Shown here in pieces: positions 1 to 64,000 of a DNA stretch of 64,000 bases (the stretch's first letter is position 1; each line of letters opens with the position of its first letter). A program made the position numbers and the translations under genes. The stretch is taken from contig NZ_ARWE01000001.1 in the NCBI RefSeq assembly GCF_000384395.1, positions 3,074,501-3,138,500 on the forward strand, in the 5' to 3' direction. Below the pieces are notes generated by a model that had not been told where the DNA came from, did not search any database, and saw only the letters and a list, made by a program, of their open reading frames with translations. The stretch comes from Geopsychrobacter electrodiphilus DSM 16401. Lineage in GTDB: Bacteria > Desulfobacterota > Desulfuromonadia > Desulfuromonadales > Geopsychrobacteraceae.

Positions 1-1
1 A

Positions 2-481
2 CCCGCCCTCGAAGGAACACGGCCGATTTTAGTCGAGTTACAGGCACTGGTCTCCGGCAGCAGTTTCGGCACCCCGCAGCGCACCGCAATTGGAATCGAC
101 CACAAACGGATGGCGTTATTGATTGCCATTCTCGATAAAAAAGTTGAACTTCAGCTGGCGGGACAGGATATCTTTGTCAATGTCGCCGGCGGAGTACGTG
201 TAGATGAACCGGCCATCGATCTGGCCACCATCGCGGCGTTAGCCAGCAGTCACCTCAACCGGGCGATCGAGGCACAAACCGTTATCTTTGGTGAAGTCGG
301 TCTGACCGGCGAAGTCCGGGCAGTCTCCCAGCCTGAACTCCGGGTCAAAGAGGCGGCCCGTCTCGGCTTTAACCGCTGCATCCTGCCACAGGGCTGCCTG
401 AAGAATCTCAAACCACCCAGGGGGATGAAACTGATCCCGATCCGCCATGCCAGTGAACTGATAGATCTGATCTTCAACTGA
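2..481 (+). CDS. radA: DNA repair protein RadA, C-terminal part (5' end outside window)
   Basis: The reading frame is open from the window edge and encodes the last 159 residues of RadA (Sms), a RecA-like ATPase with a Lon-type C-terminal domain that processes recombination intermediates (branch migration). What is seen is the Lon-like part: the segment beginning [16 protein letters not shown], then [17 protein letters not shown], and further on [16 protein letters not shown] and [11 protein letters not shown]. These are family hallmarks. The zinc finger and Walker motifs would lie upstream of the window. It ends 26 bp before moaC on the same strand. Identification is confident; only the N-terminal portion is missing. 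Confidence 0.93.
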
Positions 482-507
482 AGAACCGACAAAAGGGGAC
501 ATCCGAG

Positions 508-996
508 ATGAGCGATAAACTGACCCACTTTGATGCCGAAGGTAAAGCGATCATGGTTGATGTCGGCCACAAGGTTGCGACCCTGCGCCGCGCACTCGCC
601 CTGGGCGAAATTCGCATGCAGCCGGCTACCCTGAAGCGTATCCTTGACCGCAGTATTGAAAAAGGAGACGTCTTCGGCATCGCCCGGATCGCCGGCATCA
701 TGGCGGCCAAACAGACATCGAGCCTGATCCCGCTCTGTCATCCCCTCGGACTGACCTCGGTCGAGCTCGAATTCACCTCCCTCGCCGAGTCGGGCCTGGT
801 ACGAATCTCGGCAACAGCCAAGGTCAACGGACAGACCGGGGTCGAGATGGAAGCATTGACAGCCGTCTCGGTCGCCGCACTGACCATTTATGATATGTGC
901 AAGGCGATCGACAAACTGATGGTGATCGGTGAAATCCGTCTGCAGGAAAAGAGCGGCGGCAAGAGCGGCGATTTCGTACGACCAGAAGACTGCTGA
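508..996 (+). CDS. moaC: Cyclic pyranopterin monophosphate synthase MoaC
   Basis: MoaC converts the MoaA product into cyclic pyranopterin monophosphate, an early step of molybdenum cofactor synthesis in the cytosol. The 162-residue protein is full length for the family. It carries [18 protein letters not shown] (normally [11 protein letters not shown]), the [21 protein letters not shown] block and the C-terminal [13 protein letters not shown]. The start is supported by AAAAGGGG about 10 bases upstream. No other moa gene is adjacent; its neighbour radA suggests a mixed housekeeping unit. Mo-cofactor supply would serve molybdoenzymes elsewhere in the genome. Confidence 0.96.
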
Positions 997-1068
997 AAGT
1001 TCGATTTACCTTGGCAGCGGCAGTCATTTTTGTTAGATTTTGACAATATCTTTTAGAAAGCAGAATCA

Positions 1069-1584
1069 ATGCAGCATTTCAGAATTCGCCGAAACTTTCT
1101 TTTGGCCCTCGGCCTGACCGGCCTGTTGCTCATCGTCCTGCTGCTATTGTGCATCATACAAAAAGAAGCTACGGGGAAAACCCTGATCCTCGCGGCTATC
1201 ATGTTACCGGTCCTGGGTTTATTCGCTGAAAGCTGGCGACGCCAGATCAGTTTTTCTGCTGACCAGATTATCGCCCGGCGGCTTTTCCGGACCAAGGTGA
1301 TCCCGCTCGCTGATATCACGTCCGTCGATACGGTCAGGGTTCGACGCCGTGTTTTTGTCAGCATCAGCACTGAGGCAGATTTTCTGATCCTGTCGAACAA
1401 CTATGAAAAATTCGGCCAACTCGTCACTCAATTGCTTGAGCGGTTGCCCGACACCGTCATCAGTGACGAAACCAGAGAACTTGCGGATAACCTGCCAAAC
1501 AAGAGCAATGATCTCTTTTCGATCTGGCTGGCGGTTATCGTTCTGATTCTCATTCTCTACATTCAACTGGGAGGCAGATTCTGA
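1069..1584 (+). CDS. Small membrane protein with PH-like central domain
   Basis: A 171-residue protein with two predicted membrane helices near the N-terminus (about residues 10-30 and 38-52), a soluble middle of about 90 residues and a C-terminal membrane helix (about 148-167). The soluble part alternates short strands (FSADQIIARRLF, VIPLADITSVDTV, RRRVFVSIS) and ends in an amphipathic helix, which resembles bacterial PH-domain membrane proteins; that is inference from pattern only. No catalytic motif is visible. It stands alone between moaC and the zinc-finger gene, with no strong ribosome binding site. Confidence 0.7.
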   Translation: MQHFRIRRNFLLALGLTGLLLIVLLLLCIIQKEATGKTLILAAIMLPVLGLFAESWRRQISFSADQIIARRLFRTKVIPLADITSVDTVRVRRRVFVSISTEADFLILSNNYEKFGQLVTQLLERLPDTVISDETRELADNLPNKSNDLFSIWLAVIVLILILYIQLGGRF

Positions 1585-1647
1585 GCTGCAGAGCAGGATC
1601 TGTTAGCTGTCCACCCCCTGCCAATCCGGTTTCGCGAGGTAACGATT

Positions 1648-2004
1648 ATGAAAAAAGACCTGATCAATGAATTTCGCACCCTCCTCCGTGCTCAGATGAA
1701 CGAACTGTTGCATGATGCGAACCGAACAGTCTCGGACATGACCGAAGATAACATCAACTTTCCTGACCCGACCGACCGGGCAAGCCTCGAATCGGACCGG
1801 AATTTTGAGTTACGCATCCGTGACCGGGAGCGAATGCTGATCAACAAGATTCGTCAGGCACTGGAGCGGATTGAAGAGGGCTCCTTCGGCCAATGTGAAA
1901 GCTGTGAAGAAGAGATCGGCGCCGATCGCCTGCGCGCCCGTCCGGTTACAACCCTATGTATCGACTGTAAAACCGAGCAGGAGCGGCAGGAAAAAATCGG
2001 TTAA
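1648..2004 (+). CDS. DksA/TraR-family C4 zinc-finger protein
   Basis: Encodes 118 residues with the DksA layout: an N-terminal coiled-coil pair (about 1-85) and a C-terminal zinc finger, CESC at about 94-97 and CIDC at about 112-115, in the frame GQCESCEEEIGADRLRARP. DksA proteins enter the RNA polymerase secondary channel and, with ppGpp, adjust initiation at stress and ribosomal promoters. It keeps all four cysteines. The start follows GCGAGGT. It precedes the histidine kinase by 60 bp and may share its transcript. Short relative to E. coli DksA (151 aa), so it may be a DksA paralogue. Confidence 0.9.
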   Translation: MKKDLINEFRTLLRAQMNELLHDANRTVSDMTEDNINFPDPTDRASLESDRNFELRIRDRERMLINKIRQALERIEEGSFGQCESCEEEIGADRLRARPVTTLCIDCKTEQERQEKIG

Positions 2005-2064
2005 CATAAAAACAACAAACCGCCGGAGACCGCAACTTCGGCCGTCCCCAAGTGATAACAACCC

Positions 2065-3939
2065 ATGGAGCTAATATCCCGCCGGATCGCTCAGCTAACC
2101 CTGTTGTCACGCCTTGGTCAAGCCATCAACGCGGCAACCGACCTCACTAGTCTATGTGAAATTATCCCGACGGTCTTTGTGGAACACGCCGCATTGACAG
2201 GGGTTATCCTGCGCCCAAAACTCAGTGACCCCATCTCCGAAAAACCTTATTTTCTGCGCACGCAAATCACCGACTCTGCCCAACTGTTGTTTCTGCTTCA
2301 GCAGGAACAACAGATAAGTGATCAGGTTCAACGTACCGGACGCAGTCAGAATCTTACCCCGATTGGCCCGCAAAAAGATCTTCCCTCCTGCCTTTACTGC
2401 GTTCCACTGAGTATCCATGGCCGACACCTTGGCACCCTCAGTTTTTTCGGTGGCAGTGATGATAATCGAGCACCTTTTCGCCTTGAGCAGCAGCAACTTT
2501 TTTTGACCTGCAGTTTTCAAATCGCCCAGGCACTCGAGCAGCAACTGACCACCGAACGCCTGCGGCGTGTCTCCGCAGCCGATGCCCGCAATCTCCAGGA
2601 TATATCTCTGCTCTATCGTATCAGCCAGTTGCTCCATAGCACCCTCGCTACCGATGAGCTCATGCACCTGATTCTCTCACTGCTGGTACACCCCCAGGGC
2701 GGGGCCTTTCAGCGTGCAATGCTCTTCATGGTCAATGAGCGAAGCAACAGCCTGCAGGGGATATTGGGCGTTACGCGAGAGACTTCCGAGCTGGTCTTGC
2801 CCGAAGGCCTCCCGGTGGAGAACAACCCCTTACAGATCGCCGCCGAAGTCCTGAGCGCACAGAAAAACACCGACTTTTCCCAGCGAATCATGCAACTCCG
2901 TTTACCGCTCGATGATCCCGACAGTTGTCTGGCGCGCGTTGTCCGGGGACAGCAAGCAGTCAAGATCGAGCGCCCACATAAATCAGACGATATGGCGCCA
3001 ACGCTTTCACTGCAAGACCATGCCTGCATTCCGCTGATCGCCCGACAGCGGGTCCTGTGCGTGTTGGCAGTGGACAACTACGACACAATGGAAAAGATTG
3101 ATGCCCAACGCATGCTTTTTCTCGAACTTTTCGCCGCACAAGCCGGCATCGCCCTCGACAATGCGCAATTAGTCAGCCGTTTGGAATCAGCACACCGCAG
3201 TCTGCATGAAACCCAGGAACGCCTGCTTCACCGTGAAAAGATGGCAACCATCGGCGAGATGTCGGCCTCTATTGCGCATGAACTGCGCAATCCTCTCGCT
3301 TCGGTCGGTGGCTTCGCACGCCGTCTGCGCAAAAAACTTCCCGCGGACAGCAGCGAACTGAATTATGCGATCATTATTCAGGAAGAGAGTGAGCGCCTCG
3401 AAAAAATGCTCGACAAAATTCTCTCCTTCGCCCGACAGGATGAAATGACCCCAGCCCTGTTCCGACTGGAGCGTATCCTCGAGCAATCATTATTGATTGA
3501 AAGCGAGAAACTCACTCAAGCCAATATCAAGCTCACCACAGAGTTTGCGGCGGACTTACCCCCCTTGCAGGGGGATGCTGAACAGATCGAACAGGTTTTA
3601 ATCAACCTGATCGGCAACGCACGTCAGGCGATGCCCCAGGGAGGACAGCTGTCCATTCGCGCACGAAAAACCCGGATCCGCGGAGAAGATGCTATCCAGC
3701 TTGAAATCCACGACACCGGTGAAGGGATCCCTCCCGAGGTCATGGCCAACATCTTCAACCCATTCTTCACCACCCGAAAGCAAGGAACCGGCCTCGGACT
3801 ATCTATCTGTCAACGGATCATTGATCACCACCAGGGAGAACTCAAAGCGGTTAATCATCAAAACGGCGCATGCTTCACCCTGACACTCCCGCTGAGATTA
3901 AAAGGACGCAGCTTCAAAAACCCGGACGCAGACAATTGA
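2065..3939 (+). CDS. Soluble GAF-domain sensor histidine kinase
   Basis: A 624-residue kinase without membrane segments, so it probably senses a cytosolic signal. Two GAF-like regions (about 10-165 and 180-370) precede a coiled linker, then HisKA with H405 in SIAHELRNPLASVGGF, and an HATPase_c domain with the N box (QVLINLIGNARQAM), G1 (DTGEGIPPEV), F box (FNPFFTTRKQGTGLGLS) and G2. This layout is typical of NtrB/AtoS-like kinases that pair with sigma-54 activators. No response regulator gene is adjacent, so the partner is elsewhere. It ends 46 bp before the tRNA that marks the island edge. Confidence 0.93.
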   Translation: MELISRRIAQLTLLSRLGQAINAATDLTSLCEIIPTVFVEHAALTGVILRPKLSDPISEKPYFLRTQITDSAQLLFLLQQEQQISDQVQRTGRSQNLTPIGPQKDLPSCLYCVPLSIHGRHLGTLSFFGGSDDNRAPFRLEQQQLFLTCSFQIAQALEQQLTTERLRRVSAADARNLQDISLLYRISQLLHSTLATDELMHLILSLLVHPQGGAFQRAMLFMVNERSNSLQGILGVTRETSELVLPEGLPVENNPLQIAAEVLSAQKNTDFSQRIMQLRLPLDDPDSCLARVVRGQQAVKIERPHKSDDMAPTLSLQDHACIPLIARQRVLCVLAVDNYDTMEKIDAQRMLFLELFAAQAGIALDNAQLVSRLESAHRSLHETQERLLHREKMATIGEMSASIAHELRNPLASVGGFARRLRKKLPADSSELNYAIIIQEESERLEKMLDKILSFARQDEMTPALFRLERILEQSLLIESEKLTQANIKLTTEFAADLPPLQGDAEQIEQVLINLIGNARQAMPQGGQLSIRARKTRIRGEDAIQLEIHDTGEGIPPEVMANIFNPFFTTRKQGTGLGLSICQRIIDHHQGELKAVNHQNGACFTLTLPLRLKGRSFKNPDADN

Positions 3940-3985
3940 CAGCGTCAGATCGGTTGGTTAATTTACACCTGCAGTATCAAGGTAA

Positions 3986-4061
3986 GGGGCTGTAGCTCAG
4001 TTGGGAGAGCGACGCGTTCGCAACGCGTAGGTCAGGGGATCGTACCCCCTCAGCTCCACCA
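3986..4061 (+). tRNA. tRNA-Ala (anticodon CGC), island insertion site
   Basis: Folds as a complete tRNA: acceptor GGGGCTG/CAGCTCC with the G3:U70 alanine identity pair, D stem GCTC/GAGC, anticodon stem ACGCG/CGCGT with loop TTCGCAA (anticodon CGC at 4019-4021), T stem AGGGG/CCCCT and an encoded CCA. The T loop reads ATCGTAC instead of the usual TTCGAxx, so positions 54 and 58 are swapped (A54, T58). From 4012 on, the 3' half is duplicated at 41602. The unusual T arm may have been brought in by the integrating element. Confidence 0.93.
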
Positions 4062-4078
4062 TAAAATCAAGGGGTTAG
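4012..4078 (+). repeat. attL (left att copy inside tRNA-Ala)
   Basis: Contains the 22-bp block shared with 41602-41623 (anticodon arm and variable region) and the 28-bp block shared with 41641-41668 (acceptor 3' strand, CCA, start of terminator). The 17 bases between (4034-4050, the T arm) match at only 9 positions, yet both versions form a T stem. Confidence 0.9.
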
Positions 4079-4100
4079 CGATAATTCGCTAACCCCTTTC
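4069..4100 (+). terminator. Terminator of tRNA-Ala
   Basis: A 13-bp perfect stem (4069-4081 with 4086-4098) with loop TAAT, ending in a short T run. It lies just 3' of the tRNA. A second, different hairpin occupies the equivalent place after the tRNA copy at 41663, so each att copy brings its own terminator. Confidence 0.8.
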
Positions 4101-4104
4101 TGTA

Positions 4105-4124
4105 CAGTTACTATGCAGTTACTA
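4105..4124 (+). promoter_or_regulatory. Direct repeats, possible integrase arm-type sites (left)
   Basis: CAGTTACTA occurs at 4105-4113 and 4116-4124, 11 bases apart, about one helical turn, overlapping the integrase stop codon. A similar AGTGAC pair with the same spacing lies near the right end at 41481-41498. Role as arm sites is inference. Confidence 0.4.
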
Positions 4125-5432
4125 CTTTTTTGAGACCAGATTCTCATCAATGTTCTGCCTACGCGATTCGACAAGAAGTTCAAACGCTTTATCCGCAGCC
4201 TTCCCTTTGCGACGGTGCACATACCGCTGGAGGCTCCGGACATCTTTATGCCGCGAGATCACCATCAGAGTTGAGTCGCTCACTTCGGTTTCAGCAACTT
4301 CGGTCAGGAGATTGTGACGAAGGTCATGTGGCCTCAGGTCGCCATCATCAAAAATAAGTCCAGCTTTTCTGGCCGCTTTTCGAAATGCAGAACCTAGGCT
4401 CTTCCAGCGCGTCCCGCTAAAAGGGTTGTAAAACACGTATTCGCACACCTTCGGCTGAGCATTAATAATTGCCCAGGCCATTGGCGATAGAAAAAGAGTT
4501 TCGACGTCCCCATCTGCTTTGCTCGTCTTTGTGTCCTTAAGTTTGGCAATTTTTTTCATTCCCTCTACACGCTTCCAGGTCAGCGTCATCGCTTCAGTTA
4601 TCCTGCACCCTGACTCATAAACAAATTCAAAAAATGGCTTCGTGGCTGGAGAAAAAAAACTGAACAATTTCATTCGATCTTCTTCGGAAATTATATGATC
4701 AACCTCCCGGGACCCCGGCAAACCGTACTCGTAAAACGGATGGTCCATGGGCTGGCCATAGTAGACGTATTTATTTTCCCATGCAAAATTGATGATTTGA
4801 CGCATTACTGAAAGTTCACGGCCAACGGTCGATGCTGCTATTTTTCGAGGCTTTTTTACTCGCTTGAAAAGAGTTCCATTTTTCGTGACCTCGGTTTTCC
4901 CGGCTAAGACCGTCTGAGTCTCCCTGTGGGTCCGGTAAGCCATAAGATCTTTCTTGAAAATTCCCCCTATGGGTTTGTTGCCATAAAATTGGATCAAATG
5001 ATCGACGATAGTCTTTTCACGCTTGATATCCTTGATTTCAGTCGAATGTAAACGATGGAACTCGACAGCGATTTCATCGAAAGGGGTGCTTCCGTCAGTC
5101 TGATTGTCACGTCTGACGTCTGCCCTATCTGATAAATGCTGGGCTGGCGGGTCGATATTAAGTTCCGGGTAAAGTTTCTGTAACTTTTTTTCTAATTCAA
5201 TTTTCGCAAGAACAGTTCGGGCCTCTATCTCGGTTTCAAAGGTTTTTGTCGTTTTTCCTGAATTTTTCATTTTGTACCATTGTATTGTGAACTTAGTGGA
5301 CACAACCAACTCCCCACCACATTTGGGACAGTTAGCAACTGCTTTTGAGGGACTTTTCTTTTTTTTAAGTGGTGATGTAAGCCAAATGTTGCAACCAGGG
5401 GTCTTGCATACTGCCTTGTGAAAAATTGACAT
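4122..5432 (-). CDS. int: Tyrosine recombinase / integrase of the island
   Basis: Encodes 436 residues from the ATG at 5432, chosen because GGAGGAAAGAATC precedes it; a longer frame to 5504 lacks such a site. The N-terminus has a zinc-ribbon-like C-x4-C...C-x2-C pattern (CKTPGC, CPKCGG), followed by a SAM-like core-binding region and the catalytic domain with R in SGCRITEAMTL, the H-x-x-R box HDLRH, H/R in SRHKDV and the tyrosine in RSLQRYVH. It should recombine tRNA-Ala with the circular element. Position next to the tRNA, reading toward it, is typical for such integrases. Confidence 0.93.
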   Translation of the reverse strand: MSIFHKAVCKTPGCNIWLTSPLKKKKSPSKAVANCPKCGGELVVSTKFTIQWYKMKNSGKTTKTFETEIEARTVLAKIELEKKLQKLYPELNIDPPAQHLSDRADVRRDNQTDGSTPFDEIAVEFHRLHSTEIKDIKREKTIVDHLIQFYGNKPIGGIFKKDLMAYRTHRETQTVLAGKTEVTKNGTLFKRVKKPRKIAASTVGRELSVMRQIINFAWENKYVYYGQPMDHPFYEYGLPGSREVDHIISEEDRMKLFSFFSPATKPFFEFVYESGCRITEAMTLTWKRVEGMKKIAKLKDTKTSKADGDVETLFLSPMAWAIINAQPKVCEYVFYNPFSGTRWKSLGSAFRKAARKAGLIFDDGDLRPHDLRHNLLTEVAETEVSDSTLMVISRHKDVRSLQRYVHRRKGKAADKAFELLVESRRQNIDENLVSKK

Positions 5433-5528
5433 GATTCTTTCCTCCGGAAAATGAGTAATGCGCCTAATGACGCTCCTGTTCATCTTCAGCACGTTGCATG
5501 CCAATTCGTAATGATTACAATAGGTTAG

Positions 5529-5570
5529 AGTATTACTGCGGTACTACTAATCCGTGATTTAGTATTACTG
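5529..5570. promoter_or_regulatory. Direct repeats upstream of integrase
   Basis: AGTATTACTG occurs at 5529-5538 and 5561-5570, 97-138 bp upstream of the integrase start. It could be an operator for int control or another recombinase-binding region. A stem-loop (GTTGCTGG/CCAGCAAC, 5638-5666) lies between this and the next gene. Confidence 0.35.
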
Positions 5571-5688
5571 AAGTGTTACCGGATCAGGATAGAAGTTGAG
5601 GAATTTCCACTATCATCGACATCAATATCCTTGAAGGGTTGCTGGAGGGTAAAACCAACCAGCAACTTTTCATAGAATGGATATAGAC

Positions 5689-6576
5689 CTATCTACTCTT
5701 CACCTTCGCCGAAGACTTTTCAACTGAAGGGGTCTCCTCCGCTTTCGGTTTAAGTAAGTCTGAAAGTTCCGACTGGAGCGCCAGAGAGCGTTCGGTTGCG
5801 ATGGTGCACAGTTTCTCAGCCTCAATTCGCAAATTGGTTTCAGTTATGTGGTCGGCCAGGGTCTGCATCGTGCGAGCGTTCAGTTCGTCGTTTTGCTCTT
5901 GAAGTCGTTCTGATGTTTTGGCAAAGGCATCCCCCTTAGCTTGAGCATCCTTCAGTTTGGCCAGGGTCTCATCCAGCCGATCTTGAAGTTTTTTGGCTTG
6001 CAATTGTGCGGTTTTGACTTCGGAAGAGTAGCGTCCAAGGTTCTGATCTTGTCTGGACAAGCGTTTAGTTGCTCTATCAATCTGAATTTTTGAATTCCCA
6101 AGATCCGTTTTTAGTATCTCAATCTGGTGTTGAGCTTCTTTCCATGCCCCTTCAGCAATTGCCTTAGAGTGCTCAACATTCTTGACCGTTGCGTGATGCT
6201 CTTCGCGTTCTTTTTGAAGCAAAGCACGGAGCTCTTCGTTTTCAGCGTAAAGTTCTGCAAGGCCTCGTTCCATTGAAGAACAATCGTTTTCAAGTTGGTC
6301 GATTTCAACCTGAAAAATCGAAGTGTGCGCTCGCATGTACTCTTCTCGATCCTTAAATATTGCTTTTGCGAGATTTTCATTAATCGCAGAATCGATTAGC
6401 GCCTGTTCTTCCGCTTTCTTTTTTTCACGCCACTGTTTCAAAAATCTTCGTACATAGTCTCTTCTCCCACCGATCTCTGCGATGATTAGATCGACGGTTG
6501 GTCGGCTTCCTTCGGCATGGATTCGTTCTGCTATTTCCACGACTTTTTCGTATGTCACTACGGTTTCTGCGGGCAT
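5689..6576 (-). CDS. KfrA-like coiled-coil DNA-binding protein
   Basis: A 295-residue protein with the KfrA N-terminal DNA-binding domain (about 5-55: VVEIAERIHAEGSRPTVD then IIAEIGGRRDYVRRFLKQW) followed by a long charged alpha-helical coiled coil (about 60-280). KfrA of IncP plasmids is an autoregulator with a tail that helps plasmid stability; homologues occur on many integrative elements. The start has GAGGAG seven bases upstream. It probably represses its own promoter, where a perfect palindrome lies at 6638-6649. It is in the same orientation as the integrase but separated by 256 bp. Confidence 0.85.
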   Translation of the reverse strand: MPAETVVTYEKVVEIAERIHAEGSRPTVDLIIAEIGGRRDYVRRFLKQWREKKKAEEQALIDSAINENLAKAIFKDREEYMRAHTSIFQVEIDQLENDCSSMERGLAELYAENEELRALLQKEREEHHATVKNVEHSKAIAEGAWKEAQHQIEILKTDLGNSKIQIDRATKRLSRQDQNLGRYSSEVKTAQLQAKKLQDRLDETLAKLKDAQAKGDAFAKTSERLQEQNDELNARTMQTLADHITETNLRIEAEKLCTIATERSLALQSELSDLLKPKAEETPSVEKSSAKVKSR

Positions 6577-6637
6577 AATTACTCCTCATCAGGGTTTTAT
6601 TCTTCAGTGCTCTGCATCCGGTTTGGAAACCTCGATT

Positions 6638-6649
6638 GGACATATGTCC
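6638..6649. promoter_or_regulatory. Palindrome GGACATATGTCC, candidate KfrA-like operator
   Basis: A perfect 12-bp palindrome, followed by a related half-site ATGTCCC, 62 bp upstream of the KfrA-like start. KfrA family members bind palindromes at their own promoters; linkage here is inference. The surrounding 6577-6809 region holds no convincing gene. Confidence 0.4.
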
Positions 6650-6809
6650 CATGTCCCATTTCCATTCAGGTTTTGAATTCCGAATACTCGTCTCTTGCCT
6701 GTGAGGAATATCGCCACTGAAAAAGGAGCATTTTAGGGGGCGGTCAGAATATTAAATCGGGGCAGCAGGAAACATGAGGGAACGCGTGGCATATCTGTCT
6801 AAAGGTTCA

Positions 6810-7424
6810 CTATATTTGTCCATTCCTGTCCATAAATTCTTTCATTTTTGCTTCACAGCTAGGGCACCCATTTGTTTGATTTGATTTGGGCCCACTGTCC
6901 CTTAAAAACCAACTAAAAGGAGCCTCGAATGGAGTTGCACAAGATATGCATTGGAAGGAATAAACATCATCTATCTCCCAAATTTCATTGACGTGATGGA
7001 AATATGCAAGGCGTTGGGATCGGATGAGCACATAGTCTTGGATCTCTCTTTTGTTACCGATTTGTGAAAAATCTGTAGGCTCATAGCAGTGAACACAGCA
7101 TCTATCTCCGGATTTTTCTATTGCTGCTATTGAAGACCAAGAGTAATGATTGCAATCGCTGTGGAGAACCTTAAGTTTTTGATGGCGATAAAATTTTTCG
7201 GTGGTGCTCGGCAGGATCTGATCTGCTGCCAGCGAAAAACGACCCCTGGAGAAATTGTGAACCTCAGTGGCTATCTGACCCCGTTTTTGAGAGAAAGGGA
7301 TTTTGGGGTTTAGATTTAGGGGATTTGAGGTCAAAAATAAACCTGGGAGGTTCAAAACCTCCAGGAGTCGTCCAGCTTTTGATGTAATCCTTATGTGATC
7401 TTTTTTTCTTTCTTGATTATTCAT
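6810..7424 (-). CDS. Cysteine-rich hypothetical protein, probable zinc binder
   Basis: I do not recognise this family. From the ATG at 7424 (CCGGAG nine bases upstream) it encodes 204 residues. The second half has three cysteine pairs, CCVHC (about 127-131), CISC (about 172-175) and CPSC (about 194-197), separated by aromatic segments, which suggests structural zinc sites rather than an enzyme. It is divergent from a CI-type regulator, 81 bp between starts, a layout common in phage and island control regions. A longer frame to 7538 would overlap the regulator and is less likely. Confidence 0.6.
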   Translation of the reverse strand: MNNQERKKDHIRITSKAGRLLEVLNLPGLFLTSNPLNLNPKIPFSQKRGQIATEVHNFSRGRFSLAADQILPSTTEKFYRHQKLKVLHSDCNHYSWSSIAAIEKSGDRCCVHCYEPTDFSQIGNKREIQDYVLIRSQRLAYFHHVNEIWEIDDVYSFQCISCATPFEAPFSWFLRDSGPKSNQTNGCPSCEAKMKEFMDRNGQI

Positions 7425-7505
7425 ATGGTGATCATCTCCGGCATATGGCATATTGGTAATACGTCCGATCTGGCAACTAATCTGATTATACACAGGTGGG
7501 CCAAA

Positions 7506-8090
7506 ATGGCAATAATTAAAAAAAATAAACAAGCCCAAAATGGCAACATGCCCGAGCTAAATGAAATTACTCAAGAAAAATTGAGGGATATAGGAAATAG
7601 AGTTCGTATGATCCGAGAAACATCGGAATCGTCGACCCAAGTTTCGTTCGCGTCTTTGCTTGGAGTTAGCGTTGCAAAACTAAACAGAATCGAAAATGCT
7701 CGACGAGCGCCGGACTTGGAGTTTTTGCTCAGGTTCAAAAGAAAGGCAGGTTGTGATTTGAATTGGCTACTTACTGGGGATGGTCTTGACCAAGACACCT
7801 TCACGGAGACAACTAAGGCCAATTTGCTACTACTTCTCCGGGAAGATGATGTTTTCCGTACTGAGATCCTCGATGAGCTTGGGATACGGCCACACGATGA
7901 AGTCAAAAAGGTCGGGCAAATTTATAACGGTCTACAAAATCAATATCTCGATTTAGTTGAACTGGTCGCGAACACTATTAAACTCGTTGAAGATGGTAGC
8001 AAAGAGAAAAAGATTGAGGCGGGAAAGTACCTTGAAAAATATCGCGAGCGGATCGATTATTTGCAGGTATTGCTAGAAGTTGGACGATAA
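7506..8090 (+). CDS. Phage CI-like helix-turn-helix repressor
   Basis: From the ATG at 7506 (AGGTGG upstream) it encodes 194 residues. The HTH is visible at about 20-75 (VSFASLLGVSVAKLNRIENAR then a leucine-rich helix and DLNWLLTGDG, the classic DWLLxGxG ending of CI/Cro N-terminal domains). The remainder is a helical tail with no LexA-like protease motif, so it is not obviously SOS-cleavable. Divergence from the zinc-binding gene suggests that it controls the 7425-7505 intergenic region. A 12-bp direct repeat (7501-7512, 7535-7546) overlaps its start. Confidence 0.8.
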   Translation: MAIIKKNKQAQNGNMPELNEITQEKLRDIGNRVRMIRETSESSTQVSFASLLGVSVAKLNRIENARRAPDLEFLLRFKRKAGCDLNWLLTGDGLDQDTFTETTKANLLLLLREDDVFRTEILDELGIRPHDEVKKVGQIYNGLQNQYLDLVELVANTIKLVEDGSKEKKIEAGKYLEKYRERIDYLQVLLEVGR

Positions 8091-8175
8091 ATTTAACCGT
8101 TAGTAAAATTGCCGTCGGTAAAAATATTCACATCGAGATCAATTTCTTGTAACTCAAACAAGAAAGGATCTCGTT

Positions 8176-8733
8176 ATGTTTAAAAAAGCAGAAATATTTA
8201 GGATTTCCAACCCGTCGGAGTTTTATCAGAGCCTCGGTGTCAAATTTAGTTTAGACCCGACCGAACTTGAAACTGCGACCAAAACTCTTCCTAATCTAGA
8301 GAAAGATTTACCTATTCCAGGAAATATCAGAGACATCGGACTATTGGCTGAGCTCACTTCAGACATTGTTTGGTATTTGAGAAGCAATGGAGGGACAAAT
8401 CAGCCAATTGTCACTTCAGATCTGACTTTTATGCGGAAATTCGCGCAGTTTTTAAAGAGTCACAACCATCCTGCATTGAATAGAACCGGTACCGTTCTTC
8501 CACGGCATCCTAAAATAGTTTTACCTTGGGAAAAGTTTGCTTTTAGTATTTTCCTGAACAACAAAATTGACCGGAACCTGGATGGTTCCATGGTCCAAGC
8601 CAGGAAGCGAATTTACATTGAACGCCTGGCGAATCGAATTTCAAAGAAATTCAACATTCCCATAACTTCGGCACTCTATGCAAAAATCCGAAAAATTCGA
8701 GAGATTGCTTACTACCTGAAACGTAAAAGATGA
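8176..8733 (+). CDS. Hypothetical basic protein
   Basis: A 185-residue protein with AAAGGA ten bases before its ATG. I do not recognise the family. It is lysine/arginine rich, especially in the last 60 residues (RKRIYIERLANRI and the tail YYLKRKR), predicted helical, with no cysteine pair or catalytic signature. It follows the CI-like repressor by 85 bp and is closed by a terminator at 8851, so the two may form one unit. A nucleic-acid-binding role would be a guess. Confidence 0.6.
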   Translation: MFKKAEIFRISNPSEFYQSLGVKFSLDPTELETATKTLPNLEKDLPIPGNIRDIGLLAELTSDIVWYLRSNGGTNQPIVTSDLTFMRKFAQFLKSHNHPALNRTGTVLPRHPKIVLPWEKFAFSIFLNNKIDRNLDGSMVQARKRIYIERLANRISKKFNIPITSALYAKIRKIREIAYYLKRKR

Positions 8734-8850
8734 TAAGCAGTATATGGTGTCATAGCTGGTATATTTGACAACGCGGGACAAGTCCCCTCTTAGGGAAGAT
8801 CTCGAATTTCACTAAGAATTATCTTCGGTGCGAAGAGTGCTTATATTTAA

Positions 8851-8888
8851 AAGGCGCAATTTCTAGTAAATGGAATTGCGCTTTTTTT
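8851..8888 (+). terminator. Rho-independent terminator
   Basis: Stem GCGCAATT (8854-8861) with AATTGCGC (8874-8881) followed by seven Ts. It closes the regulator/hypothetical unit and insulates the following defence operon. Confidence 0.85.
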
Positions 8889-9545
8889 GATGAAATTCAC
8901 AAGGTAAATATGATGGATGCCCCTCTTTGTCTTCGCGACTACCAACCAGATTTGACGTTACTAATATTGCGCGATTAGGGTCGGCAATCCCCCCTGGGTA
9001 TTAGTATGGACAGTACCTTATTTGTTAACAACGGCGCGATTAGTAACATGCTGATGCTCTATAAAGAGTATTGACGTGTTCAAAATACTTGTTTTGGTGT
9101 CCTGTTTCGACCTTGATTGAATGTGATGCAATCAACTGACAAATTAACTCAAATATCATACCCATGAACTGACCAAACGTTTTGCGTTTGACGATATCGA
9201 AATGCTTGCTGGTGTTCAGTTTGATTCTAAGGCCGATCTGAACCCGCATCAGGTTAATGAGGGCTTTTGGTTGACCTTTCTGGATTAAATCAGTATCTTG
9301 CAAGATATTAATTTGATTGTTGTTTTAAGGGGGCGGGATGATTATTTTGTTGGTGCAAATCTATTAATTGGTCGCATTATTCTGCATAGCAGGACTGCGG
9401 CTTTTTTTGTGCCTTCAGGGTTAGCTTGATTGCCAAATCACCTCTGATTTTGTCCTCCGCAAATATACCTTTGTTCACGCATAGCTAATAAGCACTCTAC
9501 TCAACAATTTAACTTTTCGCCCAGCTACCAGTGGGAAGGCCCAAA
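8889..9545. other. Intergenic region upstream of the defence operon
   Basis: About 650 bp, AT-rich. It contains a weak minus-strand frame at 9040-9303 (TTG start, 87 codons, basic, unrecognised; possibly a decayed transposase tail, low support). A GCGCGATTAG decamer occurs at 8969 and 9034. The operon promoter must lie in 9310-9530, but no clear consensus could be picked. Confidence 0.5.
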
Positions 9546-12500
9546 ATGGACAATCCATTTTTCGATAAGCCAATACTGAATTCACCCTATGAATATCCAA
9601 AAAAACATTGGGAGTTAGATGATCAGGGGCAGCCGACCCAGAATCTCATTGAAAAGCGTCGTCGTGCTGAATTCATTACCCCGATTCCCAAACCTCGGAA
9701 GCGTAAGGGTGCAGCAGCGCAATTAGATCTTCTTGCTGATTTGGCCATGTCAACTGCTGATCAGCAATACGATCCGACGTCAATTATAAATGAGTTACGC
9801 CACCACGTTGATAAGTGGCGCAAACTTCCCAATACAAACGACTGGAAGGTTACGCCCGAAACTGCTCGTCTGCTTCAACATTGGCGGCATCATCCATTTA
9901 ACGGTATCCGTCCCTTTTTCTGTCAGGTTGAGGCAGTCGAAACCGCCATCTGGCTCACAGAAGTGGCGCCTACCGATAAAGCAGGTAAGGGCTTCCTGGA
10001 TCATCTGGCAAATGCAAACCATGACGCCAATCCCGAATTGATGCGCTTGGCGCTAAAGCTGGCGACCGGGGCGGGTAAGACTACGGTTATGGCGATGGTG
10101 ATCGCTTGGCAGACCATCAATGCCGTTCGTCGCCCCAACAGTAAAAAGTTTACGCGGGGTTTTTTGATTGTGGCCCCAGGCATCACGATTCGTGACCGTT
10201 TGCGCGTTCTGCACCCCAACGATCCGAACAGCTACTACCAGAGTCGTGAGATCGTGCCGCAGGATATGCTTGGTGATCTTGACCGTGCCAAAATCGTCAT
10301 CACCAACTACCATTCCTTCAAGCTGCGTGAGCGTATCGACCTGTCAAAGGGCGGTCGTTCGCTACTTCAGGGCCGTGGCGAAGCGCTCAATACGCTTGAA
10401 ACCGAAGGCCAGATGCTCCAGCGGGTCATGCCTGCTTTGATGGGTTTGAAAAATATCCTAGCGATCAATGATGAGGCCCATCACTGTTATCGTGAGAAAC
10501 CGCTGCATGAAGATGACGATCTGAAAGGCGAAGAGAAAAAGGAGGCCGAGAAGAACAACGAGGCAGCTAGACTCTGGATCACTGGTCTTGAAATCGTCAA
10601 CCGCAAGCTCGGGCTTTCGCAGGTGCTTGATCTGTCAGCGACTCCCTTCTTCCTGAGTGGCTCAGGTTACGCCGAGGGGACACTTTTCCCCTGGACTATG
10701 AGTGACTTTTCGCTGATGGACGCCATTGAGTGTGGCATCGTCAAGCTGCCGCGTGTGCCGATTGCCGACAATATACCCGGTGATGAGATGCCGATGTTCC
10801 GTAATCTTTGGGAGCATATTGGCAAGAAGATGCCGAAGAAGGGGCGTGGCAAAGCAGATGCCCTGAATCCGCTGGATCTGCCACCGCAACTGCAAACGGC
10901 CCTTCAAGCTCTCTACGGACATTACGAAAAAACTTTCGATCTTTGGCAGAAAGAGGGTATCAACGTACCACCCTGTTTTATCGTTGTCTGTAATAACACC
11001 GCGACCTCAAAGCTGGTCTACGATTACATCTCCGGCTTTGAACGTCAAAACAAGGATGGTTCAGTTCAGCTTGAATTCGGTCGTCTTCCCCTGTTCCGCA
11101 ACACTGACGAACATGGCAATCCTCTCGCTCGGCCAAATACCTTGCTGATCGATAGTGAGCAGCTTGAATCGGGAGATGCCCTTGATAACAATTTCCGTGA
11201 GATGGCTTCGTTTGAGATTGACCGGTTTCGTCGTGAAATTATTGAACGGACTGGCGATCGCCGTCAGGCAGAAAATATCACCGACCAGGATCTGCTGCGC
11301 GAAGTCATGAACACGGTCGGCAGGCCTGGTCAACTTGGTGGGTCGATCCGTTGTGTCGTTTCTGTCTCCATGCTCACCGAAGGCTGGGATGCCAACACAG
11401 TAACCCACGTTCTGGGGGTTCGGGCCTTTGGTACTCAACTATTGTGCGAGCAAGTCATTGGTCGCGCTTTGCGTCGGCAGTCCTATGAACTGAATGAGGA
11501 TACTGGTCTCTTCAATACAGAATATGCCGATGTTCTGGGGATTCCCTTCGACTTTACGGCAAAGCCGGTAGTTTCACCACCTCAGCCTCCGCGCGAAACA
11601 ATCCAGGTCAAGGCGATTCGGCCGGAGCGTGACGCACTAGAAATCAAATTCCCCAGGGTCGCGGGTTACAGAACCGAACTCCCCGAAACGCGACTGACGG
11701 CTTCATTTAACGATGATTCGACCATGGTTCTGACTCCGGATCTGGTTGGTGCAACTGAAACTCGTAGCTCAGGGATCATCGGTGCGTTCGTTGACCTGAA
11801 TCTGGTTCATACCGGAGATGTCAGGCCGTCTCAGGTCGTTTATGAATTGACCTCTCATCTGGTTTTGACTAAGTGGCGTGACGCCAATGGTGAGCCCCAG
11901 CTTTCACTTTTTGGACAATTGAAGCGTATCGCTCGCCAATGGGTAGATAACCATCTGGTCTGTCAGGGGGGAACCTATCCAGCACAGCTCAAATACAAAA
12001 CCCTTGCTGACATGGCCTGTGAAAGAATCACCGCAGCGATTACCCGTGCACACGTTGGTACACATCCAATCAAGGCAGTGCTTGATCCCTATAATCCTGT
12101 CGGATCAACCTGCCATGTCAATTTCAATACCTCTAAAAGAGACCGTTGGGAGACCGATGCCCGCCGGTGCCATATTAACTGGGTCATTCTCGACAGTGAT
12201 TGGGAAGGTGAATTCTGCCGCGTCGCTGAAGGTCATCCTAAAGTCAAAGCCTACGTTAAGAACCACAGTCTTGGACTTGATGTGCCGTACCGCTACGGTT
12301 CCGAGATGCGTAAGTATATCCCCGATTTCATCGTGCAGATTGATGATGGCAACGGGGATGACGACTTGCTGCATCTGATTGTCGAGATCAAAGGGTATCG
12401 GCGTGAGGATGCCAAAGAGAAGAAGTCGACCATGGAGACCTACTGGGTACCAGGTGTGAACAATCTGGGCAACTACGGCCGTTGGGCATTTGCCGAGTTT

Positions 12501-12596
12501 ACTGAAGTTTACCAGATCGAGTCTGACTTCGAAGCCAAGGTCGAATCTGAATTCAACAAAATGATCCAAGCCGCCACCGGCACGTCGAAAGCATAA
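9546..12596 (+). CDS. Type III-like restriction endonuclease subunit (Res, DEAD/H helicase-nuclease)
   Basis: A 1016-residue enzyme from the ATG at 9546 (GGGAAGG six bases upstream; a GTG five codons earlier is less likely). Superfamily-2 motor: Walker A LATGAGKTTVM (about 172), DEAH box NDEAHHCYRE (about 308), motif III LSATPFF (about 363), motif VI EQVIGRALRRQ (about 637). A PD-(D/E)xK nuclease follows near the C-terminus: PDFIV (about 925) and IVEIKGY (about 946). With the next gene it forms a restriction-modification pair of the type III-like kind often annotated BPTD_3080 family. First gene of the long rightward operon. Confidence 0.9.
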   Translation: MDNPFFDKPILNSPYEYPKKHWELDDQGQPTQNLIEKRRRAEFITPIPKPRKRKGAAAQLDLLADLAMSTADQQYDPTSIINELRHHVDKWRKLPNTNDWKVTPETARLLQHWRHHPFNGIRPFFCQVEAVETAIWLTEVAPTDKAGKGFLDHLANANHDANPELMRLALKLATGAGKTTVMAMVIAWQTINAVRRPNSKKFTRGFLIVAPGITIRDRLRVLHPNDPNSYYQSREIVPQDMLGDLDRAKIVITNYHSFKLRERIDLSKGGRSLLQGRGEALNTLETEGQMLQRVMPALMGLKNILAINDEAHHCYREKPLHEDDDLKGEEKKEAEKNNEAARLWITGLEIVNRKLGLSQVLDLSATPFFLSGSGYAEGTLFPWTMSDFSLMDAIECGIVKLPRVPIADNIPGDEMPMFRNLWEHIGKKMPKKGRGKADALNPLDLPPQLQTALQALYGHYEKTFDLWQKEGINVPPCFIVVCNNTATSKLVYDYISGFERQNKDGSVQLEFGRLPLFRNTDEHGNPLARPNTLLIDSEQLESGDALDNNFREMASFEIDRFRREIIERTGDRRQAENITDQDLLREVMNTVGRPGQLGGSIRCVVSVSMLTEGWDANTVTHVLGVRAFGTQLLCEQVIGRALRRQSYELNEDTGLFNTEYADVLGIPFDFTAKPVVSPPQPPRETIQVKAIRPERDALEIKFPRVAGYRTELPETRLTASFNDDSTMVLTPDLVGATETRSSGIIGAFVDLNLVHTGDVRPSQVVYELTSHLVLTKWRDANGEPQLSLFGQLKRIARQWVDNHLVCQGGTYPAQLKYKTLADMACERITAAITRAHVGTHPIKAVLDPYNPVGSTCHVNFNTSKRDRWETDARRCHINWVILDSDWEGEFCRVAEGHPKVKAYVKNHSLGLDVPYRYGSEMRKYIPDFIVQIDDGNGDDDLLHLIVEIKGYRREDAKEKKSTMETYWVPGVNNLGNYGRWAFAEFTEVYQIESDFEAKVESEFNKMIQAATGTSKA

Positions 12597-12607
12597 GGAC
12601 AAACATA

Positions 12608-15385
12608 ATGGCCAAAAACCCTACAATGAAATCTGTTGAAACGCTGAAGCATGAAGATGCCACGCGAAAAAATATTCCGACGGCTGAGCATCAGTCGATC
12701 ATGCACGATGCGGATAAAAATCCGATCAAGGTGGCTTACGAACGACGTAATTGTGACCTAGATCCACAATTGGTTTGGCGTGGGAAGGATGAAAAGGATT
12801 GGTCAGATCTGGTGGTGCAGGCGCCACCGCTCTACATCCAAGAGAAGGTCCACCCCAAGGTGTTGATCGACGACCTGCTGCTCCGCACCAAGATCAAGAC
12901 AAAAGCTGACGAGTCTCAGTTTGACCTATTTGCTGATTTCAACGGGTTGCCCAATGAGTCCGCCAAAACCGAATTTTATCAGCACGATGCTCATTGGGCC
13001 AACCGCATGATTCTGGGTGATAGCTTGCAGGTGATGGCGTCGCTGGCCGAGCGCGAGGGCCTACGCGGAAAGGTGCAGTGTATCTACTTTGATCCGCCCT
13101 ACGGTATTAAATTTAACTCCAATTTCCAGTGGTCAACCACCAGCCGTGACGTGAAGGACGGCAAGGTCGACCACATCACTCGCGAGCCTGAACAAGTGAA
13201 GGCGTTTCGGGATACCTGGCGCGACGGCATCCACAGCTACCTCACCTACCTTCGCGACCGCCTCACTGTCGCCCGCGATCTTCTCACTGAATCCGGTTCC
13301 ATCTTTGTGCAGATTGGGGATGAGAATGTGCATCGGGTTCGGGCGGTGATGGATGAGGTATTTGGAGATGAGAACTTCGTGACGCTAATTACCGTCTGGA
13401 AGACCAGTTCTCAGACCTCCTCGACTCTGGCTTCAACCTCCGACTATGTTGTCTGGTATGCCCGCGATATCTCACGAGTCAAATATCGCGGGTTGAAAAC
13501 TCGCAAGGACCCTAGTGCTCCAGGTTCAGGTGCAGACGACTATAAGTTTCTGTGGTTAGGAAACGATGTCCGAAAGTCCGTAGCTCACGCCACAGATGAG
13601 GAGAAGCGAAAATTCAAGGTCTTTGGCCCCTCTCCGACGACATCCCAATCTGGATCTGAGACTACAAGGGTTTCGATCAAGTTCAACGGACGAGAGTTCT
13701 TGCCTGGTCCCGGTGGCTGGAAGACGAATGCCACCGGATTCAAACGTTTGATCGCCGCTGATCGGATCATGTCGCGAACGAACAGCCTGCGATACGTTCG
13801 CTTCCTTGATGATTATCCCGTAGTTCCAATTTCTAACTTATGGACGGACGTGAGATGGGGATTTGATGCGAGCGAAAAGCGTTACGTAGTTGAGACGAAT
13901 CCTCAGATTCTCACTCGCTGCCTTCTCATGGCCAGTGACCCCGGCGACCTCGTGCTTGACCCGACCTGTGGTTCCGGCACCACCGCCACCGTCGCAGAGC
14001 AATGGGGTCGCCGCTGGATAACGATTGACACTTCGCGAGTGGCGCTGGCGTTGGCTCGTGCCCGGATCATGGGCGCGCGTTATCCCTATTACCTACTGGC
14101 CGACAGCTCTGACGGACAACAGAAAGAAGCGGAAGTCTCCCGGACTCTGCCTTCCACGCAGCCGACCCATAGCAATATCCGTCATGGTTTTATTTATCAG
14201 CGTGTGCCACACATAACCCTGAAATCAATTGCCAACAACACTGAGATTGATGTCATTTGGGACAAGTTTCAAGAAACCCTCGAACCGCTGCGCGACCAGT
14301 TGAATGAATCGCTGGGCAAGAACTGGCCGGAATGGGAAATTCCCCGTACGGCCGATATCAAATGGTCGGAGGCCATAAAGGAACTGCACGCCGCTTGGTG
14401 GCAACAGCGCATCGCCCGCCAGCAAGAAATCGATGACTCCATCGCCGCCAAGGCTGATAATGAATATCTTTATGACAAACCCTATGACGACAAAAAGAAA
14501 GTCCGTGTCGCCGGGCCGTTTACCGTCGAAAGCCTGTCGCCGCACCGGGTGCTGGGCGTGGGCACAGATGACGAGCTGATCGATACCGTCGCTGAAGCCA
14601 AAGATGGCTATGGCGAGGAGCGTGACTTTGTCCAGATGATTCTTGAAAACCTGAAAACCGCCGGGGTGCAACAGGCTCACAAGGAAGACAAGATCACCTT
14701 TACCGCGCTAACCCCCTGGCCGGGCGATCTGGTCTGCGCCGACGGACGGTTTGAAGATGCCGGTGGCGAAAAACGCGCAGCTATCTTCATCGGACCCGAG
14801 TTTGGCACCGTCTCCCGACCCGACCTGGTCGCTGCCGCCCGTGAAGCGGGAGATGCCGGTTTCGACGTGCTGATTTCCTGCGCCTTCAATTACGACGCTC
14901 ATTCCTCTGAATTCGACAAGCTCGGCCGTATTCCAGTTCTCAAGGCTAGAATGAATGCCGATCTGCACATGGCTGACGATCTAAAGAATACCGGCAAGGG
15001 AAACCTGTTCGTTATCTTCGGTGAACCGGATATTGACATCCTCGACGCTGAAGACGGTCAGGTGCAAGTCAAGGTCAACGGCGTCGATGTCTTCCATCCC
15101 AACACCGGTGAAGTCCGCAGTGATGGAGCTGACGGAATTGCATGTTGGTTCATCGACACCGACTACAACGAAGAAAGCTTCTTCGTCCGCCATGCCTACT
15201 TCCTGGGTGCAAACGATCCCTATAAGTCATTAAAAACGACCCTCAAGGCCGAAATCAACCAAGATGCATGGGATACACTCAATAGCGACACATCGCGTCC
15301 CTTCGGCAAACCTTCGACCGGACGGATTGCCGTGAAGGTTATCAATCACCTTGGTGATGAAGTGATGAAGGTGTTTCGGGCATGA
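12608..15385 (+). CDS. Site-specific DNA-adenine methyltransferase (type III-like Mod)
   Basis: A 925-residue beta-class N6-adenine methyltransferase: catalytic motif IV DPPYGIKF (about 162) comes before the SAM-binding motif I DPTCGSGTTATVAEQWG (about 450). A large extra C-terminal half (about 500-925) is not a standard methylase fold and may mediate recognition or Res contact. It starts 11 bp after Res with AAGGA upstream, so the two are co-transcribed. It would protect host DNA by methylating the site the preceding subunit cuts. Larger than classic Mod proteins (about 650 aa). Confidence 0.9.
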   Translation: MAKNPTMKSVETLKHEDATRKNIPTAEHQSIMHDADKNPIKVAYERRNCDLDPQLVWRGKDEKDWSDLVVQAPPLYIQEKVHPKVLIDDLLLRTKIKTKADESQFDLFADFNGLPNESAKTEFYQHDAHWANRMILGDSLQVMASLAEREGLRGKVQCIYFDPPYGIKFNSNFQWSTTSRDVKDGKVDHITREPEQVKAFRDTWRDGIHSYLTYLRDRLTVARDLLTESGSIFVQIGDENVHRVRAVMDEVFGDENFVTLITVWKTSSQTSSTLASTSDYVVWYARDISRVKYRGLKTRKDPSAPGSGADDYKFLWLGNDVRKSVAHATDEEKRKFKVFGPSPTTSQSGSETTRVSIKFNGREFLPGPGGWKTNATGFKRLIAADRIMSRTNSLRYVRFLDDYPVVPISNLWTDVRWGFDASEKRYVVETNPQILTRCLLMASDPGDLVLDPTCGSGTTATVAEQWGRRWITIDTSRVALALARARIMGARYPYYLLADSSDGQQKEAEVSRTLPSTQPTHSNIRHGFIYQRVPHITLKSIANNTEIDVIWDKFQETLEPLRDQLNESLGKNWPEWEIPRTADIKWSEAIKELHAAWWQQRIARQQEIDDSIAAKADNEYLYDKPYDDKKKVRVAGPFTVESLSPHRVLGVGTDDELIDTVAEAKDGYGEERDFVQMILENLKTAGVQQAHKEDKITFTALTPWPGDLVCADGRFEDAGGEKRAAIFIGPEFGTVSRPDLVAAAREAGDAGFDVLISCAFNYDAHSSEFDKLGRIPVLKARMNADLHMADDLKNTGKGNLFVIFGEPDIDILDAEDGQVQVKVNGVDVFHPNTGEVRSDGADGIACWFIDTDYNEESFFVRHAYFLGANDPYKSLKTTLKAEINQDAWDTLNSDTSRPFGKPSTGRIAVKVINHLGDEVMKVFRA

Positions 15386-15424
15386 GATGTTTTTATTCTC
15401 ATTTAGATCAAAGTTGTGACGAAT

Positions 15425-17173
15425 ATGAACTTTAAAGCGGTTTCTGAAATTCTCGCACTCCACAACTTTCGTGAGCCGGTGCTTAATGCGCTTGTTCCCG
15501 ATGAGAACAATTATTCAGTGCTTCTCATGCAACCCAATGGACAACTTGAGGTAGCCGCTGATGGTGTTCGGAGTAGGGATAGAGACCTCGCTAAAAGCCA
15601 GTTCCAAGGGTTCCTCGAAAATGCAATTGATTCTAGTGCTGATCTTGTTGCAACTCCAGAATACTCTATGCCTTGGGATGTGTTGGCCGAAGCGATTAAA
15701 TCCGACAAAATTCCTCAGCGAGGGAAAATATGGGCACTCGGTTGTGAAGGGATCAAATACAGTCAGCTCGAAACGTTCAAAAATGAACTGGCGCCAGTTG
15801 CTACCGTCCTCTATGAACACTTGGTTGATGACCCCACTCGTTTTCTCAGTTCTCTCGCATATGTTTTCAAGGTTCAAAGTGTTGAAGAAAATCAAGATGA
15901 TCAAACTGTAGTCCTTATTCAATTCAAGACACATCCAATGGGTGACGAGAATCATTTCGAGATAAATGGGATGCTGAGAGGGTCTTGCGTCTACCATTTT
16001 GGTGGAAATGGTGAGCACTTAAGACTTGTCTCGTTGATCTGTGCAGATGTTTTTTCTTTTGAGGACGCTGATGCTCGCTTAATTTATGACCGTGCATTAG
16101 TTCTTCATATTCAACTTAATCAAGAACCGAGGCATGAAAGTTTTCTTGGGTGCAGACAAAAACTCCTGTGTTTTAAGGGGGATGAAACTGAAGTCATCTG
16201 CTTGAATTGGGCAAAAAATGTTCATTTCTGGCGACAAGGAAACGCTATTGATTGGAAAAATATTTCAGGCTCCGCATGGTATTTAAAATCAAAGGATTTT
16301 GACAGCCGTGATAACACATTGAAAAGTAGTCATGTTAAGGGGTTTTATTATACGCGGCTTAAATCTCTTTATGCCCATGCAATGTTTTTCAATTTCGAAC
16401 CGGCAACATATCAATTGATTGCATCCAAGGTTGCTCACGTCGGAGTTATGGGTGCAATCTCTAGGCGCAGAGGACCACAACTCACTAAGCTGCGTAAATG
16501 GAATGAAGACACTAGTGCTTGGCAGGAACAGGAAGCATCAAATGATGGTTTTCTTGAAGTCGTAGCACTTTGTGGTGACGCCAGTGGCCAATTAAAAACT
16601 ATCGCTGAAGAGAATCCTTTTAAAGCTGAACGGATTCTTGCTTTAAGCGCTGGTAGTGTAATGAGTGGTTTAGATTGGCATAAAACTCCAAATTTAGATT
16701 CATGTGTCATCGAGTCATCTGAAGTCATTCGTCGAATTACTTTTAGTCAGGATACCAATCAGGGAGCTTCAGCTTTCCGCAATGCTCGACTTTTACGATT
16801 GAGACATCTTTGGAGAATTGTAACGACACTTGAATTGCCCCCAGCGCTAAAGCCCTCAGAGGGAAACTTCACGATTAGCTGGACCAATGATAGCCCTCAC
16901 CAGAATGCAATATCTGCTGATGGCAGTCGTGCAACCCTTGTTTATATGGGAGAGGACTCAAGTTTTGAGCAGGTAAAAGCAACAAAGAAAAAGATTGCTG
17001 ATTATCTCTTCTGGTCAGCCTCAAGTCCAGATCACGCACGAGCGGCACAACAGCGACTTGCTGTCTGGTTTCGGGGCGAGAATGGCGAAATTGAACTATA
17101 TGATCCGTATCGCTACGTCAAAATTGATCAAACCGGTGAGTATTCCGAGTTCGATATAGGGAGGGAAGAATGA
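15425..17173 (+). CDS. Nitrilase-fold (carbon-nitrogen hydrolase-like) protein in defence operon
   Basis: A 582-residue protein from the ATG at 15425 (a GTG at 15416 is an alternative; neither has a strong ribosome site). The first 230 residues show the nitrilase triad context: Glu79 in ATPEYSMPW, Lys168 in IQFKTHPM and Cys206 in SLICADVFSF, with the strand LVLHIQLN following as in the family. The remaining about 350 residues are unfamiliar. Nitrilase-fold enzymes hydrolyse or transfer amides/nitriles; here it is likely an effector. Its stop overlaps the start of the SMC-like gene by four bases, so translation is coupled. I know nitrilase domains in some defence reverse transcriptases, but not in this setting. 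Confidence 0.65.
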   Translation: MNFKAVSEILALHNFREPVLNALVPDENNYSVLLMQPNGQLEVAADGVRSRDRDLAKSQFQGFLENAIDSSADLVATPEYSMPWDVLAEAIKSDKIPQRGKIWALGCEGIKYSQLETFKNELAPVATVLYEHLVDDPTRFLSSLAYVFKVQSVEENQDDQTVVLIQFKTHPMGDENHFEINGMLRGSCVYHFGGNGEHLRLVSLICADVFSFEDADARLIYDRALVLHIQLNQEPRHESFLGCRQKLLCFKGDETEVICLNWAKNVHFWRQGNAIDWKNISGSAWYLKSKDFDSRDNTLKSSHVKGFYYTRLKSLYAHAMFFNFEPATYQLIASKVAHVGVMGAISRRRGPQLTKLRKWNEDTSAWQEQEASNDGFLEVVALCGDASGQLKTIAEENPFKAERILALSAGSVMSGLDWHKTPNLDSCVIESSEVIRRITFSQDTNQGASAFRNARLLRLRHLWRIVTTLELPPALKPSEGNFTISWTNDSPHQNAISADGSRATLVYMGEDSSFEQVKATKKKIADYLFWSASSPDHARAAQQRLAVWFRGENGEIELYDPYRYVKIDQTGEYSEFDIGREE

Positions 17174-20100
17174 CTTTAAGTCTTACGCAACTTCGGGACC
17201 ACGTTGCTACAAAATTCCCAGAGGTTGAAATAGTCAACAATTCGACTCTTCGCTTCATGAAAGAACTGAAGGAAAGTCCATATGCGGTGTACTATTTTGA
17301 TCTAACGCAAGACATTCCACGTTCCAAAGAGGCTCTGGCGAAATATATGGACCAAGTAATTGGTAGCCATTACTTCAAAGACAAGAAAAGTCTCCAGTGG
17401 AACAACTACCTGTACTTCATCACTCAGTCGGACCTACTGATGGATGACGAAGGACATAAAGTCAAAGAGTTAATTGAACGCGATAGAAATTATGCTAGAA
17501 AATTTGTTATTCCTATCGAAGAAATTGACTCTATCCTCGCCCCCCCAGTAGTTGTACCCAAATCAGCTACCCCACAGGCTAACGTCCTTAGTATTTGGTC
17601 TGAAATGCTAACTGATGTTGGCCTCGATAGGGCAATCTTGACTGATGTAGACATGCCGACAAGATTGTCTCTGATTGAGTCGTCGAAAACTGCACCTGCT
17701 TCGAAAGTTAAAACAAAGAAGCTCAGTGCTAAAACTAAATCAGAGACATTTATGCGGTCGTTGCAATTGAATGAATTTCGGGATTGTCCCCGCCAAAAAA
17801 GTTTTACCTTCGGGACTGTTAATCTTATCTTTGGTGCTAATGGTTCAGGTAAAACATCTCTTCTTGAGGCGATTGAGCTTTATTATTGTGGGAAAAATAA
17901 GCGGAACCCGAAAACAAAATCTCCGTATCAAATAACCGCAGGCTTTGAAGATGGAAAATCTGAAATTGTGACTGGAGGGCGCGGATTACAGTTGTTTCGA
18001 GATCGAAACCTCATGTGGTATGGACAACCGGAGACAAATACACAAAACCTCTATCAAAGCTTTTCTCAGTTCAATTTTCTTAATACCGATGCTGCTGTGA
18101 GCCTCACTGATTCTGTCACTCGTATAGAAGATGATCTTTCCAAACTGCTTGTTGGGCCAGAAGCTTCCAAGACGTGGCGTGATATAGAACGGGTTTCTGT
18201 CGCTGCGAAAGCGAAGAAGCGTGATCTTAATTTGCTTGAGACGCAAATCAAGGAAGAACTTTCTGCCCTGAACAAACAGATACAGGATTACAGCGAAATA
18301 CGGCAGGAATCAGATTCAATACAAATTCGACTTGAGGAAATGATAAATCGGGTGGGGTGGAATCATGGCTACGCTGACAAGAAATACATTGTCAACTTGG
18401 TAGAGGATCTTTCTGAGCTAATTTCAATAGCGCACCAAGCAGCGGTCCTTAATTGGACTGAATCTCCAGTGTCACTCAATTCAATAGAGGAGTATATCCA
18501 TAAGGCACGAATTATCAGCGACAAAGTTGAAAGAAGTCTTATTCAATTAGAGAAAATGCGAAGTTCCCATAGAAAGCTTGCAGATTCTATCAAACGTGAT
18601 CGCGAGGCACTAGAGCTTGCAAAAGATATCAAACGGATAAAAGAATCTGGCGTTTTTAACTATTCCGATGATCGCAACAGACAGCGGCAGTTGATAGCCT
18701 CCCTTTCTGAGAAGCTTGTCGGGATCGACACCGATTCCTTGCGTGAACTTTTCCCTACCTATCTAGATATGGAATTGCTCAAAGGTCATGAGGTGGCTCT
18801 TGCCAGGCGATCTTCCTCTGAGGCGTTACTTGCCAACTCAAGGGTAGAATATCGGGATTTTTGCAAACTAAGAGATCAATCTCTCAATCTTATCCAAGAG
18901 CTTCAAAAGATTGCCGACCGAATAATTCATGATAGCTCAAACCCAGATGAATGCCCACTTTGTCACACCAATTTTGAACAAGGTGAATTATCTAAGCGCA
19001 TTGGTATGAGTGGAGATGATCATCTAGCCTTGCTTGGTCAGAAGCTCCTTGATCAGATACAAGAGCAAGAAGGCGCGTTGAATGATGCAACGACCATTGA
19101 TGTCGTATTGGCTTCGCTACTTAAGTTCGGTGAACGGACAAAACTTTCTTCAAATATTTCGATTCGCTCAGTTCTAGCTGAAGTTGCAAGCATTAAGAAA
19201 GAATTACTGGCAGCTCAAGACGAGCTATCCTTAACAGAAAGCAAATTACTTATGCTTGAGGAACAGGGCTTTTCCATGCAAAGAATGGTGGAGAGTTCTG
19301 AACTGTTAAGTGGACTTGAACACCCACTATCTAGTTTTTCACAAAAAGATATTGATCATCTGATTTTCGAAATCTCAGAATCCCTTCCGATATTATCAAA
19401 TGATCTCGCTGACGATGGAAAAGCTATAGAGCAACTAAGACAAGTGATCGCAGATTCTCTGGGCACAACAAGTTCGGACGAACTTGACCTCAAAAATAAA
19501 CAATTTCAGATCAAAGAAAGGATTGTGACAACAGAGGGTGTTTTTACAAAGTTGAAACATTTCACCTTATCAAATTTTCCTTGGCCTGGGGATAAATCGA
19601 TAGCTGAACTTATTATTGAAACTGAATCGATCCGCGAGGTTGCTGCTGATATGCAACTTGCACTTGGTAAAGAGAGCCAGGCAGAAAATACATGTTCACA
19701 ATCGATAACTCGAAGAGATGTTCTCCAAAAGAAGCTCAAAGATTTGCAGGTGAAATTAGATCGATATAAGCAAGCGCAGATCACCTTCAAGAGCATACTA
19801 AACGAGCATTCTTTGAAGTCTGCAATGGATTCAGCGCTTCAAGAAAATCGTGAATGCATCGAATCAATTTTTAAAACTATTCACTCACCCGCTGAATTTC
19901 GAGGTCTTGGATCAAATTGGTCGACACTTATTCGTGAAAAGGGTGGTGAAGAAGCCGAACTGAGTGAAATTAGTACAGGGCAGCGAGCGGCATTTGCGTT
20001 GTCAATATTCCTGGCCCAAAACGTACAGATCAAAGACGCCCCCCCTGTAATTCTTATTGATGATCCGATTGCGCATGTAGACGATCTCAACTCGTTATCA

Positions 20101-20253
20101 TTCCTAGATTATCTACGTGAGATTGTATTGAAAGGGAAAAGACAGATTTTTTTTGCTACTGCTGATGACAAGTTAGCATCTCTATTTCAACGAAAATTCG
20201 ACTTTTTAGGTTCTGAAGAATTTCATAGGATTAACCTCAGCCGGGAATCATGA
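17170..20253 (+). CDS. SMC/Rad50-like ATPase with zinc-hook motif
   Basis: A 1027-residue ABC-type ATPase. An unfamiliar N-terminal domain (about 1-195) precedes Walker A FGANGSGKTSLLEA (about 222). Long coiled coils flank a hook-like CPLC (about 595), then come the signature region ISTGQRAAFALS (about 935) and Walker B VILIDDPIAHVDD (about 961). Rad50/RecN-type enzymes hold or sense DNA ends. Coupling to the nitrilase-like gene (ATGA overlap) implies a sensor-effector pair, loosely like Lamassu, where an SMC protein controls varied effectors; that parallel is inference. No Mre11-like nuclease is adjacent, although a phosphoesterase lies 9.6 kb downstream. Confidence 0.85.
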   Translation: MTLSLTQLRDHVATKFPEVEIVNNSTLRFMKELKESPYAVYYFDLTQDIPRSKEALAKYMDQVIGSHYFKDKKSLQWNNYLYFITQSDLLMDDEGHKVKELIERDRNYARKFVIPIEEIDSILAPPVVVPKSATPQANVLSIWSEMLTDVGLDRAILTDVDMPTRLSLIESSKTAPASKVKTKKLSAKTKSETFMRSLQLNEFRDCPRQKSFTFGTVNLIFGANGSGKTSLLEAIELYYCGKNKRNPKTKSPYQITAGFEDGKSEIVTGGRGLQLFRDRNLMWYGQPETNTQNLYQSFSQFNFLNTDAAVSLTDSVTRIEDDLSKLLVGPEASKTWRDIERVSVAAKAKKRDLNLLETQIKEELSALNKQIQDYSEIRQESDSIQIRLEEMINRVGWNHGYADKKYIVNLVEDLSELISIAHQAAVLNWTESPVSLNSIEEYIHKARIISDKVERSLIQLEKMRSSHRKLADSIKRDREALELAKDIKRIKESGVFNYSDDRNRQRQLIASLSEKLVGIDTDSLRELFPTYLDMELLKGHEVALARRSSSEALLANSRVEYRDFCKLRDQSLNLIQELQKIADRIIHDSSNPDECPLCHTNFEQGELSKRIGMSGDDHLALLGQKLLDQIQEQEGALNDATTIDVVLASLLKFGERTKLSSNISIRSVLAEVASIKKELLAAQDELSLTESKLLMLEEQGFSMQRMVESSELLSGLEHPLSSFSQKDIDHLIFEISESLPILSNDLADDGKAIEQLRQVIADSLGTTSSDELDLKNKQFQIKERIVTTEGVFTKLKHFTLSNFPWPGDKSIAELIIETESIREVAADMQLALGKESQAENTCSQSITRRDVLQKKLKDLQVKLDRYKQAQITFKSILNEHSLKSAMDSALQENRECIESIFKTIHSPAEFRGLGSNWSTLIREKGGEEAELSEISTGQRAAFALSIFLAQNVQIKDAPPVILIDDPIAHVDDLNSLSFLDYLREIVLKGKRQIFFATADDKLASLFQRKFDFLGSEEFHRINLSRES

Positions 20254-20256
20254 CAA

Positions 20257-22338
20257 ATGAAATTCCTTATCTCTGACACTTTTACCGACAGCCTCGCCAA
20301 ACTGACTGGCGAGGAGCAAAAAGTTGTTAAGACCACAGCCTTTGATCTTCAAATGAACCCCTCTAGCCCGGGGATGAGCTTTCACAAACTTAGTAATGTG
20401 AAAGATAAGGGCTTCTGGTCTGTTCGCGTTAGCAGTGACCTTCGCATCATCGTCCACAAAACCAAACTGAGCCTTCTGCTGTGTTATGTCGATCATCATG
20501 ATTCTGCATACAATTGGGCCAGTCGACGTAAGCTTGAAACCCACCCCAAAACTGGGGCGGCACAGCTTGTAGAGGTAAGAGAAACAGTCCATGAAATATC
20601 AGTTCCGGTCTATGTCCCGACGGAAGCTCTTGCTCCATCAAAACCTCTCCTCTTTGCCGAAATCAGCGCAGAAGAACTGTTTAGTTATGGTGTCCCAGAA
20701 GAGTGGCTAGAGGATGTCCGGGCTGCCAATGAGGATACGATCCTCGATTTAGCCGATCACCTGCCGAGTGAGGCTGCCGAAGCATTGTTAGATCTAGCCA
20801 TTGGAGTCAAACCGCTGATTCAACAGCCTGCTGCTGCCGACACCAATCCGTTTGAACATCCTGATGCAAAACGTCGCTTCCGTCTGATGACCAATGTCGA
20901 AGAGTTGGAACAAGCTCTCGATTACCCATGGGAGAAGTGGACTGTTTTTCTGCATCCTGCACAGCGGGAATTAATTGAGCGTGAATATAGTGGCCCGGCC
21001 CGTGTTTCTGGTTCGGCCGGGACTGGCAAAACGATCGTGGCACTGCACAGAGCAGTTTATTTGACCAGATCCAATCCCGATGCGCGTGTTTTGCTAACCA
21101 CCTTCTCTGGAGCATTGGCCAGTGCTCTGCGCACCAAACTGAAGCGATTGATTGGCAACGAACCACGGTTGGGCGATCGGCTTGAAGTTCATGATCTCGA
21201 TACCATTGGCCAGCGGCTTTACAACTTGAACTTTGGTAAATATCAAGTTGCCTCCCGAAAAGAAATCAAGTCATTACTGGCTGAGGCTGCCGCTAACGTT
21301 GATGGGCATAAATTCACATCTCGCTTTCTGCTCACTGAATGGGAGCTAGTAGTCGATGCCTGGCAACTGGGTGACTGGGAATCTTATCGTGACGTTGTTC
21401 GGCTGGGACGAAAAACAAGATTGCCAGAGAATCAAAGGGTTCAACTTTGGACGATCTTTGAGCAAGTGCAGGGTGAGATGAAGACTCGCGGATTGGTCTC
21501 ACGCTCGGACATGTTCAGCAGATTGGCGGCCAAACTTACTGAGAGTAAAAACCCGCCGTTTGATTTTTCTGTGGTTGATGAGGCTCAGGATATCAGCGTG
21601 GCTCAATTGCGCTTTTTATCGGCACTGGGGGCGGGGAGATCGAATAGCCTCTTTTTTGCCGGTGACCTTGGCCAGAGGATCTTCCAGCAACCCTTCTCCT
21701 GGAAATCTTTAGGGGTCGACATTCGTGGTCGCTCACGCAATTTGAGAATCAACTACCGCACCTCCCATCAAATCAGGATGCAGGCCGATCGTCTCTTGGG
21801 TCCTGATGTTGCCGATGTTGATGGTAACGTTGAAGAACGACGCGGGACGATCTCGGTCTTCAATGGGCCTAAGCCATCTATTTTGGAACTGGAGTCGATC
21901 GAGGACGAGATTCATTCTGTCGGGCAGTGGTTGAAGGATCGTTCAGGTGAAGGATTGATGCCACACGAGTTCGGTGTATTCGTCCGTTCAGCCGCTGAGC
22001 TGGATAGAGCCAAAGCTGCGGTTGAGGCCGCCGAACTTCCCTTAGTCGTACTCGATGAGAAGGTTGAAACGGTCAGCGGTCACGTATCGATCAGCACCAT
22101 GCACTTGGCAAAGGGGCTTGAGTTTAGAGCTGTGGTTGTCATGGCGTGCGACGACGAGGTCATCCCCTTGCAAGAGCGGATTGAAACCGTTGCTGATGAT
22201 GCTGACCTGCAAGAAGTCTATGACACCGAGCGACATCTTCTGTATGTGGCCTGCACTCGGGCGCGTGATCATCTGTTGGTAACGAGTGGGGATGTGGCTT
22301 CGGAATTCTTGGATGATTTGACATGCACACCTGCATAA
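20257..22338 (+). CDS. RelE-like domain fused to UvrD/Rep-type helicase
   Basis: A 693-residue fusion. Residues about 1-90 look like a RelE/ParE toxin fold (KFLISDTFTDSLAKLTGEEQ, then FWSVRVSSDLRIIVH). After a linker comes a superfamily-1 helicase: Walker A GSAGTGKTIVALHR (about 253), DEAQDIS (about 440), motif V ISTMHLAKGLEFRAV, motif VI ACTRARDHLLV (about 665). The toxin-like part may act on RNA or only mediate contacts; whether its catalytic residues are complete cannot be judged by eye. It starts three bases after the SMC stop and overlaps the next gene by 16 bases. Confidence 0.87.
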   Translation: MKFLISDTFTDSLAKLTGEEQKVVKTTAFDLQMNPSSPGMSFHKLSNVKDKGFWSVRVSSDLRIIVHKTKLSLLLCYVDHHDSAYNWASRRKLETHPKTGAAQLVEVRETVHEISVPVYVPTEALAPSKPLLFAEISAEELFSYGVPEEWLEDVRAANEDTILDLADHLPSEAAEALLDLAIGVKPLIQQPAAADTNPFEHPDAKRRFRLMTNVEELEQALDYPWEKWTVFLHPAQRELIEREYSGPARVSGSAGTGKTIVALHRAVYLTRSNPDARVLLTTFSGALASALRTKLKRLIGNEPRLGDRLEVHDLDTIGQRLYNLNFGKYQVASRKEIKSLLAEAAANVDGHKFTSRFLLTEWELVVDAWQLGDWESYRDVVRLGRKTRLPENQRVQLWTIFEQVQGEMKTRGLVSRSDMFSRLAAKLTESKNPPFDFSVVDEAQDISVAQLRFLSALGAGRSNSLFFAGDLGQRIFQQPFSWKSLGVDIRGRSRNLRINYRTSHQIRMQADRLLGPDVADVDGNVEERRGTISVFNGPKPSILELESIEDEIHSVGQWLKDRSGEGLMPHEFGVFVRSAAELDRAKAAVEAAELPLVVLDEKVETVSGHVSISTMHLAKGLEFRAVVVMACDDEVIPLQERIETVADDADLQEVYDTERHLLYVACTRARDHLLVTSGDVASEFLDDLTCTPA

Positions 22339-23069
22339 TCGGAATTGACTGTGCAACCGAACCACAAAAGCGTGGGGTCGCCTGTGCCCGTTTCGAAAAC
22401 GGGGTTTGCATAGTGGACGAAACTGCAACAGGACTTACCGATTCTCAAATCGCTGATTTAGTAATTAACTGCAAAGAACAATTCAAAAATGTCCTTCTTG
22501 CTCTAGATGCACCACTTGGGTGGCCCGAAGGTTTGGGTATAGGCCTTGTTGGACACCATGCAGGTCAACATCTACCTGGCTCAGCTAATAATCTATTCCG
22601 TCGTGAAACGGATCGCTTTATCAAGAAAAGGTTTAACAAGCAACCTCTTGATGTTGGCGCGGATCGCATTGCTCGTACTGCACACTCAGCATTAAGACTT
22701 TTGGCTGAGATATCTAAAAGTCTTGGCTCTGTTATTCCTCTCGCCTGGAGCAATACCTTTTCAGATGTCGTAGCGATCGAAGTCTATCCGGCCGCGACCT
22801 TACTTGCCTATGGTCTCCCGGCCGGTGGTTATAAAAAACAAGCTGATCGAGCAATACGACAATCTATAATCAATGGTTTACAGGAGTATTTATCGGTTCC
22901 AAACATTGAACCTCTGCTTCTAAACGCAGATACTCTTGACGCCGTTTTATGCGTCCTAGCTGCGACAGATTTTATCGTCGAGTCTACCTATCCGCCAATA
23001 GATAAAGAACTTGCTCGAAAAGAAGGCTGGATCTGGGTGAAAACAAGATCGGAGAATGGCGTTGATTAA
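22323..23069 (+). CDS. DUF429-family protein (RNase H-like fold)
   Basis: A 248-residue protein. The N-terminal IIGIDCATEPQKRGVA is the first strand of an RNase H-like fold with its acidic residue; LLALDAPLGWP is the second characteristic element and VVAIEVYPAATL the third, matching DUF429 (predicted nuclease). Acid residues at those positions could bind metal. It overlaps the RelE-UvrD gene by 16 bases and the RecQ fusion by 14 bases, so it is firmly inside the operon. A nuclease step between two helicases is plausible but inferred. Confidence 0.82.
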   Translation: MHTCIIGIDCATEPQKRGVACARFENGVCIVDETATGLTDSQIADLVINCKEQFKNVLLALDAPLGWPEGLGIGLVGHHAGQHLPGSANNLFRRETDRFIKKRFNKQPLDVGADRIARTAHSALRLLAEISKSLGSVIPLAWSNTFSDVVAIEVYPAATLLAYGLPAGGYKKQADRAIRQSIINGLQEYLSVPNIEPLLLNADTLDAVLCVLAATDFIVESTYPPIDKELARKEGWIWVKTRSENGVD

Positions 23070-26000
23070 TGTCAATTCCATCCTCAAAAAATGCCTTTGC
23101 CTTGACCTTGAAACCACCCTTGAAGGCAAAATCTTCAAGATTGGTGCTGTTTATCAAGAGGGTACTTTTGAGCGGCAGGGCAAGTTTAATCTACAAACTG
23201 CCTTGGCTGAACTCGATCAATTCGGAGCAGGTGCCACCTATGTGCTTGGGCACAATTTGCTTGGCCACGACCTCCCTCTGCTGGAGACAGTTTCACCCAA
23301 TCTCTCGCTGCTCAAAAAGCCGGTTATCGACACCCTTTACCTTTCGCCACTGGCATTTCCGGAAAATCCCTATCACCGTCTGGTCAAAGATTACAAACTC
23401 GTCCGTCAATCTATCAATGACCCGGTAGCTGATGCCCAACTTGCCGCATCGATCTTCGCCGACCAATGGGAGGCTTTCGAAGAGCTACGTCATCACAGCC
23501 CTCAGGTGATCGATTTCTATCGTTTCTGTTTTGAAAATTCAGAAATTAAAGCGGTCCGCTGGGATGGTTTGAGTGAGGTTTTCAAGTGCCTGGGAGCTGC
23601 AACCATCGAGCTGGAAGATTCGCTGAGAACCTTCAACGAAATTACGGTTGATAAGGTTTGTACAACAGCGTTGAGGACTGTCGCCAAACAGTACGTCTGG
23701 GACCCTGCGGAGTGTGCGACACTCGCATACTGCGTTGCTTGGCTACGGGTCGCTGGTCACAATTCGGTACTTCCCCCCTGGGTACGGCATCGCTTCCCCA
23801 GTACGGTTTCAATTCTCAGGCAGTTGCGAGACATCCCGTGCACTGATCCCAATTGTGACTATTGTCGTTTGAATCACGACCCGGTAGGGCAATTGGAGCG
23901 TTATTTCGGTTTTTCGGCGTTCCGTCCGGTTCCCGCAGCCCCAGATGGTTCGAGCCTTCAAGAATCAATTGTTCGCCATGGCATGAGTGACCAATCCCAG
24001 TTGGCTATCCTCCCAACGGGCGGCGGAAAATCACTTTGCTTTCAGATCCCTGCTTTGGTGCGAAACTTTCGACGCGGCACTCTGACGATTGTTGTTTCAC
24101 CTCTTCAGGCGCTGATGAAAGATCAGGTTGACAATCTAGTCGCTAACACCGGAACCCCCTTTGCTGCCGCGCTTTACGGGATGCTGACACCACCTGAGCG
24201 TGGTCAGGTTCTTGAGTCGGTTCGAATGGGTGACATTGCGATTCTGTATGTTTCTCCTGAACAGTTACGCAATCGTTCGTTTAGGGAGGTTATCAGTCAG
24301 CGTGAAATCGGCTGCTGGGTTTTTGACGAAGCCCACTGCCTATCCAAGTGGGGCCATGATTTTCGCACCGATTACCTCTACGCCGCACGCTTCATTCGCG
24401 AATTTTCCCAAGAGCAAAAGGTTCCAATTCCAGCGATCGCTTGCTTCACTGCCACTGCTAAGAAGGATGTTTCGGAGGAGATCGTCGATTATTTTCGGCG
24501 CGAGTTAGGTCAGGAACTTCGTCTGTTTGAAGGGGGTGTCGATCGTAACAATCTACACTTTGAAGTACAGACCGTCGGTCGTGCTGAGAAATTCGAAAGG
24601 GTCTATGACCTACTCGCAGATCGCTTGGATTCGGAAGGCGCCGCTGTTGTTTATGCCGCCACGCGCAAAAGAACTGAGGAGATCAGCGAGTATCTGGTTA
24701 AAAAAGGGATTGTTTCTGACGCCTTTCACGCTGGGCTGAAGGCTCCGAATAAAAAACAGATTCAGGAAGATTTTATCGCCGGGAAACTTCAGGTGATCTG
24801 TGCGACAAATGCCTTCGGCATGGGGATCGACAAGGACAATGTCCGCCTGGTTATCCATGCCGAAATACCTGGTTCTCTTGAGAATTACCTACAAGAGGCC
24901 GGTCGTGCGGGTCGGGATCAGCAGGATGCCGAGTGCGTGCTGCTCTATGATGAACAGGACATCGAAACCCAATTTAAGATGGGGGCTTTCTCCGAGCTTA
25001 CCTTAAACGACATCATGCAGATCCTGCGTGGCTTAAAAAAAGCCAAAAGAAATCGAGCGGGGGAAATAGTCATTACCACGGGCGAGATCCTGCGTAGCGA
25101 CGCGGTGGATACCAGTTTTGACTCATCAGATAACTCGGCTGACACTAAGGTTAAAACGGCTGTTGCCTGGCTTGAACGAGCCGGGATCGTTGAGCGTAAC
25201 CACAACAGCACCGGTGTATTCCAGGGGCGCCCTGCGATAAAAAATATTGAGGAAGCACGGGAGAAAATATCGGCACTGAATCTACCGGCGTTGACTAAAC
25301 GCCGTTGGTTTGCAGTTCTTGCGGCGTTGATGAATGCAAATCCCGATGAAGGTCTTAGTGCCGACAAATTGGCAGAATTGCCGGAATTTCTCGACGAACC
25401 CATACCGGATGCCGAAGGGAAAAAATCCCTTCAGGAAAATTCTGATTCGCAACGTATTCTGCAAACCTTGAACGATATGGCTGAGGCAGGCCTTATCAAA
25501 AGAGACCTTTTATTGACCGCTTTTGTCCGTTACAAGGTTGGCAACCACTCGTTGTTGGCTTTGGAAAAGGTCTGCACCTTAGAAAAAGCGTTGCTGAAAT
25601 TGCTTCAAGAGGAAGAACCCGATGCTGAAGGGTGGCTCCACCTCTCGCTGCGCCGTTTGAATCAACGTCTCCTGGATGAAGGATTCATTAGCATCCCTGA
25701 GTTCTTATATTCTATTTTCAATAGCCTGGCACGTGATGGTCGTGGCTTGGCCGGTCAAAGGGGTAGTCTGGAGCTGAAGTCCTTCGGCACCGATCTGTAC
25801 CGCGTTAAGCTCCATCGTGGCTGGGATGCCCTAATAAAGACCTCAGAATTGCGCTCTTCTTTAGCAAAGAACCTGCTTGATGCAATCATCGCTAAGATCC
25901 CCGATTCAACCCCCGCTAGCGCAAGTATTCTGGTGGAGTTTTCACTAGACGATCTTGTTGCAGCTCTAAAAGGAGATCTATTCCTCTCTGGGCAGGTCAA

Positions 26001-28284
26001 AAATGAACTGGCCGCAATCGAACGTGCGTTGATGTTCCTCCACGAGCAAGAAGTCATCGTTCTCCAGCAAGGCCTGGCGGTGTTTCGGCAAGCCATGACA
26101 ATTAAACTTTTAGAACAAAAGCGTCGTTACACCAAAGGGGATTACAGCCCACTGGCCGACCACTACAAGGAACGAACCTTTCAAGTTCATGTGATGAATG
26201 AGTATGCGCGCCTGGGAGCTGAAAAGATTCAGATTGCGTTGGGTTTGGTTGCCGCTTATTTCACCATGGACAAGTTTGATTTTGTAAAACGCTTCTTTGC
26301 TGGGCGCAAAGAAATTCTTGATCGCGCAACGAGTCAGGAATCGTTCCGAAGGATCGTCGACAATCTCGAAAATCCCGTTCAGATGGCAATTGTCTCTGCC
26401 CCAACGACCGAAAACATGTTGGTTCTGGCTGGCCCAGGGTCTGGGAAAACCCGCGTTGTTGTCCATCGTTGCGCCTACCTGTTGCGGGTTGAACGCATAC
26501 CCTCCAAAAGTATTCTTGTGCTTTGTTTCAATCGGCAGGCCGCAGGGGAATTGCGCCGCCGCTTGTGGGACCTGATCGGTCCGGATGCTATTGGTGTGAC
26601 GGTTCTTACCTATCACGGCCTTGCTATGCGACTGACGGGGACCTCCTTTGCCGATCGTCTTTCTAAACAAGCTGATGAGGTCATTGATTTTGATCAGCTT
26701 ATCGATAAGGCTATTCGTCTCTTGAAAGGGGAGGAGGATATCCCGGGGGTGGTACAGGATGATCTGCGTGATCGCCTATTGGCCGGTTATCAGCATATTC
26801 TGGTGGATGAATATCAGGATATTGACCAGCGACAATACGATCTGGTCTCCGCCATCGCAGGCAGAACGCTTGATGATGACGATGCTAAGCTGACGATTAT
26901 GGCTGTGGGTGACGATGACCAGAATATCTATTCATTTCGCGGGGCAAATGTCGCATTTATCCGTCAGTTCGAGGAAGACTATCAGGCAAAATTCCAGTAC
27001 CTCGTCGAAAATTTTCGCTCTACCGCCAACATTATTGCAGTTGGAAATGCCCATATTTTCCAAAACCAGGATCGGATGAAGACCGAATATCCGATTCGTA
27101 TCAACAAAGGTAGAGAGCGACTTGATGCTGGTGGTGACTGGACGCACCTCGATTCGTTTACTAAAGGTCGCGTGCAGATTCTCGCAGTTGAAAATCGCCA
27201 GGCACAGGCCAATATTCTGGTTGCTCAACTGGAAAAACTTAAAAAACATAATCCGTCCCTTCAGTGGTTTGATTGTGCGGTTCTGGCACGCACTCATGAA
27301 GAACTCGCACCTATCCGTGCAGCCCTTGAACATGTCGAAATACCGGTTGCGTACGGGCGGCAGGACTTGAGTTTACCAATTGGTCGCGTGCGAGAAATCA
27401 CCCAGCTCTTTGATGCCTTGGAACCTTTAAGAAATGAATTAAAGCGGGCCAGAGATCTCGAGCATATTCTGGCTAAGATGCCAGGCCAGAATTCTGGAAA
27501 ACCAAACATTTGGTGGGAATTGTTAACGGTTTGTCTGCAAGCCTGGCATGAAGAAACCGGTAATGCGGAACTGCCGGTTAAGCATGCCATCGATTATTTG
27601 TGGGAAGCCCTGGCGGAACAGAAACGGGAACGTTTTATGGGCCGAGGCGTTTTTCTGAGCACCGTTCATTTCGCCAAGGGAATGGAATTCGACCATGTCT
27701 ATGTCTCCGATGGTGGCTGGGACGCACACAATGGCGAGGGTGAAGAGGAACGTCGAGTTTACTACGTAGCAATGACCCGAGCTCGGCAGACCCTGACTCT
27801 TTTCGAAAGAGATGATGATCCAAATCCATATTGTAAAGTTTTGGTCGATAAGCTTCCGGGGGATAAGGTGTTTTCGGTGCGGCCGGTCGTTGATAACCCT
27901 TTACCTGAAGCAATCTTACGCCGTCGTTACGAGATCGTCGGACTACGTGATGTTTATCTAGATTATGCAGGACGTCTCTCGGAGTCAGACGCAGTTCACC
28001 AGCACCTCACTAATATCGGGGTCGACTCATTGGTTCAATTAAAAGCCAAGGGTGAAAAGTTGGAAGTCTGTACCCAGTCCGGTCATCCCATCGCCATGCT
28101 ATCCAAAGGGGCAAGCGAACGATGGACCAAAAACCTTAATCTCGTAGAGAGCCTGAAGGTTATTGCGATGGTTGAACGACGCGCTGATGATTCGCAAGAT
28201 CTTGATTATAAAAAACTCCTGAAGGTTGATCGCTGGGATGTGCCTGTTTTGGAGGTTGTTTGGGCCGAGGGGTGTGATCTTTAG
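23056..28284 (+). CDS. Exonuclease-RecQ-UvrD triple fusion helicase
   Basis: A 1742-residue multi-enzyme. Residues 1-170 look like a DEDD 3'-5' exonuclease (CLDLETT, then GHNLLGHDLP, then DPVADAQLA). Next is a RecQ-type superfamily-2 helicase: LPTGGGKSLCFQIP (about 319), FDEAHCLSKWGHDFR (about 423), FTATA, and a motif VI region YLQEAGRAGRDQ. A helical middle and a superfamily-1 UvrD-like helicase follow: LAGPGSGKTRVV (about 1125), VDEYQDIDQRQ (about 1250), VHFAKGMEFDHVY, YVAMTRARQTL (about 1570). It could unwind and digest DNA ends in both polarities, much like a single-chain RecBCD analogue. Its stop overlaps the next start by one base. Confidence 0.9.
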   Translation: MALINVNSILKKCLCLDLETTLEGKIFKIGAVYQEGTFERQGKFNLQTALAELDQFGAGATYVLGHNLLGHDLPLLETVSPNLSLLKKPVIDTLYLSPLAFPENPYHRLVKDYKLVRQSINDPVADAQLAASIFADQWEAFEELRHHSPQVIDFYRFCFENSEIKAVRWDGLSEVFKCLGAATIELEDSLRTFNEITVDKVCTTALRTVAKQYVWDPAECATLAYCVAWLRVAGHNSVLPPWVRHRFPSTVSILRQLRDIPCTDPNCDYCRLNHDPVGQLERYFGFSAFRPVPAAPDGSSLQESIVRHGMSDQSQLAILPTGGGKSLCFQIPALVRNFRRGTLTIVVSPLQALMKDQVDNLVANTGTPFAAALYGMLTPPERGQVLESVRMGDIAILYVSPEQLRNRSFREVISQREIGCWVFDEAHCLSKWGHDFRTDYLYAARFIREFSQEQKVPIPAIACFTATAKKDVSEEIVDYFRRELGQELRLFEGGVDRNNLHFEVQTVGRAEKFERVYDLLADRLDSEGAAVVYAATRKRTEEISEYLVKKGIVSDAFHAGLKAPNKKQIQEDFIAGKLQVICATNAFGMGIDKDNVRLVIHAEIPGSLENYLQEAGRAGRDQQDAECVLLYDEQDIETQFKMGAFSELTLNDIMQILRGLKKAKRNRAGEIVITTGEILRSDAVDTSFDSSDNSADTKVKTAVAWLERAGIVERNHNSTGVFQGRPAIKNIEEAREKISALNLPALTKRRWFAVLAALMNANPDEGLSADKLAELPEFLDEPIPDAEGKKSLQENSDSQRILQTLNDMAEAGLIKRDLLLTAFVRYKVGNHSLLALEKVCTLEKALLKLLQEEEPDAEGWLHLSLRRLNQRLLDEGFISIPEFLYSIFNSLARDGRGLAGQRGSLELKSFGTDLYRVKLHRGWDALIKTSELRSSLAKNLLDAIIAKIPDSTPASASILVEFSLDDLVAALKGDLFLSGQVKNELAAIERALMFLHEQEVIVLQQGLAVFRQAMTIKLLEQKRRYTKGDYSPLADHYKERTFQVHVMNEYARLGAEKIQIALGLVAAYFTMDKFDFVKRFFAGRKEILDRATSQESFRRIVDNLENPVQMAIVSAPTTENMLVLAGPGSGKTRVVVHRCAYLLRVERIPSKSILVLCFNRQAAGELRRRLWDLIGPDAIGVTVLTYHGLAMRLTGTSFADRLSKQADEVIDFDQLIDKAIRLLKGEEDIPGVVQDDLRDRLLAGYQHILVDEYQDIDQRQYDLVSAIAGRTLDDDDAKLTIMAVGDDDQNIYSFRGANVAFIRQFEEDYQAKFQYLVENFRSTANIIAVGNAHIFQNQDRMKTEYPIRINKGRERLDAGGDWTHLDSFTKGRVQILAVENRQAQANILVAQLEKLKKHNPSLQWFDCAVLARTHEELAPIRAALEHVEIPVAYGRQDLSLPIGRVREITQLFDALEPLRNELKRARDLEHILAKMPGQNSGKPNIWWELLTVCLQAWHEETGNAELPVKHAIDYLWEALAEQKRERFMGRGVFLSTVHFAKGMEFDHVYVSDGGWDAHNGEGEEERRVYYVAMTRARQTLTLFERDDDPNPYCKVLVDKLPGDKVFSVRPVVDNPLPEAILRRRYEIVGLRDVYLDYAGRLSESDAVHQHLTNIGVDSLVQLKAKGEKLEVCTQSGHPIAMLSKGASERWTKNLNLVESLKVIAMVERRADDSQDLDYKKLLKVDRWDVPVLEVVWAEGCDL

Positions 28285-29378
28285 TGCTATTACCACCAGA
28301 ATTTATCATAAATAAATGTCTTAACCTTCGTTTGGATGTTGAGGGTCGCCGTGAAATTGCACGAATCTATGGGTGCGGCGAACCTAATGTCAGAAGGTGG
28401 CTGAGAGACAATTCCTTCCCAGATGATGCGCTAGAGAAAATCACGGAGCACTTTGAAGGTTTAGGGGCGAATGATCTCGCTAGGGATATTCAGGGCATAA
28501 GTGACGAACCATACACTGCCGAATTGGCTGCAACCAAGTGGCTGCTTTTCTGTCAGGGAATGCTCGCTCATAAAGATGTCTTTCTGGCTGGTACAATAAG
28601 GGAGTTAAAGGATTTCTCTGAAGGACAGATTAGCTCCATAAAAAAAGTACGGAGTCTGCCGACTTCCCAACGATTTGATGCGTATAAAACATATTTCGCG
28701 GATACCCTTGCGCCCAAGTTTTGCTTGCCGATATCAAGTGTTAAGACCCTGCAACAGGGCACTGACTGGGAATCAATCAGGCCGGTTGCTTTGTGGTTTG
28801 CCGCTGAGTTACTCATCTATTTTATGGCTATGGCAGAAGTTGAGTGCCTAAATGCCTATTACAATATTCGTGAGTCAAAACTTATTGAGTGGGTCTTGCC
28901 AATACAGAAAAAAGGGAAAGCTGTCCTCCCTCTGAGGGTATTTTTCGGTAACTTTTTTGATAGGTGTATCTCCCGAGGAGACTTTCCGAACCTTGAAGCT
29001 ATTGCAAAGAAACTCACTGTTGTTAATCGTGGTGATGCCGCTACCCATATAACTAAGGATAGCGCTCTGAGGGAAATCAAAAGAGCGAAGTATCAGGGCA
29101 AGGCCCCTACCTTCGAAACGGTCGCTGCATGGTTCGATGCCCTTGCTCCCGTTGGTATTTATCCCACTGACGAAGACAAAAAAATGGAAAAGCGATTACT
29201 GCTTGACGGGTTTGGAGCGGCAAGAATTTTCGATGGCTTCTATCGTGACGCTATAAATGAGATCTCGGAAGAGCAACTTCTTTCTCACTTCGAAAGATAT
29301 GATGACTGGTACAAATTTCACTCTGAACGGTTCGAAAAGTCCGGGGGCGAAGTTGGCACTCCACCCCCGGCAAACTAA
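28284..29378 (+). CDS. Hypothetical protein, last gene of the defence operon
   Basis: A 364-residue protein starting with GTG that shares its G with the preceding stop codon. I do not recognise the family. The N-terminus could hold a helix-turn-helix (about 20-50: GRREIARIYGCGEPNVRRWL), the rest is mostly helical with hydrophobic stretches (VALWFAAELLIYFMAMAEVE) that look like buried helices rather than a membrane anchor. No cysteine cluster or nuclease motif is seen. Its place suggests a partner or regulator of the RecQ fusion. It ends directly against the stop codon of the minus-strand small gene. Confidence 0.65.
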   Translation: MLLPPEFIINKCLNLRLDVEGRREIARIYGCGEPNVRRWLRDNSFPDDALEKITEHFEGLGANDLARDIQGISDEPYTAELAATKWLLFCQGMLAHKDVFLAGTIRELKDFSEGQISSIKKVRSLPTSQRFDAYKTYFADTLAPKFCLPISSVKTLQQGTDWESIRPVALWFAAELLIYFMAMAEVECLNAYYNIRESKLIEWVLPIQKKGKAVLPLRVFFGNFFDRCISRGDFPNLEAIAKKLTVVNRGDAATHITKDSALREIKRAKYQGKAPTFETVAAWFDALAPVGIYPTDEDKKMEKRLLLDGFGAARIFDGFYRDAINEISEEQLLSHFERYDDWYKFHSERFEKSGGEVGTPPPAN

Positions 29379-29513
29379 TCACTCGTCGTCATCTTCATCG
29401 TCACGATCGTCCCAATCGTCAGGCCGTTCATCATATCCGCGTGATTCCCAGTAAGCATCATTGTTTTCATTGAGTTGATTGGAGTGGTTGTCCATATCGT
29501 CTTTGTGACTCAT
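29379..29513 (-). CDS. Small acidic protein (44 aa)
   Basis: Forty-four residues, MSHKDDMDNHSN at the start and a tail almost entirely Asp/Glu (DDWDDRDDEDDDE). The ATG overlaps the stop of the basic small gene (ATGA) and has GGAGAG just upstream, which favours real translation. The strong charge is opposite to its partner's, as in antitoxin-toxin or binding pairs; function unknown. It ends back to back with the defence operon's last gene. Confidence 0.6.
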   Translation of the reverse strand: MSHKDDMDNHSNQLNENNDAYWESRGYDERPDDWDDRDDEDDDE

Positions 29514-29656
29514 TTGTCTCTCCTTTTCTGCTGGTCTCTTTTCGCGACAATTGATTCAGCCGTGGCTGCAAAATCGCCTTTTCTGATCTGGCCTCCTTGT
29601 GTTTTTGCCTTTCCGCCCTTAATCCTTTTTACGTCTTCTACTGTAAGCTTGCTCAT
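29510..29656 (-). CDS. Small basic protein (48 aa), possible SMP-like motif
   Basis: Forty-eight residues, MSKLTVEDVKRIKGGKAKT at the start, rich in Lys/Arg. The segment GGQIRKGDFAATAESIVAKR resembles the short seed-maturation-like motif (KGSFAARAQSAAAK) of small bacterial proteins; this is a weak resemblance. GAAAGGA lies eight bases before the ATG. It is translationally coupled to the acidic gene. Confidence 0.6.
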   Translation of the reverse strand: MSKLTVEDVKRIKGGKAKTQGGQIRKGDFAATAESIVAKRDQQKRRDK

Positions 29657-29843
29657 CGAAATATCCTTTCTATGGTTGGGTTGATGAGATAGTAAGAAGA
29701 CTACTTGTCCTTGGCTTTAATTTATATGTGACAACGACTGTAAATCACAAATAATGTGGTATTCCGATAGGTTACAATTTAGGCTATAGTTGGTTTAGCG
29801 ATGAAAGATCGTTTTCCTTGAAAAGGTCCCGATTGGATTCATT

Positions 29844-30680
29844 ATGAAAATTGCATGGCTAACGGACGTCCACCTTGAATTGGTAAATCAAAAATCAAGG
29901 AAAGTCCTTTTTGAGGAAATTGCTGAGGCGCGACCGGACCTCATTTTGCTTGGTGGTGATATTTGCAACTCAGAATTTCTCGAAGCCTGGTTGTTGAAGC
30001 TGTACCAGAAAATTCAGGTTCCTATCTATTTCGTCCTAGGCAACCACGACTTTTACAAATCATCGATATGTGAGGTCAGAGGTTTGGCTCGCAGCATAAC
30101 CAAAACCCATGAACAAATAAGTTGGCTACCTGAAGTAGGTGTGGTTCCACTCACCGATGATGTCGGACTGATCGGGCACGGATGCTGGGGAGATGCCCGG
30201 GTTGGCTCATTTTTCAACTCACCCCTCTCTTTGAACGATTTCAAATATATTCAAGAGCTGTCCAGTTTGAGTAAGCATGGACAACTCGAACAAATTAAGC
30301 GGTTAGGATCAGAGGCGGCTGAGTATCTTGAATCTGCGGCGGCAATGGCTGCTAAGAATTATGGGAAAGTCGTCGTGCTTACCCATGTTCCACCTTTTCC
30401 AAAAGCATGTTTTTACCTGGGCCGTCCGTCGAAAGAAGGATTGCCATTTTTTTGCAGCAAGGCGGCGGGTGATTCTTTGATAAAGGTTGCAGCAAATAAT
30501 CCCCAGACTCATTTCTTGGTTTTATCGGGGCATACACATGATGCAGTCGAAGTGAAAATTACGGACAATTTAAAGATTATTGTTGCCGAAGCTGAGTATG
30601 GCAGACCCGATTTTAAGATGCTCGACTTATCAAATATCTTCAGTAAATGGCAAGGAGATGAACAACTATCACCTAAATAG
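29844..30680 (+). CDS. Calcineurin-like metallophosphoesterase
   Basis: A 278-residue enzyme with all family motifs: D-x-H (TDVHLE, about 7-9), GGDI (about 37), GNHDF (about 68), THVPPFP (about 179) and SGHTHD (about 231). These bind two metal ions and hydrolyse phosphodiesters or phosphomonoesters. The substrate cannot be told; Mre11/SbcD-like nuclease, cyclic-nucleotide and protein phosphatase roles are all possible. It lacks the SbcD C-terminal cap. Proximity to the SMC-like gene is suggestive only, since the small minus-strand genes intervene. It is likely co-transcribed with the overlapping next gene. Confidence 0.9.
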   Translation: MKIAWLTDVHLELVNQKSRKVLFEEIAEARPDLILLGGDICNSEFLEAWLLKLYQKIQVPIYFVLGNHDFYKSSICEVRGLARSITKTHEQISWLPEVGVVPLTDDVGLIGHGCWGDARVGSFFNSPLSLNDFKYIQELSSLSKHGQLEQIKRLGSEAAEYLESAAAMAAKNYGKVVVLTHVPPFPKACFYLGRPSKEGLPFFCSKAAGDSLIKVAANNPQTHFLVLSGHTHDAVEVKITDNLKIIVAEAEYGRPDFKMLDLSNIFSKWQGDEQLSPK

Positions 30681-31113
30681 ATATACATCGATTAGGTATC
30701 TACCAGGCCACCTGATTGGATGCTTTGAAAATGACCACACCCTATGCACCTGGAAAGGAAACTCCTCTATACCCTCCTCCACTTTTATAAAGTGGCTACC
30801 CCTAGGGCAGAATCGGAGAGATGCAGAAATCTGCTTTGCCTTGAATACGACTACATCTTTTCTGGTGCCCGGCAGGCCCAAAACATTGCGAAGGTTGAAG
30901 ATGTGGAGTCAGCCTGCCGAGGATCTTTGGGCCGACCAGCAGTGCCTCATACCCGCCCTGGCGATTAGGGATCTATTGAAAATCGACATTTACAGAGATG
31001 AGTTTGAACGAGATCTAGCCATGTCCATCGGAGATGGGTTTGCTGCCGAGAGGGTCATGCCGCATGACTTGGTTGATGAGGCAATAATTCTGACAGCAAA
31101 AAGCGATTTTTGA
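30658..31113 (+). CDS. Hypothetical protein overlapping the phosphoesterase
   Basis: From the ATG at 30658 it encodes 151 residues, overlapping the phosphoesterase by 23 bases in another frame. AAGGAG lies one base before this ATG, too close to act well, so the start is uncertain. No recognised domain: the N-terminal half is rich in aromatic and basic residues, the C-terminal half (about 85-140) is amphipathic helical. Overlap suggests that it works with the phosphoesterase. Confidence 0.55.
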   Translation: MNNYHLNRYTSIRYLPGHLIGCFENDHTLCTWKGNSSIPSSTFIKWLPLGQNRRDAEICFALNTTTSFLVPGRPKTLRRLKMWSQPAEDLWADQQCLIPALAIRDLLKIDIYRDEFERDLAMSIGDGFAAERVMPHDLVDEAIILTAKSDF

Positions 31114-31142
31114 ATTAAAGCAGCGTCTTTTCGATTTGCAAA

Positions 31143-31841
31143 TTAGCTAGCTGATTTTTGTGTCCAGCGGTCTTTACCATCAGCAGATAGCTGTAAAGAC
31201 AGTTCGATGTTTCGGTATACCTTGATAAGTTTATTAACCAACTTGACCATGTTGTCTACCGAAGGATCGGCAGGGTCAAATTTACTGAAAATTCTTTTGA
31301 TCTTGTCTCCCTCTGACCGTGTTTTTATTTTTATCCCCAGGTACCGTTCGGATTGAGACGCAAGCATTCCAAAATGATACGTATCAGTAACTGAGCAGTT
31401 CCCTTTTGATAGACCTTTGCTCTTATAATTCCGGAGACAACTTTTCAGCTCGAAAGTAAAGATTTCTGGAAAGCGTTTGCATTGAAAATCCTCAACATAG
31501 AAATCATTAGCTGCCCGCAAAAGAGGAATCAAATCATCTTGAAGATCAACGGATAATGTTTCGTCATAATCAAGTGCAGAAAAAATCACGTGGTGTTTTT
31601 CGGCTAAATAGGCATGAAGAATCTCGTGAAAAAAGTCGTAATGTTGTAATAGGTCACAACTTGAAAGAAAATCTTCAGGTAAATTGATGGAATGAATCTT
31701 ATTTTGAGAGCATGAGTAAATTGAGAGCGCGTCATCATCATCCCCAGGATATCTTTCAAGCGGCCATTTTATCTGACAAAGATATTCTTCTATGACTGTC
31801 TTAATGGCAGTAATGGCAAATTTCTGATTGATGCTGTACAT
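31143..31841 (-). CDS. Hypothetical protein
   Basis: From the ATG at 31841 (GAGGAG six bases before) it encodes 232 residues; an upstream frame to 31931 is not supported. Family unknown. It shows an acidic middle (ERYPGDDDDALS), an HEILHAYL segment at about 72-79 that resembles but does not match a zinc-protease HExxH box, and a basic C-terminus. It is convergent with the previous gene. The region upstream holds a striking array of TATCGATA palindromes at 32071-32144 that may control it. Confidence 0.6.
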   Translation of the reverse strand: MYSINQKFAITAIKTVIEEYLCQIKWPLERYPGDDDDALSIYSCSQNKIHSINLPEDFLSSCDLLQHYDFFHEILHAYLAEKHHVIFSALDYDETLSVDLQDDLIPLLRAANDFYVEDFQCKRFPEIFTFELKSCLRNYKSKGLSKGNCSVTDTYHFGMLASQSERYLGIKIKTRSEGDKIKRIFSKFDPADPSVDNMVKLVNKLIKVYRNIELSLQLSADGKDRWTQKSAS

Positions 31842-32070
31842 CTGAACTCCTCGACTAATTAGACAATAAAATGTGAGCGCGCCCCTTGCACTAGAACATT
31901 GTTGCTGAACCAACTGTAAAAGGGATGGCATTTTCTATTGAATTTTCTTGCATGTTGTTTTTCTTTTTTGTGATTCATTCTGATGGTTTGTATGTCGTTA
32001 CGAGCTACAAGGCTGATACATCTTGATACGGATTGCAAGGGTTTTTTTTCGTTAAAAATGAATAAAATCA

Positions 32071-32144
32071 TATAGTTATCTATCGATAAATACCGACAGA
32101 TAACTATAGATATCGATATCTATCGACAGATATAAATATCGATA
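32071..32144. repeat. Palindrome/iteron-like array
   Basis: An 11-bp inverted repeat TATAGTTATCT (32071-32081) with AGATAACTATA (32098-32108), a perfect 16-bp palindrome TAGATATCGATATCTA (32107-32122), TATCGATA at 32081, 32111 and 32137, ATCTATCGA at 32078 and 32118, and CGACAGATA at 32094 and 32124. Such density suggests a multi-site operator or an origin/partition-like locus. Very AT-rich. Confidence 0.7.
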
Positions 32145-32755
32145 AAATTTAAATATTTGATTTTAGGTGATTTTTTGAAGTATCAAATTCCGAAGAGGGT
32201 CTTTGTTCGACATGATCTGGTGGATGGATATCGCTACGCCTAGATGGGGGTCATGCTTGGAGATTTCTGCTCACCGGACCATGTCCAGCTCAATTTCTTT
32301 TATACACAACATTGCTGCCAACAAAATGACACATTGATGCAGACCATTAATAACACCACAGCGGCAAAGGGAAGGTTTGGTTCGGGGGACAGCGACCGCA
32401 AAAGGGCTGGTTTGTTAATCGTAGCTAATCTATCATCAGCATATACGACGAGGTGAGCGAGCATTCCATAAGTAAAATATCCAGAAAATCAATCAACATT
32501 ATTCTTGACCCGCACACTTATGCTTTTGGGGAGGTAAGTGCCACTGCGGATTACTTCCAATTCCCGGTTTTGAATGCTTTTGAGGAAACAAAGCCCACTT
32601 TCAGACCCTGAAACGTATTTACTTTGATTAAATCAAAAGGGTTGAGGCGATTGATAAAATCCTCCGGGCGCAAAAACCATCCTAAGTTACTGAAATTGCA
32701 AACAACTTAATTCATGGGAGAGCTTTGCCACTGCCCTTATACTGAGACCTCCGAG
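32145..32755. other. Intergenic region without a supported gene
   Basis: About 600 bp between the palindrome array and the serine recombinase. Short frames on both strands lack ribosome sites and family resemblance. It may hold decayed sequence left by earlier recombination. Confidence 0.45.
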
Positions 32756-33439
32756 CTAGAGGCCCTCTATTCGCTCGATAACATTTTTCACGGCACAGGC
32801 CGTCCAAACAGCTTTGCCTCTCGCGGTCAGAATTCCTTCTTTGCTGAGTACACGTGCAATGGCATGAAGACTCAGTCCTTCAGCCCTTAATGGAATAATA
32901 CGTTCAATACAGTCCTTTGCAAATACATCCGCTTTGGATTTAATGGATTTCACCCCTGCTATACGTCCTCGCTCAGCTCCCGCTATTGTAAGGTTGTCTG
33001 GATTTCCTAATTTCACACCACGAGCCTTCGCGGCGGCGAGCGCGTCTATAGTGCGCCGACTTATGGCCCGGCGCTCTTCTTGCGCGACAAGTGCCATAAT
33101 TCCAATCGTCAATTCATTTGCCGTAGGCATGTCCACAGCAACAAAGTTCGCACCAGACTTCTGTAGTCCTATAAGAAAATGTGCATCACGACTGAGTCTG
33201 TCCAGTTTAGCGATCAAGAGCGTGGCGCCGGTCGCCTTACAAAGCTGAAGAGCCTCTTGAAGTTTCGGTCGGTCATCTTTCTTTCCACTCTCGATTTCAA
33301 CATACTCTTTAAGCAGAGTCCATTGACCGCCATTCAGATAATTATCAATGTTAGTGCGCTGAGCTTCGAGACCAAGTCCGCTTGCACCTTGTCGAGAGGT
33401 GGATACTCGGAGGTAACTAATATATTTACCCGTTGCCAT
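32756..33439 (-). CDS. Serine recombinase (resolvase/invertase family)
   Basis: A 227-residue recombinase. The catalytic N-terminal domain shows ISYLRVSTSRQGASGLG (nucleophile serine at about 13), LIAKLDRLSRD (about 77) and the arginines of QEERRAISRRT (about 120). A C-terminal helix-turn-helix is likely (LSLHAIARVLSKEGI). The start has GGGGAGG upstream. Size fits a resolvase or DNA invertase rather than a large serine integrase. It may resolve the element or flip a local segment, but no clear inverted crossover pair was found beside it. The nearby palindromes at 32071-32144 are a candidate res-like region (inference). Confidence 0.92.
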   Translation of the reverse strand: MATGKYISYLRVSTSRQGASGLGLEAQRTNIDNYLNGGQWTLLKEYVEIESGKKDDRPKLQEALQLCKATGATLLIAKLDRLSRDAHFLIGLQKSGANFVAVDMPTANELTIGIMALVAQEERRAISRRTIDALAAAKARGVKLGNPDNLTIAGAERGRIAGVKSIKSKADVFAKDCIERIIPLRAEGLSLHAIARVLSKEGILTARGKAVWTACAVKNVIERIEGL

Positions 33440-33714
33440 ATGCCTCCCCTAACCTCCGCATAGAATCGTCAGTCGTTCGTTTTCTGATTTTACATAGATG
33501 AATTCTCTTGTCAATTAACGATTCGTACGCATCAGGTTATATCGATTTTCTTTATCGCAAAAATTCACAATTATTTATGATATTTCACGATAATATCAAT
33601 TGCGGTGCTACGGCTAGGATATTAGGCTTGCATTACCGGTTGAATTCAACACGAAACAAATTTCGACAAAGCCTGAGGCGTGGAATTAATTTGCAGAAAG
33701 ACATGGAGACCTTA

Positions 33715-34653
33715 ATGACTACACAACCAGATAACGCAAAACACCCAAACACAAGGGCACTCATTACAAGAGCAATTGAGACGTGCGGATTGACTCAGAA
33801 GCAAATCGCCGAGATCTGCAATGTCCAACAGAGTGTCGTGAGCGGCTGGAAGGCTGGAAAGATCGTAGCGAGATGGAAACAAGTCAGACCGCTAATCGAT
33901 AAATACGGAGATGTGCAAGGAGAGAAGACAAGCAATACCTACTGCCGAGTCATGAACTCCACCTACGTTCTGGGTGGAGAGGTAATCTCGTATTTACAAG
34001 ATGTTATGACGAGCACGTATATGCACGAAAGCAGTCTTGCAGCAAATAGTGCCGAGGACAAAAACATCAAAGCTATTTTGGAGCACAGCCATTCGATACT
34101 TAAAGATATGAGTAAGGCCATTGAAGATCTGGGCGAGATCCGTTTCGAAACGGAAGGTGAAGTTTATGGATTCATCAGCAAGTTCAATAAAGGTGATTCC
34201 AGAGATTTTTATGATGAATTCATAATCACTAAAAGAGTCCAGTCGAACATCCTCAGGTTGGCGCATAGATATGAAAAAGAATATGTGAAGATTTATGGAG
34301 AAAACATATTTGAATACACTTTTTATGCCCCGAAAGGTGATTTTAAAGATAAATACGCCTGGATGAAGTGGTCCGTAATCTCCTCTCTTGATGGGCTTCT
34401 TACTTGGGTAGTTAGCAAGCAGAAATGTGATAGAGGCATAACTGAAGTAGACAGCAACCATGAACACGCGGCATGGGTGTCTGAGATATATGAAAGCATA
34501 GATGCCGAAGAGTTGATTCGAAAATCCGAGAGTTACAGATTCGAACCTTCGCACGAATGTTTTGTCGATAGAGACATTCTGCTGTTTTCACTGATCCATG
34601 CATTCTCCAAAAATGGCTACGACATGGAAATTGTCAAGTCTCTTGGTCAATAA
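33715..34653 (+). CDS. Helix-turn-helix protein upstream of beta-CASP nuclease
   Basis: From the ATG at 33715 (GGAG six bases before) it encodes 312 residues. Residues about 15-50 form an XRE/YdaS-like HTH (CGLTQKQIAEICNVQQSVVS then GWKAGKI). The rest, about 260 residues, is unrecognised, helical and acidic. It lies 25 bp before the metallo-beta-lactamase gene on the same strand, so they are probably one operon. The long C-terminal part argues for more than a simple repressor, perhaps a sensor. Confidence 0.7.
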   Translation: MTTQPDNAKHPNTRALITRAIETCGLTQKQIAEICNVQQSVVSGWKAGKIVARWKQVRPLIDKYGDVQGEKTSNTYCRVMNSTYVLGGEVISYLQDVMTSTYMHESSLAANSAEDKNIKAILEHSHSILKDMSKAIEDLGEIRFETEGEVYGFISKFNKGDSRDFYDEFIITKRVQSNILRLAHRYEKEYVKIYGENIFEYTFYAPKGDFKDKYAWMKWSVISSLDGLLTWVVSKQKCDRGITEVDSNHEHAAWVSEIYESIDAEELIRKSESYRFEPSHECFVDRDILLFSLIHAFSKNGYDMEIVKSLGQ

Positions 34654-34678
34654 CTAAAAAAACATAAAGGGGATTTAT

Positions 34679-36433
34679 ATGCTTAAAGTAAAATTCGTAG
34701 GTGCGGTTGAGGGCGTTTCTGGTTCATGTACCTGGCTACATCACACCGATTCGGACACTCAGTTTCTAGTCGACTGCGGTATGAACCAGGGAAGCACTCT
34801 TGATGCATGGAAAAACAATCAGCCCTTCCCGTTCAACCCGTCGCAGATAAAGTATGTACTGCTGACACATGCCCACATTGATCACTGCGGATTAATACCT
34901 AAACTCGTGAAAGAAAACTTTTGCGGCGTGATTTATGCGACACGTGCCACCCGCGAGTTGACAGAAATCATGCTACGCGACTCAGCAAAGGTCAACGGGA
35001 CACCCAATCACATTAAACTCATCGAATCAATCAACTGGAGCATTCTCGACGATGACCTTGGATTTAAATGGGGACGAGTCATCAGAATGGCAGAAGGGCT
35101 TCGATTCTCGTTCCTAAGAAGCAGCCACATATTGGGCGCATGCTGTATCTCTGTTTCCTGGATGGTAAAAGATGCTGAGGAGAACTTTGACAAGGAGAGC
35201 GAAAAAAATATTTTCTTCAGCGGAGATATTGGTTCTCAAAGTGACGAGAACCCTTACCTTCCCCTGATGAAGGCAGGGCATAACCCTTTCCCAAATACCA
35301 ACTTCATTGTGACCGAAGCAACGTACGGCAGCAGAATAAGGTCAACAGAAATTCAGTGTGCAGAAACACGAAGGAAACGACTAGCCGACACAATCCTTCA
35401 TACCGTCTACAACAAGAAAGGGAAAGTTATCCTCCCTGCTTTTTCTTTACACCGTACCCAAGAGCTTCTGGCGGATCTTCATTGGTGGCTATCCGAGGGA
35501 TGGGCAAGTTCTGACCAAGCTGATCTTATGGGGAAATTGGTAGATGGGAAATACGAGAACCCTCTTAGGATCTGCGTTGACTCACCCCTTGGATATAAGG
35601 TGACAGAAGCATACAAAAACAACTTATTTCAGCGTTCTCCAAACGGGAAGTACAAGTATTTAAAAGATCCTCCTTCCGATGACTCATGCTCAAAATTTGA
35701 GAGCTTTATGAATGATTTATTTGAGGCTCAGGGCAGTTTTTATAATTGCGGTAATCTTATAAAACTCTTCAATCCTGAATCTAAACAAAAGCCAAAAAAT
35801 GTTTGCAATAAGCAGAAAAAGCAAATCAATAAATCGGAACGAAAATTTGAGGTATACCCTGTTATCGTGGCAAGCGCGGGGATGTGTGGTGCCGGCCCCG
35901 TTGCAGAGTATCTTGAACGGTTTGGCAACGATCCAGCGAATACCATCATTCTCACAGGCTATCAATCGGCAGGCACACCTGGCAGATTTTTAATGGAAAG
36001 AGCGACAATACAATGTTCTGACCCTGAGAGGTTACCTGAGGGCAAAGCTGAAGTCATAGACATGTCAGGATTTTATTCTGCCCATGCAGATCAAAATATG
36101 CTGCTGGATTCTCTTTTTTCCCTTGGTGGTTACAAACAAAGCACACCAGCAAAGGTGCTTATCAATCATGGTGATGTGGAAAGCAAAAAGAGTTTGGAAG
36201 AGGCCATTCGAAAAAGGATTGCGCTAAAGATACCAAATGAGCGGGTTGTAAATGATGTCAACATCGCTGATGCTCGATGGATTGATCTAAACAGTGATGA
36301 ATATCTACCAGAGATTCCCGTCAGTGATGCATCAAGTGCAGAGGAGATAAAACTGAACATGGTAGAAATAAAATCTGAAATGAGGGAACTTCAAAAAATG
36401 TTGGCCCAATTGCTGGAAAGAATCGCCGCCTGA
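34679..36433 (+). CDS. Metallo-beta-lactamase/beta-CASP RNA nuclease-like protein
   Basis: A 584-residue protein of the CPSF/RNase J type. Metal site HAHIDHCG at about 63-70, further ligand in SSHILGA (about 144), the aspartate in FFSGDIG, then the beta-CASP cap with SPLGYKVTE, the motif near VIVASAGMCGAGPV (about 396), the YSAHADQN histidine (about 465) and LINHGD (about 494). Family members cut or trim RNA. AAAGGGG precedes the start. The paired upstream HTH gene and the island setting suggest a defence or regulatory RNase rather than housekeeping processing. A short coiled coil closes the C-terminus. Confidence 0.9.
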   Translation: MLKVKFVGAVEGVSGSCTWLHHTDSDTQFLVDCGMNQGSTLDAWKNNQPFPFNPSQIKYVLLTHAHIDHCGLIPKLVKENFCGVIYATRATRELTEIMLRDSAKVNGTPNHIKLIESINWSILDDDLGFKWGRVIRMAEGLRFSFLRSSHILGACCISVSWMVKDAEENFDKESEKNIFFSGDIGSQSDENPYLPLMKAGHNPFPNTNFIVTEATYGSRIRSTEIQCAETRRKRLADTILHTVYNKKGKVILPAFSLHRTQELLADLHWWLSEGWASSDQADLMGKLVDGKYENPLRICVDSPLGYKVTEAYKNNLFQRSPNGKYKYLKDPPSDDSCSKFESFMNDLFEAQGSFYNCGNLIKLFNPESKQKPKNVCNKQKKQINKSERKFEVYPVIVASAGMCGAGPVAEYLERFGNDPANTIILTGYQSAGTPGRFLMERATIQCSDPERLPEGKAEVIDMSGFYSAHADQNMLLDSLFSLGGYKQSTPAKVLINHGDVESKKSLEEAIRKRIALKIPNERVVNDVNIADARWIDLNSDEYLPEIPVSDASSAEEIKLNMVEIKSEMRELQKMLAQLLERIAA

Positions 36434-36555
36434 TCTTTGGCCTCAAAAGCACAACTCTAAAACAGCCTTATCGTAACAATCGAGATCTGACCTGACAGAC
36501 ATTGTCTGACTGAGGGGCTTTCAGAGATTTTAGCAATCTCGATAAACCAGACATG

Positions 36556-36593
36556 AAAACGGCCACCTCAGAAATGGGGTGGCCGTTTTTGTT
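36556..36593 (+). terminator. Rho-independent terminator
   Basis: Twelve-base stem AAAACGGCCACC (36556-36567) with GGTGGCCGTTTT (36578-36589), then further Ts. It closes the HTH/beta-CASP operon. The surrounding 36434-36703 shows no gene. Confidence 0.9.
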
Positions 36594-36703
36594 TTGCAGG
36601 AAATTTGAGATTCTGTTTTACTCTACTGAGGCCGATATCCTTGCCATGTGAGGTTCTGCTACCCACAAATAAAGGCCAGCCACAAAACAATGGAGATCTC
36701 ATA

Positions 36704-36907
36704 TTACCCTAGCATTTTAGTCCTACTTAGTTCTGCGATTTTTGCACAGCGAGTTCTTTCCTCGGCAAGGTAAGAAGAAGATTCATTTTTTAATTCCTCC
36801 CTTACAGTAGAAAGTCCATTATTCCAAGCATCCTGACGCTGATCATTGACCTTTTCAAACTTCCCAAGAATACCTTCTTCGTGACCTAATCTCTCCAACA
36901 AAGTCAT
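36704..36907 (-). CDS. Small helical hypothetical protein coupled to peptidase gene
   Basis: Sixty-seven residues, highly charged and helical (TLLERLGHEEGILGKFEK at the start). Its ATG overlaps the stop of the peptidase-like gene (ATGA), and GAGGAGGC lies upstream, so it is likely translated from the same message. It could be an inhibitor, substrate or partner of that peptidase; unrecognised. Confidence 0.6.
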   Translation of the reverse strand: MTLLERLGHEEGILGKFEKVNDQRQDAWNNGLSTVREELKNESSSYLAEERTRCAKIAELSRTKMLG

Positions 36908-38313
36908 TGAAGCCTCCTCAGATTATTTTTATACATTGGTTCTACCTGCTCCTTTAGCTTAATGGCTGGTCCAGTAATTCCATCACCATGCGGATTAACG
37001 CTGACCTCTGAACCACTTTTTAAACTTATGAAGTTGCCCTCGTAATGTTTAAGCATTGTCGCATCAAAAATAATTCTATTGCTTACCAGGCATTTTTTAT
37101 ATTCATCAATTGTTGAATATTCTGCCACCCAAATGAATTTGGGCATTTGCAAATGAGTGTGGATCTCTCTATAAATATCATCTTTAGAGTATACATTTAC
37201 GGACTTTTTAAATGACCTGCTGGAAGTTATAAAAACTCTCCTAACTAATGTTTTGCCTTCTTCAAGGTTCAGAAGATTTTTCTCAAGGGAGGGTAAAAGT
37301 CTATCATATAAAAAGTCCACATCCAGATACATTTTTTGGTAGAAAGGGACAACTAATACATCAATATCTTCAAGCTTGATGTATCCATCATTCTCATAGT
37401 TATAAGCCTTCCTGTATGGAAGATGGTTGTCGTCGGACAGAATAACGCTTTCAACAAGGTCACAACTATCTACAACTCCTTGCCCCTCACTAAAAACAGA
37501 GTCAATATCTGATAACTCACCATGCCCAACAATTGCCACAGCATGCTTTTTTTCTCTCAATCCAGCGATGTATGGGATTCCTGATTCAATAAAAGTGTAA
37601 ATCAACCTATTAAATTCTTCGGGTTTATATATAGCATCCTCAGAAGAAATTTCACGAACATATACTTCAGGGTCAAATCTGTTTTTTTGTAAAATCTGGG
37701 CAATCTGTTCTATCGTCGCTCCCCTAGAGGGGATTCTCCGTGTTGGACTGTCGTGAACAGTAATTTCGTGTAGAGTTTTTTCTGGATAAAATGGGTATTT
37801 TTGACTGAAGTATCTAACCACGCTCCAAGCAGCGATATGGGCACAAATTGAAACATTGCCATCTTGCTGCATCCACGGAAAGGCCCAAACTGTTAGTTCA
37901 TTTCCTTTGAACAATACGGAATATTCTGCAAGGCAATAATAGCCTCCGCTGAAGTCTTTCAGCGCTTTTGGACAGAGATATGATCTACCTATCGTATATA
38001 CTTTTGTATCTCTTAGAGTTAGGAAACCGGCATAGTTATTTTGTGAAGAATTGTCCTTATCGTAAAAAAGATGAAGCCTTACAGAGTCCCTAGATATCTT
38101 TTCAAACCTTTTAGAAAAATCATTATAGTAAGTATCTCTGAAGTCCTTATCTACATATGGATATTCTAAAATTATTTCATTTATTTCGTTTGATATGTGT
38201 TTATCAAGTTCATCTCTGACGAAGTCAGGCATATAGCAACCAACGTCTGCCTGAATATCCGCGAAATTTCTTCGATAAGCTTTGTAATGTATCATCCCCA
38301 CCCCATTGAACAT
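36904..38313 (-). CDS. Papain-like cysteine peptidase-type protein
   Basis: A 469-residue protein (or 463 from the ATG at 38295; neither start has a good ribosome site). The central part has a C39/papain-like signature: glutamine then cysteine in MQQDGNVSICAHIAAW (about 157-172) and histidine in KKHAVAIVGHG (about 261-271). The flanking N- and C-terminal parts are unrecognised. It may process a peptide or act on the ubiquitin-like products of the divergent cassette; that link is inference from neighbourhood. It follows an XRE regulator, and a perfect 20-bp palindrome sits at its start. Confidence 0.65.
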   Translation of the reverse strand: MFNGVGMIHYKAYRRNFADIQADVGCYMPDFVRDELDKHISNEINEIILEYPYVDKDFRDTYYNDFSKRFEKISRDSVRLHLFYDKDNSSQNNYAGFLTLRDTKVYTIGRSYLCPKALKDFSGGYYCLAEYSVLFKGNELTVWAFPWMQQDGNVSICAHIAAWSVVRYFSQKYPFYPEKTLHEITVHDSPTRRIPSRGATIEQIAQILQKNRFDPEVYVREISSEDAIYKPEEFNRLIYTFIESGIPYIAGLREKKHAVAIVGHGELSDIDSVFSEGQGVVDSCDLVESVILSDDNHLPYRKAYNYENDGYIKLEDIDVLVVPFYQKMYLDVDFLYDRLLPSLEKNLLNLEEGKTLVRRVFITSSRSFKKSVNVYSKDDIYREIHTHLQMPKFIWVAEYSTIDEYKKCLVSNRIIFDATMLKHYEGNFISLKSGSEVSVNPHGDGITGPAIKLKEQVEPMYKNNLRRLQ

Positions 38314-38333
38314 ATTGGGCTATATAGCCCAAT
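38314..38333. promoter_or_regulatory. Perfect 20-bp palindrome, candidate XRE operator
   Basis: ATTGGGCTATATAGCCCAAT is perfectly self-complementary and abuts the first possible start codon of the peptidase-like gene, between it and the XRE gene. No T run follows, so a binding site is more likely than a terminator. Confidence 0.6.
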
Positions 38334-38354
38334 ACGCATATTGACCCATATGGC

Positions 38355-38666
38355 TTATCTTGTTTTTAGAAAATGTATGTTTTGCAATATTTGCTGTCGG
38401 TTGTCAGGTGAAAGCTGCTTGAACTCTTGGAATGCATCTTTTATTTCATCGTCGACAAAAATAGCATCTTCTTCCCCAGAACCCAAAAGAAAATCGGTGG
38501 ATACGCCCAAGGCTTTTGCCAACTTCGTAAGCGTGTCAACCGAAGGTGCTTTAATATTTTTCTCTAAACGGTTAATAGCTGGAGGAGAGATACCAATGAT
38601 CTCGGCAAGTGCTTTTTGGCTAAGCTTCATCTCTAACCTTTTTGCTCTCATTCTCGTGCCGATCAT
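38355..38666 (-). CDS. XRE-family transcriptional regulator
   Basis: A 103-residue Cro/CI-type regulator. The N-terminal HTH is textbook: RMRAKRLEMKLSQKALAEI, then ISPPAINRLEKNIKAPS, ending VSTDFLLGSGEE (about 1-68). A short helical tail follows and probably dimerises. GGAGG lies 11 bases before the ATG. It heads a leftward operon with the peptidase-like and small genes and is divergent from the ubiquitin-like cassette, so it may control both directions. Confidence 0.92.
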   Translation of the reverse strand: MIGTRMRAKRLEMKLSQKALAEIIGISPPAINRLEKNIKAPSVDTLTKLAKALGVSTDFLLGSGEEDAIFVDDEIKDAFQEFKQLSPDNRQQILQNIHFLKTR

Positions 38667-38770
38667 CTCTTAGCATACCTCCATTTCGCGTAAACCCCTG
38701 TTTGAACGTAAATTATAGCACTCCGATACGGCGGTCAAGAAAAAAATAACCTAGGGACAACATTTTAATC

Positions 38771-38799
38771 TTGACAGAATAGTAACTGCTGGTTAATTT
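38771..38799 (+). promoter_or_regulatory. Sigma-70-type promoter of the ubiquitin-like cassette
   Basis: TTGACA (38771-38776), a 17-base spacer, then TAATTT (38794-38799). It lies 72 bp upstream of the Ub/E2 start codon in the divergent region controlled by the XRE gene. Confidence 0.65.
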
Positions 38800-38870
38800 A
38801 AACATAACCAGGGTGTCTCCGTTGCCTTCCGCTCGGCTGTCACCAATACACTTTTTTGAAAGGACCCGTC

Positions 38871-39506
38871 ATGGAAAAGCTAAAAGGGAAAGACCACGAA
38901 ATTGTTTTTTTTATCGACAAAGAAAAGTTCAAAACTGACAAAATTGAGTTATCAGTTCGAGAAATCCTCCACGATTTTGCGAAAGAAGATCCCGATGAAA
39001 CGACCTTAGCGCTCAGAAAGGGCAACGATCGACAGAAATTTCCTGATCTAAATGTTTTGATTTCTTTGACCAACGGGATGAAATTCATCGTTTTTCACAA
39101 TGGGCCCACCACAGTCTCAAATGGGGATGTAACCTACGGCCCGGAAAGACTTCGTAAAGATTTGCTTGATCTGGGTCACTGTGTTGAGGAGGTGAAGTCC
39201 AATGGAATCACATATGTCGTGATACCTGGCTACGAAGTTGAAATGGGCAGATTTCAAGGGCATATAATCGATTTGGGGATACCTTCCACACCCGATTTTC
39301 CTCGCACTGCTGCCCCTTCAATCCACGTAAAAACAAATCCACAACTTCTCGATAAGAAAGACAGTATTCCAGGTGTAAGAAACATTACCGACAGCCCACT
39401 TGGACCAGAATGGCGTTACTGGAGCCGTAACTTTGGCTGGAACGGTACTGAGAAGTCCGCCCGGCGCCTCATGAATCAAATAAAAGGGGTTTTCGCAAAT
39501 GTTTAA
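38871..39506 (+). CDS. Ubiquitin-like domain fused to prokaryotic E2-like domain
   Basis: From the ATG at 38871 (AAAGGA seven bases upstream) it encodes 211 residues. Residues about 8-80 look like a beta-grasp multiubiquitin-type domain (HEIVFFIDKEKFKTDKIELS, then VREILHDFA). Residues about 95-211 look like the prokaryotic E2 family E (YVVIPGYEVEMGRFQGHIID, then LGIPSTPDFPRTAAPSIHV and WRYWSRNFGWNG). The only cysteine is in LGHC, outside the usual E2 active-site position, so transfer chemistry is unclear. It overlaps the E1/JAB gene by eight bases. Together they form a minimal ubiquitin-like pathway. Confidence 0.8.
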   Translation: MEKLKGKDHEIVFFIDKEKFKTDKIELSVREILHDFAKEDPDETTLALRKGNDRQKFPDLNVLISLTNGMKFIVFHNGPTTVSNGDVTYGPERLRKDLLDLGHCVEEVKSNGITYVVIPGYEVEMGRFQGHIIDLGIPSTPDFPRTAAPSIHVKTNPQLLDKKDSIPGVRNITDSPLGPEWRYWSRNFGWNGTEKSARRLMNQIKGVFANV

Positions 39507-40947
39507 TCATGAAACTTCAGTGGCCATGGCCGAGAGGACACATGTCCATCTCTCTAATTTTCTTATCCGCGCAGATCTTCAGGAGGATCTGGTTTTTGCT
39601 TTATGGACACCTTCTAGAGGGGGGAAGAGGTTTACAGCTCTTCTTCATACTCTTGTCCTTCCAGGCGAAGGGGATCGGCAAATCCATGGCAATGCCAGCT
39701 TCAATCCAAACTACTTTGAACGGATCTGTACCCTTGCCGTAGAAAAGAAATGCGGGATTGCCTTTCTGCACAGTCACCCAGCGACTGGTTGGCAGGGCAT
39801 GAGCCATGATGACATTGTTGCTGAAAACAAAATGGCAAGTGCTGTCGATGCGATTACCAATCTCCCACTGGTCGGAATGACTGTCGGATCTGATGGCATA
39901 TGGAGTGCACGCATGTGGAAACAGGTTGAAGGTCGCAAGTACCAGGGGAACTGGTGCCATTCCGTACGAACCGTCGGCCAAGGCCTCAAAGCAGATTTTA
40001 ACGACTCACTTGTGCCGAAACCGGAATATAGCGAGTTATTTAAAAGGACTGTGACCGTCTGGGGCAAGGAAAACCATGCCAACCTCGCTCGGCTTAGAGT
40101 CGGAATCGTCGGCCTTGGCAGTGTGGGAAGCATTGTCGCAGAAACCCTTGCTCGCATGGGAGCAGAACGCTTTAGCTTGATTGACTTTGACGAGATCCAG
40201 GGACACAATTTAGATAGACTTCTAGGAGCAACAGCAACCGATCTCGGTAAGAAGAAAGTTTCTATCGCCCAACGCCAAATTAAGCGATCGTCTACTGCCA
40301 GTCGTGTGGAAATCCTGTCTGTGTCCTGTAGTCTAGCAGAAGAAGAAGGCTACCGCGCTGCCCTGGATTGCGATGTTCTTTTCAGTTGCGTTGATCGTCC
40401 CCGAGCACGTCACATTCTCAACCATATGGCATACAGCCACCTAATTCCAGTTATAGATGGCGGGATAGAGGTGCGCTTTAAGAATGGAGTGTTCAGCGGC
40501 GTCGACTGGCAGCTCCAAACGGTAGCCCCTGGTCGCCCTTGCATGGAATGCCTTGGAACCTACAATCCTTCTGATGTGGCATTAGAGCAAAGCGGCCAAC
40601 TTGATGACCCTAGCTATATGAAAGGTTTGGGGGAAAACCACCGGCTCAAAAACAATGAAAATGTTTTTCCCTTCAGTGCGAATCTAGCATCACTGGAAGT
40701 TCTTCAGTTTGTCGCGTTAGTAACAGGCGCTGGAGGGATTCACAACTTCGGAGTCCAGCGGTATAGGTATTGGCCTGGTATCGTCGAAGCTGACGAAGGA
40801 AGAACCTGTAGGCCCGAATGTGACTGTATCGAGCTGGAAGGGCAAGGGGACCGGTATTTTCAACTTTTTGGAAGGGATTTGGGGGCAGAAATTGCCCGCA
40901 AAAGACAGGAGCAGCCAATAGAATGTGCCTGCATGGAAAATGTGTAA
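39499..40947 (+). CDS. JAB/MPN protease fused to ThiF/E1-like activating enzyme
   Basis: A 482-residue fusion. The N-terminal JAB domain (about 1-150) has HSHPATGWQGMSHDD, the H-x-H-x7-S-x2-D metalloprotease site of deubiquitinases. The C-terminal E1-like domain (about 195-450) has the nucleotide-binding GIVGLGSVGSIVAETLARMG, LIDFDEIQGHNLDR, and zinc cysteines in RPCMEC and CRPECDC. One chain could therefore both activate and trim a ubiquitin-like modifier. Order JAB then E1 with an E2 partner matches known bacterial ubiquitin-like operons in principle. AAAAGGGG precedes the start. Confidence 0.92.
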   Translation: MFNHETSVAMAERTHVHLSNFLIRADLQEDLVFALWTPSRGGKRFTALLHTLVLPGEGDRQIHGNASFNPNYFERICTLAVEKKCGIAFLHSHPATGWQGMSHDDIVAENKMASAVDAITNLPLVGMTVGSDGIWSARMWKQVEGRKYQGNWCHSVRTVGQGLKADFNDSLVPKPEYSELFKRTVTVWGKENHANLARLRVGIVGLGSVGSIVAETLARMGAERFSLIDFDEIQGHNLDRLLGATATDLGKKKVSIAQRQIKRSSTASRVEILSVSCSLAEEEGYRAALDCDVLFSCVDRPRARHILNHMAYSHLIPVIDGGIEVRFKNGVFSGVDWQLQTVAPGRPCMECLGTYNPSDVALEQSGQLDDPSYMKGLGENHRLKNNENVFPFSANLASLEVLQFVALVTGAGGIHNFGVQRYRYWPGIVEADEGRTCRPECDCIELEGQGDRYFQLFGRDLGAEIARKRQEQPIECACMENV

Positions 40948-41046
40948 AACTACGGTCGTCTCAGGTAAAGCGAATATACCGTATTCGGGAGGCACCGATT
41001 CCCATCTATTTTTATAAATTTTTTGGAGAACACTATAATAAACTTC

Positions 41047-41083
41047 AGGGCCACCTTGATCACAGGATCAGGTGGCCTTTTCT
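41047..41083 (+). terminator. Terminator of the ubiquitin-like cassette
   Basis: GGCCACCT (41049-41056) pairs with AGGTGGCC (41070-41077) with an inner GATC/GATC stem and one bulge, then TTTTCTCT. It follows the E1/JAB stop by about 100 bp. Confidence 0.85.
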
Positions 41084-41601
41084 CTAATGTGGGATATGTA
41101 TGACTGGACATTTGCAGATATAGTAAGTTTTTACTGGTAGTAAAACGTCTTGGCTTTTGTGCTAAATAGATTTTCTGCGCCAAAAAACTGAGGACCCCTA
41201 AAATTACTGCATACCCTAATATCTGAAATTTGGAATCTGCCATTCGTAAGATGTTTAATCCATCTAAGCAGCACACTTCGAACGGGGGGGGGGGAAGAGA
41301 TTGGTAAATTAGTCAGGAAAAACCCAAACCATGATGAAATGGTACAGCTTCCAGAGGAATGGCCTATAAGGTCGATGTGTCAAACTCAGCATGGCATGAG
41401 TCCTGCGTTGGTTCAGACCGCGTACCGATACTAAATGCCCAGCAATAGAATGTACGCAGATAAAGCATAAGGATTTTTAAAAGTGACGAAAAAGTGACTA
41501 CCACCGATCAATTAGATACAAAATCTATGTGGTACGATTTTTCAGAAAACACCAAATTTCGGGTATTTAGATGATTGATAGTAGCCCACACAGGACAGGT
41601 C
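41084..41601. other. Right-end region of the island
   Basis: No gene supported. It contains a run of 11 Gs at 41284-41294 and the direct pair AAGTGAC at 41481-41487 and 41492-41498 (11-base spacing, like the left-end repeats), candidates for integrase arm sites. Confidence 0.5.
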
Positions 41602-41668
41602 ACGCGTTCGCAACGCGTAGGTCGAGAGTTCGATCCTCTTCAGCTCCACCATAAAATCAAGGGGTTAG
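41602..41668 (+). repeat. attR: duplicated 3' half of tRNA-Ala
   Basis: Repeats the anticodon arm, T arm, acceptor 3' strand and CCA of the tRNA (to 41651) plus the start of its terminator. The T arm here is GAGAG-TTCGATC-CTCTT with a canonical loop, unlike the one in the intact tRNA. No 5' half is present, so it is not functional. It is probably the original host 3' end displaced by integration. Confidence 0.9.
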
Positions 41669-41692
41669 GCATCTTGTGCCTAACCTATTTTT
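41663..41692 (+). terminator. Terminator after the tRNA remnant
   Basis: GGTTAGGCA (41663-41671) pairs with TGCCTAACC (41677-41685), then TATTTTT. It is probably the ancestral terminator of the host tRNA-Ala. Confidence 0.8.
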
Positions 41693-42234
41693 ACCTCTGC
41701 TAGAAACTATGATAACGGCGGGGGAAGAGGATATTAACCCCGGCCAAATCTCCGGGCGTCTGCTCTAAGCTGAAAAATTAATGTGCCATGCCGAATAACC
41801 ACCGAGGCAAAATGGAGAACAGTGACATTCTTCTCCGGAGCATGGACGGCATGGACAGCGATGCTGAATATAGCACCGGCGGCGGCCGCAAATACCGGCA
41901 TTGATCCTTGCAGGCCATTACCGACAAGGCCCGCCATGGCCAAACACCAAGGGAACCCGTCCTGACCAGAACGCACAGTGAAAAAGCCGAGGTTTATTCC
42001 TGAGGATTCGATCTGCTCAACACAATAAAAGGCTCAACGTTCAGCTCGAATCCAGAGATTCGGCTTGGCAAAACGCGAAGAATGGTTCAATAAGGTGCTG
42101 CTTTGAATTTGTCTGAGTGGATCTTGAGGTTATTCAGGAAGGGACTTTGACACGAAAATACCTTGAATCCGCGGGCGTAAATACTAGAGGCATCAACAAC
42201 CGCAAAGCACAATCACCTGAAACGTTAAGGGGAA
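41693..42234. other. Non-coding chromosomal flank
   Basis: About 540 bp between the island and the next conserved gene. Frames exist on both strands (for example 41734-41976 minus) but lack ribosome sites and recognisable sequence; possibly decayed. Confidence 0.45.
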
Positions 42235-42441
42235 CTAAGCCCGCAGCTTCGGCCAGGGTGCGCGGCGCTCTTCGCCTCCCCAGGGCTTGCCCAAACTTTG
42301 ACGGATCTGGGCACGGTCGACGTCAATCCAGCCCGTTGCACGTCGAATCTTTCTGACTTTCATATTTGCGACCAGAATATCGAGCATATCGTTGCGGACC
42401 ATATCAAAACGACCATCGTCATACATCACGCGAACCAGCAT
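42235..42441 (-). CDS. Small conserved protein of the GSU3473-like type
   Basis: Sixty-eight residues from the ATG at 42441, preceded by GGGGAGG. The sequence MLVRVMYDDGRFDMVRN followed by MLDILVAN, then KIRRATGWIDV, matches in style a small basic protein common in Geobacter relatives (named GSU3473 family, from memory). It looks like an RNA- or DNA-interacting small fold, but no function is established to my knowledge. The extra C-terminal part (from about residue 50) is proline/arginine rich. Confidence 0.7.
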   Translation of the reverse strand: MLVRVMYDDGRFDMVRNDMLDILVANMKVRKIRRATGWIDVDRAQIRQSLGKPWGGEERRAPWPKLRA

Positions 42442-42521
42442 GTAGACCTCCCCTGCCAAATGTTACTCTGACAGTAACCTATCTTTAATGCCAACGCAAC
42501 TCCCGGGGATTTATCAAGTGA

Positions 42522-42549
42522 TTGACATAAAAAATATACTCAGTATTAT
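42522..42549 (+). promoter_or_regulatory. Promoter of first putative small RNA
   Basis: TTGACA (42522-42527), 16-base spacer, TATTAT (42544-42549). No open reading frame follows before the terminator at 42577, so it likely drives a short RNA. Confidence 0.7.
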
Positions 42550-42555
42550 ACCTCC

Positions 42556-42618
42556 CCGTCAGGCCTCTGGTCTGGAAAAAGCCCGGCAGCACCTCCCCCT
42601 CCGCTGTCGGGCTTTTCA
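42556..42618 (+). ncRNA. Putative small RNA 1 with C-rich terminator loop
   Basis: A transcript of about 60 bases is bounded by the promoter at 42522 and a terminator: GCCCGGCAGC (42581-42590) pairing with GCTGTCGGGC (42603-42612), then TTTT. The 12-base loop is ACCTCCCCCTCC, an anti-Shine-Dalgarno-like stretch that could pair with messenger ribosome sites. It is followed 150 bp later by a second unit of the same design. Confidence 0.6.
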
Positions 42619-42676
42619 CCGATAAAAACCTTTCCTGCGCCCCCCTCAAAAAATTTCAGATTTAACAAATTAATTC

Positions 42677-42705
42677 TTGACTTGATTAAGCAGATGTCCG
42701 ATATT
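42677..42705 (+). promoter_or_regulatory. Promoter of second putative small RNA
   Basis: TTGACT (42677-42682), 17-base spacer, GATATT (42700-42705). It repeats the promoter-hairpin design of the unit just upstream. Confidence 0.55.
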
Positions 42706-42707
42706 TT

Positions 42708-42775
42708 CACTCAATGGACGCCTCGAGTGTCCTGAAGCCCGGTGACCCCCCCCCTCCGTCACCGGGCTTTTTTTA
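42708..42775 (+). ncRNA. Putative small RNA 2 with C-rich terminator loop
   Basis: A small 5' hairpin (CACTC/GAGTG with GGAC/GTCC nearby) precedes a perfect 12-bp terminator stem (42735-42746 with 42758-42769) and seven Ts. The loop is eight Cs followed by TCC. The stem starts AAGCCCGGTGAC. Sharing the GCCCGG stem base and the C-rich loop with RNA 1 suggests a duplicated family. Confidence 0.6.
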
Positions 42776-42845
42776 TCTTCACTTCACACCCCGCCACCTG
42801 CACACCCCCTGAAACAAATCCTCCAACCTGCCAGGAGAGCTCAGG

Positions 42846-43235
42846 GTGATCCTCGAAAACCTGGCTAATGACGAGGATGCTCACGCCATGCAGTTGCGTT
42901 TTGCCTTGCGGTTTCCGGCTGGGACAGCGCTGGTCGACAAACGTTTTGACCTTGCGCCGGTCAATGAATTGCTTTCTCGGGTCAAACTTCTGCTTGAGCT
43001 AGCCACCCAGCAACAGCTCGACACCAGACAGGCACTTGAGATGGGGGTTGAACTTGAGCAGGAGTTTTGTACAACCCATATTGGCAGCAGTATGGAGTTC
43101 AGGGATGAAAATCTAAAGAAGATGTTTGCCGCTCTGGCCGAGGACGACAAGACCCATAAGCAGAAACGGGTGGATGCCAAAACCCGGCTTTCTCTGGCAG
43201 CCCTGAATACCCGAACCGACAATGGCCCGCCCTGA
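42846..43235 (+). CDS. Ferritin-like domain protein (possibly shortened)
   Basis: A 129-residue protein with a GTG start and AGGAG eight bases upstream. The helices resemble rubrerythrin/ferritin-like proteins: ANDEDAHAMQLRFALR (D/E-x2-H at about 8-12) and a later EMGVELEQEF and LAEDDKTHKQ (about 97-106), which would supply metal ligands. The first helix of the usual four is missing, and an in-frame stop at 42810 rules out an upstream extension. It may be a shortened paralogue. Convergent with hypE. Confidence 0.6.
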   Translation: MILENLANDEDAHAMQLRFALRFPAGTALVDKRFDLAPVNELLSRVKLLLELATQQQLDTRQALEMGVELEQEFCTTHIGSSMEFRDENLKKMFAALAEDDKTHKQKRVDAKTRLSLAALNTRTDNGPP

Positions 43236-43280
43236 GTGCAGAACGAGGCTATTATCGGTTACCTTGAGGGTTGTATGCTG

Positions 43281-44297
43281 TCAGCAGATACGCGGCAACT
43301 GTTCGCCGGCCAGCATCTCAATCGCCCTCAGGCCACCTATCGCCGTGCGCATCATCACCCGCCCGCCTGAAACATCCGTCACTTCGCCGATGATCGCCGC
43401 CTGCTCGCCGAACTCACACCCCTGCATAGTTACGAGCACAGCGTCTGCCACTTCGGCCGCGACCAGCACCAGAAGTTTACCTTCATTGGCGACAAACAAC
43501 GGATCCAGACCCAAAATCGCGCAGGCTCCGGCGACTGTAGCATTCACCGGCAGGGTCGTTTCATTTAGACAGATATCAACCCCGGATTGCAGGGCGATCT
43601 CTTTGAGGGTGGTCGCTACCCCTCCGCGGGTCGGATCGCGCAGCACGTGAATAGCTGCGCCATATTCGGCTAACAACTTAGCGACCAGGGCATTCAAGGG
43701 GGCGCTGTCGGACACAATCTCTGATTGCAGATCAAGCCCTTCACGACTGGCCAGCACCGCCATTCCGTGGTCGCCGATGCTGCCGTTGATCAGGACCTTG
43801 TCTCCCCGCTTCGCGGCATTCCCGGCGGGTTTCAGATCGTGGTCGAAGACTCCGACCCCCGAGGTATTGATAAAGATTTTGTCCCCCTTACCGCGCGGTA
43901 CGACCTTGGTATCGCCGGTGACAATTTTGACCCGCGCCTTGTCGGCCGCCGCCTTCATCGCCGTCAAAATTTCTCGCAACTCTGAAAATTTGAGCCCCTC
44001 TTCAAGGATTAAACCCACACTCAACGCCAGCGGTCGCGCACCACTCATAGCCAGATCGTTGACCGTACCGTTCACCGCCAGATCGCCGATGTTACCGCCG
44101 GGGAAGAAGATCGGATCGACCACATAACTGTCGGTGGTAAAGGCGATACGGCTGGAGGTGATCCCTTCAAGCACAGCCGCGTCATTCTGTTCGGACTGCG
44201 CAACCTGAGAGAGGATCGGGATGATCAACTCGTCGAGCAGTTGATGGCTGAGTTTGCCCCCGCTGCCATGACCGAGCAGAATGATATCATTTTTCAC
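43281..44297 (-). CDS. hypE: Hydrogenase maturation factor HypE
   Basis: HypE dehydrates the carbamoyl group delivered by HypF to cyanide, for the Fe(CN)2CO site of [NiFe] hydrogenases. A 338-residue protein from GTG 44297 (CAAGGAG upstream; a TTG at 44327 is less likely). It shows LLGHGSGGKLS at the N-terminus, FTTDSYVVDPIFFPGG, the ATP site region VTGDTKVVPRG, DPTRGGVATTL, and ends in the obligatory PRIC with the cysteine that carries the thiocyanate. Last gene of the hypABCDE run. Confidence 0.96.
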   Translation of the reverse strand: MKNDIILLGHGSGGKLSHQLLDELIIPILSQVAQSEQNDAAVLEGITSSRIAFTTDSYVVDPIFFPGGNIGDLAVNGTVNDLAMSGARPLALSVGLILEEGLKFSELREILTAMKAAADKARVKIVTGDTKVVPRGKGDKIFINTSGVGVFDHDLKPAGNAAKRGDKVLINGSIGDHGMAVLASREGLDLQSEIVSDSAPLNALVAKLLAEYGAAIHVLRDPTRGGVATTLKEIALQSGVDICLNETTLPVNATVAGACAILGLDPLFVANEGKLLVLVAAEVADAVLVTMQGCEFGEQAAIIGEVTDVSGGRVMMRTAIGGLRAIEMLAGEQLPRIC

Positions 44298-44327
44298 TTG
44301 GCAGGCTCCTTGATTAAATTCCAACAA

Positions 44328-44455
44328 AACTGAACCATCGCAAAAGACGGCTCAAAAGGCTCCAGATGCAAGGCGTCCGAAAGCTGAGAAGTGAGGTGTA
44401 GCGGCAGTTAGGTTTTAACGTCAAAGCTAAGGAGAACGCAGCAGATGGAGTATTT
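44328..44455. repeat. Dispersed intergenic repeat-like spacer
   Basis: A 128-bp spacer between hypD and hypE. Its blocks GATGCAAGGCGTCCGAAAG and AACGCAGCAGATGGA resemble a dispersed intergenic repeat that I associate with Geobacter relatives. It abuts the hypD stop codon. Recognition is from memory, so copy number in this genome is untested. Confidence 0.45.
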
Positions 44456-45547
44456 TCAGCCGCCGTATTTATACTCTGCAGAGCAGGTGCCTTCTGACGA
44501 CACCATACACGCTCCGATCGGATGTTCAGGGGTGCAGGCCTCGCGGAAGAGCGGGCACTGCTTCGGCGTGACCTTCCCCTTCAAGATTTCGCCGCAGAGG
44601 CAACCCCGGTGCTCTTTCGCCTCTTCGACCTCGACCGGCAAGGCGCTTAAGGCGTTGAATTTTTGATATTCGGCGCGCAGCTGCAGCCCGCTGGCGGGGA
44701 TAGAACCGATGCCGCGCCACTCCGCATCACAGGGTTCAAAGACCCGCGCCAGAATCGTCTGGGCCTTGAGGTTCCCTTGCGGTTTGACGATGCGGCTGTA
44801 TTCGCATTCGACCCTGGCCTCACCGGCAACCACCTGCTTCACCAGCAGCTGAATGCCACGCAGCATATCGACCGGCTCGAAGCCGGTGACCACACAGGGG
44901 ATGCCATACTGCTCGGCCAGCGGACGGTAAGCGTCGGAACCGATCACCGCGCTGACATGCGCCGGGCAGATATAACCATCGACTTTGAGCTCGGGGTCGC
45001 TGGTCAGGGCGATCATCGGTGCGGGCATGGTCTTGTGGGCACAGAGTACAAAAAAGTTGCTCAGCCCGCGCCTTTCGACTTCAAGCAGACTGCCGCCGAT
45101 GGTTGGAGCCGTGGTTTCAAAACCGACCCCGAGAAAGACCACCGCTGTGTCTGGATTCTTTTCGGCGATCGCAACCGCATCGAGGGGGGAATAGACGATG
45201 CGCACATCGGCACCCTTTGCCTTCTCGCGTAATAGATTACTGGTCGAGCCGGGGACGCGGATCATATCGCCGAAGGTGGCGACAATTGTGGCCGGACGCC
45301 GGGCATAGGCGACCGCCTGATCGACATAAGTGATCGGCGTGACGCAGACCGGACAACCAGGCCCGCTGATCAGCCGGACCTGCGTCGGCAGCAGGCTGCG
45401 GATGCCATGCTGGTAGATCGACATGGTGTGGGTGCCGCAGACCTCCATCAGGGTCATCTGACCGTCAAAGCCCTCAACATTCCTGGCGATGGCCGCGACC
45501 AGGGCCTTGGCCAGTTGGGGATCACGGTATTCGCTGCTGTACTTCAT
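44456..45547 (-). CDS. hypD: Hydrogenase maturation factor HypD
   Basis: A 363-residue iron-sulfur protein that, with HypC, assembles Fe(CN)2CO. Conserved blocks are all present: MEVCGTHTMSIYQHGI (about 34), SGPGCPVCVTP (about 62), ATFGDMIRVPGS (about 90), VVFLGVGFETTAPT (about 137), the CPAHVSAVIG region and C-terminal cysteines CLCGEI, CPLF and CTPEHPIGACMVSSEG that bind the [4Fe-4S] cluster. Start overlaps the hypC stop by four bases (ATGA), giving coupling. Confidence 0.97.
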   Translation of the reverse strand: MKYSSEYRDPQLAKALVAAIARNVEGFDGQMTLMEVCGTHTMSIYQHGIRSLLPTQVRLISGPGCPVCVTPITYVDQAVAYARRPATIVATFGDMIRVPGSTSNLLREKAKGADVRIVYSPLDAVAIAEKNPDTAVVFLGVGFETTAPTIGGSLLEVERRGLSNFFVLCAHKTMPAPMIALTSDPELKVDGYICPAHVSAVIGSDAYRPLAEQYGIPCVVTGFEPVDMLRGIQLLVKQVVAGEARVECEYSRIVKPQGNLKAQTILARVFEPCDAEWRGIGSIPASGLQLRAEYQKFNALSALPVEVEEAKEHRGCLCGEILKGKVTPKQCPLFREACTPEHPIGACMVSSEGTCSAEYKYGG

Positions 45548-45777
45548 AGTTCAACGCCACCGCCCGCATCGAGAACTTCACGAAATACGGCGAGGGTTTT
45601 TTCCGCTTCTTCAGGGTCAATCCTCTCGATGGCGAATCCGGCGTGAATCAGCACATAATCGCCGACCGCCGCATCTTCCAGCATCATCAGGCTCGCCTCA
45701 CGGCGCACCCCGTCAACCTCGCAAATGGCGAGCCCCTCGGTAATTTCGGCAATCATCATCGGTACGGCCAGACACAT
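45544..45777 (-). CDS. hypC: Hydrogenase maturation chaperone HypC
   Basis: A 77-residue chaperone that carries the Fe(CN)2CO unit with HypD to the hydrogenase large subunit. The N-terminal MCLAVP with cysteine 2 is the metal-binding signature; GDYVLIHAGFAIERID is the conserved OB-fold end. Length is typical. It overlaps hypD by four bases and lies about 100 bp after hypB. Confidence 0.96.
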   Translation of the reverse strand: MCLAVPMMIAEITEGLAICEVDGVRREASLMMLEDAAVGDYVLIHAGFAIERIDPEEAEKTLAVFREVLDAGGGVEL

Positions 45778-45900
45778 AGTTAACTCCAGTAAAATAAAAG
45801 CGAGAGGTGTGAGGCGGGAGAAGTGAGGCGCAGGGAATCTACCCTAAAGGCGTGGTTCCTTGGTTTTTCTCCTCACTCCTCACCCCTTACTCCTCACCAT
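45778..45900 (-). repeat. GTGAGGAG-type short repeats between hypB and hypC
   Basis: On the minus strand GTGAGGAG-like units occur several times (around 45870-45898), with further copies of GTGAGG on the plus strand near 45808-45832, so the two sets form an imperfect inverted repeat. The repeat overlaps the hypB stop. Confidence 0.55.
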
Positions 45901-46644
45901 TAAGCCTTTGGCGCTGACCTGCTCTCCCAACCAGGCATACCACTCATCAAGCCCTTCGCCACTGTAGCAGGAGACCTCGAAAATCTTGATGCCGGGGTGG
46001 ACGCGTTCGGCGTACTCACGACATCTGGCGATATCGAAACGGACATAGGGGAGCAGATCGATCTTGTTGATCAGCATGATCTCGCTGGCGCGGAACATCT
46101 GTGGGTATTTGAGTGGTTTATCTTCACCCTCTGTCACCGACAGCAGGGAGACCTTGAAATCTTCCCCCAGGTCGAAGGCCGCCGGACAGACCAGATTGCC
46201 GACATTTTCGATCATCAGCATCTGCACCGCATCCAGGTTGAAATGCTCCAGGCCGTGGCCGACCATGTGAGCGTCCAGATGACAACCGGCGCCAGTGTTG
46301 ATCTGATGCACCGGCACACCGGTGGCGGCGATGCGGTCGGCGTCGTTGGCGGTCTGCTGATCCCCTTCGAGCACCGCGAAGCTGATCTCGTTTTTCAGAG
46401 CACTCAAGGTCATCTCAAGCAGGCTGGTCTTGCCACTACCGGGAGAACTGACCAGATTGAGGGTAAAAATCCCCTTGTCAGCAAACAGGGTGCGGTTCGC
46501 TGCGGCCAGGCGATTATTCTTGGCGAGAATATCTTCTTCGATGCTGATGGTTTTGCGGCGCTGAACGGTGTGCTCCTCATGCGAGTGAGGAGCATCATGA
46601 TGGTGATGATGGTCGGTCGGGGCACAACCACAGTCGATACACAT
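45880..46644 (-). CDS. hypB: Hydrogenase/urease nickel GTPase HypB
   Basis: A 254-residue GTPase that inserts nickel into [NiFe] hydrogenase. The N-terminus has the high-affinity metal motif (MCIDCGC) and a histidine-rich stretch (HHHHHDAPHSHEEH) for nickel storage. G1 is SSPGSGKTSL (about 66), ENVGNLVCPAAFDLGED is diagnostic, and NKIDLL is G4. The last residues LMVRSKG are encoded by a GTGAGGAG-type repeat that fills the hypB-hypC spacer, so the natural end may have been altered. It starts two bases after hypA. Confidence 0.97.
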   Translation of the reverse strand: MCIDCGCAPTDHHHHHDAPHSHEEHTVQRRKTISIEEDILAKNNRLAAANRTLFADKGIFTLNLVSSPGSGKTSLLEMTLSALKNEISFAVLEGDQQTANDADRIAATGVPVHQINTGAGCHLDAHMVGHGLEHFNLDAVQMLMIENVGNLVCPAAFDLGEDFKVSLLSVTEGEDKPLKYPQMFRASEIMLINKIDLLPYVRFDIARCREYAERVHPGIKIFEVSCYSGEGLDEWYAWLGEQVSAKGLMVRSKG

Positions 46645-46646
46645 GG

Positions 46647-46988
46647 TCAGTCGATCTCCATTTCTTTGATACGCAGATCTTCACCACACAGCAGATCGCT
46701 GGCGGCACTGCCACAGGCGGGGCAGCAGGTCAGCAAATCGACCAGGGGGTAATCGGTCGCACAATCACGGCAACGGGCCCGCGCCGGGATTTCTTCGATA
46801 ATCAGACGGCTCCCCTCGAGCAGGGTCTCTTTGCTGCAGGCCTCATAACAAAACAGCAAGGCATCGGGGACTACGCCAGCCAGCGCGCCGACTTCAAGGG
46901 TAACCGAATGAATGATTGTCGCCGCCTGTCCCGTAGCCGTACGCAGGGCGATCTCGACAATACTCTGGGTGATCCCGAGTTCGTGCAC
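46647..46988 (-). CDS. hypA: Nickel chaperone HypA
   Basis: A 113-residue nickel-delivery partner of HypB. It begins MHELGITQSIVEIAL (His2 binds nickel; the start codon is GTG) and has the zinc site CRDC (about 74) and CPACGS (about 91). AAGGG lies upstream. It is the first gene of the leftward hypABCDE group; hypF is not in the window, so carbamoyl transfer must be encoded elsewhere. Confidence 0.96.
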   Translation of the reverse strand: MHELGITQSIVEIALRTATGQAATIIHSVTLEVGALAGVVPDALLFCYEACSKETLLEGSRLIIEEIPARARCRDCATDYPLVDLLTCCPACGSAASDLLCGEDLRIKEMEID

Positions 46989-47311
46989 AACGTTTCCCTT
47001 ACCCTGAAAGAGGTCGTCCCGTTATCGTTCTCAAAATAACTCAAGGCGCTGTTGCTGCATCAACACATCCAGAAGTCCGGCCAAGAAAACCCGCGAGATG
47101 AAGACCGCACACTTTTTAACTATCTGTTTTTACAGCGACGCAAACAGAACGCCCACTATAGAGGAAACCCGAAACTAAAATCAAGCGAAGCAAAACGATT
47201 TTTCGCCCTTAATTCAGACATTTAGAGAATTAAACCGGATACGGTTCACAAGCACCGAAGGCCGCCCTGAATGAGGACGGCCTTCGGTGAAGCTATGGTT
47301 CAGGCTATGCT
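46989..47311. other. Intergenic region with strong stem-loop
   Basis: No gene. A 12-bp perfect stem CACCGAAGGCCG (47253-47264) with CGGCCTTCGGTG (47278-47289) lies just after the stop of the 47312 gene (leftward). It lacks a proper T tract, so it may be an RNA 3' end stabiliser. The promoter of hypA should be here. Confidence 0.6.
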
Positions 47312-47575
47312 TTAAAAGTCGACCGGGAACCGGGGTTTGAAAAGGCGCCTTGTCATTTCAGCCTCGCGAATCCTGGACAGCTCGATATTCCGGTATTCTT
47401 GATTTTTAATATCCAGACAGAAAAACATCTGACCACCGTCTTTTTGTTTCCGTCCATACGGCTCAACCTCAAAAACATCAAGGTTCCCCTTGCTGTCTTC
47501 GACCTTGATCCGTACTGTTTGATTACGCCGCCCCGCCATGGAAAGAACCGTTTCAACACTCTGTTTTTCGTCCAT
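47312..47575 (-). CDS. Small hypothetical protein
   Basis: Eighty-seven residues with AAGGGGGAG upstream of the ATG. It looks like a small beta-rich fold: QTVRIKVEDSKGNLDVFEVE, then GGQMFFCLDIKN, then YRNIELSRIREAEM. The pattern ('nutrient-type' strands ending in IELSRI) recalls the terminal part of WYL domains, which is only a resemblance. Stand-alone gene, closed by the stem-loop at 47253. Confidence 0.65.
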   Translation of the reverse strand: MDEKQSVETVLSMAGRRNQTVRIKVEDSKGNLDVFEVEPYGRKQKDGGQMFFCLDIKNQEYRNIELSRIREAEMTRRLFKPRFPVDF

Positions 47576-47970
47576 CCTTAATTCTCCCCCTTTTGGTCGT
47601 TACAAAATAAAAAAGCCTGATGTCAAAGCAGACAGCAGACCTATATCCAGATTGCACCACCTCAAATAACTGTTTAGAACGTACCTCGCTTCACATTAAA
47701 AAACAAGTAAACCATTGATAAATAGATTTTTTCATCCACTTCGCCTGACATGTTATAACCGCCTCATGCGGGAAAGCATTGATTGAATTAAGCCTCGGAC
47801 TCTGCTGGGATGAAGGGACCGAAAGCTGACTGAAAAACCGTCCTCGGCGTATAGCTATCAACCAGCTCTCAGTTAACCTCAGCGGCTCTACCCACCGGTT
47901 GTGGACCATCCTTCGGTAATTTCCAACTTCGCATTGCATCTGCGGCGACGTTAATCTACTGTTTCAGGCT
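47576..47970. other. Intergenic region, nothing recognised
   Basis: About 395 bp between divergent genes. No clear promoter consensus, RNA or repeat was found; presumably it holds both promoters. Confidence 0.5.
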
Positions 47971-49191
47971 ATGATCTCCGCCCTTCCCACAACGTCGCCG
48001 TTTAAGCTATCCACCCGCCTGGTGCTGTTCAGCGTGCTCGCTACCGGCATCGGCCAGTCCATGACCTTCGCCCTGCTGGCACCACTCGGCCGTGAAGTCG
48101 GACTGGGGGAGGTACAGATCGGCCTGATTATAACCTGCTCTTCTCTCGCCTTCACCCTGACCAGCCCGATCTGGGGACGCACCAGTGATCGCTGGGGACG
48201 CAAGCCGGTGCTGCTTCTGGGCCTGTTCGGCTATACCTTCGGCTGCATCCTGTTCGCCTCGGTTTTTTTCTTCGGACTCAAAGGGCTGCTGGGCGGTCTG
48301 ACTCTCTATCTGCTGGCGATCGGTTCGCGTGTACTGATGGCCTCGCTGATGTCGGCTGCCCCCAGCGCCGCCTCGGCCTATATTGCGGATACAACCAGCG
48401 CCGAACAACGGGTCGCCGGGATGGGCCGCCTGGGCGCTGCCAGAACCCTGGGCGCGATACTGGGACCGGCCATGTGCGGGCTGCTCGCCTTTCTCGGGCT
48501 GCTGGCCCCGCTCTATGTCGCCGCAGGAATCACCCTGTGCAGCACCATTTTGATCGCCGTGGTTCTGCGAGAGCCCCCACAAATAGCCCCCCGCTCAACA
48601 ACCCTGCAGAAACTGAAGCTGTTTGACAAACGCTACTTCCCCTACATTCTGATCGGCTTTCTGACCTTCTTCGCCTTCTCGATGACCAGCCAGACCATCG
48701 GCTTTTACTTTCAGGATCGCTTCGTGCTCGACGGCAAGGCCACGGCTCAGGCCCTCGGCATGGGGATGATGTTTTCGGCGAGCATGTCGTTCTTCTCCCA
48801 GGCCTTTCTGGTTGGACGCTTAAAGCTCAACCCGATCCGGCTGATGAATCTGGGGCTGCCGGTGTTGATGATCGGTTATGCCGCGCTGCTGTTTGCCGGC
48901 AGTATCGCGGCCCTGGCCATGTTTCTCGGAATTTTGGGTTTGGGGCTGGGGATGGTATCGCCCGGATTCACCGCCGGGGCCTCGCTCTCGGTCAGCGCCG
49001 ATGAGCAGGGTGCGGTCGGCGGCCTGATCTCGGCCTGCCCGGCCGCAGGTTTTGTCCTGGGCCCGCTGGTCGGGACCAGTCTGTACCAGCTGGATCACCG
49101 ACTGCCTTATGTCTGCGCCTGCGGGCTGATGCTGCCATTGATCGTCTACGCCTGGCGGTTCGGACGCATTGAACAACAAACTCTGCGATAA
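47971..49191 (+). CDS. Major facilitator superfamily transporter
   Basis: A 406-residue inner-membrane transporter with about 12 hydrophobic helices. The loop 2-3 motif A is GRTSDRWGRKPVLLLG (about 69), and a second half repeat is seen. The drug-type motif C region may be RTLGAILGPAMCG (about 155), typical of 12-helix drug/H+ antiporters (TetA, MdtG). Substrate unknown; export of a small hydrophobic compound is likely. Stand-alone gene with no visible local regulator. Confidence 0.9.
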   Translation: MISALPTTSPFKLSTRLVLFSVLATGIGQSMTFALLAPLGREVGLGEVQIGLIITCSSLAFTLTSPIWGRTSDRWGRKPVLLLGLFGYTFGCILFASVFFFGLKGLLGGLTLYLLAIGSRVLMASLMSAAPSAASAYIADTTSAEQRVAGMGRLGAARTLGAILGPAMCGLLAFLGLLAPLYVAAGITLCSTILIAVVLREPPQIAPRSTTLQKLKLFDKRYFPYILIGFLTFFAFSMTSQTIGFYFQDRFVLDGKATAQALGMGMMFSASMSFFSQAFLVGRLKLNPIRLMNLGLPVLMIGYAALLFAGSIAALAMFLGILGLGLGMVSPGFTAGASLSVSADEQGAVGGLISACPAAGFVLGPLVGTSLYQLDHRLPYVCACGLMLPLIVYAWRFGRIEQQTLR

Positions 49192-49345
49192 ACTGCTTCC
49201 CAAGCACGTTTGTGTTGCTTTATTGTTAGCAAGGGTTTACGAATGTCAGATTGCGTCGAATGAGTCTGCTTCGTCATTGCACCTGCAGTTTAAATCCGCA
49301 CACAGCCATCGTCACAACTATTAAATTCGATTTTCTGGAGCCAGG

Positions 49346-50836
49346 ATGACTCTACGCGCAAAACTGATCGCCGCGTTTGGCACCACCCTGATTCTGTCAA
49401 TTTTGGTGTTCAGCCTGATCACTTACTTGACCTTTGCGCAGGACAAGATCGCCGATAAAGAGGAGATCTTTCGTTTACGCGCCGAAGTCGTACTGGCCTC
49501 CATCAGAAGTGCCACTGAACGTGCCCTGCTCGACAGCCTGCCCCATCAGACCATTGTCCCGCCGCGAGACAGGGATGACGGTTTAGGCGACACCAGTGCG
49601 GCGGACTCTCCAGACCCGCCAAGCGGCGAAACGCCCCTGCTCACCCTGGTTCAAATTTTGCCCTGGCCCAAGGATTCAACTCCCGTTGACATGTTGAATG
49701 CGTATCAGGTCAAGGCGCGCAATCTTCATGTCGCGACCAGTGGCCCGACTTTTTTCCACAATCAGGATCAGATCTACCTGCTCTGGCCTTGGGGAAAACC
49801 CGGGATGCCGGACCACCTGTATATTTTGCGGTGTGACAAACCCGCATTACAGAAGTTGATTGCGCAACGCGCTGCTACACAGCAGTTGATGTTGCGCATC
49901 TGGCTTGATGGAGAGATATTTCAGACGATCGATCGGCTGGATCAGCAAAGTCCGGCCCAAACTGCCGCCGCCTCAGAATTTATGAATCAACCAGTGACGG
50001 GAAAAGGACACTTTGTCGGTGGGCGAGATTTTCATCTCTTTGCTCCAACCCAAAGCCTGATGGGCTTGCAATTTCGCTATCTTATACCGAATACCGACCT
50101 GTTCCACAGCACCATCGCTTTTAAAAACCGCATCATTACGGCGCTGATTGTCCTGGGCTGGGCCAGTATCTGGATCGTTTTGATCATCGCGTATCGGATC
50201 ACCAAACCACTGGGGATTCTCGATCAGGCAGCCCAGGATATTATCTCCTACAACTACGAGACCCCGCTGACCTTAAGTGGCGGCGGGCGGGAAGTGAAAT
50301 CGCTCGCGGCCAGCTTTGAAACGATGCGCCAGAAGATCAAAGAGCTGGTGGTCCAGGACACCCTGACCCAACTCTATAATCGCCGTTATCTGATGCATGC
50401 TCTGGAGCTTGCGGTTGCCCAGGCCGAACGTAATCATGAGCCCCTGACCTGCATCATGATCGATATCGACAACTTCAAAGCGATCAATGATCAATATGGA
50501 CATCAGGCTGGTGATGAAGTTTTGCGCAGTCTGGGAGGTCTGATGCAAAGTTGTACGCGCGAGTATGATATCGCGGCTCGTTATGGCGGGGAGGAGTTTA
50601 CCCTGGTGTTACCGAAAACCGAGCCACAAACCGCTCAACAGGTCGCGGAACGCATACGCCGGACAGTTGAAAAATACCCGTTCACTTTCAGTGAACAGCA
50701 GATGGCCTGTACTATCAGTCTGGGGATCGCCTCCTTCATTGCGGAGAGTGACAGCCCGGATACCCTGATGGGTCGTGCTGACCGGGCCTTATATCAGGCC
50801 AAACAACAGGGTCGTAACCGCACGATCAGTCTCTGA
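49346..50836 (+). CDS. Membrane-bound diguanylate cyclase
   Basis: A 496-residue sensor enzyme making cyclic di-GMP. A membrane helix at about 5-27 and a second at about 257-278 bracket a roughly 230-residue periplasmic sensor. A HAMP-like linker (about 279-330) and a GGDEF domain follow, with active site RYGGEEF (about 413) and the inhibitory I-site REYD five residues before it. The domain looks intact and product-regulated. GGAG precedes the start. Its stop abuts that of the convergent gene, leaving no spacer. Confidence 0.94.
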   Translation: MTLRAKLIAAFGTTLILSILVFSLITYLTFAQDKIADKEEIFRLRAEVVLASIRSATERALLDSLPHQTIVPPRDRDDGLGDTSAADSPDPPSGETPLLTLVQILPWPKDSTPVDMLNAYQVKARNLHVATSGPTFFHNQDQIYLLWPWGKPGMPDHLYILRCDKPALQKLIAQRAATQQLMLRIWLDGEIFQTIDRLDQQSPAQTAAASEFMNQPVTGKGHFVGGRDFHLFAPTQSLMGLQFRYLIPNTDLFHSTIAFKNRIITALIVLGWASIWIVLIIAYRITKPLGILDQAAQDIISYNYETPLTLSGGGREVKSLAASFETMRQKIKELVVQDTLTQLYNRRYLMHALELAVAQAERNHEPLTCIMIDIDNFKAINDQYGHQAGDEVLRSLGGLMQSCTREYDIAARYGGEEFTLVLPKTEPQTAQQVAERIRRTVEKYPFTFSEQQMACTISLGIASFIAESDSPDTLMGRADRALYQAKQQGRNRTISL

Positions 50837-51061
50837 TCAGGATTTTTGCTTGCTGCAGGTATTGATTCCGATCAGCGTATAGAGCGGACAGTATCGGAAC
50901 AGGCCGGTGAGCAGCGGCACGACGGCAAAGATCCCGATGATGATTTTGGTTGTTCCACCCGACACAATCGGATTATCCAGCACACCGATCGCAAGTAAAA
51001 CTGCAGCCAGAACAAAGCGCAGCACACGATCAACTTGACCCACATTGGCCCATTTTGACAT
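50837..51061 (-). CDS. DUF2892 (YgaP-like) inner membrane protein
   Basis: Seventy-four residues from the ATG at 51061, AAAGG nine bases upstream. GQVDRVLRFVLAAVLLAIGV and a second helix around GIFAVVPLLTGLFRYCPLY match the short two-helix DUF2892 family, including the conserved RYCPLYTLIGINTC ending. Function unknown; often near sulfur- or stress-related genes. Convergent with the diguanylate cyclase. Confidence 0.88.
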   Translation of the reverse strand: MSKWANVGQVDRVLRFVLAAVLLAIGVLDNPIVSGGTTKIIIGIFAVVPLLTGLFRYCPLYTLIGINTCSKQKS

Positions 51062-51176
51062 CAGAAGCATCCTTTCAAATCAGCAAAGTTGTTATTTCTT
51101 ACAACAAACTCATTTATAATTCACAATTACATAGCGTGCAAGCGCTCAAAAACGGGCTCAACCCTCAGCCCATCAA

Positions 51177-52280
51177 TCAGCCGCCATCGAACAGACGATC
51201 CAGTTCGTCAAAATCAAAACGGGTTTCAGCCAAAGAGCGGATCATCTCAATTTTCCCTACATCCTCGGCAGTCAATTTGTACACATCTTCAGTTATCGCC
51301 CGGTAAAGAACGCCTGTCGTGTGTTGGGTCGTGCGCATATAAGGGATCTTGCTCCGATCAACGATCTGCTGGGCAATCGGGCTGACCTTCGCCACCCCGG
51401 GGATCAGCAGGCCGACAATTTTATGCCGATGCTCTGGGATCTGGTACATGTTCGCCAGGGTGATCAACAGTTCATCGCGACTGCTGGTGACGATCAGCAG
51501 GGTGTCGTCGCGCAGCAGTTCGGTAACCCGTTGGGTCGAGGGGGCGCCGATCTGCAGAAAATGGATGATCCGCTTCGATTCACGTTTGTTACCGTGAATT
51601 TCGAGGTTGAGGATATTCGCCACCCGACGCAGGGTCGGATCGGCCAGGATCGGCTGATAATTGAAGCCCCCCAGCAGCCTGAACGGTTCCCGGACAAAGG
51701 CGCGGCTCAGATAGTCGAGGGTCGTGTCACGTTTCTCCGGGATCAGCTTGTTGACCAGCACCGCCCGGATCTCGACCTCTTCTCTTTCGAACAGGGCACG
51801 ATCCAGATGGACCGAGTCAATCACGTTCCCGACCCCGCCGCCGGTCACCATCAGGACCGACGCATTCAAAATCCGCGCGACACGGGCATTAGACAGTCCG
51901 ACCACCGAACCGACACCGGGATGCCCGGCACCTTCGATAATGATAAAATCACAGTGCTTTTCGAGGGCGGCACAGGCATCCAGGATGTTCTGCTCGAGGA
52001 CCCGGGTATCGAGCTGTCCGTCAATAAATTTGCGCGTTGAATCACCTTCGATCACGACTGGTGACATATGGCATAGATCGCGCCCCAGACCGAAGACCTG
52101 ACACATCAGCGCCGCATCCTTATCGACCGTCAAGCCGCGCAGCTGGATCGGTTTCGGGCTGATCGGCTTCATAAATCCGACCCGTTTATATTTTTTTTGC
52201 GCCAGATGTAAAAGAGAAAGGCTGACCGTGGTTTTGCCGGCGTTTTGACCAGATGCGGCGATGAAGATTTTACGCGCCAT
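51177..52280 (-). CDS. BioD-like P-loop ATPase with DRTGG domain
   Basis: A 367-residue protein from the ATG at 52280 (AGGAG nine bases before). N-terminal dethiobiotin-synthetase-like P-loop AASGQNAGKTTVSLSLL (about 8-20) and IIIEGAGHPGVGSVV (about 114), then a DRTGG-like C-terminal domain (about 215-330). The pair resembles the N-terminal half of long phosphotransacetylases (Pta), where it is regulatory. No Pta catalytic domain is attached. It may sense acetate or nucleotide state; function unproven. Confidence 0.85.
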   Translation of the reverse strand: MARKIFIAASGQNAGKTTVSLSLLHLAQKKYKRVGFMKPISPKPIQLRGLTVDKDAALMCQVFGLGRDLCHMSPVVIEGDSTRKFIDGQLDTRVLEQNILDACAALEKHCDFIIIEGAGHPGVGSVVGLSNARVARILNASVLMVTGGGVGNVIDSVHLDRALFEREEVEIRAVLVNKLIPEKRDTTLDYLSRAFVREPFRLLGGFNYQPILADPTLRRVANILNLEIHGNKRESKRIIHFLQIGAPSTQRVTELLRDDTLLIVTSSRDELLITLANMYQIPEHRHKIVGLLIPGVAKVSPIAQQIVDRSKIPYMRTTQHTTGVLYRAITEDVYKLTAEDVGKIEMIRSLAETRFDFDELDRLFDGG

Positions 52281-52457
52281 GGGATGCTCCTGCTTGAAGT
52301 AAGACACAAGCTTAACAGATTCAGGGTGTCGGCCGTGTCATAAAAAAAATGACCAATCGCTACGGCCCGGCGCCCGTCCAGGCAACGTTCCCGAGTTCAA
52401 AAGGGAACTTTCCATATCAGCCCCGAAAGAGTTCCTTTCCCAGACAATTACTCCTCT

Positions 52458-52471
52458 TTGACTCAGGTCAA
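52458..52471. promoter_or_regulatory. TTGAC-N4-GTCAA box upstream of octaheme cytochrome
   Basis: A perfect dyad TTGACTCAGGTCAA, 138 bp upstream of the start codon. This is the form bound by CRP/FNR-family regulators, and close to sites described for the nitrosative-stress regulator HcpR in deltaproteobacteria. The link is inference from sequence and gene type. Confidence 0.5.
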
Positions 52472-52608
52472 TTTAATCACAGACCGGTTCGACTAAACTG
52501 TCAAAAAAAATTCGCCGGGTTTGAATATAAATTCAGCTTATTAGGGAGGATTGGGAGCTTCGGCTTTTCATGCCTCATGACTGTTGTTGCCGACATCAAG
52601 GAGATCGA

Positions 52609-54117
52609 ATGAAAAAAGTAATGAAGGTTGTTTTGCTTGGGTTTATTGCAATGGGGTTTACGGTTGCCTGTAACGCAGCCAGCTTGAAAGACAATAAGAA
52701 TTTTGAAATTCTTAAAAATTTCAAGGCACAAGGGGTGACCAATGAACAATGCCTGTCCTGTCACAAGGAGCAGGATCAGGGGATTGTCGCCGACTGGGAA
52801 CATTCCAAACATGCAACCGTCGGCGTTGGCTGTGTCGCTTGCCATGTGGTGCCCAAAAATTATCCCACGGCCTATAAATCACATCCCTTAAAAGGGGATG
52901 ACTGGGAGATTCAGTTGGCGGTTTCATCAGTCACCTGTGCGAAGTGCCATGCCGCTGAAGTCACCCAATTCATGAATTCCGGACATGCAAGAGCGGGTTC
53001 TCAATGGCTTGCGGGGAATAAGAGCCCCCACGGCTATGCGATGACCAAACTCAGCTACAACTATGAAGGGATGGGCGGTGATAACCCCTCCTTAAATGGC
53101 CACACGGACATGGGCAAAGGAATCGACCCTGAGTTCAATCTCAATCAGGACAATCCCAAACTGGCGGCAGAGACGGTTGCAAATACCTGCGTCCAATGCC
53201 ACGGAGCGGTGATTACCCTCAACCAGCAGGGAGTCCCGAATTCAGAGGTTTGGCCCAATGATGGGATGGGCTCGAATTATCCCGATGGTGGAATCAGCAA
53301 TTGTACCGCCTGCCATAGCCGGCATAAATTCTCCGCAGCCGAAGCAAGACAACCCGCAGCCTGTGCCAGTTGTCACCTCGGGCCGGACCATCCGGATATC
53401 GAAATTTTTGAGTCAAGTGTTCATGGCCATATTCTTGCGACCAACCCGGAAGATTATGATTTTTCTACCGGAGAACAAATTCCAGGAAAAACCCTCAGAG
53501 GGCCGACCTGCTTTACCTGTCATATGAGTGGGATTAACGGCCTTAAGCCGACGCATAACATTTCGACAAAACTTAAATGGAATCTCTGGGCTCCAAAAAG
53601 TTTCAAAAGAACCGAAGGTGATGAAACCGCAGGCTGGGATTGGTATAAAGATAAAAAATTATCGCGCGGTAATCCCAAAGCAGGTAATCCCAAAGGACCT
53701 GAAGCCGCAAGAAGTGACATGATGCAGGTTTGTTCCACCTGCCACCAGACAACATTCGTCGATAACTATTTCGCCAGAACGGATGCGCAGGTAACCCTCT
53801 ACAATCAGTACAACACGCTGGCAGATCAAATGCTTCAAGACCTCAAGTCCAAGGGACTAATTAAAGCGGACCTCTGGAGTGATACCTTTTTTAAACTGTA
53901 TTACTATTCATGGCATCATGAAGGCAGAAGGATGAGACAAGGCGCCGCGATGGGGAGCCCAGACTATTCACATTGGCATGGGTCCTTCGAGGTGATGCAG
54001 GACATCAGAGAAATGAAGGCGCTTTACAACTACAGGTTGAAGCTCCTCGCAAAATATAAAGACCCCAAAAAGGTCTTTGAAGAAGAAGTGCCCATGCCGA
54101 TGGCCCCCCACGACTGA
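52609..54117 (+). CDS. Octaheme c-type cytochrome, hydroxylamine oxidoreductase-like
   Basis: From the ATG at 52609 (AAGGAG before it) it encodes 502 residues with a signal peptide (MKKVMKVVLLGFIAMGF to about 24), so it is periplasmic. Eight CXXCH heme sites: CLSCH, CVACH, CAKCH, CVQCH, CTACH, CASCH, CFTCH, CSTCH. The C-terminal YYYSWHHEGRRMRQGAAMG and PDYSHWHG belong to the HAO superfamily, where a tyrosine may cross-link to the catalytic heme. In anaerobes this type usually reduces nitrite or hydroxylamine to ammonium rather than oxidising hydroxylamine. Stand-alone. Confidence 0.92.
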   Translation: MKKVMKVVLLGFIAMGFTVACNAASLKDNKNFEILKNFKAQGVTNEQCLSCHKEQDQGIVADWEHSKHATVGVGCVACHVVPKNYPTAYKSHPLKGDDWEIQLAVSSVTCAKCHAAEVTQFMNSGHARAGSQWLAGNKSPHGYAMTKLSYNYEGMGGDNPSLNGHTDMGKGIDPEFNLNQDNPKLAAETVANTCVQCHGAVITLNQQGVPNSEVWPNDGMGSNYPDGGISNCTACHSRHKFSAAEARQPAACASCHLGPDHPDIEIFESSVHGHILATNPEDYDFSTGEQIPGKTLRGPTCFTCHMSGINGLKPTHNISTKLKWNLWAPKSFKRTEGDETAGWDWYKDKKLSRGNPKAGNPKGPEAARSDMMQVCSTCHQTTFVDNYFARTDAQVTLYNQYNTLADQMLQDLKSKGLIKADLWSDTFFKLYYYSWHHEGRRMRQGAAMGSPDYSHWHGSFEVMQDIREMKALYNYRLKLLAKYKDPKKVFEEEVPMPMAPHD

Positions 54118-54136
54118 GCACCAGAGAGCATTCTCG

Positions 54137-54166
54137 GCGTACTCCCCCAGAGGCGGGGGAGTACGC
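54137..54166. terminator. Stem-loop between convergent genes
   Basis: A 12-bp perfect stem GCGTACTCCCCC/GGGGGAGTACGC with loop AGAGGC. It probably serves both genes as a bidirectional terminator, although no T tract follows. Confidence 0.65.
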
Positions 54167-54197
54167 TGCCTGCCTACCTGACCTCCCGCCAAAACTT

Positions 54198-54989
54198 CTA
54201 CTTGAACACCTCGGCAAACATCCTGCGCATCGCTTCCCATGATTTATGATCAGCCGCGGCGTTATAGCCGAGGGGCAGACCGAATTTTTTTCCCAGCGCA
54301 TCTGAGTCGGGATTGGTAAAGCTGTGCACCGCGCCCGGCAGGTTGAGAAAGTCGAACGCCACCCCGTTAGCGGCCAGTTCACCGGTCAAGGCGGCGACAT
54401 CCTCAGCCTTGATGAACTTGTCCGCCGCGCCGTTGGCGACCAGGATTCTCTTCACCTTAATTGTCCCCGGTTCGGCGCGATGACTGGCGGCCAGGCTGCC
54501 ATGGAAACTGGCGACCGCATCCAGCTCGACCCCCTCACGGGCCATTTCCAGCACGACCGCGCCACCGAAGCAGTAGCCGATGGCGGCGATCCTGGTCGGA
54601 TCGACGTTCGGCTGTTGTTTCAGCAACGCCAGGGCGGCGTCAAAGCGCGCCCGGGCTTCGGGCAGATTCTTCATCACCGCCGACGAAAAAGCCCCGGCAT
54701 CCTTGGGATGATCGGCGGTTTTGCCATCGCCGTACATGTCGAGCGCCAGCGCCGTATACCCCAGCGCGGCGAGCATGTCGGCCCGTTTGCGCGCATAGGC
54801 ATTCTGCCCCCACCACTCGTGCACCACCAGGACCCCGGGGCGCTGGCCGCGTATCGCATCATCCGTGGCCAGATAACCCTTCATGGTCGTCGCACCAGAG
54901 GTATAAGTCACCTCTTTCCCCTCAACAGCAGCAAAAGCAGCAGTTCCACCAAATACCGTTGCCAGTAGCAAGATCATTATCCGGATCAT
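54198..54989 (-). CDS. Dienelactone hydrolase family protein, secreted
   Basis: A 263-residue alpha/beta hydrolase from the ATG at 54989 (AAGGAG eight bases before). Signal peptide MIRIMILLLATVFGGTAAFA. Nucleophile elbow GYCFGG (cysteine, about 142), aspartate in AADKFI, histidine in AVHSFT, as in dienelactone hydrolases. VHEWWGQN is the oxyanion part. Natural substrate is unclear; many such proteins do not act on chlorinated aromatics. Confidence 0.9.
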   Translation of the reverse strand: MIRIMILLLATVFGGTAAFAAVEGKEVTYTSGATTMKGYLATDDAIRGQRPGVLVVHEWWGQNAYARKRADMLAALGYTALALDMYGDGKTADHPKDAGAFSSAVMKNLPEARARFDAALALLKQQPNVDPTRIAAIGYCFGGAVVLEMAREGVELDAVASFHGSLAASHRAEPGTIKVKRILVANGAADKFIKAEDVAALTGELAANGVAFDFLNLPGAVHSFTNPDSDALGKKFGLPLGYNAAADHKSWEAMRRMFAEVFK

Positions 54990-55110
54990 AGGTCTTCTCC
55001 TTTTCAGCGCTGCAGCATTCATGACTTGTAAGGTCACAATTCTACCACTTGTATCCTTTAACAACAGCCGGTTCTGAAAATTTCCAGCCTTTTTCTTTCA
55101 CTCTCCTGAA

Positions 55111-55920
55111 TCAGAGTTTTTCATGGCGCCACGCCGGCATCTTGCGGCGAATGTCGCTAACAGTATTGAGCTCGATATCCCCAACGATCAGCTCCCCCCC
55201 GGCGGCAGAATGATTACTGGCCTGGGCAACTATTTCCCCCCAGGGGGCAATGATCATGCTGTGCCCATAGGTCTGCCGCCCCCCGGGGTGGGTCCCGATC
55301 TGGGCCGGCGCCAGGACATAGGCCTGATTTTCAATAGCCCGCGCGCGTAACAGCACCTCCCAATGCGCCTGGCCGGTCGGCACCGTAAACGCCGCAGGGA
55401 TCGAGAGCAGGTTGCAGCCCAGAGCGCTGTAGTAACGATAGAGCTCGGGAAAACGCAGGTCGTAACAGATACTCACCCCCAGTCGCCATTCATCAAGCTG
55501 AACAACCAGCGGTGTGTCACCCGCTTCAATCTGGGCGGATTCATGATAGCGACCGTCCGGCAAATCAACATCAAACAGATGCATCTTGTCATAGATCCCG
55601 AGACAAGCTCCGTTGCGGTCGTACACCGGGCAAGCATTGCGCAGCTTATCCTGGCGACCCTCAAGCAACACCGAACCGGCAATAATCGCCATATGGTATT
55701 TTTGCGCGGCAGCCGCCAAAAACGGCAGCACCGTTGCGGGACAGTCCTGCCGGGCAAAATCGCGCTTGCGCTGCAGATCCGGATGCATGAAAGCGAAGTT
55801 CTCCGGCAAGGCTGCCAGTTTTACTTTCTGCTCCGCGGCACGTTGCAACAGCAGATCGATATTCTCCAGGTTCAGGCTTAGCAGGTCACCGGTGTTGATT
55901 TGCAGACAGGCTACTTTCAT
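55111..55920 (-). CDS. Carbon-nitrogen hydrolase (Nit-type nitrilase family)
   Basis: A 269-residue enzyme of the Nit1/omega-amidase branch with the full triad: glutamate in LPENFAFM (about 40), lysine in YDKMHLFDVDLP (about 110) and cysteine in SICYDLRFPELYRYY (about 150). Likely a housekeeping amidase such as deaminated-glutathione amidase. GAGGT lies before the ATG. It is unrelated in sequence arrangement to the nitrilase-fold protein inside the island. Divergent from the NRDE gene. Confidence 0.93.
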   Translation of the reverse strand: MKVACLQINTGDLLSLNLENIDLLLQRAAEQKVKLAALPENFAFMHPDLQRKRDFARQDCPATVLPFLAAAAQKYHMAIIAGSVLLEGRQDKLRNACPVYDRNGACLGIYDKMHLFDVDLPDGRYHESAQIEAGDTPLVVQLDEWRLGVSICYDLRFPELYRYYSALGCNLLSIPAAFTVPTGQAHWEVLLRARAIENQAYVLAPAQIGTHPGGRQTYGHSMIIAPWGEIVAQASNHSAAGGELIVGDIELNTVSDIRRKMPAWRHEKL

Positions 55921-56072
55921 AGAGAGACCTCGGGTAAGGGGGAGAAAGGGGCCATCAAGGGTTTATTCAGGTGTCTCATTGTATACCAACTGTAAATTTT
56001 GCGACTCGCTTAGGCTGGCAGATATCGGCCGCCCTATAGCTTTCCGCCAACAACCCCATTAAACTGAGGCCC

Positions 56073-56837
56073 ATGTGTCTCATACTCTTAGCCTGGCGCT
56101 GCCACCCTGAATATCCCCTGATCGTTGCTGCCAACCGCGACGAATTTTACCGACGCAGCACTGCTGCTGCGCACTGGTGGCCGGAACAACCTGATCTGCT
56201 GGCGGGAAGAGATCTTGAGGCGCAAGGGACCTGGATGGGGATGACCCGCAGTGGACGCTTTGCGGCGGTGACCAACGTCAGGGAACCGCAGCTGGCCGTC
56301 CCCGCAGCCCGTTCACGTGGCGAGCTGACTTGTGGTTATCTGGGGAGCGACACCGAAACACAGGATTATGCACGACAACTGCAGAAAACCAGCGACCTGT
56401 ATTCCGGCTACAATCTGTTGTATGGCAGCCAGAACGGGCTCACTTACTATTCCAATCGGCTGTCTGCCCCGCTCGCGTTAAAACCCGGCCTGTACGGGCT
56501 TAGTAACGCCCAACTCGACACGCCCTGGCCCAAGGTTCAACAAGGTAAGGCGCAGTTGCAGGCACTCCTTGCCAGGTCCGAGTTTGAAACCAGCGATCTA
56601 CTCAGAATTCTCGATGACTCGCGCCTGTTTCCCGACGAACTGCTCCCTGCGACCGGGGTCAGCCTCGAACGGGAACGCCAGCTTTCCGCACTGCGGATCT
56701 CCGGCACTGACTATGGTACGCGCAGTTCGACCGCACTGTTGGTCAATCGTCGGGGGCAGGTCATTTTCCACGAAAAAAATCTGGCCCCGGAACCAACCAG
56801 CGATATACGCTTCAGCTTCGCCCTGCGATCATCTTAA
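56073..56837 (+). CDS. NRDE/TANGO2-family protein
   Basis: A 254-residue protein beginning MCLILLAWRCHPEYPLIVAA with the family's NRDE motif directly after, then AAHWW, LAGRDLEAQGTWMG and FAAVTNVRE. The catalytic-type cysteine 2 resembles Ntn hydrolases. Human TANGO2 affects heme and lipid metabolism; the bacterial role is not settled. Stand-alone, GAGG four bases before the ATG. Confidence 0.93.
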   Translation: MCLILLAWRCHPEYPLIVAANRDEFYRRSTAAAHWWPEQPDLLAGRDLEAQGTWMGMTRSGRFAAVTNVREPQLAVPAARSRGELTCGYLGSDTETQDYARQLQKTSDLYSGYNLLYGSQNGLTYYSNRLSAPLALKPGLYGLSNAQLDTPWPKVQQGKAQLQALLARSEFETSDLLRILDDSRLFPDELLPATGVSLERERQLSALRISGTDYGTRSSTALLVNRRGQVIFHEKNLAPEPTSDIRFSFALRSS

Positions 56838-57043
56838 AGTTATTCCTGATGAACTGCGCACAATTCGAAAATGCGCGCACGCGAGCCGGTCTATCGCAAC
56901 CTGCGCGAGCTGGTCATGTCCTAATCCCAGATAACCAATTTTTACGTTTATGAATCATTAGATTACTACCCAGGGCAAACTATTCAATGATACCTTGGGC
57001 ATCGCACATGACTTAGGCAGGGGATTTCATCCTAGGCGGGCCA

Positions 57044-57409
57044 ATGATCAATTCAGTTGATAATGAATATGTACCTAAACGCCTAAGGGCTGAGATGCAG
57101 GTCAGATTTGGGAGTCCCGACGGAACCCTTCTGAGTGGATTTAGCATTGACTTAAGTACTGGTGGGCTTTTTCTGCAAACAAATTATCCATTAAATGTTG
57201 ATGATATCTTGATTCTGCGCTTTAAACTGTTGAGGCAGGATGACACAATTTCATGTCCTTCAAAAGTTGCGTGGGTAAACACGAAAGAAAATCCGTATAA
57301 CCCAGAGTTTGCTCCTGGAGTGGGCATACAATTTGTGGATATTCCCCTTGAAGAAGTAAATGCAATTGGCAGATTCCTAAAACACAATGATATCCAACCA
57401 AGCTGGTAG
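57044..57409 (+). CDS. PilZ-domain protein (c-di-GMP receptor type)
   Basis: A 121-residue single-domain protein. The c-di-GMP motif is present: KRLRAEM at the N-terminus and SIDLSTGGLFLQT (D/N-x-S-x-x-G), then GVGIQFVDI near the end. It resembles the short myxobacterial/Geobacter PilZ type. With the diguanylate cyclase about 8 kb upstream it points to local cyclic-di-GMP signalling, although the two genes are not in one operon. Confidence 0.92.
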   Translation: MINSVDNEYVPKRLRAEMQVRFGSPDGTLLSGFSIDLSTGGLFLQTNYPLNVDDILILRFKLLRQDDTISCPSKVAWVNTKENPYNPEFAPGVGIQFVDIPLEEVNAIGRFLKHNDIQPSW

Positions 57410-57463
57410 CGATTTTCTTGCAGGTGATTACGACCTGAAGTCAACATCTATTTAGATGTAAAT

Positions 57464-57492
57464 ACGGCCAACCTCATAAAGGGGTTGGCCGT
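57464..57492 (+). terminator. Stem-loop after PilZ gene
   Basis: ACGGCCAACC (57464-57473) pairs with GGTTGGCCGT (57483-57492); T tract weak. Probably ends the PilZ transcript. Confidence 0.6.
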
Positions 57493-57518
57493 TCCCATTG
57501 ATGAGGGTGTTCGGCATC

Positions 57519-58676
57519 ATGAAGCGAATACTGTTCTTACCCGCGCTGGGATTCGCCCACGTAACCAGATCACTAGTGCTCGCCAAAGAAATGGCGAAAG
57601 AGTTCGAGGTGAGAATCGCATTATCCAATTCGTTCCTGTCGCTGGCGGAGGAGTTGCGGATCGACACACGGTTAGTTGATTTACCGCTAGTCGATTACGA
57701 AAAGTTCTCACGGGGGGAACCGGTATTCGATACCGAGGAAAAAGTCGAACAGTTCGTAGTCACCTACGGCACGGTGATGGACGAATTCAAGCCGGATTGC
57801 GTTGTGAGTTCGATGCCAATGGTGGCAAGGATTCCAATCAGGGCACGGCGCATACCTCATGTTACGCTATTCAACGCCTGCAATCATCCGCAGTTCCGCA
57901 TGTCGGACGAACTGACCGAAGAACAAGAGCGCGAGCGTATCAAGAGGGCCAGCCAGATATTGGGCCGTTTCAACGCAGTTGCGAGACGGATGCATGCCCC
58001 TGAGGAAAGATCGTTGCGGATGATCTTCACCGCAGACCTCAATATCCTTCCGGACTTGCCGTCGCTGTTTCCCATCAGGGCCCTGTCACCAAGTTTCTCC
58101 TACATGGGACCGGTCACCTGGCATGGAGCAGATAAACCTCTTGATCCGACCGTTGTAATTGACGCCAAAAAACCACTCGTCTATATGGCGATGGGAAGTT
58201 CCGATAATCGCGAACATATGAGGGTCGTCGCGGAGCGGTTGCGAGGTTCACAGTTCCAAGTCGTTATAACCACCGGCGGGGTTATGGAGGCACGGGAGAT
58301 GAAATCTTACGAGCGACCCGGGTTCTTTGTCCGCGATTTCTTGCCGGGAGACAAGGTGATCGCATTGAGCTATCAAACGATTGTGATCTGTCACGGTGGA
58401 ATCGGCACCGTTTATCAGGCCCTGGAAAACAAGGCTCGCGGGATAATCATTATACCGGCACATCGGCAGCATCGACGAATTGGCAACCGTCTAGCCGAGA
58501 TCGGGCTGGGGAGGCTCGTGACCGACAGTGAACTGCCGGGAGTTGTTGAGATGGTCAACCAATTGCTGGCGCTGTCTGACCATCCCGCCCCAATCGATAT
58601 TGGAACTGATCTCCAGACTTACACCGGTGCGCCCTTGGGGAAGAAACTCATCTCGGAGTTCATACACCAAACATAG
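57519..58676 (+). CDS. GT-B glycosyltransferase (MurG/UGT-like)
   Basis: A 385-residue enzyme from the ATG at 57519, chosen because MKRILFLPALGFAHVTRSL fits the family start (ATG 57501 and a TTG are alternatives). The glycine-rich acceptor N-terminus, the Rossmann second half and the donor-binding ICHGGIGTVYQAL (about 300) are diagnostic of GT1/GT28 families. The product is unknown; glycolipid or natural product decoration is likely. No other glycan genes are adjacent. Confidence 0.85.
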   Translation: MKRILFLPALGFAHVTRSLVLAKEMAKEFEVRIALSNSFLSLAEELRIDTRLVDLPLVDYEKFSRGEPVFDTEEKVEQFVVTYGTVMDEFKPDCVVSSMPMVARIPIRARRIPHVTLFNACNHPQFRMSDELTEEQERERIKRASQILGRFNAVARRMHAPEERSLRMIFTADLNILPDLPSLFPIRALSPSFSYMGPVTWHGADKPLDPTVVIDAKKPLVYMAMGSSDNREHMRVVAERLRGSQFQVVITTGGVMEAREMKSYERPGFFVRDFLPGDKVIALSYQTIVICHGGIGTVYQALENKARGIIIIPAHRQHRRIGNRLAEIGLGRLVTDSELPGVVEMVNQLLALSDHPAPIDIGTDLQTYTGAPLGKKLISEFIHQT

Positions 58677-58771
58677 CTCAAGACCCCGACCGGACTTCGG
58701 ATTTTTCCCCAGTATAGTTAACGACTCAACCTACCCAGACGTGTCTGGAAATCACCACCACTAGAACGCCA

Positions 58772-58806
58772 AACGCCCACGGTTAGCAGATCGTGGGCGT
58801 TTCTTA
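58772..58806 (+). terminator. Terminator of glycosyltransferase gene
   Basis: AACGCCCACG (58772-58781) pairs with CGTGGGCGTT (58792-58801), then TCTTATT. Confidence 0.85.
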
Positions 58807-59088
58807 TTATGCACGACATTTAAGACGCTGTAACGAAGTAACCCCGGCTAGTGTCAGTGCTACATTTTGTTACTACATCCGAGACCTGGATATGAAGAAG
58901 CCCCGACCCAACAGGGGCTTACTTACGTTACCAGCTTAGTTCCATGGGGTCGGGCGTGCCCCCCCACTTCTGTTGAACTTATGTTCAAAAATCTATCAAA
59001 TTGCGTTAGTACAGTTTATTTTGACAAAGTCAAAACCGTCCGAGATACTGGAAACAGGCATCCTTAAACCATCGACAGAAATGAACCC
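58807..59088. other. Intergenic region with nested inverted repeats
   Basis: AAGCCCC/GGGGCTT hairpin near 58893-58922 and GCCCCGACCC near GGGTCGGGC (58895 and 58948) form alternative pairings. A short frame across it (58867-59067) is not convincing. It might be a small RNA or a remnant. Confidence 0.4.
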
Positions 59089-59424
59089 ATGAATATCAAC
59101 GACCCATTCGGACGAATGAAGGACAAGCACCAGCGGAATTACGAATCATTGTGTCTCTCGTTACAAAAAGTCGGCCTGACTAACCGGGTTGACGCTCAGG
59201 CTCTCTTGGTGAAATTACGCTGGCGTGGAATATGGGGACTAGCGTTCATCGTGCCGGTCACCTTGCTGCTGGCGCTGGCGCTGCCGGAATTTCGTATCTT
59301 CGTCCTGGCGTGCGGAGCTTTGCTAGTCTTCTGGTTGAGTAAAACCAGCGTGAATAGTCAAGAGTATGTCAAACGTTATATTCAAGAGGAACTGGCCGAG
59401 CATGACGAATCCACTTCCTTCTGA
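59089..59424 (+). CDS. Small membrane protein, hypothetical
   Basis: A 111-residue protein with two adjacent hydrophobic helices (about 48-63 and 68-85) and charged ends. No family recognised and no strong ribosome site. It could be an anchor or a small pore; supported mainly by the membrane pattern. Confidence 0.5.
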   Translation: MNINDPFGRMKDKHQRNYESLCLSLQKVGLTNRVDAQALLVKLRWRGIWGLAFIVPVTLLLALALPEFRIFVLACGALLVFWLSKTSVNSQEYVKRYIQEELAEHDESTSF

Positions 59425-59776
59425 AGCGGGCTTACTTTTTCATCTTGCGGAGATAAAAACCGTCGGCCCCTGAGCCAAGCAGCAACATTATCCTTGGCTC
59501 AGGGTCAGGGCTAACAGTAACTTCCAGCGATGCCAAATCACCACTGTTGAAACACGAAACCCCGTCTGATGATCATAGGGGGTTTTCTTATAGGTCAGGG
59601 TCAGCGAGAACTCAACGATGCTCTCCACTCCAGGGCCGCTCTTTTGGGTGACTAACTTATAAGACCCTTTGATTGAGCAGTGGTTTGATCCCGACCCGGT
59701 CCTTGAGAAACCGCTGCTGTGCTTAGTTGAAACTGTCTATCTATTGCTGCGCAAATTAATGTTCTGTTGGATACGT
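59425..59776. other. Intergenic region, nothing recognised
   Basis: About 350 bp between convergent genes; no repeat, RNA or terminator of clear quality was found. Confidence 0.5.
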
Positions 59777-60604
59777 CTATTCGTCCTGGCCCGGCACCTG
59801 CCGATAGATAAGGTGGTACACTAACCCGACCAATACACTGCCACCAACAATATTGCCCAATATTACTGGCACCAGGTTACCAAAGAGACCAGCCCAAGTA
59901 ATGGTATTGGAGTTCACCCCAATGTTATCGAAGCTTTGCAATAGCATGGCGAGCGGAATAAAAAACATGTTGGCAATGCTATGCTCGAAGCCTGCTGCAA
60001 CAAAAGCAGATATTGGAAAGACTACCGCTACTGCCTTGTCGATTACACTTCTTCCGGCAAAAGCCATCCAAACCGCCATGCACACCAGAATATTACAGAG
60101 AATGCCTTTAAAGAAGGCCGTCCAGAAAGGCAAGGCAACCTTGGCTGAAGCAATCTTGATATACTCTTGGGCAATTCCACCGTTGTTCATTTCAACATGA
60201 TGTGAGAGAAAGACCAAGAGAGCAATTCCGACTGCACCAATAAAATTACCGCCGCAAACAATCACCCAGTTCCGCAGCAACTCACGTGTGGAAATTTTTC
60301 CATCAGCCCAGGCCATCGCCAGCAGATTGTTTCCGGTGAATAACTCCGCACCTGCCACTATGACAAGAATCAATCCCAAAGAAAAAGTCACGCCGCCGAG
60401 CACCTGTTTGGCGGCGAACCCTAGGTTAGGGTCTGATTTGACAATCACAAAATAAAGAGCGCCCAGACCAATAAAGGCACCAGCCAGCACACTCAGCATC
60501 AGCATAGGAATTAGTGGTAAGTGCGCCTTGGCCACGCCGATTGTTTCGACTCGCGCAGCGATTTCCTTGGGCGAAAAAACATCGAAACCAAAAAGCTCAG
60601 ACAT
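59777..60604 (-). CDS. Formate/nitrite transporter (FNT family)
   Basis: A 275-residue membrane channel from the ATG at 60604 (GGGAG before it). Six hydrophobic helices with family motifs: LSVLAGAFIGLGA (about 39), GAELFTGNNLLA (about 87), and the diagnostic AAGFEHSIANMFFIPLA (about 206). FNT proteins form pentameric pores for formate, nitrite or hydrosulfide. An FNR-type box lies about 330 bp upstream, fitting anaerobic expression. With the octaheme cytochrome it suggests nitrite handling. Confidence 0.92.
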   Translation of the reverse strand: MSELFGFDVFSPKEIAARVETIGVAKAHLPLIPMLMLSVLAGAFIGLGALYFVIVKSDPNLGFAAKQVLGGVTFSLGLILVIVAGAELFTGNNLLAMAWADGKISTRELLRNWVIVCGGNFIGAVGIALLVFLSHHVEMNNGGIAQEYIKIASAKVALPFWTAFFKGILCNILVCMAVWMAFAGRSVIDKAVAVVFPISAFVAAGFEHSIANMFFIPLAMLLQSFDNIGVNSNTITWAGLFGNLVPVILGNIVGGSVLVGLVYHLIYRQVPGQDE

Positions 60605-60933
60605 GAGGTACTCCCTCAAGACAATAACTCATTAATCGTACAGTTCTGTAGCCAACGGGTGGGCTCGTAGAGGAAAAGCCCCGGGCTCTTTTTTCATGCT
60701 CTCATCATTTTCTCATTACGCACAAAGATGATATGAATTTTAATTCCAAAGTATATGACCTTTTTACCTTGCTCACCACAAAGCCACAAATCGATCATAC
60801 ATATCCTAGACCAGCGCCGAGCTCACTTAGGTCATGGAACGAAAAACAAGCCCGAATCGCCAAATATTTGGCGAGGAAAGAATTTAGGGTGTGTTTTCCT
60901 TGCAGCGAATAAAATCTCACTTTGACCATGGTT

Positions 60934-60947
60934 TTGATTTTCATCAA
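60934..60947 (-). promoter_or_regulatory. FNR-type box upstream of formate/nitrite transporter
   Basis: TTGATTTTCATCAA is the exact consensus TTGAT-N4-ATCAA. Centre about 40 bases before the leftward start expected from TTTTAT at 60914-60909. The regulator is presumably an FNR/CRP family protein encoded elsewhere. Confidence 0.65.
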
Positions 60948-60994
60948 ATACTGAAATGGCCACTCCAATTCCTGAGGCGGCCATTTCAGTATTT
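60946..60994. repeat. 16-bp perfect inverted repeat
   Basis: AAATACTGAAATGGCC (60946-60961) and GGCCATTTCAGTATTT (60979-60994), 17-base loop. It shares two bases with the FNR box. It may be a terminator of upstream transcription or a mobile repeat. Confidence 0.7.
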
Positions 60995-61367
60995 GCAGGG
61001 GTGGCAGGAATTTCAAGCACGCCCTCCGCTAGACGTTGAAATCATACAAAAATTTATGTAGCCAAGTACCTGGAAGAGTGTTGCCAGATCAGTTTTTCTC
61101 CAGATCCTTCAGTCGTCAAAGATTCCGGTTGGCGATATTTCATTATCCAGATGTACAGAGAATTAGCATTAACCCCCTAATCTCTGTCAGTCTGTCTGGG
61201 CAACAGAATGGTCGGATTCCACTGCCACCTTGACTGCATCTTGTTTAAATTGTGACGAGTAGCTTGAATTTATTGGACACACCTCCATAATCGGGCACTA
61301 TTCCTCGGTTTGTGTGTCCGGGATAGTGTAGGTCCTGCTCAGGGGATTATATTTTCAGCACAAAGAG

Positions 61368-62231
61368 TCATAAGCTGTTTGCTACCAATACATCACAGGG
61401 TGGGTTGGTCAGGATGTCAAGTGCGATGCCACCAAGTTTATAAGGCATCAGCTTAGGCCGGCTGTGGGCACCAATTGCAATCAGTTCAGCATTAAGCCCA
61501 ACTGCTTCACGAAGGAGTCTGTTATCGGCTTCTCCTTGGGCCAATCGATAATGAAATTCTGGTTGTTCGCCGGCCGTTTTTTCAAGATCAAAGCTGTATT
61601 CCTTGACAAATTTTTCTAACTTCTCTTTTTCAGAGGCTTCAATAACATCACCAGTATATTGGGTAATTTTGTCTCCAATGTCGGTATCTGGGATATCGTA
61701 GAAGTGGACTAGGTTCACGATCCCTTTTGGGGCCAGTTTAAGGGCTAGGCGAAGCGCCTGGCCTGATCCAGCAGAAAAATTAGTGCCAACCAAGAGATTT
61801 TTGTACTCCCCAAGGGGTTTATCTTTGACCATCAAAACCGGCAGAGTTCCCTTACGGATAACTTTTTCTATTGTTGTTCCGATAAACTTGTCACGAAGTT
61901 TTGATTTGCCATGCATCCCCATGACAATAAGTTCCGCATCGACCTCATTTGCAAGTTTGATAATTTCGGCAAACGGTTCCTGATTTTCTTTCACAGTTAT
62001 TGTGTGTTCTACATTTATCAGCTCTTTGTTACTGGCTAGGTAGCTGTTCATTTTTTTTATTGCGCTAAGATTTGGGGATTGTTCCATATTTGCCTTGCTG
62101 GTAAGAGATGATGGCAGACAAACATGAAGGATGTGAAGTGTGGACTTTAGCGATAAAGCGAGCTTGACTGCCCTTTCAAATGCGCGATCAGTTTCGCCAG
62201 CAATGTCAGTTGCCAACAGAATATTTCTCAT
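61368..62231 (-). CDS. Tandem universal stress protein (UspA family)
   Basis: A 287-residue protein with two Usp domains (about 1-137 and 140-287). Domain 1 keeps the ATP-binding motif G-x2-G-x9-G-S/T (GMHGKSKLRDKFIGTTIE, about 108-125). Domain 2 has a degenerate version (AIGAHSRPKLMPYKLGGIAL), so nucleotide binding may be limited to one half. GGAGG precedes the ATG. Its role is general stress survival; possibly co-regulated with the transporter downstream of it. Confidence 0.93.
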   Translation of the reverse strand: MRNILLATDIAGETDRAFERAVKLALSLKSTLHILHVCLPSSLTSKANMEQSPNLSAIKKMNSYLASNKELINVEHTITVKENQEPFAEIIKLANEVDAELIVMGMHGKSKLRDKFIGTTIEKVIRKGTLPVLMVKDKPLGEYKNLLVGTNFSAGSGQALRLALKLAPKGIVNLVHFYDIPDTDIGDKITQYTGDVIEASEKEKLEKFVKEYSFDLEKTAGEQPEFHYRLAQGEADNRLLREAVGLNAELIAIGAHSRPKLMPYKLGGIALDILTNPPCDVLVANSL

Positions 62232-62612
62232 CTCTTCCTCCCTTTTTTGCTTTCCAAGTATGATGCAGCGCCGCCCTGCAAATCGATCTTAAAAGTCCGC
62301 GTGCTTAGAGAATATCAGAAAAACAGATCACCACTGATTGACTGCTTACGATATTTGAAAGAAGAAACGGGTTGATCGCGGCAGTGTCCTGCAACTCACA
62401 ACATATAGAGCATCAAAAGCCCACCTGGCGATCCGGGTGGGCTTTTCTGATAAGTCGGTCAGGATCTGCAGGAATTTTGCATTTCGGCCAATTTCAAACA
62501 TTTAAAACTATGTAGGACAAAAATTAAGAAATCCATCTATTTGACCTCGACTCAGACCCAAGTATAGTTGATATCATCTGATTTTATACGGATCTCTGGG
62601 AATTACCTTTTA
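62232..62612. other. Divergent intergenic region with isolated terminator
   Basis: Between two divergent genes there is a strong terminator hairpin AAAAGCCCACC (62415-62425) with GGTGGGCTTTT (62436-62446). A terminator here has no gene to end, so either a short RNA or the relic of a lost gene is present. Confidence 0.6.
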
Positions 62613-64000
62613 ATGATGACTACCGACCAAACCATCCTCTTCAGTCTGATTACACTCATTTTAATTTTTCTCATATGGGGCAAGATACGTTACGACGTGA
62701 CCGCATTTGCCGCACTTGTTTTGGCCGCTATGACCGGTGTCATTCCCAAAGACCAAATTTTCTCAGGTTTTGGCCACCCGGCGGTCATCATCATTGCCTT
62801 GGTACTGATCGTCAGTCGCGGTCTCTCTCGATCTGGTGCCATAGAAATGCTGGCGCGCAAAGTCGTCGACTCGTCGCGCAGCTTACAGAACCATATCGGC
62901 ATTATGGCAGTTATCTCCGCGACACTTTCGAGCATTATGAACAATGTCGCTGCGCTGGCGTTGCTGATGCCGGTCGACATACAGGCTGCCCAGCGCTCCA
63001 AGCGGAGCCCGTCTCTAACGCTGATGCCGCTTTCTTTCGCCTCTATCCTTGGCGGCATGATAACTTTGATCGGCACTCCACCAAACATCGTTATTGCCAC
63101 CTTTCGCGAAAGCGCTCTAGGCAAACCGTACGGCATGTTCTCTTTTGCCCCGGTCGGGCTTGTGGTAGCGATTGTCGGGGTGTTGTATGTCTCTTTTCTT
63201 GGCTGGCGGTTGATTCCGGCCGAACGCGGCAAGCACGATACTCTTCTGGAACTTGGCGATTTAAAAGCCTACATTTCAAACGCCAAGGTGCAAAAAGCCT
63301 CCAGTGCCGTGGACAAGAAGCTCAAGGACCTCGAACCGTTCGCTGAGAAGAGTGATGTCAATATTCTCGGCCTGGTGCGGCACGGCAAGCACCTACCCGG
63401 TTCCGCCCGGCGAGAAATCATCCGTAAGAATGATCTGGTGGTGCTTGAAGGGCGGCCTGATGCCATCGACCAGTTTGTCGGTGCCGCAGACTTAGAATAC
63501 GTCGGCGCACATAAGCATGACAGCATGCTCGCCGAAGCAGTGACCCTAATGGAAGTCGTTGTCCCGAAAGGGGCTATGATCGAAGGCCGTAAGGCGATGG
63601 AGGTCCGGTTACTCTCCCAGCGTAACGTGACCCTGCTCGGTATCTCGCGGAAGGATCGGAGAATCCGTGAGCAGGTACGCAAAGTCCCAATTAAGGCGGG
63701 AGATATCTTGCTGTTACTTGGCCCGGAGGAGCAACTTCCGAATGTGGTTGATTGGCTTGGTTGTCTGTCACTAGCTGGACGTGGTCTCGAAGTCCCTCAG
63801 CGGAGCAAGGCGTGGGCGGCGGTGGCTATTTTTGCCGCCGCAATTATTGCCGCCAGTACCGGTTTGATTTACCTGCCAATGGCGTTGGCGGCAGTGGTTG
63901 TCGCTTATGTCGCTCTGCGCATTGTGCCATTATCACAAGTGTATGACTCGGTCGAGTGGCCAGTTATTGTGCTGCTTGGCTCAATGATTCCGATCGGCGC
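62613..64000 (+). CDS. SLC13/ArsB-type permease with central RCK_C (TrkA_C) domains, 3' end outside
   Basis: The frame is open from ATG 62613 (or 62616) to the window edge, 462 codons. About five hydrophobic helices come first, including the anion-permease signature GGMITLIGTPPNIVIA (about 150). A soluble middle (about 220-390) has two TrkA_C-like units (SDVNILGLVRHGKHLPGSAR then NDLVVLEG; MEVVVPKGAMIEGRKAME then AGDILLLLGP). Membrane helices resume from about 400. This matches the DASS/SLC13 group that moves sulfate, dicarboxylates or phosphate with sodium. Shorter frames in the same stretch are shadows. Confidence 0.87.
   Translation, partial: MMTTDQTILFSLITLILIFLIWGKIRYDVTAFAALVLAAMTGVIPKDQIFSGFGHPAVIIIALVLIVSRGLSRSGAIEMLARKVVDSSRSLQNHIGIMAVISATLSSIMNNVAALALLMPVDIQAAQRSKRSPSLTLMPLSFASILGGMITLIGTPPNIVIATFRESALGKPYGMFSFAPVGLVVAIVGVLYVSFLGWRLIPAERGKHDTLLELGDLKAYISNAKVQKASSAVDKKLKDLEPFAEKSDVNILGLVRHGKHLPGSARREIIRKNDLVVLEGRPDAIDQFVGAADLEYVGAHKHDSMLAEAVTLMEVVVPKGAMIEGRKAMEVRLLSQRNVTLLGISRKDRRIREQVRKVPIKAGDILLLLGPEEQLPNVVDWLGCLSLAGRGLEVPQRSKAWAAVAIFAAAIIAASTGLIYLPMALAAVVVAYVALRIVPLSQVYDSVEWPVIVLLGSMIPIG

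Follow-up and report, generated by a model that had tools for sequence, protein, structure and literature searches.

A ubiquitin-like cassette of two gene fusions, resembling a divergent Bub operon, on a tRNA-bounded island of Geopsychrobacter electrodiphilus

Genes and surroundings of the cassette

We analysed a 64,000-nucleotide stretch of the Geopsychrobacter electrodiphilus DSM 16401 genome, referred to here as the window. It carries a compact pair of genes, the first of which encodes a ubiquitin-like (Ubl) domain followed by an E2-like domain, and the second a JAB domain followed by an E1/ThiF adenylation domain (Table 1). A sequence-only reading had proposed just such a ubiquitin-like cassette, made of two fusions with an eight-base overlap, and the open reading frames at 38871-39506 and 39499-40947 bear it out. 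The same eight-base overlap of E2 and E1 genes is present in both of the nearest relatives of the cassette, found in Geotalea toluenoxydans (L002, 71% identity) and in a Geobacter MAG (L003, 70%). The cassette is a real finding, mostly of a known kind.

The further claim that these genes lie under a consensus promoter was too strong, since the perfect TTGACA is followed by no good -10 element (at best three of six matches); a promoter scan begun at 38600 returned no site upstream of the gene. A divergent XRE-type regulator precedes the cassette and is CapH-like by PADLOC; in NCBIfam its closest family is the phage repressor RstR, at 66.2 bits against a cut-off of 80. In Geotalea toluenoxydans, CapH-like and CapP-like genes stand in front of the cassette, and no CapP-like gene was recognised among the neighbours of the window's cassette.

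The cassette is the last item of a 37.6-kb island bounded by a tRNA-Ala gene and a direct repeat of that gene's 3' part, with a tyrosine integrase adjoining the tRNA. The G+C content of positions 4122-42500 is 46%, and outside it is 53-54%. The cargo includes a restriction-modification pair resembling type III and an SMC-like protein akin to LmuB of Lamassu (E = 3e-29), and among the island genes scanned none is a sulfur or cofactor gene. Two neighbours were weighed as possible cassette members and rejected after inspection by eye: a beta-CASP gene (34679-36433), which is not among the open reading frames listed around the cassettes of the two nearest relatives, and a gene for a 469-aa protein (36904-38313), which is likewise not among them. 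Among 270 other genomes of the class, 12 have relatives of the latter.

Table 1. Positions of the cassette, its domains and the island borders within the window
Feature	Position	Strand	Evidence or remark
tRNA-Ala side of direct repeat (tRNA 3986-4061)	4012..4078	+	
Tyrosine integrase adjoining tRNA	4122..5504	-	PF00589, E = 1.6e-17
Divergent XRE-type regulator, CapH-like by PADLOC	38355..38666	-	capH 59.3 bits, E = 1.6e-16
TTGACA, perfect	38771..38776	+	best -10 at 16-18 nt: 3/6 matches
Ubl-E2 fusion gene (BubA-BubB like), 211 aa	38871..39506	+	ORF; PF14462 at residues 98-191
Ubl domain, residues 1-83	38871..39119	+	alignment, C-ends, Ubl model and VIA-align
15-nt junction, no stop, no GAGGTG, open frame	39120..39134	+	comparison with L002 and L003
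E2-like (Prok-E2_E) domain without catalytic cysteine	39135..39503	+	PF14462, alignment, hhalign
Cys104, the fusion's only cysteine	39180..39182	+	not conserved in L002, L003
Ser185 of W-x-x-W/H-S-R stretch	39423..39425	+	kept in 23/24 E2-like rows
8-base overlap of both genes	39499..39506	+	ORF coordinates
JAB-E1 fusion gene (BubCD like), 482 aa	39499..40947	+	PF00899; best PDB match Citrobacter BubCD
JAMM motif: Glu29, His91, His93, Ser102, Asp105	39583..39813	+	24-row alignment
E1/ThiF adenylation domain	40045..40731	+	PF00899, alignment
Far direct-repeat copy, about 0.65 kb past cassette	41602..41668	+	29 + 22 nt exact, same offset; alignment

Domains, junction and cysteines of the two proteins

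The first domain had been read as a ubiquitin fold, and here the support is divided. Neither the Ubl of the window nor that of Geotalea toluenoxydans has a Pfam match, a Foldseek search with the Ubl model returned nothing at E <= 0.001 (best rows at E about 1), and the Ubl profile did not match the Oscillatoria multi-ubiquitin protein (L040) in hhalign. The fold is favored by VIA-align, applied to Foldseek's own 1000 chains, where the six best matches of the model are all bacterial multi-ubiquitin/Bub chains (8u38, 9d5b, 9cd2, 9ea8, 9d59 and 9d5a); their Z values of 6.4 to 5.2, with the next rows from 4.5, are modest, and the tool cautions that values below 8 may reflect no more than a shared arrangement. 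BubA residues 161-229 superpose on model residues 11-83. Alignment of the Ubl with actinobacterial Ubls gave an hhalign probability of 57.7% (E = 1e-4). Structure prediction, which the earlier reading had suggested as a check, was informative for this domain alone: the model of the whole fusion, built from five rows, is poor (pLDDT 49.2, with the E2 part below 50) and found no Foldseek match at E <= 0.001, and the Ubl modelled by itself is usable, at a pLDDT of 68.4 with residues 80-83 below 50. The fusion as a whole found nothing by phmmer in the PDB at E <= 1, nor by tblastn in plasmids at E <= 0.01.

That the Ubl is internal and has no C-terminus of its own holds, as it occupies residues 1-83 of a 211-aa chain. 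In the alignment, residues 80-83 (TTVS) match the natural C-terminus of the separate Ubl of both nearest relatives; the window keeps PTTVS, and the relatives' Ubls end in PTTVS or PTPVS. In Geotalea toluenoxydans the equivalent of the junction, measured between the final Ubl codon and the second codon of E2, is also 15 nt long and in the same frame; in the Geobacter MAG it is 14 nt. Both relatives have a TGA stop there, followed by GAGGTG, which resembles a Shine-Dalgarno sequence, and the start codon of E2, which comes 9 nt after the Ubl stop in the former and 8 nt after it in the latter. Since Ubl and E2 of Geotalea toluenoxydans share one frame and are parted only by the stop, loss of that stop alone would be enough to create the fusion. 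The nearest two relatives thus encode the two domains separately and the window encodes them as one chain with the Ubl end inside it, an arrangement that, judged by sequence, looks new. Translation of a shortened E2 might in principle begin at one of two in-frame codons, TTG98 and GTG108.

The E2-like half had been assigned to family E, and this assignment stands. PF14462 matches residues 98-191 (E = 5.7e-5, 23.3 bits), below its curated cut-off of 25, as it also just misses the cut-off in the Geobacter MAG (24.4 bits) and in Geotalea toluenoxydans (23.5 bits). Profile comparison of the window and these two relatives with seven classical family-E proteins gave an hhalign probability of 95 (E = 3.6e-8), and with seven actinobacterial E2-like proteins 41.5% (E = 2.7e-4). 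With two classical rows among its nine, an E2 profile reaches Citrobacter BubB at E = 1.1e-13, and a profile from the three close sequences alone reaches it only at E = 0.12.

The absence of a catalytic E2 cysteine was also read correctly. The only cysteine of the fusion, Cys104, lies where the E2-like domain starts, and the 24-row alignment places no cysteine near the E2 site in the window or in either near relative. Actinobacterial E2-like proteins may differ, because in seven of the nine rows a cysteine stands shortly ahead of the W-x-x-H-S-R motif. Within this stretch Ser185 is widely kept, and it lies, we assume, a few residues before the tryptophan that comes after the cysteine in classical E2s. 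Its conservation may reflect a structural role instead of a catalytic one.

In the JAB/E1 fusion ThiF (PF00899) matches at E = 9.1e-32, the best match in the PDB is Citrobacter BubCD (E = 2.7e-20), and a ten-row JAB-E1 profile with two classical rows included reaches BubCD at E = 7.9e-62. Pfam Prok-JAB makes no call on the JAB half; all five JAMM residues are nevertheless present, with His91, His93, Ser102 and Asp105 in 24 of 24 aligned rows and Glu29 in 23. The adenylation residues Gly205, Gly210, Asp229, Asp231, Asn237, Arg240, Lys253 and Asp299 are likewise invariant (24/24), and Gly207 is kept in 22. PADLOC E1-E2 models match only the ThiF part (25 of 33 families listed), and phage records held no relative of this protein. 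ThiF-type enzymes keep their cysteine in the region that corresponds here to the interval from Cys351 to Cys437. The window's E1 has no cysteine between these two positions, and throughout the E1 region no alignment column has a cysteine common to more than three of the 24 rows. An E1 that, like the E2-like domain beside it, lacks a conserved cysteine looks new.

A branch of relatives without DUF6527

Operons of type 6e, described in 2006, carry a JAB domain fused ahead of E1, an E2/RWD-like domain without a cysteine, and one to three Ubls, with the Ubl fused to the E2/RWD-like domain in some species (PMC1779556). A metal-binding protein is also seen in them, which that description does not call universal (PMC1779556; Iyer, Burroughs and Aravind 2006). 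The Bub family was named later, with a count of 544 operons, of which 219 accompany CapW or CapH plus CapP; according to the same paper, phage protection by Bub operons has not been shown (PMC13373217). From architecture, we infer that Bub corresponds to type 6e and that the metal-binding protein is DUF6527.

Given this background, compression and a missing E2 cysteine, which had been put forward as unusual, lose much of their novelty: both are in the 2006 description (PMC1779556), and the same pair of fusions occurs in classical loci of Rhizobium sp. CIAT894 (L083) and Methylomagnum ishizawai (L084). The pair of fusions and the missing E2 cysteine are known traits. The earlier observation is largely right and partly confirmed, and most of what it singled out as surprising belongs to the family as a whole.

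What sets the window apart is a gene that is absent. DUF6527 is missing from the window's own genome, and for that reason we file the cassette as a divergent Bub branch; the records of the other loci were scored by the Pfam model because a motif scan missed loci known to have DUF6527. Conservation counts and the E1 tree cover 24 rows, namely the window, its two nearest relatives, 18 plasmid loci, and L049, L050 and L052. The plasmid search matched 154 records, from which 25 were chosen by hand for examination. In the tree, a branch with 100/99 support sets apart all 15 rows with no DUF6527 in their record; long-branch warnings apply to L052, L050, L063 and L064, of which L063 belongs to the DUF6527-free group. 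Those 15 records comprise 3 genomes and 12 plasmids, the latter judged on plasmid sequence alone, and none of them (0/15) has DUF6527; four further haloarchaeal plasmids outside the tree also lack it, again on plasmid sequence alone. The same searches found DUF6527 in five of five and four of four classical records, and a further one found it on proteins of L049, L050 and L052. Loci L079-L085 stand outside the 24-row tree and conservation counts, and L051, L078 and the partial Opitutus copy L004, which lacks the first part of E1 and has no readable Ubl or E2, enter no count.

The branch also differs at the end of its modifier. Separately encoded bacterial Ubls of the branch, read from their stop codons, end exactly in Val-Ser (two) or Val-Ala (nine) in 11 of 11 cases, which represent fewer independent cases than eleven because several of the nine Val-Ala Ubls are close kin. 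Seven haloarchaeal proteins, taken as Ubls by position, include none that ends in glycine, and some have a glycine near the end. Pfam recognises the Ubl of L036 clearly and those of L056 and L057 weakly, and makes no call for L039 or for Geotalea toluenoxydans. A small open reading frame upstream in L052 was rejected as a Ubl because it matches WYL; this locus was therefore left out of the count of Ubl ends and kept in the tree. Viral contigs yielded no branch member and one classical E2-like locus (L078).

Classical loci look different here. A Thr-Glu-Gly motif is present in nine of the 11 with a readable Ubl, the exceptions being L050 and L064, whereas the window has PTTVS; this motif is an observation of the present analysis on classical loci and not a published criterion. 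Four classical fusions (L041, L066, L083 and L084) carry TTEG between Ubl and E2, and the separate classical Ubls (L040, L049, L065, L067 and L085) end in TEG or up to ten residues beyond it. The fusions of L041 and L066 are shorter, and L041 lies beside an IS66 element.

A DUF6527-free branch with a Val-Ala or Val-Ser Ubl end, together with the fusion seen here, looks like a new variant on the sequence evidence. No account of the branch was found in the literature searched, which did not cover Ye et al. 2026 or Gong et al. 2025, and DUF6527 is unmentioned in the 25 literature matches listed of 78.

Proposed chemistry, alternatives and known systems

Attachment of ubiquitin-like modifiers generally uses a C-terminal glycine and a series of thioester steps. 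Our preferred reading, to which we give a probability of roughly 0.6, is that the window carries a divergent Bub operon without DUF6527 on a mobile defence island, and that its Ubl chemistry is thiol-free. The JAB domain would cleave the fusion behind Val82-Ser83 and so give the Ubl the end that is directly encoded in the relatives. Release at Ser83 is suggested by the TTEG junctions of the classical fusions, by PTTVS at the matching place, and by the solved BubA(155-229) construct, whose final residue aligns with residue 83, where the model's pLDDT is below 50. The E1 would then adenylate the Ser83 carboxylate. As neither enzyme offers a thiol, the Ubl might be handed directly from the adenylate to an amine of the target. 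Alternatively, transfer could proceed by an oxyester on a hydroxyl, for which Ser185 of the E2-like domain is the first candidate; otherwise this domain would serve as a scaffold. The JAB domain could later reverse the tag. The CapH-like repressor would turn the cassette on under stress, for example upon DNA damage or phage attack. Unusual chemistry is reportedly described in the Bub work of Ye et al. The fuller proposition, a cysteine-free and DUF6527-free branch with an Ala- or Ser-ended modifier, made here as an E2-fused precursor that JAB sets free, is more tentative, and we hold it as a possibility on the doubtful side.

The fusion may instead never be cut, so that the Ubl acts as a fixed dock holding the E2-like part on the E1 and no conjugation takes place. 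The window has lost the stop codon and ribosome site kept by both near relatives, it has no glycine end, and its E2 and E1 lack catalytic cysteines, all of which would suit such a dock. The JAB and adenylation motifs are complete, however, PTTVS is kept, and the Ubl and E2 parts are about as close to those of the relatives (61-70% identity) as the relatives' are to one another (62%), so we consider a fixed dock rather unlikely. We give less credence still to an assembly error or a decaying copy. This is the only fused copy among three close complete cassettes, loss of a stop would suffice given the common frame in Geotalea toluenoxydans, and the truncated Opitutus copy demonstrates that the cassette can decay. 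Yet the genome is in one contig and the junction differs from that of Geotalea toluenoxydans at nine of 15 positions. Moreover, no single substitution tried in 39108-39150 creates a stop directly after Ser83, and only one of the 350 single-base indels tried, spread over 70 places, yields a Ubl ending in -VS, which makes a reading error unlikely. Differences are also concentrated at third codon positions in all four domains, which argues against decay although this history may predate the fusion; silent sites are too saturated in the comparison of close cassettes for a dN/dS value.

Two conventional chemistries fit the locus poorly. A classical thioester cascade through an overlooked cysteine would draw on the cysteine shortly before W-x-x-H-S-R in most actinobacterial E2-like relatives. 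The window and its two nearest relatives have no such cysteine, Cys104 is not conserved in the latter, and cysteines in the E1 region are shared by at most three of 24 rows, so we find this cascade very improbable. Slighter again is the chance of a sulfur carrier system of the ThiS/MoaD kind: the window's E1 is ThiF-like and the Ubl model does match ThiS (Z 4.4) and TtuB (Z 4.3), but multi-ubiquitin/Bub chains match better, there is no glycine end, and the island genes scanned include none for sulfur or cofactor metabolism.

If the thiol-free Bub reading is true, an Ala- or Ser-ended branch would probe how much of ubiquitin chemistry is needed. The system is small, with two proteins amenable to production in E. 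coli, and its natural split and fused forms offer a clean test of whether JAB processes the modifier, deconjugates it, or does both.

It is useful to set the cassette beside known systems. In CBASS type II, or 6A, the E2 and E1 are in one protein, whereas the window's E1 is fused to JAB and not to E2. The Bil system (BilABCD) shares with the window a Ubl, an E1, an E2 and a JAB peptidase in one operon, but the catalytic cysteines of its E2 and E1 (BilB Cys138 and BilD Cys417; PMC11354881) have no counterparts here. Type 6e operons have the same JAB-E1 order, a cysteine-less E2-like domain and an occasional Ubl-E2 fusion; their metal-binding protein, taken as DUF6527, is absent in the window. 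Citrobacter BubA, BubB and BubCD (PDB 9ea4, 9ea5, 9ea8, 9eae and 9eav), compared by their proteins alone, likewise show JAB-E1 and a BubB-like E2; their Ubl is of the multi-ubiquitin type, to which the window's Ubl may belong, but the window has a single Ubl and has it fused to the E2-like part. A matching layout is provided by the classical loci of Rhizobium sp. CIAT894 and Methylomagnum ishizawai, where a Ubl-E2 fusion (284 aa and 310 aa, respectively, both with Multi_ubiq and Prok-E2_E by Pfam) precedes a JAB-E1 fusion, as in the window; a simple JAMM pattern gave no match in the Methylomagnum locus. Unlike the window, both have two Multi_ubiq stretches, a TTEG junction and, after JAB-E1, an adjoining DUF6527.

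Genomic surroundings of the cassette

The Bub-like cassette lies in a low-G+C island of 37.6 kb, bounded by tRNA-Ala and a copy of the 3′ part of tRNA-Ala. The NCBIfam models closest to the beta-CASP product are type VII CRISPR Cas14 and aCPSF1, which it matched with 208.8 and 182.9 bits, below the respective cut-offs of 800 and 580. Relatives of the 469-aa protein encoded beside the CapH-like divergent regulator are present in 12 of the 270 other genomes of the class. By eye, this protein contains candidate papain-like Cys and His stretches.

Features in the window, at related loci and elsewhere in the genome
Feature	Position	Strand	Content or basis
Island	window 4012-41668		integrase, type III-like R-M genes, SMC-like ATPase, UvrD-type helicases, resolvase, Bub-like cassette
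Beta-CASP metallo-beta-lactamase fold protein, 584 aa	window 34679-36433	+	NCBIfam profile comparison
469-aa protein, no recognised family	window 36904-38313	-	same strand as CapH-like gene, immediately downstream
Diaminopimelate-aminotransferase-like gene adjoining cassette	L002 7789-9021	-	by eye
Diaminopimelate-aminotransferase-like gene adjoining cassette	L003 7494-8744	-	by eye
Second Prok-JAB domain, in 701-aa open frame	G000:C1:3941219-3941557 (same genome, beyond window)		Pfam

Nearest relatives

In the two nearest relatives, from Geotalea toluenoxydans (L002) and a Geobacter MAG (L003), the cassettes adjoin the same aminotransferase-like gene, which hints at an insertion spot common to both in Geobacteraceae. 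The Geotalea Ubl and E2 genes share one reading frame, with a single TGA between them (L002 5622-5636), so that read-through of this stop would yield the fusion found in the window.

Classical and actinobacterial counterparts

Other genomes of the same class (L049, L050 and L052) carry classical Bub operons with DUF6527. STAS/GHKL-like genes, seen by eye upstream in L050 and L052, are reminiscent of CapK and CapS. Seven of nine actinobacterial E2-like relatives (L036, L038, L057-L061) have a cysteine a few residues ahead of the W-x-x-H-S-R stretch, whereas the window's group has none there.
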